Part shown: in pieces, positions 1 through 35,817 of the stretch
Position numbering within the stretch: position 1 is the first letter of the stretch
Layout: every line of letters starts with the position of its first letter
Source: Methanocaldococcus sp.
Lineage (GTDB): Archaea > AGJL01 > Methanococci > Methanococcales > Methanocaldococcaceae
Direction of reading: 5' to 3'
Assembly: GCA_027068365.1 (NCBI GenBank)
Contig: JAMOTQ010000091.1
Span: forward strand, 1-35,817
DNA length: 35,817 nucleotides
Notes under the pieces: generated by a model
Databases searched by the model: none
What the model was told of the DNA's origin: nothing
Seen by the model: only the letters and a program-made list of their open reading frames with translations
Program-made: the position numbers and the translations under genes

Positions 1-380
1 ATAAGGATGTCTATTTGATAAAACCTAATTTAAAAGAGGCATCTCAAATTTTAGGAAGGGAGATTGAGAATAAAGATGATGAAGTAGAAAAAGCGGGGTT
101 AGAATTGGTTGATAAGTATAATTCAAATTTTGTAATAACGAGAAGTGAGAAAGGAGCCACTCTAATAACACTTGATGGAGATATTTTCCACCTCCCAACG
201 AAAGTTAAAGAGGTTCACGATGTTTCTGGGGCTGGGGATACGTTTATTGCTGTTTTGGGTTATGCCTTAGATAAGGGTTATGATTTAATTGATGCGGTTA
301 AATTGGCAAATAAAGCAAGTTCAGTTGTTGTTGGAAAGGTTGGGACTGCAACAGTTAGTTTAGATGAGTTATTTGATTAA
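1..380 (+). CDS. D-glycero-D-manno-heptose-7-phosphate kinase (PfkB/RfaE family), 5'-truncated by window edge
   Basis: The reading frame is open from base 3, before the first possible start at 15, so the N-terminal part lies outside the window. The visible 120-odd residues are the C-terminal half of a ribokinase/PfkB sugar kinase. The signature VSGAGDTF carries the GAGD anion hole and catalytic Asp, and VITRSEKGATLI is the preceding strand. The ending ANKASSVVVGKVGTATVS closely follows the RfaE/HldE kinase-domain ending rather than that of generic ribokinases. The family phosphorylates heptose 7-phosphate at C1 using ATP in the cytoplasm. The next gene encodes the phosphatase that follows this step, which supports the call. 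No nucleotidyltransferase domain follows, so this is a single-domain kinase. Specificity (beta for ADP-heptose, alpha for GDP-heptose) cannot be read from this fragment. Confidence 0.8.
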   Translation, partial: KDVYLIKPNLKEASQILGREIENKDDEVEKAGLELVDKYNSNFVITRSEKGATLITLDGDIFHLPTKVKEVHDVSGAGDTFIAVLGYALDKGYDLIDAVKLANKASSVVVGKVGTATVSLDELFD

Positions 381-402
381 ATTAAAATTTTTTTGGGATA
401 TT

Positions 403-909
403 ATGAGAAAGGCAATTTTTTTAGATAGGGATGGAGTTATCAATAAACGACTAATTGGGGATTATGTTAAAAAAATAGAGGAGTTTAAATTACTACCAAA
501 AGTTAGAGAGGCGTTAGTTGAATTTAAAAAAATGGGTTATCTGTTGATAGTTGTAACCAATCAGCAGGGAATTGCTAAAGGTGTTATGACAGAAGAAGAT
601 TTAAAAGTTATTCATGATTACATGCTTGAATTACTGCCAGAGATTGATGACATCTTTTATTGCCCACATTTGGAGGGAACTTGCAATTGCAGAAAGCCAA
701 GAAACGGTATGCTTTTAAAAGCAAAGGAGAAATGGAATATTGACTTTAAAAAAAGTTGGATGATTGGAGATAGTGAGAGCGATATAATCTGCGGAAAGAG
801 TGTTGGATGTAAGACAATAAGGATTCTTTATGAGGATAAAGAAACAGAGGCAGATTTTGTTGCCAAAAGTTTGTATGATTGTGTTGAGATTATAAAAAAG
901 AGCGGTTAA
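403..909 (+). CDS. gmhB: D-glycero-D-manno-heptose 1,7-bisphosphate 7-phosphatase (GmhB-like, HAD-IIIA)
   Basis: This is a soluble phosphatase of 168 residues, the usual GmhB length. HAD motif I is FLDRDGVIN at residues 5-13, the motif II region is VVTNQQGIAKG, and motif IV is MIGDSESDI. The Zn-binding loop CPHLEGTCNCRKPRNGM has the Cys-His-Cys-Cys set that separates GmhB from histidinol-phosphate phosphatases. It would remove the 7-phosphate from heptose 1,7-bisphosphate, the step after the neighbouring kinase. The frame opens at 364, inside the kinase gene, but the ATG at 403 is chosen because it places the catalytic Asp motif at the normal distance from the N terminus and lies just beyond the kinase stop. 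The two genes almost certainly form one transcript. Function rests on family motifs; substrate anomer is not determined. Confidence 0.85.
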   Translation: MRKAIFLDRDGVINKRLIGDYVKKIEEFKLLPKVREALVEFKKMGYLLIVVTNQQGIAKGVMTEEDLKVIHDYMLELLPEIDDIFYCPHLEGTCNCRKPRNGMLLKAKEKWNIDFKKSWMIGDSESDIICGKSVGCKTIRILYEDKETEADFVAKSLYDCVEIIKKSG

Positions 910-933
910 TATGTATAATTGGAAATAAAATAA

Positions 934-1171
934 AGTAAGGTTATTTTATTTGGTTCTTATGCAAGAGGGGACTATAACGAAGAGAGCGATATTGACATTT
1001 TAGTTATTGGAGATATCAAATTAGATAATATTATGGATTTAGTTGTTGATATTATGGTTAAAATACGGGATTTTAATTAATGTTATAATTAAAAGTGAAA
1101 ATGAATTCAATAAATTAAGATATAGTAGTTTTTACTTAACAATTTTAAATGAAGGTGTTGAGATTTTATAA
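934..1171 (+). pseudogene. Minimal nucleotidyltransferase (MntA-like antitoxin family) remnant, frameshifted
   Basis: Translating from 934 gives SKVILFGSYARGDYNEESD followed by IDILVIGD. This is the GSxARGD...SDxD active-site block of minimal nucleotidyltransferases. The frame stops at 1080. The next frame over, from about 1067 to the stop at 1169-1171, continues with INVIIKSENEFNKLRY and ILNEGVEIL, which fits the normal C-terminal end of the same family. One base has therefore been gained or lost near 1060-1080. The N-terminal helix expected before the active-site strand is missing, and an in-frame stop sits at 931. MNT proteins usually pair with HEPN toxins and AMPylate them, but no HEPN gene is visible here. 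The call is a dead fragment; confidence in the family is good, and in non-function fair. Confidence 0.7.
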
Positions 1172-1180
1172 GGTGAAAGA

Positions 1181-2269
1181 ATGAAGTTTTTTAACAGAGA
1201 AAAAGAGATGGAGTATATTTTACATATTTTAAATAGAGAGCCGGACGATATTTATTTTATTTATGGTCCTATAAATTCAGGAAAAACTGCCTTAATTAAC
1301 GAGATTATTAATAATGGATTAAATAAAGACAAATACGTTGTATTTTACTTTGATTTAAGGGAGATTTTTATTTCAAAATATGATGATTTCATTGAAGTAT
1401 TGTTTGAAGAGTATGAGTATGGTAAAAAACCGACAGAAGTAATAAAAAGCTTAATAAAAGATATTCCTTCTTTGTATGGTATTCCTATTCCAAAAAATAC
1501 TTTAGAGGAAATTTTAAAGAAAAAAACAACTAAAAATGTTTTTAGGTATATAACTTCTGTATTAATAGATATTAAAAAAGAAGGAAAACAACCAATAATT
1601 ATTATTGATGAACTACAAAAAATAGGAGATATGAAAATTAATGGATTTTTAATTTACGAATTATTTAATTATTTTGTTTCGTTAACTAAGCATAAACATC
1701 TATGTCATGTTCTCTGCCTAAGTTCAGATAGTTTATTTATAGAGAGGGTTTATAATGAAGCAATGTTATATGGTAGATGTAAATATATTTTAGTTGATGA
1801 TTTTGATAAAGAAACTGCCTTAAAATTTATGGATTTTTTATCTAAGGAGATTTTAAACAAAAAACTACCTAATAATGAAAAGGAGTTAATATATTCCTAT
1901 GTTGGTGGAAAGCCAAAAGATATAAAGTATGTTATTGAAGAAAGCACATTTAAAGACCTAAGAGAGGTTTTGGACTTTATGTTAAACGATGAAATTTCTA
2001 AATTGGATATGTTTTTAGAGGTTTTAGATTATTTAAAACCAAAAATAGAGATTGGTAATAAAGTTATTGAGATTAAAAAAGAAGATGTAATTAAGGCATT
2101 AAAACTATTTAAAGAAAGTTATGAAGTTAATAAAAAAGAAATTCCAGTGCCAGTTTATATTTATTTAGTTAAAAGGAACATCTTATTCCTAAATCCACAG
2201 AAAAGGATTTTAAAACCTCAAAGCTTTTTAGTTTGGAATGCGATAAAGAAATTACTGAATGGACATTAA
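1181..2269 (+). CDS. Archaeal AAA-type ATPase (Methanocaldococcus ATPase family, pfam01637-like)
   Basis: A 362-residue P-loop ATPase. Walker A is GPINSGKT at residues 29-36, and Walker B is IIIIDE, ending with Asp143-Glu144 and followed by LQK. The segment [16 protein letters not shown] is a conserved family block after the sensor region. The C-terminal part is a winged-helix-like domain ending in [16 protein letters not shown]. Such ATPases occur in many copies in Methanocaldococcus and have no proven substrate; relatives are often near nucleotidyltransferase or mobile-element debris, as here. The start is the ATG 10 bases after the MNT remnant, with a GGTGA site at 1172-1176. A paralogue with Walker A at identical residue positions lies at 24316-25341 on the other strand. 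Function is unknown beyond ATP hydrolysis, and the protein is probably cytoplasmic. Confidence 0.8.
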
Positions 2270-2288
2270 TTGGGGCTGAAAGCCCCAA
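2270..2288 (+). terminator. GC-rich hairpin after the ATPase gene
   Basis: A perfect 8-bp stem, TTGGGGCT (2270-2277) with AGCCCCAA (2281-2288), closes a 3-base GAA loop directly after the ATPase stop. GC-rich stems are rare in this AT-rich sequence. No long T run follows, so it may instead be an RNA-stabilising hairpin or the end of a mobile repeat. Termination is inferred from position. Confidence 0.5.
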
Positions 2289-2308
2289 CTTAATGGACAA
2301 GTTTTAAT

Positions 2309-2329
2309 GAAACTTTTACTAAAAGTTTC
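2309..2329. repeat. Short perfect palindrome between ATPase gene and ATPase tail remnant
   Basis: GAAACTTTT (2309-2317) and AAAAGTTTC (2321-2329) form a 9-bp stem with a 3-base loop. It lies 20 bases after the GC-rich hairpin and immediately before a second copy of an ATPase 3' end. The pair of hairpins could be a terminator set or the edge of an insertion that brought the two ATPase ends together. Confidence 0.45.
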
Positions 2330-2382
2330 CTTTAAAACCTCAATCATTTTTAATCTGGAATACGATAAAGAAATTGGTATAA
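2329..2382 (+). pseudogene. 3'-end remnant of a second archaeal ATPase gene
   Basis: Read in frame from 2329 this gives PLKPQSFLIWNTIKKLV and a stop at 2380-2382. It is nearly the same as the ending of the intact ATPase just upstream ([16 protein letters not shown]), at both DNA and protein level. No start or P-loop part remains. It is best read as the leftover of a tandem or recombined ATPase gene. The broken flippase gene starts 11 bases later. Confidence 0.65.
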
Positions 2383-2392
2383 AGGTGATGGG

Positions 2393-3910
2393 TTGAGTTA
2401 TAAGGAGAGGGCTATAAAAGGCATTAGTTGGAATTTTTTGCTATTAATTTTAGCAGCACCAATTGGATATTTAGTTAGAATGCTCTATGCAAATGAAATT
2501 CCTAAGTTAGAGGTTGGTTTATTTTTGCTGTTTTGGACTTTTGCTGTATGGTTGCTATTTTTAAGGATTTGGGTTTAAGTGCGGCATTAGTTAGATATAT
2601 TCCAAAATTTTTACATGAGAAGAGGAAGGATTTGGTTAAATCAGCAATAATTAGTGTTGGAATTTTGCAGAGTTCTGTTTCTTTGATTATAACAATTTTG
2701 ATAATTTTGTTAGCTCCATTTATTGCTAAGTATTATATAAACAATCAAGGGCAATTTACCGGGCATTTGGATTTAGTTGTTAATGTCTTAATTATTTTGA
2801 GTATTGGATATTGGTTTCAGAGTATTGTAGAGGTTGTGAGGGATTCCATACAAGGTTTTCAAAATCAAAAATACTTTGGAACAATAAATTTTGTTAGAAT
2901 TTCTTTAATTTTGATTTTGTCAGCGATATTTATTTATGTTTTTGAGATACATTCAGCTTTATGCCCGACCTATGCTTACACCATAACTCCAATTTATTAA
3001 TTTTGATTTATGGATGCATATTTATTAAAAAGATATTTCCAGAATTTTTTAAAGAAAAATTTTTATTTTCAAAAAAGTTGATTAAGGACTTGTTTTCTTA
3101 TGGATTGCCTGTTATGTTAGGAAGTGCAGGAAGTTTGGTTTTAGGATATGTTGATGGTATTTGTTTAACTTATTTCACTGGATTAAATGCTGTTGCTGAT
3201 TATAGAAATGTTGCTATGCCTACTGTTTCTATATTAAGTTATTTTGCCTCTGCTGTTAGCTCTGTTCTCTTTCCACTAAGTTCTGAGTTGTGGGAGAAAG
3301 GTTATAAAGAAGCACTGGGTTATGGAGTTGAGAGAATTTGCTTATATTCTTTTGTTTTAGTTCTGCCTATGGCAATATTAATGGCTTATTTTCCAGAAGT
3401 TATTATAAATCTATTTTTTAATCCGCAATATTTATCTGCTGTTCCAGCTATAAGGATTTTAAGTTTAGGGACAATATTTTTAACTTTAAATAGGATTGGA
3501 TTCACTGTATTAAATGGTATTGGAAAGCCACATCTATCTACTAAGATTTTATATATTGGTGCTATATTTAATTTAATATTTAATATTCTATTGATTCCTA
3601 AGTTTGGAATTGTTGGGGCATCTTTAACAACTGTTTTTGGCTATTTATTAATGTGGATTTTGCAGGCGTGGTATTTAAGTAGGTTTTTGAATTATTCATT
3701 TTTAATTAAAAAGTGGATTTTGGCAGTTTTGATAGGTATTTTTAGTTTAATTCCTTTGGTATTGATAACGAAAATTATAAATAACATTATTTTGCAGTTA
3801 ATTGTTGGGGGGTAGTTTATTTCGGAGTTTATTTAATTGGGATTCTATGGCTGAAAGTTATAGATGTGAAAGAAATTTATGATACAATAAATAAATTTAG
3901 AGGGATTTAA
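2393..3910 (+). pseudogene. Wzx-like polysaccharide flippase, broken by three one-base frameshifts
   Basis: Three successive frames together encode one MATE/Wzx-type membrane flippase of about 505 residues. The N terminus, from TTG 2393 after a GGTGATGG site, reads KERAIKGISWNFLLLILAAP. The frame changes near 2525-2535 (GLF then AVLDFCCMVAIFKDLG), again near 2988-2998 (YAYTITPI then LILIYGCIFIKKIFPEF), and a third time at a six-G run, 3807-3812. Reading past the third break gives VVYFGVYLIGILWLKVIDV to a stop at 3908-3910, one base before the next gene. Each shift needs one missing base, and together they restore the first frame. The family moves lipid-linked oligosaccharides across the membrane. 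As written the gene cannot make a full protein. An intact flippase sits at 16517-17773. Sequencing error in base runs is the alternative. Confidence 0.8.
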
Positions 3911-5239
3911 ATGAAAGTTTCAGTTATTGGGACGGGTTATGTTGGTTTGATTCAGGCGGTGGGTTTAGCTGAGTTTGGTTTTAATGTTGTTGGAATTGAT
4001 ATTGACGAAACAAAGGTAAAACAATTGAATGAAGGAAAATGTCCTTTATATGAGGAAGGTTTAGAGGAATTGTTAAAAAAACATATAAATAAAAATCTAA
4101 CATTTACAACTTCTTATGAGTCGATAAAAGATTCTGATGTTATCTTTTTATGTGTTGGAACTCCGCAAGATAGGGATGGAAATGCTGATTTAAGATTTTT
4201 ATTTTCAGCTGTTGAGAAGATAAAGGAAACAATAAGTAAGGATGATTATAAGGTTATTGTTATAAAATCAACTGTCCCAGTAGGGACAAATAGGAAGGTT
4301 AAAGAACTTTTAAGTGGATATAATGTTGATGTTGTCTCAAATCCAGAGTTTTTGAGGGAGGGTATAGCAGTATATGATTTTTTCAATCCGGAGAGGATTG
4401 TTTTGGGATTTGAAAATTTGGGAAATAAGAAGCCAATAAAGATAATGGAAAGCATATATTATTGTTTCAAAGAGAAAAATATTCCTTTTGTAATAACAAA
4501 CTGGGAAACAGCAGAGTTAATAAAATATGCATCAAATGCTTTTTTAGCGACAAAGTTATCTTTTATAAATGAGTTGGCAAAATTATCAGATAAAGTTGGG
4601 GCGGATATAAAAACAGTAAGTTATGCTATGGGTTTAGACCCGAGAATTGGTAATAAATTCTTAAATGCAGGAATTGGGTATGGTGGGAGCTGTTTCCCGA
4701 AAGATGTTAAAGCACTGATAAAACAACTTGAAAATAACAACATAGAGCCGATATTAATTAAAGCGACTGACAAAGTTAATGAAGAGCAGATAAAGTGGTT
4801 TTTCAAGAAGATTAAAAACTATTATGGAGATTTAAATGGGAAGGTTTTTGCTGTTTTGGGATTGGCATTTAAACCAAACACTGATGATTTAAGAGAAAGT
4901 AGGGCTATAAATTTAATTGATATGCTATTGGAAGAAGGTGCAATAGTTAAGGGCTTTGATTATGTAAAAAAAGCAAGGGAAAATACCATCAATATGTATA
5001 AATTGGATAAGACAAGAGCATTTTATGGGTATAATTTATATATATTGGATGATTTATATGAGACGGTTAAAGATGTTGATGGAATTATTATAACCGTTGA
5101 GTATGATAGGTTTAATAAAGAAGATTGGGAAAGAATCTCAGATTTAGTTAAAGAAAAGGTTATATTCGACGGAAGAAATGTCTTAGACGTTGAAAAAATT
5201 AAAAAATCAGGATTCAAATATTACGGAGTGGGAAGATGA
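3911..5239 (+). CDS. ugd: UDP-glucose 6-dehydrogenase
   Basis: This 442-residue cytoplasmic enzyme oxidises UDP-glucose to UDP-glucuronate with two NAD+. The N-terminal Rossmann motif is GTGYVGL at residues 7-13. The block STVPVGT and the substrate loop NPEFLREG lie in the first half. The catalytic cysteine is Cys261 within GYGGSCFPKD. The C-terminal UDP-binding domain contains GLAFKPNTDDLRES. The M. jannaschii homologue (MJ1054) is known to carry an intein; this copy is uninterrupted. The start ATG follows the end of the broken flippase by zero bases, with GAGGGAT just upstream. The stop overlaps the next start by four bases (ATGA), so translation of the epimerase is probably coupled. Its product feeds the epimerase that follows. 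Confidence 0.93.
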   Translation: MKVSVIGTGYVGLIQAVGLAEFGFNVVGIDIDETKVKQLNEGKCPLYEEGLEELLKKHINKNLTFTTSYESIKDSDVIFLCVGTPQDRDGNADLRFLFSAVEKIKETISKDDYKVIVIKSTVPVGTNRKVKELLSGYNVDVVSNPEFLREGIAVYDFFNPERIVLGFENLGNKKPIKIMESIYYCFKEKNIPFVITNWETAELIKYASNAFLATKLSFINELAKLSDKVGADIKTVSYAMGLDPRIGNKFLNAGIGYGGSCFPKDVKALIKQLENNNIEPILIKATDKVNEEQIKWFFKKIKNYYGDLNGKVFAVLGLAFKPNTDDLRESRAINLIDMLLEEGAIVKGFDYVKKARENTINMYKLDKTRAFYGYNLYILDDLYETVKDVDGIIITVEYDRFNKEDWERISDLVKEKVIFDGRNVLDVEKIKKSGFKYYGVGR

Positions 5240-6216
5240 AGTACAAAAATATATTAGTTACAGGTGGGGCTGGGTTTATAGGTTTTCATTTGAGTAAATA
5301 TTTGTTAGGTAACTATAATGACATAAAAGTTATTGGCATAGATAATTTAAATAACTATTATAACTCATTATTAAAAGAAAGAAGAAATGAAATTTTAAAA
5401 GATTATGAGAACTATGAGTTTATAAAATTGGACTTCTCAGATTGGGATAGTTTAGTTAAAAACTTAGAAGATAAGGATATCGATTTAATTGTTCATTTAG
5501 GGGCACAGGCAGGGGTTAGACATTCATTAAAAAATCCATGGGCTTATATAAAATCCAATGAGATGGGGACTTTAAATATATTTGAATTTGCAAGAAGGTT
5601 TGATATTGAAAAGGTTATTTATGCCTCTTCATCTTCTGTTTATGGTGGAAATAAAAAAGTTCCATTTAGTGAAGATGATAGAGTTGATAAGCCAATCTCT
5701 TTATATGCCGCTACAAAAAGAAGTAATGAGCTAATGGCTCATGCCTATCATCATTTGTATGATATAAAAACCATTGGTTTGAGATTTTTTACGGTTTATG
5801 GGGAATATGGAAGACCTGACATGGCATTTTGGAAATTTACAAAAAATATTTTATTGGAAAAACCAATAGATGTTTATAACTATGGAAATATGGCGAGGGA
5901 CTTTACTTATGTATCTGATATTGTTGATGGTATTGTAAATGCCATTAAAAAAGATTTTGATTATGAAATATTTAACTTAGGAAATGATAGACCAGTAGAG
6001 TTAGAATATGCAATAAGTTTAATTGAAAAATATACTGGTAAAAAGGCAATTAAAAATTATCTTCCAATGCAGCCAGGAGATGTTGAAAAAACATGGGCTG
6101 ATTTAACAAAATCAAAAAAGTTATTGGAGTATGAACCAAAGGTTAGTATTGAGGATGGATTGAAAAGATTTGTAGATTGGTTTAAAGAAAACTGGGATTG
6201 GATAAAATATATCTAA
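5236..6216 (+). CDS. NAD-dependent epimerase, probable UDP-glucuronate 4-epimerase
   Basis: A 326-residue extended short-chain dehydrogenase/reductase. The NAD site is TGGAGFIG at residues 9-16, and the catalytic pair Tyr157/Lys161 lies in SLYAATKRSNE. The stretch GLRFFTVYGEYGRPDMAFWK is typical of the UDP-glucuronate epimerase (CapI/GAE) branch rather than GalE, which usually has longer conserved insertions. With the overlapping UDP-glucose dehydrogenase it would give UDP-galacturonate for glycan synthesis. It closely resembles MJ1055 in length and neighbourhood, from memory. The start is in the ATGA overlap, with GGAGTGGGA as the ribosome site inside the upstream gene. A simple UDP-glucose 4-epimerase role is less likely but not excluded without an assay. 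Confidence 0.85.
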   Translation: MKYKNILVTGGAGFIGFHLSKYLLGNYNDIKVIGIDNLNNYYNSLLKERRNEILKDYENYEFIKLDFSDWDSLVKNLEDKDIDLIVHLGAQAGVRHSLKNPWAYIKSNEMGTLNIFEFARRFDIEKVIYASSSSVYGGNKKVPFSEDDRVDKPISLYAATKRSNELMAHAYHHLYDIKTIGLRFFTVYGEYGRPDMAFWKFTKNILLEKPIDVYNYGNMARDFTYVSDIVDGIVNAIKKDFDYEIFNLGNDRPVELEYAISLIEKYTGKKAIKNYLPMQPGDVEKTWADLTKSKKLLEYEPKVSIEDGLKRFVDWFKENWDWIKYI

Positions 6217-6227
6217 TGGGTGTTAAA

Positions 6228-7496
6228 ATGAAAAGAAATTACAAAATTTGTGTTGTTGGGTTGGGATATGTGGGTTTACCATTAGCCATGAATTTTGCAA
6301 GGCATTTTAAAGTTATTGGATTTGATATAAATGAGGAGAGAATAAAAGAATTGGAAAATTGGTATGATAGAAATAATGAATTTAAAAAAGAAGATTTTGA
6401 AAAGGTTAAGAACAATATAAACTTTACCATAGATGAAAGAAAGATTAGAGAATGCGATGTTATAATTATAACTGTCCCAACACCTATAACAAACGATAAA
6501 AAACCTGATTTAAGATTTTTAGAGAGTGCATCAAGAATTGTTGGGAGAAATATAAAAAGAGGGGCTATTGTCGTTTATGAATCTACAACATATCCTGGTT
6601 GCACAGAAGAGTTCTGTTTGCCTATTTTAGAGAAAGAGAGTGGGATGAAGTTGGGAGAGTTTCATATTGGCTACAGTCCTGAAAGAATCAACCCTGGGGG
6701 ATAAAGAGCATACAATAGATAAGATTACAAAGATTGTCGCAGGATATAATGAAGAGACAACAAAGATTTTATGTGAAATTTATGGAATGATAACTAATGT
6801 TTATCCTGTCTCATCAATAAAAGTTGCTGAGTCAGCCAAAGTTATTGAAAACATTCAGAGAGATATAAATATTGCCTTATTTAACGAGTTGGCAATGCTT
6901 TTTGATAAATTAGGAATTGATAGTAAAGAGGTTTTTGATGCTGCTGCAACAAAATGGAATTTTTTAAGATTTTATCCGGGCTTTGTTGGAGGACATTGTA
7001 TTCCGATAGACCCTTATTATTTAGCATCAAAAGCTATGGAAGAGGGTTACATCCCAGAGCTTATCTTAGCTGGAAGAAGAATTAACGAAAATATCCCAAT
7101 TTTTGTAGCAAATAAGATTATAAAATTGTTGATAAAAAATAACAAGTTAGTTAAGGAGGCAAAGATTTGCATCTTTGGAGCAACATATAAAGAAATTTGG
7201 AGCAACATATAAAGAAATTTGGAGCAACATATAAAGAAAATGTTCCAGATTTGAGGGATAGTAAGGTTGAGGTTTTAATAAACGAATTAAAGGACTTTGG
7301 AATTGAAAATATTGTCTTAGTTGAGCCGTTAATTGATAAAGATGAAATTTTTGGAGTTAAAAATATTAAAAATCCCGAAGAAAAATATGATGTTATCGTT
7401 TATTATGTAGTAAATCATGAGGTTTTTGAGGATATTAATGTTTTGGACTATTTAAATTATGGAGGAATATTAATAGATTATAAAAAGAAAATTTAA
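6228..7496 (+). pseudogene. UDP-N-acetylhexosamine 6-dehydrogenase (WbpA/VipA-type), broken
   Basis: Pieces in two frames make up one nucleotide-sugar dehydrogenase of about 407 residues. From ATG 6228 (GGGTG site at 6218-6222) it reads with GLGYVGLP at residues 11-18, then ESTTYPGCTEE. The frame fails at a five-G run (6696-6700): with four Gs it would read NPGDKEHTID. The middle part in the new frame holds FVGGHCIPIDPYYL with the catalytic Cys. At 7174-7239 a 22-bp unit occurs three times in tandem, adding 44 bases and returning the reading to the first frame for GATYKENVPDLRDS through to the stop. The two changes sum to 45 bases, but the whole middle stays out of frame and translation would stop at 6704. 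The family makes UDP-GlcNAcA or UDP-GalNAcA; activity is probably lost here. Confidence 0.82.
7174..7239 (+). repeat. Perfect 22-bp tandem triplication inside the dehydrogenase pseudogene
   Basis: Three identical adjacent copies lie at 7174-7195, 7196-7217 and 7218-7239. Each starts TTTGGAGCAAC and ends ATAAAGAAA. One copy encodes the normal family sequence GATYKEN, so two copies are extra and shift the frame by 44 bases. Replication slippage is the simple explanation. Perfect identity means the expansion is recent, or that it is a mis-assembly. Confidence 0.95.
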
Positions 7497-7541
7497 TAAA
7501 AATGAAGTTAAAAATAAAGGTTTTACTTATTGGGGATTATA

Positions 7542-9434
7542 ATGTGTGGAATAAATGGCATAATTAGATTTGATAATAAAGGAATTTTAAAAGAAGAAAT
7601 TGATAAGATGAATAAGGCAATTAAACATAGGGGTCCAGACGATGAAGGAGTTTTTATTTTTAATAATAAAAACTATTCTATTAGTTTAGGTCATGTTAGA
7701 TTGGCAATATTGGATTTAAGTGAGAAGGGGCATCAGCCAATGGGTTACAATGTTGAAGAGGATAAAATAATTTATAGCGATAAAGATTTAGATAAGGCAG
7801 ATATTATTATTGTTTATAATGGAGAAATTTATAATTATTTAGAGTTGAAGGAAAAATTTAACTTAAAAACAGAAACAGGGACAGATACAGAAATAATATT
7901 AAAACTTTATGAAAAATTAGGTTTTGATTGTGTTAAAGAGTTTAATGGTATGTGGGCTTTTTGTATTTTTGATAAAAGAAAAAATTTAATATTTTGTTCA
8001 AGAGATAGGTTAGGAGTTAAGCCATTTTACTATTATTGGGATGGGGAAGAATTTATTTTTTCCTCAGAATTAAAAGGAATTTTGGCAGTTAAAGAAATAA
8101 ACAAAAAAGAAAATATCAATAAAGATGCGGTTAAATTGTATTTTGCCTTGGGATTTATTCCTTCTCCATACTCTATTTATAAAAATACTTTTAAATTAGA
8201 AGCAAGACAAAATTTAATTTTTGATTTAAATAAAAAAGAGATTAAAAAATATTATTACTGGGAATTGCCTGATTACAAGCCAATTTATGATAAAAAGAAA
8301 TTGATTGAAGAGGGTAGAAAGCTGTTATATGATGCTGTTAAAATAAGAATGAGGAGTGATGTTCCTGTTGGAGCGTTTTTAAGTGGGGGGTTAGATAGCT
8401 CAACAGTTGTTGGAGTTATGAGACAATTTACAGATTTAAGTAAATTACATACTTTCTCAATTGGCTTTGAGGGAAAGTATGACGAAACTCCCTATATTAA
8501 AATAGTTGTTAATTATTTTAAAACTCAACATCATCATTATTACTTTAAAGAGAAAGATTTTGAAGGGCTAATTGACAAATACAGCTGGATTTACGATGAA
8601 CCATTTGGGGATTATAGTGGATTTCCAACATATAAAGTTTCTGAGATAGCTAAAAAATATGTTACTGTTGTTTTAAGTGGGGATGGGGGGGATGAAGTGT
8701 TTGGTGGGTATAGGTTTCATTTAGTTAGTAGAAGGATAGAATATTTAAAAAAAATTCCCAAGTTTGTTAGAAAACTATTTTTAAAAATCCCCAATAGCAA
8801 TTTACTGAGGAGTAATATTGTATTTTTAGTTAGAGAAGCTATTAATTTATCTCTTATTGAGAATTATGAGGGGTTTTACTCTAAGCTATTTAATGGAAGG
8901 TTTATTATCACAAAAGAGGGTAAGAGTTGGGTAGAAAAAAACTTAAAATACTGCCTAAATAAGACAAATAACAATTTATCTGAATCAATTAGAGTTTTTG
9001 ATTTGTTATTTAGGACTCTGGCAGATAACTTCCTGGTTAAGGTTGATAGGGCATCGATGGCAAATGCATTGGAGGTTAGAAGTCCATTCTTAGACTATAG
9101 GTTTGCAGAATTTAGCCAAAAAATCCCAACTGAGTGGAAGGTTAATTTTTTTAAGACAAAAAAATTGATGAGGGAGATTATTAAAGATATTCTACCAGAA
9201 GATATTTTGAGTAAAGGGAAAGGAGGCTTTGAACCACCATTAGATAAGTGGATTCTAAAAGAAAAATATATGGTTGTTTTAGATAAAGGAATAAATATCT
9301 TGAAAGAGCTAAATTTTAATGATTTAGCTGAATTCTATAAAAATGAAGTTTTAAAAAAAGATAATAAGCTCTATAATATTTATAAGATTAGACTATTTTT
9401 ATTTACAAAATGGTGGGAAAGATGGATAAGTTAA
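7542..9434 (+). CDS. asnB: Asparagine synthase-like glutamine amidotransferase
   Basis: A 630-residue protein with an N-terminal class II glutaminase domain and a C-terminal ATP-pyrophosphatase domain. Met1 is followed by the nucleophile Cys2 (CGINGIIRF), and NGEIYNY and RDRLGVKPFYY are glutaminase-site blocks. The PP-loop SGGLDSS is at residues 281-287, and SGDGGDEVFGGY follows. The frame is open from TTG 7530, but ATG 7542 is chosen because Cys must be residue 2 and GGGGAT lies just upstream. It could make asparagine, but its place inside a glycan operon, as for WbpS-like enzymes, suggests it may amidate a uronic acid carboxyl group on the sugar; that is inference. The gene holds G runs of six and seven that keep frame, unlike the two broken neighbours. 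Confidence 0.85.
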   Translation: MCGINGIIRFDNKGILKEEIDKMNKAIKHRGPDDEGVFIFNNKNYSISLGHVRLAILDLSEKGHQPMGYNVEEDKIIYSDKDLDKADIIIVYNGEIYNYLELKEKFNLKTETGTDTEIILKLYEKLGFDCVKEFNGMWAFCIFDKRKNLIFCSRDRLGVKPFYYYWDGEEFIFSSELKGILAVKEINKKENINKDAVKLYFALGFIPSPYSIYKNTFKLEARQNLIFDLNKKEIKKYYYWELPDYKPIYDKKKLIEEGRKLLYDAVKIRMRSDVPVGAFLSGGLDSSTVVGVMRQFTDLSKLHTFSIGFEGKYDETPYIKIVVNYFKTQHHHYYFKEKDFEGLIDKYSWIYDEPFGDYSGFPTYKVSEIAKKYVTVVLSGDGGDEVFGGYRFHLVSRRIEYLKKIPKFVRKLFLKIPNSNLLRSNIVFLVREAINLSLIENYEGFYSKLFNGRFIITKEGKSWVEKNLKYCLNKTNNNLSESIRVFDLLFRTLADNFLVKVDRASMANALEVRSPFLDYRFAEFSQKIPTEWKVNFFKTKKLMREIIKDILPEDILSKGKGGFEPPLDKWILKEKYMVVLDKGINILKELNFNDLAEFYKNEVLKKDNKLYNIYKIRLFLFTKWWERWIS

Positions 9435-10594
9435 TTTTAAAACGTCTAAAAAATTATGCTAAATATGTCGTTGTCAAAACTTTGGAGTTTCCTTTCTATG
9501 TTAGATATAAATATTTTCCAAAGAAAAGTGTAGATTATCAAAAAGAATTTAAAAAAATTGCGTTGATATGCACAAAACCCATGGGACTTGGAGATTTGAT
9601 AATGGATACTCCTTTTATAAAAACACTTAGAAGACATTTTCCAAATGCAGAAATACACCTAATAACTGACAAAGACATTTTTGATAAGGTTAATGAGCTT
9701 GATAAAATAATTGTTGTGAAGGGAGGGGTTTTTGATTTAATGAAAGAGTTTTATAAATTGAGAGATGAGAGATATGACTTAGGAATTATCATGAATAGAG
9801 GAATAAACCAAACATTTTATTTAGAGATTTTAAATCCAAAATATAAATTAGGATATTTGGGAGGTTGGGAGATTTTATCCAACTTTAAATTAAAAAAATC
9901 TGGTTTAAGATTTACAAAAAATGAGCATTATTGGAACATGGCTCTTAAAATTGCAGAGAGTTTGGGCATAGAGGATTTAGAGGAAGAGTTAATAACAGTT
10001 GATTTCTCTGAATATATAAAGAAAAACGTTGAAATGGTAGTAAATAATCTAAAATTAGATAAAAACAAAAAAATAGTTGTTATTAATCCTTTTACTTTAT
10101 GGAAAACAAGAATGTGGGATAAAGATAATTATGTTAAATTAATTGAAGAAATTTATAAAGATTTTAACATTATATTGTATGGAGGACCAGATGCAGTTGA
10201 AACAGTCAATTATATTAAAAATAAACTAAAACAAAAAGGTATTTTTGTTGAAGATGTTGCTGGAAAGTTCAACATTAAAGAGGCAATGTATTTTTTAAAA
10301 TTTGCAGATTTATTTATAACTTCAGATAGTGGCCCAATGCATTTTGCATTTTTGGTGAAAACTCCTACTTTAGCATTATTTGGCCCAGTTAATCCAATCT
10401 ATAGATTACCAAAAAACTTTAAGAGACATGGAATTTATGATTATTTGTGGTATAACGATTACAAACCTCTAAAGAAATTCTATAACTATGAATATGAATA
10501 CATTGATAAAGATGTTGAAGGCTTAAAAGCCATACCAGTTGAAGACATAAAAAATAAGATTTATAAATTTTTTGAAAACGGGAAATTTTACTAA
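9422..10594 (+). CDS. Glycosyltransferase family 9 (heptosyltransferase-like)
   Basis: A 390-residue cytoplasmic GT-B enzyme. The N-terminal block CTKPMGLGDLIMDTPFIKTL with HFPNAEIHLIT is the GT9 acceptor-side signature. The donor side has VINPF, then a GGPDA block, ITSDSGPMHFA and LALFGPVNP. The SDSGPMH loop corresponds to the nucleotide-heptose binding region in WaaC/WaaF. ATG 9422 is preferred over 9410 because GGTGGG sits just before it. It overlaps the end of the amidotransferase gene by 13 bases. A heptose kinase and phosphatase lie at the left end of the same island, so an activated heptose is a plausible donor. GT9 enzymes that use other sugars are the alternative. Confidence 0.82.
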   Translation: MDKLILKRLKNYAKYVVVKTLEFPFYVRYKYFPKKSVDYQKEFKKIALICTKPMGLGDLIMDTPFIKTLRRHFPNAEIHLITDKDIFDKVNELDKIIVVKGGVFDLMKEFYKLRDERYDLGIIMNRGINQTFYLEILNPKYKLGYLGGWEILSNFKLKKSGLRFTKNEHYWNMALKIAESLGIEDLEEELITVDFSEYIKKNVEMVVNNLKLDKNKKIVVINPFTLWKTRMWDKDNYVKLIEEIYKDFNIILYGGPDAVETVNYIKNKLKQKGIFVEDVAGKFNIKEAMYFLKFADLFITSDSGPMHFAFLVKTPTLALFGPVNPIYRLPKNFKRHGIYDYLWYNDYKPLKKFYNYEYEYIDKDVEGLKAIPVEDIKNKIYKFFENGKFY

Positions 10595-10606
10595 ATGGTG
10601 AAAAAA

Positions 10607-11599
10607 ATGAATAAACAAATAGAATGTCCTTTATGTGGAAAAAAAGACTTTAAATTAACCCTAAAAAAAGATGATTTAAACAAATATTATAATTTAGTTG
10701 AATGTAAAAACTGTGGGTTAGTATTTATAAACCCACTACCAACGGATGAAGAGTTAAAAGAGTATTATAACTTCGAATATTCAGTGCCAGAGTATCAGAG
10801 ACTAAAGATTATAAAAAAAGCAGAAAAGATCTTAAACTTACTAGAGAAATTTGGACTTAAGAAAAATTCTAAAATTTTAGAAATAGGTGCATCACATGGA
10901 TTTTTCTTAAATGAAGTTAAGAAAAGAGGTTTTATTCCTTATGGAGTGGAAATTTCAAAAAATGCTTGTGAAAATGCCAAAAGATATTTTGGAATTAAGA
11001 TTGAAAATTGTGATTTTTTACAATCTAAGTATGCAAACAAAAAAGAATTTTTTGATGTAGTTGTATTGTTAGATGTTTTAGAACATTTAACTAATCAAAA
11101 TGAAATATTAAAAAATATCAATAAAGTTTTAAAGAGGGGGGGATTTTTAGTTCTCACTTTGCCGAATATTGATTCCTATGAATTTAAATTGTGTGGTAAG
11201 TATTGGGAGTGGTTATCCCCACCAGCACATCTCTTTTATTACTCTCCAAAAACCATTAAGAAAATGTTAGAAAAACATGGATTTGAAGTCATTTATTTAG
11301 AAACCTATAAAGGTGATTCTGCTGGAAATTTGCTGTTTCACCTTTATCTATCCTCAAAGCAATTCCTTTTTTATAGCCTAAAGTATGTTATCGGAAGGGA
11401 AAAATTATTAAAAATTAGGGAGAATATAAGATGTGAGTTAAGAAACAAAACCACTGCAAGTGGGAAAGAATTCGTTGGTATCGATGAGATTGTTTTTAAA
11501 ATATCCAATATTTTGTGGAAACCTTTTAAATTTATTGATAATCTAAGATTTAAAAGAGGGAAAGGTCCTTCAATTTTGGTAATTGCGGTGAAAAAATGA
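10607..11599 (+). CDS. Zinc-ribbon SAM-dependent methyltransferase
   Basis: A 330-residue protein with an N-terminal zinc ribbon and a class I methyltransferase domain. Zinc ligands are Cys7, Cys10, Cys33 and Cys36 (CPLC and CKNC), followed by GLVFINPLPTDEELKEYY. The SAM-binding motif ILEIGASHG is at residues 90-98, and VVLLDVLEHL is motif II. This layout, ribbon plus Methyltransf_23-like domain, is common in surface-sugar clusters where the enzyme methylates a sugar or its precursor. Some family members methylate at carbon, others at oxygen; the sequence does not say which. ATG 10607 is chosen over 10595 because GGTG at 10597-10600 is properly spaced. The next gene overlaps by four bases, so the two are probably co-translated. 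Confidence 0.8.
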   Translation: MNKQIECPLCGKKDFKLTLKKDDLNKYYNLVECKNCGLVFINPLPTDEELKEYYNFEYSVPEYQRLKIIKKAEKILNLLEKFGLKKNSKILEIGASHGFFLNEVKKRGFIPYGVEISKNACENAKRYFGIKIENCDFLQSKYANKKEFFDVVVLLDVLEHLTNQNEILKNINKVLKRGGFLVLTLPNIDSYEFKLCGKYWEWLSPPAHLFYYSPKTIKKMLEKHGFEVIYLETYKGDSAGNLLFHLYLSSKQFLFYSLKYVIGREKLLKIRENIRCELRNKTTASGKEFVGIDEIVFKISNILWKPFKFIDNLRFKRGKGPSILVIAVKK

Positions 11600-12714
11600 A
11601 GAAAAAAATTTTAGTGTTATATCAAGATTGGGATGACTGGTTTTTAAATGCTTACGATAAATTTGAACATTGGTTTAAAGAAAAAGATGGGGCTTATGAT
11701 AAAAATAATGAATACTATATATTAGCATTAAGTAGGTATAACAAAATAATACAGCCAGAGAATAATATTAAAGTTGAGCTTTTTAAATCATCACCAACTA
11801 AGCAAATCTTCGATTTAATAAGATTTAGAAATAGGTTGATAGAGATAATTAGAGAATTTAAGCCGGATTATATCTATTCTCCATTTATATACTTGTTATC
11901 TACTGTTCCAAAGGGTAATTACAAAGTAGTTGGATTTTTAAGGGATATAACAGCAGAAATAGTCAAATCAAAGGGAGGAATTAGAAAGATTGCTGGAAAT
12001 ATCTTTTATGTCTTGGATTACTTAGCATTTAAAAAAATAGACGTCTTACTATATAATTCCCCATATTTAAAAAACTATGCATTGAAATTGGGATTTAAAG
12101 GAAAAATGATTTTTGCTCCAAGGGATGTGGTGGATAAGGAGTTCTTTGATGATGCTAATCTACAGGAGGTTTTGGAAAAATATAATTTAGCTAACAAAAA
12201 GGTTATATTGACAGTTGCAAGATTAACTAAGGAAAAAAATATTGAGATGGGAATTAAGGCAATGAAATACCTACCAGAAAATTATGTTTATTTAATTGTT
12301 GGAGAAGGAGAAGAAGAAAAAAATCTAAAAATGTTAGCAAAAACATTAGGGATTGATAGTAGAGTTATCTTTGTAGGATATACTAATCATAAAGATTTGT
12401 GGAAGTTCTACAAAGCGGCAGATGTTTTTTGGTTGTTGAGTAAATCAAACTTTGAAGGAATTCCAAATGTCATCTTAGAGGCGTGGTATGCAAAAGTTCC
12501 AGTGATTGTCTCAAAAATAGAGGCGTTGTCCTCAGTAGTTGATGACAGTAAAACTGGCATTGTTTTAAAAACATGGAATGAGAAGGAACTTGCAGAAAAG
12601 ACTGTTGAGTTATTGGATAACAAGGAGTTTTATAAATCTCTACAAGAAAATGGTTGGAAAAGGGTGAATGAAATCATAAAACAGCATGTTGATGTTAAAG
12701 AGTTTTTTAATTAA
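11596..12714 (+). CDS. Glycosyltransferase family 4
   Basis: A 372-residue GT-B retaining transferase. The donor-binding half begins at about residue 200 with VILTVARLTKEKNIEMGI. It contains YLIVGEGEEEKNLK and the EX7E motif FEGIPNVILEAW with Glu287 and Glu295. The acceptor half is poorly conserved, as usual, and no signal peptide is seen. It starts in the ATGA overlap with the methyltransferase. The likely role is addition of one sugar to a lipid-linked oligosaccharide at the inner face of the membrane; the donor cannot be named. Confidence 0.85.
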   Translation: MKKKILVLYQDWDDWFLNAYDKFEHWFKEKDGAYDKNNEYYILALSRYNKIIQPENNIKVELFKSSPTKQIFDLIRFRNRLIEIIREFKPDYIYSPFIYLLSTVPKGNYKVVGFLRDITAEIVKSKGGIRKIAGNIFYVLDYLAFKKIDVLLYNSPYLKNYALKLGFKGKMIFAPRDVVDKEFFDDANLQEVLEKYNLANKKVILTVARLTKEKNIEMGIKAMKYLPENYVYLIVGEGEEEKNLKMLAKTLGIDSRVIFVGYTNHKDLWKFYKAADVFWLLSKSNFEGIPNVILEAWYAKVPVIVSKIEALSSVVDDSKTGIVLKTWNEKELAEKTVELLDNKEFYKSLQENGWKRVNEIIKQHVDVKEFFN

Positions 12715-12718
12715 TTTA

Positions 12719-12802
12719 GATGATGGCATTTATTAGAGTAATAGAGTAATTGAAGAGAGTGTTAGATGGGATATTATTGCTTGGATAATCTATCATAGTT
12801 AA
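12719..12802 (+). pseudogene. Short unidentified coding remnant
   Basis: In one frame the gap reads LDDGIY, a stop at 12734-12736, then NRVIEESVRWDIIAWIIY with a final stop at 12800-12802. The composition looks coding and no start is present. I do not recognise the family. It may be the tail of a gene lost between the glycosyltransferase and the next methyltransferase, or chance. Confidence 0.25.
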
Positions 12803-12856
12803 AGATTATAAAATTAAAATAACTGCGTTTAGATGAAAGAGGCACTGGGTGAAAAC

Positions 12857-13492
12857 GTGGGGAGAAACCAAATTATAAAAAAGTACATTAAGGATAAAAT
12901 AGTCCTTGACGTTGGTTTTTTAGGAGAAGATAAAAACGTTGAATTTTCACCACTCCACAAATTTATAATGAAATATGCTAAAGAATTATGGGGTCTTGAT
13001 ATTGATAAAGAAAGAATAGAAAACCTAAAGAAAAAAGGCTACAACGTCATATATGATGATGTTCAAAAGTTGGATAATTTATCTAAACTTAATAAAAAAT
13101 TTGATGTAATTGTTGCTGGAGAGTTAATCGAACATCTTGAAAACCCTGGGTTATTTTTAGATAATATAAAAAAATTTTTAAAATCAAATGGAATTTTAAT
13201 AATAACAACACCAAACATGCTTTCATTGAGATATATAATAAGACATACTCTATTCGGTTTGGAATCACCACATTGGAAAGATAGAAATTGTGAAATAAAG
13301 TATGGACATGTAATTGGTTTCTCGAAAATATTATTAGAAAACTTGTTGTTAAGAAAGAATTATCAAATTATAGAAATAAGATATGCTATAAAAGACGAAT
13401 ACAAAGGTTTTAAAGGAAATTTTGAAAAATTTATTTCAAATATTTTTCCAAGACTATCCCCATCATTAATTGCTGTTTGTAAAGTAAGATAA
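12857..13492 (+). CDS. Class I SAM-dependent methyltransferase
   Basis: About 211 residues. The SAM-binding strand reads KIVLDVGFLGED, an odd motif I in which the usual GxGxG is reduced, so binding geometry may differ from the norm. Motif II is LWGLDIDKERIE, and the catalytic-side strand is FDVIVAGELIEHLENPGLFL, typical of Methyltransf_11/23. The frame opens at ATG 12833, but GTG 12857 is preferred because GGGTGA at 12847-12852 sits at the right distance and nothing suitable precedes 12833. It lies in the glycan operon and probably methylates a sugar residue. The substrate is unknown. Confidence 0.72.
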   Translation: MGRNQIIKKYIKDKIVLDVGFLGEDKNVEFSPLHKFIMKYAKELWGLDIDKERIENLKKKGYNVIYDDVQKLDNLSKLNKKFDVIVAGELIEHLENPGLFLDNIKKFLKSNGILIITTPNMLSLRYIIRHTLFGLESPHWKDRNCEIKYGHVIGFSKILLENLLLRKNYQIIEIRYAIKDEYKGFKGNFEKFISNIFPRLSPSLIAVCKVR

Positions 13493-13525
13493 TAAAATCA
13501 TCATAATTATTAAGGTGTAATCTTT

Positions 13526-14683
13526 ATGAAAATCCTACTCCTTCTAAATTCTGATTTTGGTGTTAAAAATACGATTGGTGCAAGGGCAAAACCAATAGCT
13601 GACGAATTAATTAAACACAACATTCCATTGAAGATAATTTGTAGAGGATATAATGAGAATCTCAAAGACGACTACGATATTACTCAGATTTTTCCTTATT
13701 CAGATATGGTTATGAAGGCATTAACTGCAATTCCCATCTATGTATCAAAGAAATTTCCAGCTAATGAAGTTAAAGATAATATATTTGAATATTTTACTAT
13801 AAAAAAAATAAAAAAAATAGATTTAAGTGAATATAATATAATTCATTCATGGGATTTTTTGCCAAGAGTCTATAAATACATAAAAGAAAAAAACCCAAAT
13901 ATAAAAATTATTCAAGATGTACCGATGGCGTTTCCAAATGTTTTGAAGGAGATTAAGGATTATGATGTTTTATTTAAGGGGGAAAAATTGGAAATTCCCA
14001 AATATGTGAAGAATGCCATAGAATATATTGATTATTACGTAGCTCCATCGAACTTTGTAAAAAAATCTTTAATAAATGAGGGTATTGATGAAGAAAAAAT
14101 CTTTGTAGTGCCTTTTGGGGTTGATATAGGGAAATTTAAACCAATTGGAAAGGATTATAATGGAATATTTAGAGTAGCATTTTCTGGGAACGTTAATAAT
14201 AGAAAGGGTATTCCTTATTTAATTAAGGCATGGAAAGAGTTAAACCTAAAAGATGCTGAATTAAACATTTATGGTAGAGTCTACCCAGAAGTTAAAAAAT
14301 ACTTAACAGATGCTGAAAAGTATCATATAAAGTTGCATGGATTTGTAAGTAATATAAATGAAGAACTACCAAAAAATCATATTTATGTGTTTCCTTCTTT
14401 GTTGGAAGGTTCTGCTAAGTCAGTTTATGAAGCATTAGCTTGTGGATTACCAGTTATAACCACAGAAAATGCTGGAAGTGTTGTAGAAGACGGGATAGAT
14501 GGGTTCATAATTCCTATACAGGACGTTAAAAGTTTAAAAGAAAAAATTTTATTCTTTTATAATAATAGAGAGAAAATTAAGGAATTTGGAAAAAGAGCAA
14601 GAAAAAAAGCAGAACAATATACTTGGGAAGATTATGGAAAACGAATTGTTGAAATTTATAAATTGGTGAGTGAAGATGAGTAA
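13526..14683 (+). CDS. Glycosyltransferase family 4
   Basis: A 385-residue GT-B enzyme. The N-terminal half includes NTIGARAKPIADELIKHNIP. The donor half starts near VAFSGNVNNRKGIPYLIKAW and has the EX7E motif EGSAKSVYE, with its first Glu at residue 294, followed by ALACGLPVITTENAG. The start ATG is preceded by AAGGTG, with a spacer a little longer than elsewhere. It overlaps the next gene by eight bases. It probably transfers a sugar during glycan assembly at the cytoplasmic membrane face. Acceptor and donor cannot be assigned. Confidence 0.85.
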   Translation: MKILLLLNSDFGVKNTIGARAKPIADELIKHNIPLKIICRGYNENLKDDYDITQIFPYSDMVMKALTAIPIYVSKKFPANEVKDNIFEYFTIKKIKKIDLSEYNIIHSWDFLPRVYKYIKEKNPNIKIIQDVPMAFPNVLKEIKDYDVLFKGEKLEIPKYVKNAIEYIDYYVAPSNFVKKSLINEGIDEEKIFVVPFGVDIGKFKPIGKDYNGIFRVAFSGNVNNRKGIPYLIKAWKELNLKDAELNIYGRVYPEVKKYLTDAEKYHIKLHGFVSNINEELPKNHIYVFPSLLEGSAKSVYEALACGLPVITTENAGSVVEDGIDGFIIPIQDVKSLKEKILFFYNNREKIKEFGKRARKKAEQYTWEDYGKRIVEIYKLVSEDE

Positions 14684-15782
14684 AATACTGTATGTTCATA
14701 ATGCTGATTTTTCAAAGCCTTGTGCTAACAGAATTCAGGTTTTAAAGATGTGTAAAGCATTCAAAAAAATTGGACAAAGCATTACATTAGTAGGTTTTAA
14801 TTGTGATAAGGGTATTATTAAAAAATTTTATGGAGAGGATGTTGATTTTGATGTAGTCTCTTTAAAGCCATTTGGAAACTATTATATAAAGAGTTTATTG
14901 TTATTTTTAAAGTTTTTAAAGCTTAAAAGTGATTATAATTGGGTTTATACAAGAGATTTAATATTTGCTTTTTTGGTCTCTAAGTTGTTTAAACGTAAAA
15001 AAGTTATTTATGAGTTGCACGATGCATCTAAGGATAAAATTTGGCACTTTTTATTTAAAAGAACTTTTAAAAATTTGCATTGTTGTATAGTTATTAGTGA
15101 AGGATTAAAAGATGATCTAATAAAAAAAGGTTTTAACGAAGATAAGATATATGTTTTCCATGATGGAGTTGATTTAGAGAAATTTGATATTGATATTTCA
15201 AAAGAGGAGGCAAGAAACATTTTAAAACTGCCAAAAGATAAGATAATAATAACCTACACAGGAAGTTTGCAGAATTGGAAAGGATATGAAACATTTTTAA
15301 AGTCTTACGATTATTTAGAAAATAAGGAAAATATTATTTATTTAATTGTTGGTGGTGGTGAAAAACAGATAAATAGATTGAGAAAGAAATATAAATATAA
15401 AAATATAATTTTTGTTCCATTTGTTGATCACTCTAAGATTCATCTATTTTTAAAAGCATCAGATATTTTGGTTATTCCAAACTCTTCTAAGTATAAAATT
15501 TCAGTTAAATATACCTCTCCATTAAAGTTATTTGAGTATATGGCGTCTAAAAGACCTATTATAGCAAGTAATTTACCAAGTATTAAAGAAGTAGTCAGTG
15601 AGAATGAAGTTTTATTTTTTAAGGCTGATGATGAGAAAGACTTAGCATTAAAAATAGAAAAACTTATAAGTGATAGAGGATTACAAGATAGATTGGTAAA
15701 AAATGCTTATAAGAAGGTTAAAAATTATACATGGGAGAAAAGAGCTAAAAAGATTGTAGAGATTTTTAAAAGTGAGGTGTAA
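14676..15782 (+). CDS. Glycosyltransferase family 4
   Basis: A 368-residue GT-B enzyme. The N-terminal block YVHNADFSKPCANRIQVLKM is acceptor-side. The donor half begins at ITYTGSLQNWKGYETFLKSY and has SPLKLFEYMASKRPIIASNL in place of a standard EX7E; the final Glu of that motif is kept. ATG 14676 is chosen because GGTGAG at 14665-14670 sits just before it. The longer frame starting with GTG 14670 would begin inside this ribosome site. It overlaps the previous glycosyltransferase by eight bases, and the next gene starts two bases after its stop, so the three are tightly coupled. Confidence 0.83.
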   Translation: MSKILYVHNADFSKPCANRIQVLKMCKAFKKIGQSITLVGFNCDKGIIKKFYGEDVDFDVVSLKPFGNYYIKSLLLFLKFLKLKSDYNWVYTRDLIFAFLVSKLFKRKKVIYELHDASKDKIWHFLFKRTFKNLHCCIVISEGLKDDLIKKGFNEDKIYVFHDGVDLEKFDIDISKEEARNILKLPKDKIIITYTGSLQNWKGYETFLKSYDYLENKENIIYLIVGGGEKQINRLRKKYKYKNIIFVPFVDHSKIHLFLKASDILVIPNSSKYKISVKYTSPLKLFEYMASKRPIIASNLPSIKEVVSENEVLFFKADDEKDLALKIEKLISDRGLQDRLVKNAYKKVKNYTWEKRAKKIVEIFKSEV

Positions 15783-15784
15783 AT

Positions 15785-16543
15785 ATGAATAACGATAAAT
15801 TTAAAATTCAAGATAACCAATATCTAAGACCTTATCATCATCTTTTAGACTTAGAAAATTACTCTTTTTTTGATGTACTTTCTTGGGGTTTGGAATATTA
15901 TTCTTACGTTAGTTTCATAATTGAGCACTTTCAAAAACTCTCAAAAAACAAAAATATAGAAAATGTTGCTGAAGTGGGATGTGGGGATGGTAAAATATTA
16001 TTGGAATTAGCACTAAGACATAAGAATATATTATTTGAAGGATTTGATCTGTCAAAACGAGCAATACTTTTTGCAAAAGCTTTTTCATATGGTTTAGACA
16101 ATTTAAAATTCTTTAATTGTGATTTTAAAAACGCTAAGAAAAAATACGATATTATATTATGCATTGAAACATTAGAACATATTCCAGATAATGAAATCGA
16201 TGATTTTTTAGAAGTAATCCATAACAATTTAAAAGATAGTGGGTTACTATTACTTAGTGTTCCAACAACAAATTTAAAACTTAATCCAAAACACTACAGA
16301 CATTATAACGTAGAATTATTAACTAACCAAACAAAACCGTATTTTAACTTAAAAGAAATTTACTTCATCCACAATTTTAAATCGATCAAAACGCGTATTA
16401 TAAATTTCCTTTTAGTTAATAAGTTTTTTATACTTAATAATGTTAGATTAAGGAGCATTTTCATTAAATACTATAGAACAAATTTAAGGATGACAAATGA
16501 AAAAAATGCCGCTCATTTATTTGCAGTATTTCAAAAAAAATAA
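15785..16543 (+). CDS. Class I SAM-dependent methyltransferase
   Basis: 252 residues. SAM motif I is EVGCGDG at residues 63-69, the acidic strand is FEGFDLSKRA, and IILCIETLEHIPDNEIDDFL is the post-motif strand. The block LNPKHYRHYNVELL, rich in His and Tyr, is typical of sugar or lipid O-methyltransferases of the Methyltransf_11/23 group. It is the last plus-strand gene of the island. Its 3' end overlaps the convergent flippase gene by 27 bases, so there is no room for separate terminators. The substrate is unknown. Confidence 0.8.
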   Translation: MNNDKFKIQDNQYLRPYHHLLDLENYSFFDVLSWGLEYYSYVSFIIEHFQKLSKNKNIENVAEVGCGDGKILLELALRHKNILFEGFDLSKRAILFAKAFSYGLDNLKFFNCDFKNAKKKYDIILCIETLEHIPDNEIDDFLEVIHNNLKDSGLLLLSVPTTNLKLNPKHYRHYNVELLTNQTKPYFNLKEIYFIHNFKSIKTRIINFLLVNKFFILNNVRLRSIFIKYYRTNLRMTNEKNAAHLFAVFQKK

Positions 16544-17773
16544 AAAAGTTATAAATACTATAAATACTCTATATATAATTCTTGCCATAATTGCTCCCAA
16601 AAGACCATAAAAATAAATCCCAATTAAACTTAGAAATATCAATAATATAGCAGAATAAGTATAAAATTTATTTATCAAATATCCTTTTTTTTCTTTTATC
16701 AAATAATTAAATGGTAGAATATACAACATAACTATAAAACTCAAATGAAAAAGCATACTCAACCAAACATAGTCATAGTATTTTGGATAAAACCACTTAA
16801 AAATAAATGGAGCAATAATAAGATAAATTAAAATCAAAAAAATGACTATTAAAAAAAATTTTTTAAAATACTTCATTAAATCTCTTTTGCTCGTATTTTG
16901 AGAAGCCATTTTAGGTAATAACATTGGAGATAATGCATTAGCAAAAATCTTAATCTGATTAGGTAATAATGTAACAATCTTAAAGATAGCTAAATCGGAG
17001 AATCCTAAAAAGTAAGTGATAATTAAGCTATCAAAATTATTGGCAATGTTTGAAAACGCCATTGAACTGCTAATACTTTTCCCAAATCTTATACTACTTT
17101 CATCAACATAATCATTTTCAACAAATTTTTTAACATAAACCAAACTGAAATATCCCTGTATTAATATCTGTATTGTAACAGTAACAACGACTATCCAAAA
17201 GGCACTCTTTGTAAACAAGACTACAATAACAATTAAAATTGTTGAAATAATGTTAAAAAATGAAGATAACTTAACCAATACATCAAATTTCTTTTTTCCA
17301 TTAAAGAAATTTGGATAGAACCTAGATATAGAATAAAAAGGAAATAAAGAAGACAATATCAAAAATATCAAACACAAATCAAATCTTCCAAATAGATATT
17401 CATAAATAGAGAAACATAACAAAAACAAGCTACCCAACCAACTCCATTTAAAAATCTCTTTCAATGCTTTAAAGTATGTTCCTTCATAACCTCTTGCAAC
17501 TGCTTGAATAACAGCAACTCCCATACCTGGCAAGGCAAAAATTCCGGCAATATCTAAAACAGCCATTATAAAACTATATTCACCGAAAACTTCCTTTGAT
17601 AAAAAATTGGCAAAAACAATACTTAAAATAAATCCTTTCAGTAAGCTAAAAAATTGACCAACACTTAACCAGAAACCTCCCTTTATAAAATATGGCAAAT
17701 CCAAGCCTACCTTTTTTGAATATTTTTTTGCCAACATGTAAATTTTTTCTTCAAATCTCTTGTAAATTTTCAT
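16517..17773 (-). CDS. Wzx-like lipid-linked oligosaccharide flippase
   Basis: About 418 residues with 11-12 predicted membrane helices. The start region GGFWLSVGQFFSLLKGFILS and the loop FANFLSKEVFGEYSFIMAV are typical of the polysaccharide biosynthesis/MATE-like (pfam01943/13440) flippases. It would move the completed lipid-linked glycan to the outer face of the membrane. The frame opens at GTG 17782, next to the stop of the upstream glycosyltransferase gene; ATG 17773 is preferred, though its ribosome site is weak. It has no frameshift, unlike the other flippase gene at 2393-3910, so it may carry the flipping role alone. Confidence 0.82.
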   Translation of the reverse strand: MKIYKRFEEKIYMLAKKYSKKVGLDLPYFIKGGFWLSVGQFFSLLKGFILSIVFANFLSKEVFGEYSFIMAVLDIAGIFALPGMGVAVIQAVARGYEGTYFKALKEIFKWSWLGSLFLLCFSIYEYLFGRFDLCLIFLILSSLFPFYSISRFYPNFFNGKKKFDVLVKLSSFFNIISTILIVIVVLFTKSAFWIVVVTVTIQILIQGYFSLVYVKKFVENDYVDESSIRFGKSISSSMAFSNIANNFDSLIITYFLGFSDLAIFKIVTLLPNQIKIFANALSPMLLPKMASQNTSKRDLMKYFKKFFLIVIFLILIYLIIAPFIFKWFYPKYYDYVWLSMLFHLSFIVMLYILPFNYLIKEKKGYLINKFYTYSAILLIFLSLIGIYFYGLLGAIMARIIYRVFIVFITFLFFLKYCK

Positions 17774-17783
17774 GAAAACCACA

Positions 17784-18968
17784 TTATAAATTTTTTAACA
17801 ATTCCTCGAAAACCTCTTTATATTCATTAACTGACTTTTCCCAATTAAAGTTCTCTTTTATAAACTTTTTTGCATTTTCACCATAAACTTTAGCCATCTC
17901 CATATTTTTAATGAATTTTAAAATTCCTCTCTTAATTTCTTCTGGAGAGTTATCTTTTAGTAAAATACCGTTGTATCCATCTATAATAACTTCATCCGCC
18001 CCCTCATATGGACTTGCAACAATTGCCTTTCCACAACACATCGCTTGCAATAAAGAGCTTGATAACCCCCCTCCTTTGTATGAAGAGTGAATATAAATAT
18101 CACATGCCTTTATAATTGCAATTGCTTTTTCAAAATCTACCTCCCCAGTAAAATAAATTCCATTGTTTAGATAATTTCCTGCTATTTTTTTTAATCTCTC
18201 TAAGTCCTCTCCATAGCCAACAACAATTAAAACTATCTTCTCTTTTAAATTCTTTGGTAAATCAATATATGCTTTTATGATATTTTCAACCCCTTTCCAC
18301 TTATATAATCTTCCAACAAAACATAGTTTTATTTTATTTTTAAATTTTTTCTTGATTTCTTTATCTTCTTCAATACTCTCGATTTTTTCAATTTCTAAAC
18401 CTCTATAAATTATTGGAATCTCTTTATCATCAATAAAATTCTCCAATATAAAGTTTTTAACAGCTTTTGATATTGCCACAACATAATCTGCCTTTTTAAA
18501 TATTAACTTTCCAATGGTCTTATCATAAATATAAGATAATTTATTTTTAAATTCACTCTCCAACTTAACAAAGGCACTACCATGCTCGACATGAACTAAC
18601 TTCTTCTTTTTAAATCTCAATTTTGCAAATATAAAACCTAACAGGGTGTTTGAAAAAAACCTCGTCCTTGTCATAACAATATCAAAGTCAATCTTGTATA
18701 AATTAAAAAACATCTTCCAAAATTTTATATTAAAAATATTTGGCACTGGGTAGTTTGGGATAATCTCAAATGCCGGATATCTATAAACTTTGACGTTATT
18801 ATATCTTATTTCAAACTCTTTGTATTTTGGAATATTTGGTGCAAATATATAAATATCATAATTTCCATCATTAGATAAGTATTTTACAAACTCATCTACA
18901 TGCGTTTCCAATCCTCCAATATGTGGAATATAATATCCAGGAAAAATTATCAATTTTATTTTTCTCAT
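17784..18968 (-). CDS. Glycosyltransferase family 4 (PimA/WaaG-like)
   Basis: A 394-residue GT-B enzyme. The N terminus has the glycine-rich acceptor loop YYIPHIGGLETHVDEFVKYL, typical of GT4. The donor half begins LCFVGRLYKWKGVENIIKAY. The EX7E region reads SSYKGGGLSSSLLQAM, in which both expected Glu positions are replaced (Gly and Gln). That is unusual, and the enzyme may have altered activity, or the loop may be shifted. It is followed by the flippase gene with almost no gap, so the two share a transcript that meets the plus-strand operon head to head. Donor and acceptor are unknown. Confidence 0.83.
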   Translation of the reverse strand: MRKIKLIIFPGYYIPHIGGLETHVDEFVKYLSNDGNYDIYIFAPNIPKYKEFEIRYNNVKVYRYPAFEIIPNYPVPNIFNIKFWKMFFNLYKIDFDIVMTRTRFFSNTLLGFIFAKLRFKKKKLVHVEHGSAFVKLESEFKNKLSYIYDKTIGKLIFKKADYVVAISKAVKNFILENFIDDKEIPIIYRGLEIEKIESIEEDKEIKKKFKNKIKLCFVGRLYKWKGVENIIKAYIDLPKNLKEKIVLIVVGYGEDLERLKKIAGNYLNNGIYFTGEVDFEKAIAIIKACDIYIHSSYKGGGLSSSLLQAMCCGKAIVASPYEGADEVIIDGYNGILLKDNSPEEIKRGILKFIKNMEMAKVYGENAKKFIKENFNWEKSVNEYKEVFEELLKNL

Positions 18969-19003
18969 AGAATAACCCTTGGATAATCTTTTACTGTATC
19001 ACC

Positions 19004-19286
19004 TTATATATCCCCATACTTCTCAGAACCAACGTATCCACAAACTCCACATCTTGGAGAATTAACTATTGGTAGGATAACTCATCTGCATCGTATCCTT
19101 CTTCCTCGGCATGCTTTTCAGCACATTCATCGCAAAATGTCTCAAAGCATATTGGGCAAATCCATTTTGCTTTTTTCTACGAATTTTGCATTTAACTTCA
19201 ATAGGTAGATTTCTTGCTAAAATTCTAAAACCAATGCCCTCTCTTATCAATAATTTTTCCACATAAATAACATTTCCTTTTGACAT
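19004..19286 (-). pseudogene. Small zinc-ribbon protein, broken by two frameshifts
   Basis: From ATG 19286, with a GAGGTGA site, the frame reads MSKGNVIYVEKLLIREGIGF and onward to KCKIRRKK. At a six-T run on the plus strand (19171-19176) the frame must shift by one base to give KWICPICFETFCDECAEKHA and EEEGYDADEL. A second shift near 19066-19080 gives LPIVNSPRCGVCGYVG and a stop at 19004-19006. The joined product, about 94 residues, has paired CxxC motifs of a zinc ribbon. The NSPRxGVCGY ending recalls plasmid pRiA4b ORF-3-like proteins, from memory only. Read without the shifts, the first frame gives 74 residues whose second half has lost all the cysteines, which argues that it is not the functional form. 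Confidence 0.7.
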
Positions 19287-19358
19287 GTTATTCACCTCAA
19301 CTTATCTATCAAACTCATGAGATTTCTTTTTCTATAATGTTTCTTTTTTATGTAGTTC

Positions 19359-19468
19359 ATAGTTCTTTTCAAAATATTTTAGAACACATAAGGCACTGAT
19401 GAACTCCTTCCATTAGGAAGGAGTTCAAACTTCCTTAATAAATTTTATTCACTTTTGAAAAGAACTAT
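19359..19468. mobile_element. MITE-like element with 16-bp inverted ends and internal hairpin
   Basis: The left end ATAGTTCTTTTCAAAA (19359-19374) is exactly complementary to the right end at 19453-19468. Between them is a perfect 12-bp stem, 19400-19411 with 19416-19427 (core GAACTCCTTCC), closing an ATTA loop. There is no coding capacity. A 110-bp unit with terminal inverted repeats in a 200-base intergenic space is what a miniature transposable element looks like. A structured RNA or a double terminator is possible. No target duplication could be confirmed. Confidence 0.55.
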
Positions 19469-19489
19469 AATAAATTCTCAAATTCCTTT

Positions 19490-19690
19490 TCATCTGAGTT
19501 TTTTTAATATTTTCAATAACTCAACTGCCAATTTATATGACTCTAAGTTTTTCTCATTAATGTAATCTAAAATTATTTCTTTCAATTTGTTTATAATCGA
19601 TTTTTTATTAAATTCCAATAAAAGTTTAGATGCAATCTTTGGTATTTTATCATTATAGTACCACTTTTTCCTTATCATTTCATTATTCAT
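19490..19690 (-). CDS. Small hypothetical protein
   Basis: 66 residues, mostly predicted helix and strongly basic, with an amphipathic C-terminal half (NKLKEIILDYINEKNLESYK). It begins directly after the stop of the secreted protein gene (TAA then ATG), so expression would rely on coupling; no clear ribosome site is seen. I do not recognise the family. It could be a small DNA- or protein-binding helical protein, or the end of a decayed gene. Position in a tight run of three genes is the best evidence that it is real. Confidence 0.55.
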   Translation of the reverse strand: MNNEMIRKKWYYNDKIPKIASKLLLEFNKKSIINKLKEIILDYINEKNLESYKLAVELLKILKKLR

Positions 19691-20179
19691 TTAATTTTCA
19701 TAATTTTTTAATGTTAAAAAACTCATAATTAACAAAGTAATAACCATTAACTCAAAACTTATTGGAGTTTTAGTTTGTGGCTCATTTATATAAACATCTT
19801 TTAGGACATAGTAGGGATGGTAATTCTCATTTCCAATTAGATTTACAGCTTCAACTTTTAAAATGTTTTTTCCATCTTTCAAATAATTTGTTATATCTAT
19901 TGTGACATTTTTCTTATATGCGGGAGAGGCGTCATTAGAATCGTCAATTGTATATATCAAATTTCCATTTAAATAGAGATTTATTTTCATATCTTTATTT
20001 ATATTACCGTAATGGACAAAACTAAGTTTATATGAATAGTTATCAGCTTTATTAATTTTAAATGTTACTGTTTTCACAGGTATATTTTCATTAACTTTTA
20101 TGTAATCAAAATAATAACCAAAACTACTATTTAAAAATAAAAGAAAAATTGTTAGTATCAAATATTTATATTTTTTCAT
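19691..20179 (-). CDS. Secreted or membrane-anchored hypothetical protein
   Basis: 162 residues. A clear signal peptide (KKYKYLILTIFLLFLNSSFG) is followed by a beta-rich extracellular region with Tyr, Asn and Asp repeats, such as NLYLNGNLIYTIDDSNDASP and NYLKDGKNILKVEAVNL, which resembles a galactose-binding-like or Ig-like sandwich. The C terminus has a TPISFE segment, then a hydrophobic helix and a short KNYEN tail. This layout suggests C-terminal anchoring and faintly resembles archaeosortase-type sorting signals, but the basic end is weak. It overlaps the upstream 318-residue gene by 14 bases. Function is unknown; a cell-surface role is inferred. Confidence 0.7.
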   Translation of the reverse strand: MKKYKYLILTIFLLFLNSSFGYYFDYIKVNENIPVKTVTFKINKADNYSYKLSFVHYGNINKDMKINLYLNGNLIYTIDDSNDASPAYKKNVTIDITNYLKDGKNILKVEAVNLIGNENYHPYYVLKDVYINEPQTKTPISFELMVITLLIMSFLTLKNYEN

Positions 20180-21113
20180 CTTTCTTCCCCACTATTTCCC
20201 AAAATTTATCTTTTTTCCAGTTACCAAAATATACATACTTACCTTTTAAATTTAAATGATTTAATGTTAATTCATCTTTCAAATAAATAAGCTTAGGGAC
20301 TTTTGCATAGACAGAGATGTCTCCCCCATCTACAAATATAAATAACGGCTTCATAAAATCAACTTTTTCAGAAGAATAAGCAATATTAACCAACGTTGGA
20401 TAATATTTTAACTCAATTCCCTCTCCAAATAAGCCGCTGATTTTATCCCAAAATGACTGTTTAATATAAATATATTGACATTTAAAGTTTTTGTTATTAA
20501 ATTTTAAGTTAAAGTAATTTATCTCATAAATATTTAACTTTTCCTTAAATAAGATTATTTTCTTTGCTAATTTTTTCTTATACTTTTTAACATCTTTCTC
20601 ATTAGGTAGTTCCCTATTGATTATTAGTTTTTTAACTTTATTTTTCTTGCCGATTTTATACAGCCCATTTAAAGCAGAGACATACTCTTTTAAACAAACT
20701 CCTTTAAAATAATATTCCTTCCCAAAAATTAAATAGGGAATATAATTGATATATTCCTTAGAAACGAATTTTAAACATCTTTTTAGAAATTCATTGCCTA
20801 ATTTTATTTTTTCTTTATAACTTAGGGAGTTTAATGTATCTTTTGGGTTTATTTCAATGCTTTTCAAGAATAAAATGCTCTCCTTCTCTTTCCTAAATAC
20901 AGGAATTTCATTAAAAAATAATAAACTTTTAAATAATGGATAGTTTTTCCCATAAAATAATAAATCATCTTTCTCAATAATGCCAAATTTTTTATAATCT
21001 AAATTTTTAATTTTCTCAAACTCATTTAAATAAGTTAATTTTAAGATATAAGCAAAATCTTTGCCATCTTCACAATTTAATATAACCTCATCACAAAGTT
21101 CATCAAATGCCAT
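20166..21113 (-). CDS. Hypothetical cytoplasmic protein
   Basis: About 315 residues, lysine- and tyrosine-rich, with no membrane segment and no motif that I recognise. It starts MAFDELCDEVILNCEDGKD and contains a long basic stretch (KKYKKKLAKKIILFKEKLNI) and a beta-rich end (KPLFIFVDGGDISVYAKVPK). The frame opens at GTG 21122; ATG 21113 is preferred because GTGGAT just upstream acts as a weak ribosome site. It heads a three-gene run with the secreted protein and the 66-residue protein, which suggests a shared job at the cell surface. No function is assigned. Confidence 0.65.
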   Translation of the reverse strand: MAFDELCDEVILNCEDGKDFAYILKLTYLNEFEKIKNLDYKKFGIIEKDDLLFYGKNYPLFKSLLFFNEIPVFRKEKESILFLKSIEINPKDTLNSLSYKEKIKLGNEFLKRCLKFVSKEYINYIPYLIFGKEYYFKGVCLKEYVSALNGLYKIGKKNKVKKLIINRELPNEKDVKKYKKKLAKKIILFKEKLNIYEINYFNLKFNNKNFKCQYIYIKQSFWDKISGLFGEGIELKYYPTLVNIAYSSEKVDFMKPLFIFVDGGDISVYAKVPKLIYLKDELTLNHLNLKGKYVYFGNWKKDKFWEIVGKKDEKI

Positions 21114-21131
21114 AAAATCCACTTAAAAAAG

Positions 21132-21461
21132 TTATTTTAAACTAAATAATAGTTTTATTATCTCAATAGCATTTGGATTTGTTAATATATAGAGCAATAT
21201 TAAAATTACAAATCCAACGGTCATTTTTTTGTCTAATTGGTTAAATCTATTATCAACATACCTTAATATTCGTTCTTCTGCAAGCAGTATATCTTCTTTT
21301 GTAGCCAATTCATTCTTTAGCTCGTCTTTTAACTCATGCTTAATAATTATTTTTTCTTCTTTAATAACTTCTACAACTGCATTATACAATTCTTCCGCTC
21401 TTTTTTCATCCTTAATATATTTGGCTATAATTTCATATAACTTTGCATAGGCAACTGCCAT
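21132..21461 (-). CDS. Small coiled-coil protein with C-terminal membrane helix
   Basis: 109 residues. An N-terminal helical domain (AVAYAKLYEIIAKYIKDEKR) is followed by a heptad-like coiled coil (EERILRYVDNRFNQLDKK) and a single membrane helix (TVGFVILILLYIL), then NPNAIEIIKLLFSLK. The arrangement resembles DUF1640/CCDC90-type proteins, which is a loose likeness only. The frame opens at 21488, but ATG 21461 follows a perfect GGTGAT site at 21465-21470. A close paralogue with the same leader and start lies on the other side of rio2 (22409-22799) and is split. Topology suggests an anchored oligomer; function is unknown. Confidence 0.75.
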   Translation of the reverse strand: MAVAYAKLYEIIAKYIKDEKRAEELYNAVVEVIKEEKIIIKHELKDELKNELATKEDILLAEERILRYVDNRFNQLDKKMTVGFVILILLYILTNPNAIEIIKLLFSLK

Positions 21462-21487
21462 AAAATCACCAAACTTTATCAAAACCA

Positions 21488-22300
21488 TTATTTAGTTATA
21501 TACTCAAAGATTTTATCAACATCAATCCTCTCATCCTCTTTATCAATCTTATATTTTTTAAAATACCTTACTACATTCCAAATATCTCTCTTTAAATAAA
21601 ACTCAGCGTCTGGATGATATTTAGGCACTGCCTGAGGCCAATCGATAATAACGAAATCTCCACTCTCATCTAATAGGATGTTGAACTCACTTAAATCCCC
21701 ATGTATGTAGCCAATTTCATAAGCTTTTTTAATTTCCTCAATAATTTTCCAAAACAAGTCCTTAATCTCCTCCTTACTCATAAATTCTGATAAGTCCAAT
21801 CTCTTTAACTCTTCTCCAACAACCTTACCCATAATAATGGCATGTCTATTCCACGCTATTGGCTCAGGAACTTTAACGATTGGAAATAACTCATTTAAAA
21901 TCTTAAACTCTCTCTCAGCCGTTAATCTTGAAACATACAACCAACTTATATGATGCTTGTCAGCTAAATACTCCCTGTATCTCTTCCCTCTTGTAAAGCA
22001 AGTCCTCCCATGCTTATGGAATTTTAAAACTGCCTCTCTCCCATCATTCAGTAAGACGGTATAAACGTCCCCCTCCTTACCAACCCCCAACTTATTACCT
22101 ATGGCTTTTAATATACCCTTTTTAACAAATGCATTTATTGCAAGAGCATCATAACCTCCCATTGAAACAGCATAACCATAAGTGCTTCTCACAACAAATC
22201 CAAATTTGTTCAATCTCTTTAATCTATACAACACATCCTTTTCTGGCATCTTCGCCTTTCTAACAATCTCATCCAATGGCACCCACTCGTGATGTCTCAT
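21488..22300 (-). CDS. rio2: Rio2-type atypical serine/threonine protein kinase (start uncertain, probably further upstream)
   Basis: A cytoplasmic kinase/ATPase needed for small ribosomal subunit maturation. An N-terminal winged helix (HEWVPLDEIVRKAKMPEKDV) precedes the RIO domain. The ATP loop is GVGKEGDVY, the lysine lies in AVLKFHKHG, the catalytic loop is HGDLSEFN, and the metal-binding Asp is in VIIDWPQA. From ATG 22300 it has 270 residues, but this removes the first winged-helix segment. The same frame upstream reads KKLIEALRQAQDDDFKILK, which matches the family. A GGAGGGG site ends at 22385, followed only by ATA, ATC, ATA and ATT, with no ATG, GTG or TTG back to the stop at 22409-22411. 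The true start is probably a near-cognate codon at 22373-22384. The annotated end is the minimal form. Confidence 0.9.
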   Translation of the reverse strand: MRHHEWVPLDEIVRKAKMPEKDVLYRLKRLNKFGFVVRSTYGYAVSMGGYDALAINAFVKKGILKAIGNKLGVGKEGDVYTVLLNDGREAVLKFHKHGRTCFTRGKRYREYLADKHHISWLYVSRLTAEREFKILNELFPIVKVPEPIAWNRHAIIMGKVVGEELKRLDLSEFMSKEEIKDLFWKIIEEIKKAYEIGYIHGDLSEFNILLDESGDFVIIDWPQAVPKYHPDAEFYLKRDIWNVVRYFKKYKIDKEDERIDVDKIFEYITK

Positions 22301-22384
22301 TGATATTTCTATAATTTTTAATATTTTAAAGTCATCATCTTGTGCCTGTCTTAATGCTTCAATTAGTTTTTTAATTATGATTAT

Positions 22385-22391
22385 CCCCTCC
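22385..22391 (-). promoter_or_regulatory. Strong Shine-Dalgarno upstream of rio2 with no canonical start codon after it
   Basis: Minus-strand GGAGGGG at 22391-22385 matches the 3' end of 16S rRNA well. It lies 85 bases before the first ATG of rio2 and is followed by ATA-ATC-ATA-ATT in the rio2 frame. A similar site, GGAGGGGAAAT then ATG, starts the gene at 34058. This marks the likely real translation start region of rio2. Confidence 0.6.
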
Positions 22392-22408
22392 TTATTGAAT
22401 TTTTTAAT

Positions 22409-22799
22409 TTATTTTAAACCAAATAGTAGTTTTATCAACTCAATAGCATTTGGATTTGTTAATATATAGAGTAATATCAAAATCACAAATCCAACTGTCA
22501 ATTTTTTGTCTAATTGGTTAAATCTATTATCAACATACCTTAATATTTCCTCTTTCATTGCTTTCAGTTCTCCCCTTAATCTCTCTTCCACTAACAAAAT
22601 ATCATCTTTTGTGGCTAACTCTTTCCTCAACTCATCTTTTAATTCATTTTTAATAATTATTTTTTCTTCTTTAAACATATTCTATTATCTCATTTTGTTT
22701 TATAAATTCCTCAACTGCTCTATATAACTCCTCCGCTTTTTTCTCATCCTTAACATTTTTATAAATTAACTCATATAATTTTGCATAGGCAACTGCCAT
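22409..22799 (-). pseudogene. Split paralogue of the small coiled-coil membrane protein
   Basis: From ATG 22799 (GGTGAT at 22803-22808) the frame reads MAVAYAKLYELIYKNVKDEK to KQNEIIEYV and stops at 22671. The rest of the protein is in another frame from ATG 22678: FKEEKIIIKNELKDELRKEL, then the coiled coil, the membrane helix and LFGLK, ending at 22409. Compared with the intact copy at 21132-21461 a single frameshift near 22671-22680 splits it, and the coiled coil is a little longer. The two parts overlap by eight bases, so translational coupling into two chains is a possible alternative to a dead gene. DNA identity to the other copy is high over the C-terminal 150 bases, so duplication is recent. 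Confidence 0.65.
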
Positions 22800-22874
22800 A
22801 AAATCACCAAACTTTATCAAAACCTCATAAAATCTATTTTTTGTTATTTAAATATTTTTAATATATAATTGTTT

Positions 22875-24311
22875 TTAGATTTTCCTAACTAAACTCTCAA
22901 TCGTCTTAACATTAGCCATTCCTTTCCTCTCCGTCTCTTCCCATTCATTTTCTGGGATTGAATCAGCCACTATTCCAGCACCAACTTGTATATACCCCTT
23001 ATTCTTTTTAATTACAAATGTTCTGATAGTTATAGCTAAATCCATTAAATCATCCCATCCGAAATAGCCAACTCCCCCGCCATAAGGTCCTCTCCAAGTT
23101 TTTTCCAACTCTTCAATAATTTCCATCGCCCTAACCTTTGGAGCTCCACTCAAAGTTCCAGCTGGGAAGGTGGCTTTTACAGCTAAGAACGAATCGTAAT
23201 TATCTTTTAACTCCCCAACGACATTACTTACTATATGTTGGACATGGGAATATTTCTCTATTGTCATAAAGTCGGTAACTTCAACAGTTCCAAATTTTGA
23301 TATCTTTCCAATGTCATTTCTTGCCAAATCTACAAGCATAACGTGCTCAGCTCTCTCTTTCTCGTCACTTAATAGCTTTCTCTCCAACTCTTTATCTTCT
23401 TCTTCTGTTTTACCCCTCCTAATTGTTCCAGCTATGGGTCTTGTTATAACCATCTTTTTATTGTTTATGTAATCAGTTCTAACCAAAATCTCTGGTGATG
23501 AGCCAATAATTTTCCTCTCTCCAAAATCTAAATAATACATATATGGAGAGGGATTTATTTCCCTAATCTTTTTGTAAATTTCTAATTTGTCTAAATTATC
23601 TAAGTCAATCTCAATTCTTCTTGATAAAACCACTTGGAAAATGTCCCCAGCAAAAATGTACTCCTTAGCTTTTTTAACTGCCTCAATAAACTCCTCCTTG
23701 CTCATGTTGGATTTTATTTTTAAATCCTTGTTAAAATTCACATTATTATTTTTTCTTTCTTTTTCATTTTTCTTTATCTTTGCTGTCCTAATGATTTCTT
23801 CAAATTCTTTAATTTTCTCCTTACTTTCAGCTATTAAATTAATAATCTTTTCCTTTAAATCAAATGATATAAAGTTCTTAACAATAAAAAACTCTGCATC
23901 TGGAAATTTTAAATCATTTATTGGTTTTGGGTAGATATTTGATAAATCAATCCAGTATCTAATAATATCATAACTTAAATATCCTACTAAACCTCCTTTA
24001 AATCTTGGTATTGGTTGAATGTTAGATATATCAATATATTTAAGATATTCATTTCTAACTTCTCTTAAAGCATCTAATGGACATTCATATTTCCCTTCTA
24101 AATCTTTGGCTTTATCTCCAAATTCTGTAAAACTTTCAACTTTCAGCTCATTTTTTTTAAATATTACTTTCCCTTCCGCCTTTCCTAAGATTGAATATCT
24201 CGCAACCTTTGGAACCCCTTCGGCTGATTCTAATAAAAATGTATTTTCCCCTCTAATTTGCTCATAAACATCCAATGGGGAAACATCCATTTTTATTCTT
24301 TTAATTATCAT
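22875..24311 (-). CDS. trpE: Anthranilate synthase component I
   Basis: 478 residues. It makes anthranilate from chorismate with ammonia supplied by TrpG, the first step of tryptophan synthesis in the cytoplasm. The N-terminal LLESAEG is the tryptophan feedback-site motif that separates TrpE from most PabB. The catalytic half contains [55 protein letters not shown] and [10 protein letters not shown], all chorismate-binding family blocks. A GGTGATTTA site precedes ATG 24311. No trpG or other trp gene is nearby, as in M. jannaschii, where trp genes are scattered. It lies four bases after the upstream ATPase gene, so the two may be co-transcribed. Confidence 0.93.
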
Positions 24312-24315
24312 TAAA

Positions 24316-25341
24316 TCACCTATTATCTAAAATCTCTTTTATGGCATGCCATTCTATAATGGATGTGGGTTTTATTATTCCATTTATTACGTCATAAAAT
24401 AATATTTCATTTTCTACTAAAAACTTAAATTCTTTTATTAACTCTCTCTTAATAATCTCATAGTCATTGACTTTAATCTTATCTCTAAATTTAATCAAAA
24501 TTTCATATATTTTATTTTCATCTAAATCATCTGGCATATTTGCTATTAAAAACCTCAACCCATCTGATTCAACATTAACCCATTTTTTTATGGTCTCTTC
24601 AACTGACAAGCCAAGTTTTTTATTATTTATCAGTTGGGAGATTTCATAAGGTAAGGATAAATAATTTAAACAATAACTTATTTCCTCCTCACTAAATCCT
24701 TCCTCCTTTAAAATATTTTTTATAGTTTCCTTACTTAACCAGTCAATTAAATAATACTCAGAAGCATTTTTTAATGTTGAGTTTTTATATATTTCTTCAA
24801 TAAATAAAGTATCAGAAGTTAAACAAATTACATGGCAGAAATGTCTTACTTTGGTTAGATGAACAAAGAGGTTGAATAATTCATTTAATAAAGATTTTCC
24901 TTCGTTGAAGTAAATATTTTTTAATTTTTGTAATTCGTCTATAACTAAAATTGGCTTTTTATTATCTTTAATAACTGCTTCAATTCCTTCATAAATCCTA
25001 TCAAATACGTCATTTAACTTTATATTATTAAAATCAAACTTCTCCTCAACACCAAACTTAAATATCTTTAAGTTAATTTCTAATTTGTTTAATAAGTATT
25101 TTTTATCTCCTTTTTCAAAGAATATATTTAAAAACTCTTCTTTTGTTGGAGTAGCATATCTTCTCAAATCATAGTAAAAAAATACTAAGTCATCCTTTTT
25201 AGACAATTCTTCAATAACCCTAAGCATTACCGTAGTTTTTCCAGATGACTTGGGTCCATAAACAAAAAGAATAGAGTTTGGTTCTAATTGGACATAATTT
25301 TTTAGATAATTTAATTCTTTCTTCCTATCATAAAATCTCAT
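24316..25341 (-). CDS. Archaeal AAA-type ATPase (pfam01637-like)
   Basis: 341 residues. Walker A GPKSSGKT is at residues 29-36, and Walker B reads [12 protein letters not shown]. The family block [16 protein letters not shown] matches the paralogue at 1181-2269, and the C-terminal winged-helix-like end is [16 protein letters not shown]. The frame opens at 25383, but GGTGAT at 25345-25350 sits just before ATG 25341, which gives a start ([10 protein letters not shown]) aligned with the other copy ([10 protein letters not shown]). It lies between serS and trpE, where M. jannaschii has the related MJ1076. The role is unknown; the position between two housekeeping genes is conserved by memory rather than by a search. 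Confidence 0.82.
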
Positions 25342-25375
25342 ATTATCACCAAAGGTTAAAAAAATTAAAGAAAAT

Positions 25376-26941
25376 TTATTCATCCTTCTTAGGCCAAGTT
25401 ATTAATTGAGGAACTTCTGGAAGCTTTTTAATCTTCTTCTTTATTACTGGATGCCAGTCATCAAAATCAAACCCATATTGAGCTAAATAACCAACAACCC
25501 ACCTTGTTATTCCATATCCAGTGCAACCAGTCCAAACCTTTCTTCCTTTATAGTCCTTAATTCTAAATCCTTCAACGAAGTGTGTCCCATGCACATTTGC
25601 TGATGTAACAGCAACCCCTTTCCTTTCATCTTTTATATGTGGTAGCCACAACCTCATCTCATACTTTGGAACTTCTGGGAATTCAATTCCTCTATCTTCC
25701 TTCTTCCTTCCCTCCAAATAAAATGGGTCATCTCCAACCTCAACCCAATACTCTAAATCAAGTTTTTGAGCCAACTTTTCAGCATATTTTAATGTTTTGT
25801 CCCTTGTTTCTTCAACAAACTCTGGGCTTCCAATCCAAACACACTCTACCCTTAAAAACTCATTAACCCTATCTAAACCTCTCGCTCCCCCACCTTCCCA
25901 TCTGTATGTCCATCCACTTCTATCAAAGAACATAACCGGTTTATCAACATCTATAACCTCCCCTTCAAAGAATTGATAGAATGGCTCACATTGGGCTGGG
26001 GCTAAAACATAACTTGGCTCCCTTAACAAATTTTTTAATTTTTCAATTGGAATTTCTTTTTTAATCATCATCTCATTTACAAACTCTTTAAATAACTCTG
26101 GCTCTCTCTTTGGTGGGCAAACATAATACATTCCCTCTGGTAATCCTTCCAAGTATCTCATCTTATACATAATCTCCAATGGAATGAGCTTTGGGAATAA
26201 GCACTCTTGAAATCCAATCTTTTTAACAACATCTTCAACTATCAACTCTTCCAAAGCTCTAAACAAGGCAGTAATTGGTGGGGTATAAAACCATTGCCCT
26301 CTCCCAGGAAATTTTTTAACCCATCCAAGTTTTTCAGCCACATCTGTTGGGTCTTTGTCAAACGTTATCTTTCTCTTTGCTTTGTATTCGCTAACTACTG
26401 TCCCGGGAGGTATTTTACAAACTTTGAATGTTAAGTCCTCTTCTTCCTTCTCCAATTCCATTTTTACAAATTTTATTGCCCTATCAATAATATTTCTCTT
26501 TAATTCACTCTCCCCAATATTCTTAAATGCCAATATAATTTTGTTTCCTTCAACTTTTGCCTCACATTCAGGGACTTTAATGCCATCTAATTTTTTAGCT
26601 TTATCTTCCTCTGTTTCAATTGTTATTACATAATTATCTATCTCAATCCCTCTAACTCCAATTCTAAAATTCCTCCCCAATTTTTCAGCTAATGGCTTTC
26701 TTAATCTAATTAAACCTTCATGGGCTCTTGTATAAGTTCCAGAGACAATCTTTAACTTTAAAGTGTTGCCTTCAAACTCATAGCTTTTTATTTTTGATGC
26801 CCCATCTTCCTTACCTTTTGGAACTCCCCTTAAAAAAATACTATCTGCGTTTTTTAAAACTTCCTCTACTGCTTTTTTTGCCTCATCATCTAATTCTTTG
26901 CTAAATATAATCTTCCCATCCAAATCAAATGTTAGCTTCAT
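25376..26941 (-). CDS. serS: Type-2 seryl-tRNA synthetase (methanogen type)
   Basis: 521 residues. It charges tRNA-Ser, and tRNA-Sec where present. It belongs to the rare methanogen class of SerRS, which has a different N-terminal tRNA-binding domain and a zinc-containing active site. Zinc ligands predicted from the known M. barkeri set are Cys318 (APAQCEPF), Glu366 (LRVECVW) and Cys473 (WTGCTGYG); the spacing agrees closely. Class II motif 2 lies around [10 protein letters not shown], and motif 3 follows the last Cys (GITRW). A GGTGATAGG site precedes ATG 26941. An AT-rich leader of 87 bases separates it from the next minus-strand gene, with a possible TATA element (ATAAATA) about 50 bases upstream. 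The start codon of the ATPase gene that follows is 35 bases downstream of its stop. Confidence 0.95.
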
Positions 26942-27028
26942 CCTATCACCAATTATATTTCTTATTGTTTTATTGGTAATATAATTAGGTATTTATGTTT
27001 TTATCGTGTTTTTAAAATGTAGTTTAAT

Positions 27029-27997
27029 TTAGGATTTCCTATTTTTAGATTCTTTTAGAACATTCCCCTCAACGATATAAAACATTATCGCTCCAAATAA
27101 AACGATTGAAAGATACGATATTGAACGATATAGAATAAGAACCGCGAAACTACTATTATAATCTAAACCTTTTAATTTTAATATGTAAATTAAGGCATAC
27201 TCCACAATTCCCAACCCAGAGGGTGTTATTGGAATTGCTGTTAATAACGAAGATGCTAAATCAGAAAAGACGCCAAATAATACATCTAAATTTAAATTCA
27301 ACGATAGAAATATAAAATAAATGGTTAAACCCTCAATAAACCATCCAATAAATGACAAAATAATTATCAGAGGGAGGGTATTTATTTTTATTGCCTTTAA
27401 ACCTTTTTCAAAATTCATCAATATTCCTTCCAATCTTCCATTTTTTAAATTTATTTTGTTATTTAATATTATGAAGATAAAGATTAGTAAGATTAAAATT
27501 AATATAACAACAACTCCCCATTTCATTGAGTAGATTATTTCCTTTGGAATTTTTGATTTAAATGAAATGTAGGCAGATATAAACAATAAAATAATCATTG
27601 CCACTAAATCAAAAACCCTCTCAATAAAAACAGTCCCAAATCCTAATGATATTGATTTATTTGTCTTCTTTTTTAATAAATAGCCCCTATAAACATCTCC
27701 TAATTTGGCTGGAACCAAAGAATTCACAAACATGGATAAATAGTATATTACAAATGCATTTTTTAAATTTAGATTAATATTAATATTTTTTAGGAAAATT
27801 TTCCAACGGTAGCTTTTAATTAATATTGAAAGATAAAACATAGTTATTGCAAGAAAATAATAAAAAATATTTGCATTTTTTAAAATTGTAATTAATTTAT
27901 TTAAATCTATTTTTAAAAGGATGTATAAAATTATCCCAAACGAGATAATGAATGAAATTATCGTCCTTTTATTTAACAACTGCCCTTTTAAATCCAT
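27029..27997 (-). CDS. UPF0104 family flippase-like membrane protein (AglD/MprF-like)
   Basis: 322 residues with 8-9 membrane helices. Two family hallmarks are present: NSLVPAKLGDVYRGYLLKKK in the first half and PITPSGLGIVEYALIYIL near the end. The family (lysylphosphatidylglycerol synthetase transmembrane/UPF0104) includes proteins thought to move lipid-linked sugars in archaea. It begins one base after the TctA-like gene stop, with GGGAAT upstream, so the two are co-transcribed. It is similar to MJ1078 by memory. In this position it may serve the second glycan module to its right. Substrate is not known. Confidence 0.8.
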   Translation of the reverse strand: MDLKGQLLNKRTIISFIISFGIILYILLKIDLNKLITILKNANIFYYFLAITMFYLSILIKSYRWKIFLKNININLNLKNAFVIYYLSMFVNSLVPAKLGDVYRGYLLKKKTNKSISLGFGTVFIERVFDLVAMIILLFISAYISFKSKIPKEIIYSMKWGVVVILILILLIFIFIILNNKINLKNGRLEGILMNFEKGLKAIKINTLPLIIILSFIGWFIEGLTIYFIFLSLNLNLDVLFGVFSDLASSLLTAIPITPSGLGIVEYALIYILKLKGLDYNSSFAVLILYRSISYLSIVLFGAIMFYIVEGNVLKESKNRKS

Positions 27998-27998
27998 A

Positions 27999-29192
27999 CT
28001 ATTCCCTCAAAAAATACAATATTGTTGGGAATATTAAGACGTTCATCATATTTGATAGATTTGATTTACTTTTTAATGCCAAAAGCCCTATACAAATCGC
28101 AGTTAGATAAACAACGAGATGGTAAGTTAAATATGTGTTATAGCTTCCAATTATTATAATGACTGTGCAAAAAACAATAAAAAATAATGATAAAATCTTA
28201 AAATTAACTTTTCTAATAAAAATGAGGATATATTTAGATAATTTTAACAAAACAATTAAGGATACTGTTGAAGCCAATAAAATATAAAAAATCGTGTAAG
28301 TTAAATCAATATTAACATTTAAATATTGTATTGCTTTGGCAACTCCGCTCCTCCCTGTTCCAATAAAAATAACTGCCAATAGGGAAAAAATTTCATTAGA
28401 TAAAATAATAACCCCCTGAGAAACAATAAAGTTTTTTAAATCTCTTTCACTTAAAATTTTACTTAGAATGTAGTTTAACTGAGACCCACTTATTCCAGGC
28501 AAAAATATTCTAAAAAACCCAGCCACAGATGCAAAAAATGATGATTTTAAAAACTTTAACTCAAAATTAGGGAAGGTTATTATTTGATTTTTTATTTTGT
28601 AAGTTTTTAGGTTGTTTATAAGCAGTGGAATCCCAAACATTCCCGTAAATATTGCTGTCAAAGTTATATTAAATGCCTCATTGCAATATAAAACTGCAAT
28701 TCCAAAAATTCCTGATAGGAATATAACTAAAACCTCCCAAATTGATTTTGATGTAAAAATTTGATATAAAACAAAAGCAATTAAAATAAACGGGATAAAT
28801 ATTTTAATATGGCAGTAAAATGCTTTAACATCAAAATGCAAAATTGATATTAAAAATAAACTTATGATTATTGAAAAAACTACTCCTAAGTAACTTCCAA
28901 ATCCTGCCAATACAACTGCCTCATAACCATTCCCATTTAAAGTTAATTTATGCATTGGTAGGGCAGAAACTGCTGTCTCATCATCTGGCACTCCTAAAAA
29001 AGCTGATGGAATAAAATTTATAAAGTAGTGGGTAATAACTAAACCAATTAAGAATGGAACATAATTATTTACTCCAAAGTATGGCAAAATTAAAAAAGAT
29101 AATGCAACAATGTTATTTGGATGAATGCCTGGGAATAAACCGGTTATAGTTCCGCAAATTATGCCTAAGATTAAGTATGGTAAGTTTAACAT
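27999..29192 (-). CDS. TctA/DUF112-like membrane transport protein
   Basis: 397 residues, with 10-12 membrane helices. The first half carries GTITGLFPGIHPNNIVALSF, and the second half a mirrored motif, FLPGISGSQLNYIL. This two-fold glycine-proline motif is typical of the TctA subunit of tripartite tricarboxylate transporters and its archaeal relatives (pfam01970). No TctB or TctC genes are next to it, so it is not a standard tripartite system. Archaeal forms of this family have no proven cargo. Together with the flippase-like protein after it, a role in lipid or glycan export is possible but speculative. Confidence 0.75.
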   Translation of the reverse strand: MLNLPYLILGIICGTITGLFPGIHPNNIVALSFLILPYFGVNNYVPFLIGLVITHYFINFIPSAFLGVPDDETAVSALPMHKLTLNGNGYEAVVLAGFGSYLGVVFSIIISLFLISILHFDVKAFYCHIKIFIPFILIAFVLYQIFTSKSIWEVLVIFLSGIFGIAVLYCNEAFNITLTAIFTGMFGIPLLINNLKTYKIKNQIITFPNFELKFLKSSFFASVAGFFRIFLPGISGSQLNYILSKILSERDLKNFIVSQGVIILSNEIFSLLAVIFIGTGRSGVAKAIQYLNVNIDLTYTIFYILLASTVSLIVLLKLSKYILIFIRKVNFKILSLFFIVFCTVIIIIGSYNTYLTYHLVVYLTAICIGLLALKSKSNLSNMMNVLIFPTILYFLRE

Positions 29193-29262
29193 TGTTCCAC
29201 ATTACATTTCTTTATTTCTATTGGTTATTATTTTATTATATTAAATATTTTTGGTGATTATC

Positions 29263-31077
29263 ATGGAAATATTCCTGTTTATTGTAATTTTATTATTAAT
29301 ATACTTATTAAATCCATTAAAAGGGGAAGAAAAAGTTATCACCACACCATTCCTCTCAGTGTTTTACATAATTAGTATTTCCTATTTATTGTCTTTTGTT
29401 GGAATTCCAATGTATAAAATTTTATATGTTATTCCATTGTTGTTTTTATTTATAATCCAGCGAATAAAACAAAATTCATTCTTAAATTTAAATTTATTTA
29501 AAATACAAAATTTTAAACTAAAATGGAAATTTATCGTCATACTTTCAATACTAATATGCTCGTTATTTGTTGCATACTCATTATTTCCAAAATACCCCTG
29601 TGAAAAATGGGATTCCCAATATCACATGTTTAAAATAAAGGCGATAATGTTAGAGAAAACCATATTTTATAAAAATCAAGAATACATGAGATATTGGGCA
29701 TATCCATCGGGATTTCACTCCTTTACATATTTCTTAGCTTCTAATGTTAGAGACATACCAAACACTATATATTTTATAGAGTTTTTTATGGTAATGTTGT
29801 TTGTTCTTTCTCACTATTACATAGGGGAGAGCATAAAAGAAGGGACTGGAATTTATACTGCCTTATTTGTCCCATTAAACTATGAGTTTTATAGAATATT
29901 ATTAAAAGCAATATATCCAAATACATTGGGATATTGCATATTTTTAATATTGATTGCATTTTTATTGAGATACAAAAGCACAAAAAATAACATTTACCTT
30001 TACTTATTTAGTTTTGGAGTATTTAGCTTAATATTTACACATACTTTTCCATTTTTAATGCTAACTTTGTTTTTAGCTTCATTAATGTTGTGGGATGTTA
30101 TGTATAAAAAATATGGGGATATATTAAACTATATTAAATTTTTCACCATTCCTATATCTTTATCATTAGTTATTATTATCTCCAAAATTTTGAATAATGT
30201 TATTTCATATTCAAACACATCGTATATTGTTAAAACTACTAATATATATGCCTTTTATGATACGATAATTAAAATATTTGGGGGAATAGGGATGTGTTAT
30301 CTGACTACGATAATCATATCATTATTATGCGAATTCCAACTCTCATTATTTAAATTCTTCATATTTTTATTAGTATCTACCTTATATATTGTTTTATTTA
30401 TTTTTGGAATAATTTTTTTAATAAAAAACAAAAAAGGATATTTTGTATTTTATATTCTTCTTATGATGCTTTGGTTGTTAAATAACCAACTTATTGGTTT
30501 TAAAATACCATTTTTCTCTGCGTTATATAATTCTACGAGATGGTTCTATAACTTTCAAATTTTAACACCATTATTTTATGGTTGCGGTTTATACTACTTA
30601 ATTCAAATAACCAACTCAGTAAAGAAGAAATTGTTTATAATCTTAACCATTTTAAGTTTGTTAAGTTGTGGTTCATATATTGCTTATTCCTATCATCCAA
30701 AATTCTATTGGGAATTTTATTTAGTGGGGGATGATGAAATAGATGCGTTTAATTTTATAAATGAAAATAACATATCTAACAAGATATTTTTAAATTTTGG
30801 TCAAGATAGTGGGCAGTTTATCCCAATATTCACAAACAACAAATGTGTTTTTTGCTGGGGAAATGGCAATAAATTCAATAATATTACAGCAGAGGAAATA
30901 ATTAACTATACTTGGTATGGGGATTATGAAAAATTTATTAATTTTTGCAAAGAAAACAATATAAGTTATATATTCATATCAAAGAATATAAAAATAAATA
31001 GAACTTTTTTCAAAAATAAAAAATACTTTGAAATAATGTATAACAAAAATAACATATCAATTTTGAAAATAAAATAA
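29263..31077 (+). CDS. GT-C-like integral membrane glycosyltransferase (hypothetical)
   Basis: 604 residues. About 12 membrane helices fill the first 480 residues, followed by a soluble C-terminal domain of about 120 residues (DDEIDAFNFINENNISNK onward). The first large outer loop, near residue 115, has KWDSQYHMFKIKA followed by WAYPSGFHSFTYF, consistent with the acidic/His loop of polyprenol-phosphate-sugar-dependent GT-C enzymes. The frame opens at TTG 29251, but GGTGATTATC before ATG 29263 decides the start. It is divergent from the TctA-like gene, with a 70-base AT-rich space between. It would add a sugar on the outer membrane face. The assignment is by topology and loop pattern, not by strong motif. 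Confidence 0.65.
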   Translation: MEIFLFIVILLLIYLLNPLKGEEKVITTPFLSVFYIISISYLLSFVGIPMYKILYVIPLLFLFIIQRIKQNSFLNLNLFKIQNFKLKWKFIVILSILICSLFVAYSLFPKYPCEKWDSQYHMFKIKAIMLEKTIFYKNQEYMRYWAYPSGFHSFTYFLASNVRDIPNTIYFIEFFMVMLFVLSHYYIGESIKEGTGIYTALFVPLNYEFYRILLKAIYPNTLGYCIFLILIAFLLRYKSTKNNIYLYLFSFGVFSLIFTHTFPFLMLTLFLASLMLWDVMYKKYGDILNYIKFFTIPISLSLVIIISKILNNVISYSNTSYIVKTTNIYAFYDTIIKIFGGIGMCYLTTIIISLLCEFQLSLFKFFIFLLVSTLYIVLFIFGIIFLIKNKKGYFVFYILLMMLWLLNNQLIGFKIPFFSALYNSTRWFYNFQILTPLFYGCGLYYLIQITNSVKKKLFIILTILSLLSCGSYIAYSYHPKFYWEFYLVGDDEIDAFNFINENNISNKIFLNFGQDSGQFIPIFTNNKCVFCWGNGNKFNNITAEEIINYTWYGDYEKFINFCKENNISYIFISKNIKINRTFFKNKKYFEIMYNKNNISILKIK

Positions 31078-31080
31078 ATT

Positions 31081-32226
31081 CTATTTTAAGCACTCCAAAA
31101 TCTTATTAAATACTTCATCTACACTAATTTTTTTCATACAAATTGGATTTTTACATGTGGTCTTTTTATTATTGAAGTTAGTTATGCATGGAGAACATGG
31201 AAGGTTTTTGTAAAAGACATAACAATTTTTTGTATATGGTCCGTAAAGTTTCGGAGTGTTAGGTCCATAAAGTCCAATCACAAAAACACCCTGTGCTGCA
31301 GCTATGTGCAAAGGTCCCGTGTCATTACTTATATATAAAACAAATCTTTTAATTAACTCTGGTAATTCTTTTAAGGATATCCCTTTTGATACTATAATTC
31401 TTTCTTTATATTTTTCATCAACATTTAAAGAATTTATTAAATTATCACATTCACTATATTCTTTTGGTCCAGCAGTTAAAACAATATAGCAATCAGTTTC
31501 TAATAATATTTTTTCTATTAACTCCTTAAAATAAGGCCATTTTCTTTGTGGGGCATTTTCACTTGTGCCAGTGTGTATCCCGATGATTTTCTTATCAATG
31601 AATCCATGTTTAGTTAAAAATTCATCTACTTTCTTTTTTGAAGTATTGTCTGTTTCTAATGGGATTAATTTTATATTTTTATTTGGTTTTATACCTAAAG
31701 GTTCAAGTAAATCTAAAAATTCTTCAACTATATGCTTATTACCCATATATTCAATTATATGGTCATAAAGATAATGTCTATAAGATCCTCTTGTTTTGAA
31801 TCCTATCGAAAAGTTTTTATTTATTAGGAAGGAAATTATTGCCGAATATCTCGAAAATTGGTCTAAATCTATAATAACATCATAGTTTTCTTTTCTCAAG
31901 TCATTGATTAATTTTAAAGTAGCTAAAATAATGTTGTCTTTTATGTCAATGTATTTAATCTTATCAACATATTTTTTATAACACTTTAAAACATCCTCAT
32001 TGTTTTTTAATGTTAAGTAGTGTATTTCTGCATTTGGATATTTATTTTTTATATGATAAAAAACTGGGGAAGACATTACTAAATTGCCAATACCAAAAAA
32101 TTTTATAAGTAAAATTTTTTTTGGTTTATTTTTTAATTCCTTTTTTTTAATCTTAAATAATCTAAGAAATTGAATTATAGGAATTCCAATATAATAGTCA
32201 ATTATTCTGATTTTATCAATATCCAT
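31081..32226 (-). CDS. Glycosyltransferase family 9 (heptosyltransferase-like)
   Basis: 381 residues. The N-terminal GT9 signature is KILLIKFFGIGNLVMSSPVF with YPNAEIHYLT. The donor half has IIGIHTGTSENAPQRKWPYF, a TAGPKEYSE loop, and SNDTGPLHIAAAQGVFVIGL, the nucleotide-sugar loop of WaaC/WaaF-like enzymes. A Cys-rich tail (CSPCITNF, CKNPIC) is common in this family. ATG 32226 is chosen over 32238 because GGTG precedes it. It converges with the GT-C-like gene at its left, 3 bases away. This is the second GT9 enzyme in the window and supports use of an activated heptose or similar donor. Confidence 0.82.
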   Translation of the reverse strand: MDIDKIRIIDYYIGIPIIQFLRLFKIKKKELKNKPKKILLIKFFGIGNLVMSSPVFYHIKNKYPNAEIHYLTLKNNEDVLKCYKKYVDKIKYIDIKDNIILATLKLINDLRKENYDVIIDLDQFSRYSAIISFLINKNFSIGFKTRGSYRHYLYDHIIEYMGNKHIVEEFLDLLEPLGIKPNKNIKLIPLETDNTSKKKVDEFLTKHGFIDKKIIGIHTGTSENAPQRKWPYFKELIEKILLETDCYIVLTAGPKEYSECDNLINSLNVDEKYKERIIVSKGISLKELPELIKRFVLYISNDTGPLHIAAAQGVFVIGLYGPNTPKLYGPYTKNCYVFYKNLPCSPCITNFNNKKTTCKNPICMKKISVDEVFNKILECLK

Positions 32227-32243
32227 TACTAACACCAAAAAAA

Positions 32244-34058
32244 TTATTTGATATTTATCTTATATAGAGCGGCTATTTTCTTTCCATTGTATGTATAATT
32301 CCAAACCTCTACCAGATATTTATTTAAATCTGGCTTCCATGGATTTGTGAAGTTATAGTAGTTTTGTGGTGAAATTACAAGTATGTGGAACTTTCTAACA
32401 TTATCATACCTTGTAGAAGGGTCAACCCAAAAATACATTGGAATGTATTTCACTCCATATTTGTCCAAATACCTCCTATTTTCCTCTGTGTCATAGGTTA
32501 TTAAAGGGTCAAGTATTCCCACCAACCTACCATATTTATCAAATTGAAACTCTGGATTAATCCAATAATAATCCCAATACAAATAAGATACATTATATTT
32601 TTTTATTAACTCCAATTTTTTCTTTGTATCATTCCCATACAAAATTATTGCCGCGTCCATATCCCTCTGAGGTAAGTTGATGTAAGGGTCGTTTTGGTGA
32701 GCCCATCTATTAACCATAACCTTCCTTCCACTTATAGAGTTTATAGCAAAGCTTAACTCCTTTGTTGATAAAATTACATCATTTACATCAGTATTTTTTA
32801 ACAAATAATGTTGTAAGGATACATACATTTCAGGCATTGGATGTTTTCCAACATTTGCCCATCTATCATTATTTACATAATTAACAAATGCGTAGGTAGA
32901 GTTTGCAAATAATATAATGAATAATAAACCAAATATTACAACTTTTTTATTTAACTCATTTAAGTTGAACCTCTCCATTATATAATTCAAACCATACAAT
33001 CCAATAATTATTGCAGTAGCCCATAAATAAAAATTATGCATATAAGTTGGGACAAAATGCATTTTTAACAATGGTTCAGTTATAAAATAACAAAATGTGG
33101 CAAATATTGAACCAATTCCAAATACTTTTATAAATTCTTTTAATGCATCTTCTTTTGAATTATAAAATGCGTATAGTCCCATCCATACCAATATAGTATT
33201 TATAAACCCCCCAATAGAGCTGAAATTCAATAAATATGTTTTTATCATCTCAATTAAAAAACTTATTTGCACATCTAACCTTCCAAAGTCAATAACATCC
33301 ATATGTAACCTATCATAAGGCCTATGTAGATGATAAACAAATATCGGCTTATACCAATAGAGCATTAATATAGGCAATGCAACAACTCCAAAAATTCCCC
33401 AATTTTTTACATTTTCTTTTAAATAACTCAATATATCATTTCTATTTTTATAAATCTCATAAATAAGGAACGTTAATATTATCAAAGTTGCTCCAACAAA
33501 TGCCACCATGTGAGATAAAGTCAATAAACCATAAACTAAACCTAACAGGGCATAATAAATAATTCTCCTCTCTTTAAATGCCAAATATAAAGCAAGGATA
33601 AACAATGGAATCATAATCTGATGAGTGAATGGGGTGTATTTTAGTATTGGATACGCATTTATCCCATTTGCTAAGACGACTCCAATTAGAGCAATCCAAT
33701 CATCTTTAAATAATACTCTAAACAAATAAAACCATATTACACTTGCTACAACAAATAACACAATGGAGAAATAAAACATTCCCTTCATCGTGTCTAAATT
33801 AAATAAATCACAAAATTTGGCACACAAATAACCATAAACTGGGAGATAACCCGGCATTCCTCCAATCATTGAAGAACTCTCTAATGGATTTCCCCCCTCC
33901 CTGATATGCCAAATAACATCCATCTGATAGTAGTAATCCCCTCCATAAATTGGTGATGGCAAAGATTTAAACTCTAAAATTCCATTGTATTGTATAAAAG
34001 CTCCAAGAATGATATATAAAACCAAGAATAAAATTGGTATTTTATATTTGATGTCCAT
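32244..34058 (-). CDS. GT-C-like integral membrane glycosyltransferase with C-terminal soluble domain
   Basis: 604 residues. The first helix is followed by an outer loop with IYGGDYYYQMDVIWH (Gly39-Gly-Asp41, then Asp47), an acidic metal-type loop as in GT-C enzymes. About 12 helices follow, and then a soluble region from roughly residue 410 (SLQHYLLKNTDVNDVIL, MVNRWAHQNDPYINL, SYLYWDYYWINPEF). It is not AglB, because no WWDYG motif is present. A strong ribosome site, GGAGGGG, lies before ATG 34058. It sits 18 bases upstream of the GT9 gene start, with which it likely forms a transcript. Role: transfer of a sugar from a polyprenyl carrier on the outer face, inferred from topology. Confidence 0.68.
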   Translation of the reverse strand: MDIKYKIPILFLVLYIILGAFIQYNGILEFKSLPSPIYGGDYYYQMDVIWHIREGGNPLESSSMIGGMPGYLPVYGYLCAKFCDLFNLDTMKGMFYFSIVLFVVASVIWFYLFRVLFKDDWIALIGVVLANGINAYPILKYTPFTHQIMIPLFILALYLAFKERRIIYYALLGLVYGLLTLSHMVAFVGATLIILTFLIYEIYKNRNDILSYLKENVKNWGIFGVVALPILMLYWYKPIFVYHLHRPYDRLHMDVIDFGRLDVQISFLIEMIKTYLLNFSSIGGFINTILVWMGLYAFYNSKEDALKEFIKVFGIGSIFATFCYFITEPLLKMHFVPTYMHNFYLWATAIIIGLYGLNYIMERFNLNELNKKVVIFGLLFIILFANSTYAFVNYVNNDRWANVGKHPMPEMYVSLQHYLLKNTDVNDVILSTKELSFAINSISGRKVMVNRWAHQNDPYINLPQRDMDAAIILYGNDTKKKLELIKKYNVSYLYWDYYWINPEFQFDKYGRLVGILDPLITYDTEENRRYLDKYGVKYIPMYFWVDPSTRYDNVRKFHILVISPQNYYNFTNPWKPDLNKYLVEVWNYTYNGKKIAALYKINIK

Positions 34059-34128
34059 ATTTCCCCTCCAATAGCCATTTTAAATTAATATCTATAAAAT
34101 CAAACAAATTAATTATAAAAATCACAAT

Positions 34129-34140
34129 ATAATATATTTA
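34129..34140 (+). promoter_or_regulatory. Possible TATA box for the yjbQ-family gene
   Basis: An AT-only run centred on AATATATTTA lies about 55 bases before the start codon. Transcription starting about 25 bases downstream would begin near 34160, inside the inverted repeat. The whole region is AT-rich, so this is only suggestive. Confidence 0.3.
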
Positions 34141-34154
34141 AAATTGTTGGTTAA

Positions 34155-34184
34155 AAGTGTATAAAACTTTAAAAATATACACTT
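34155..34184. promoter_or_regulatory. Inverted repeat in the leader of the yjbQ-family gene
   Basis: AAGTGTATA (34155-34163) and TATACACTT (34176-34184) are perfect 9-bp inverted arms separated by 12 bases. The right arm touches the GGTGAT ribosome site (34185-34190). The spacing fits either a dimeric repressor operator near the transcription start or an RNA hairpin that could mask the ribosome site. No regulator is identified. Confidence 0.5.
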
Positions 34185-34193
34185 GGTGATAAA

Positions 34194-34598
34194 ATGTTAT
34201 TTAAATTTGAAATAAGAACAAACAGAAGAGAGGAGTTAGTAGATATAACTCCACAAATAACCTCAGCAATATCCAAATCAAAGGTTAAAGATGGGATAGC
34301 TATAATTTATGTTCCACACACAACCGCTGGAATAACGATAAATGAAAATGCCGACCCTTCGGTAAAGAACGATATAATAAACTTCCTCTCCCATCTTATT
34401 CCAAAAAACTGGAATTTTACACACTTGGAGGGAAATTCAGATGCTCATATAAAAAGCTCTTTAATTGGCTGTTCTCAAACGATTATTATTAGAGATGGAA
34501 AGCCGTTATTAGGAACTTGGCAGGGCATATTTTTTGCTGAATTTGATGGGCCGAGAAGGAGAGAATTTTATGTAAAGATAATATCTGATAAAGAATAA
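34194..34598 (+). CDS. YjbQ/UPF0047 family protein
   Basis: 134 residues, the full family length. Conserved blocks are VPHTTAGITINENADPSVKN and HLEGNSDAHIKSSLIGCSQT, then DGKPLLGTWQGIFFAEFDGP. The His and Asp residues of HTTAG, HLEGNSDAH and DGPR are the proposed metal/phosphate site of this small beta-barrel-like fold. Some members show weak thiamine phosphate synthase activity, but the physiological role is unsettled. The M. jannaschii equivalent is MJ1081, from memory. GGTGAT precedes the ATG. An inverted repeat sits in the leader, which suggests specific control. Confidence 0.9.
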   Translation: MLFKFEIRTNRREELVDITPQITSAISKSKVKDGIAIIYVPHTTAGITINENADPSVKNDIINFLSHLIPKNWNFTHLEGNSDAHIKSSLIGCSQTIIIRDGKPLLGTWQGIFFAEFDGPRRREFYVKIISDKE

Positions 34599-34618
34599 AT
34601 AATAATTATTGTGATATC

Positions 34619-34696
34619 ATGAAGGAGTTTATCATAAATAGATTAAAAAATTTACAAGTTATATACTTCGACGCTCATAAGATTGTTATATTGTAG
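34619..34696 (+). pseudogene. Possible N-terminal remnant of a nucleotidyltransferase
   Basis: A 25-codon frame, MKEFIINRLKNLQVIYFDAH then KIVIL, with a GTGAT site before its ATG. The pattern resembles the helix and first strand that precede the GSxARGD site in MNT proteins (compare VILFGSYARGD in the remnant at 934-1171). The active-site part is absent; two stops follow. It may equally be a chance short frame. It lies in the 216-base space between yjbQ and atwA. Confidence 0.3.
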
Positions 34697-34814
34697 TAGT
34701 CATTTATATAGGCAATTGTAAATAAGGATGAGCGTTTCATAAAAAATCACCAATATTTTTATTCAATATCTTAATCTTAAAATCCTTAAAAATAAAAAAA
34801 GTATGTATTTAAAA

Positions 34815-35817
34815 TTACTTCTGCCCTAACATTTCTTGCTTCTCTTCTTCTGTTAATAAAGCAACTATTTCTTCTGGCTTACCAACTTTTATTAGCTTTC
34901 CATTCCTCATTAAACCAGCCCTATCACATACATTTAAAACAAAGTCCATATCGTGTGAAACAATAATATATGTCTGCTCCAACTCTATCCTTGATTTGTG
35001 GATTGATTCAGCAACTGTATTTCTTGTTATTGGGTCCATTGTCCCGGTTGGTTCATCTAAGATAACAACTCTTGGCTCTTTTATTAGAACTTGTGCTAAG
35101 GCACATCTATGCCTCTCTCCAACACTTAGCTCATGAGGATATTTATCTAAAATTTCCTCTGCCTCTTCTTCGCTGAATCCTACTGAAACCAGAGTATATA
35201 TTGCTTTCATCCTTGCAAATTCATCTGGAAGTTCTAAACCTATTGCTTCTGTTAAATTCTCTAAGATAGTCCTATGTGGATATAAAGCGTATTCTTGGAA
35301 TAACATCCCAATATATCTCTTAGCTCTTCCTCTCCCGTTTGGTCCGGGTTGTGTCATATCTACCCATTCATCTCCAACTCTAAACCAATACTTTCCTTTT
35401 GAAGGTGGAAGAACCCCAGCAATAATCTTTGCCAGTGTTGTCTTTCCAGCCCCACTTGTCCCAACTAAACCAAAGATTTCCATCTCCTTAATATTTAAGG
35501 TAACATTATCAACCGCTTTTATAACTCCCCTCTCAACAGAACAGTAGTGTTTTGAGACATTTTCTAATCTTATAATGTCTTCTTTAATCTCTACTTTTAC
35601 TTCTGGCTTTTTAAACTCTTTAACTGTTTCCATAAATTTACTAACAACTTCCTCTGAACTTCCTTCCATTATAATTTCTCCTTTATCCAACCAAATTGCC
35701 TTCTCTGTTAGTTCGGCAATAACCTCTGGCCAGTGAGATGTTAAAATCAAACTTATGTTATTTTTAATAACAAGCTCCTTTAAGGCAGAATGAACTAACT
35801 TGGCAGTTTGTGGGTCT
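34815..35817 (-). CDS. atwA: Methyl-coenzyme M reductase activation component A2 (AtwA), N-terminal part outside window
   Basis: The frame runs off the window: upstream of the first internal ATG (35750) the codons read [20 protein letters not shown], so at least one ABC domain lies beyond the edge. The visible second ABC domain has Walker [10 protein letters not shown], the Q-loop [16 protein letters not shown], the ABC signature LSVGERHRC and Walker [10 protein letters not shown]. The long insert [20 protein letters not shown] is characteristic of AtwA, a tandem-ABC protein without membrane domains that uses ATP to help reductively activate methyl-CoM reductase, the last enzyme of methanogenesis. 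The M. jannaschii homologue is MJ1242, from memory. This strongly marks the host as a methanogen. Confidence 0.88.

Follow-up and report, generated by a model that had tools for sequence, protein, structure and literature searches.

Putative AUA start codon of rio2, a gene for 30S ribosomal subunit assembly, in Methanocaldococcus

The rio2 gene of a Methanocaldococcus sp. raises the question of where, and with which codon, its translation begins, as the N-terminal part of the Rio2 protein appears to be encoded 5′ of the first ATG. The DNA analysed, referred to here as the window, is the whole of a 35,817-nucleotide stretch (contig JAMOTQ010000091.1). The rio2 frame lies on its minus strand, where it is open from position 22408 to the stop codon at 21490-21488; its 5′ border is a TAA (22411-22409), which is also the stop codon of the neighbouring ORF. 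The original prediction held that no in-frame ATG, GTG or TTG lies between the upstream stop and ATG 22300, that a strong GGAGGGG precedes the gene and that initiation occurs at a near-cognate codon, AUA, AUC or AUU. Reading of the frame gave the same result for the canonical codons and also for CTG, none of which is found between TAA 22411-22409 and ATG 22300. The GGAGGGG was located at 22391-22385, and the codons 3′ of it are ATA ATC ATA ATT AAA AAA CTA ATT GAA, with the ATA ATC ATA ATT quartet at 22384-22373 as previously placed. Judged from sequence, rio2 very probably (about 0.9) begins at a non-canonical codon. The features of the locus are as follows.

21488..22378, minus strand: rio2 coding sequence from the proposed AUA to TAA, 296 residues, with the Rio2_N winged helix and the RIO kinase domain
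22384..22391, minus strand: Shine-Dalgarno (SD) site GGAGGGGA, pairing with the 16S rRNA 3′ end GGATCACCTCC
22376..22378, minus strand: proposed rio2 start codon AUA, 5 nt from the SD register and aligned to Met1 of human RIOK2
22373..22375, minus strand: AUU, the next codon, a less likely alternative start, 8 nt from the SD
22379..22384, minus strand: AUA and AUC, within or too near the SD (spacings -1 and 2 nt), unlikely starts
22301..22375, minus strand: rio2 codons 2-26, encoding the N-terminal Rio2 helices 5′ of the first ATG, as indicated by pN/pS and predicted helices
22298..22300, minus strand: first in-frame ATG, probably an internal Met (residue 27), with an SD score of 7 (1.2 percentile)

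Extent of the rio2 coding sequence

The peptide ALRQAQDDDFKILKIIEIS is encoded 5′ of ATG 22300. The Pfam profile Rio2_N (PF09202, cut-off 27 bits) matches the extended Rio2 with 74 bits, spanning residues 11-87, versus 53 bits for the version from ATG 22300; the profile is entered at position 3 by the extended protein and at position 19 by the shorter one. The extended protein also contains the RIO1 domain (PF01163; 191 bits, E 2e-56), and in an alignment of 17 Rio2 proteins the catalytic motif HGDLSEFN is invariant and IDWPQ nearly so. The Rio2 kinases of A. fulgidus (1tqi) and human (RIOK2, 6fdm) belong to the same family and have the same winged-helix and RIO layout. Alignment of the extended protein with human RIOK2 is gapless in the N-terminal region, residue 7 falling on residue 7, so that AUA 22378 stands at the human Met1. 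These structurally characterised homologues have an annotated Met start, whereas the equivalent codon here is AUA.

Across 14 Methanocaldococcus genomes pN/pS for codons 2-25 is 0.24 in frame versus 0.94 and 1.96 in the shifted frames; for the codons just 5′ of the proposed start it is 0.76. Structure prediction (AF2, with 17 relatives) gave helices at residues 2-11 and 14-26 with pLDDT of 76-94, within a model that is moderate overall (mean pLDDT 68) and poor in the kinase part. M27 is invariant across the 17-protein alignment. Based on the profile scores, the pN/pS values and the RIOK2 alignment, the 26 residues ahead of ATG 22300 are genuine coding sequence for the first helices of the winged-helix domain, as had been proposed, and a Rio2 annotated from the first ATG therefore loses the first helices of the protein.

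Choice and conservation of the start codon

The 16S rRNA 3′ end (GGATCACCTCC) was taken from two Methanocaldococcus congeners, and SD sites were ranked with a simple ungapped pairing score devised for this analysis, on which the rio2 site scores 18 (95.5th percentile of start sites), in keeping with the predicted strength of GGAGGGG. The internal ATG 22300 is at about the 1st percentile, and none of the 14 Methanocaldococcus genomes has a good SD ahead of it. Calibration on 631 start sites that have a good SD put the ATG 4 nt from the GGAGGTGA register at 37% of them, 5 nt away at 26% and 6 nt away at 19%, and 4-6 nt accounted for 81% of the sites. The four candidate codons in the window lie at -1 nt (ATA 22384), 2 nt (ATC 22381), 5 nt (ATA 22378) and 8 nt (ATT 22375), and the first, second and fourth of these spacings are found at only 0.6%, 1.6% and 1.4% of the calibrated sites, respectively. 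As only ATA 22378 has a normal spacing, AUA 22378-22376 is favoured among the options left by the original prediction. The same ATA is picked in the window when the start is chosen from the SD only, blind to the codon, a procedure which recovers the real ATG at 71% of 692 control sites. A search for a regulatory or stable RNA structure at the rio2 start found none (z = 0.3).

The original prediction had proposed alignment of Methanocaldococcus rio2 upstream regions as a check, with ATG or GTG in relatives as the sign of a sequence error. The comparison was made over the order with 36 genomes, 14 of Methanocaldococcus and 22 of the other family (four genera). Every one of the 14 Methanocaldococcus genomes (window included) has ATA at 22378, and no ATG or GTG occupies the start position in the genus; one distant genus includes a few genomes with GTG there or beside it. 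Eleven of the 14 share the block GGAGGGGATAATC-ATA-ATT-AAA or a near version of it, and 12 of the 14 (again with the window) have no upstream canonical codon. In the remaining two (L010 and L011) the 5′ edge of the SD carries an in-frame ATG, at -5, and the SD, the spacing and the ATA are retained. A sequence error at the rio2 start is ruled out, since the block is common to congeners, ATA is kept throughout the genus and the pattern reaches the other family.

In the other family the SD-selected rio2 codon is ATA, ATC or ATT in 18 of the 22 genomes, mostly shifted by one codon relative to Methanocaldococcus. GTG is usable in four genomes of one distant genus (L037, L038, L040 and L054), and in L035 a GTG sits two codons ahead of the ATA; the GTG of the four distant genomes and the ATG at -5 in L010 and L011 indicate that a stronger codon is tolerated in places. 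Some genomes of one genus (L046-L050) have a weaker rio2 SD, and most of the family has an ATG 11 codons downstream of the start, which could yield a shorter product. Over the whole order the codon-blind choice falls on AUA, AUC or AUU (AUH) in 32 of the 36 genomes and on AUG in none; as related genomes are not independent events, this absence of AUG is read as long maintenance and not as a probability. A tree from which the start region had been left out shows at least seven changes of the rio2 start codon, none of them to ATG. The codon preceding the start varies among relatives (TTT, TTC, ACC, AGC, AAC or AAA).

In several genomes of the other family (L034, L035 and L042-L045) AT is often found ahead of the rio2 SD, giving an out-of-frame ATGGAGGTG mini-ORF, which in L042-L045 ends with TAG near the AUH start. 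Reinitiation after this mini-ORF could assist the weak codon in that family; the mini-ORF is absent in Methanocaldococcus.

The coding extent, the SD at a normal spacing, the retention of ATA in congeners and the order-wide absence of AUG together give good support to initiation at AUA 22378, which we regard as the probable rio2 start codon and at which translation in vivo would presumably begin. The near-cognate start of the original prediction is thus the sole reading in accord with the conserved upstream coding sequence, the SD spacing, the SD-less ATG 22300 and the lack of a canonical codon at the start in the genus.

Initiation at AUU 22375-22373, or at both tandem codons, is an unlikely alternative. 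The column of this AUU is AUH in 34 of the 36 genomes, and most of the other family has its SD-selected start there; tandem AUH-AUH at the rio2 start is common and present in Methanocaldococcus. The AUU is, however, 8 nt from the SD register, a spacing found at 1.4% of sites against 26% for the 5 nt of the AUA, and its residue is a hydrophobic helix position that could be kept as Ile. A start at ATG 22300, giving a protein of 270 residues with the upstream similarity untranslated, is very improbable: it is the first canonical codon in frame and its Met is conserved in nearly all relatives, but it has no good SD in the 14 genomes, strong in-frame purifying selection extends farther 5′, the winged helix would be incomplete, its first helices missing, and the strong SD would be left without a gene. 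Least probable of all is another form of recoding (readthrough of the upstream TAA, frameshifting, or mRNA splicing or editing), for although in the window and its two nearest relatives the stop of the upstream ORF is in frame with rio2 and just 5′ of it, and frameshift genes are known in the genus, most relatives lack the sequence of that ORF, there is no upstream ATG in another frame ahead of a slippery run, and in L052 and L053 a stop directly precedes ATT-ATC.

Other non-canonical starts and the possible purpose of the weak codon

Two complete congeneric genomes (G003 and G012; 1302 reciprocal ORF pairs) were surveyed for conserved proteins that start well 5′ of the first canonical codon in both. 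Once RNA genes, antisense shadows and ordinary genes had been set aside, six cases were left: rio2, hflX, two selenoprotein genes, a frameshifted chelatase-like VWA gene and a flaC-like gene that appears to need a -1 frameshift. Positive controls were provided by the selenoproteins and the known frameshift. The only non-canonical starts of the survey are rio2 and hflX, a count that is a lower bound, as a protein with only a short stretch ahead of the next ATG would go unnoticed. An SD-led scan of the two genomes for further AUH genes was noisy within genes, and near N-termini returned only hflX and rio2.

HflX is a GTPase and a ribosome factor. Of 12 Methanocaldococcus genomes (L215-L226), most have ATT or ATA as the SD-selected codon of hflX, for example GGAGGGGATAAA-ATA-AGA in G012 and GGGGGAGATAGA-ATT-AAA in L218. 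It is a weaker case than rio2, because several of the 12 genes have an in-frame ATG just before, touching or after the SD and both genomes of genus g5 have GTG at the SD-selected place. A habit common to RIO kinases was considered and rejected, as the Rio1 control genes mostly have ATG or GTG near the start of the frame.

Two of the survey genes concern frameshifting. The flaC-like archaellum gene (G003:C1:1001066-1001624, minus strand; G012 near C1:1078057, plus strand) has an SD-backed ATG in another frame and needs a -1 shift at a run of nine A (ATAAAAAAAAAGA) in both genomes, which makes it a candidate for programmed frameshifting or transcriptional slippage. In the chelatase-like VWA gene (G003:C1:122756-123680; G012 near C1:716345) a frameshift on 9-10 A, located after the ChlI-like part, leads into the frame; the magnesium chelatase frameshift has already been reported for these genera (PMC8211752).

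The closest known parallel is infC, the gene for IF3, which starts with AUU in E. coli and AUC in Streptomyces and through this start, a thoroughly studied point of control, is autoregulated (PMC5472188). As far as sequence can tell, the anatomy of the rio2 start is like that of infC, the one being archaeal and the other bacterial: an AUU/AUC-type codon in a gene acting on the small subunit, selected by the SD without a canonical alternative in the window and its congeners (12 of 14 genomes, window included) and conserved within the clade (ATA in 14/14, AUH in 32/36). The two differ in that IF3 itself discriminates between start codons, whereas Rio2 is a 30S-assembly ATPase whose feedback would have to run via 30S maturity or aIF1. 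We know of no role for Rio2 as an initiation fidelity factor or start-codon proofreader. In Streptomyces sigR a GTC start, misannotated in databases, is repressed by IF3 (PMC5472188); here too a non-canonical codon is a throttle sensed by the fidelity machinery, in a gene that differs from rio2 in its codon and in encoding a bacterial stress sigma factor. A search of the open-access literature found neither an earlier report of a non-canonical rio2 start nor an archaeal case of an AUU/AUC-type start.

Across the order AUA, AUC and AUU replace one another at the rio2 start and AUG does not appear, while the SD ahead of them is mostly strong. This pattern suggests that weak initiation has been selected for, and we infer that the codon has been kept for its throttling effect on Rio2. 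In the mechanism proposed here the 30S subunit would be positioned on the rio2 mRNA by the very strong, unstructured SD, and the initiator tRNA would pair with two of the three bases of AUA, with a mismatch at the third position, giving a 296-residue product that begins Met-Ile-Lys-Lys-Leu. The weak codon would set the rate, making initiation slow. Immature 30S subunits, or those escaping aIF1, may reject non-AUG codons poorly, so lagging 30S assembly would yield more Rio2 (and HflX in Methanocaldococcus), and sufficient mature 30S with aIF1 would yield less.

aIF1 discriminates against non-AUG codons in Sulfolobus, proofreads in Pyrococcus and destabilises non-AUG complexes (PMC6237735). In H. 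volcanii and E. coli without the 30S-maturation methyltransferase KsgA/Dim1, the proteins that increase are enriched in non-AUG starts (PMC7897474); those starts are annotated ones taken as a group, and the relevant passages do not discuss an AUA, AUC or AUU start of rio2. Together, the discrimination by aIF1 and the non-AUG bias linked to KsgA/Dim1 make a homeostatic Rio2 loop possible. That the state of 30S assembly adjusts Rio2 output through the weak start is a tentative proposal, as is the self-limiting control suggested by the original prediction. Equally speculative is a quality-sensing feedback peculiar to the Methanococcales, in which ribosome assembly state might set Rio2, and HflX in Methanocaldococcus, via the start codon alone.

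The feedback has a strong rival, to which we give about an even chance and which leaves the AUA start itself unaffected: few copies of Rio2 may be needed, and a strong SD with a poor codon may give a suitably low output without any signal being sensed. Archaeal Rio2 was non-essential in studies of Rio1 and Rio2 in H. volcanii and S. acidocaldarius (PMC7897474), so a low supply may do. The GTG in place of AUH in one subclade would be expected if only a modest rate matters, and the lack of a regulatory RNA structure at the start is in line with such a fixed throttle. A low output is, however, normally set by the promoter or by SD strength, but most genomes combine an unusually strong rio2 SD with a codon that has stayed weak through at least seven changes, none of them to AUG; furthermore, the only other such gene found, hflX, likewise encodes a ribosome factor. 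What these two readings do not cover falls to other purposes or to none. With the proposed AUA start, archaeal start-codon fidelity and 30S quality sensing become testable by a single-base change in rio2.

Neighbours of rio2

The gene 5′ of rio2 (22409-22847, minus strand) resembles a paralogue of the small coiled-coil membrane protein encoded downstream (21132-21488) and is broken into two frames (22671-22847 and 22409-22678), so that rio2 appears to be flanked by two copies of the same gene, one of them disrupted. The downstream gene probably starts not at ATG 21488, which overlaps the rio2 stop codon, but at ATG 21461-21459 (minus strand), which has GGTGA at 4 nt.
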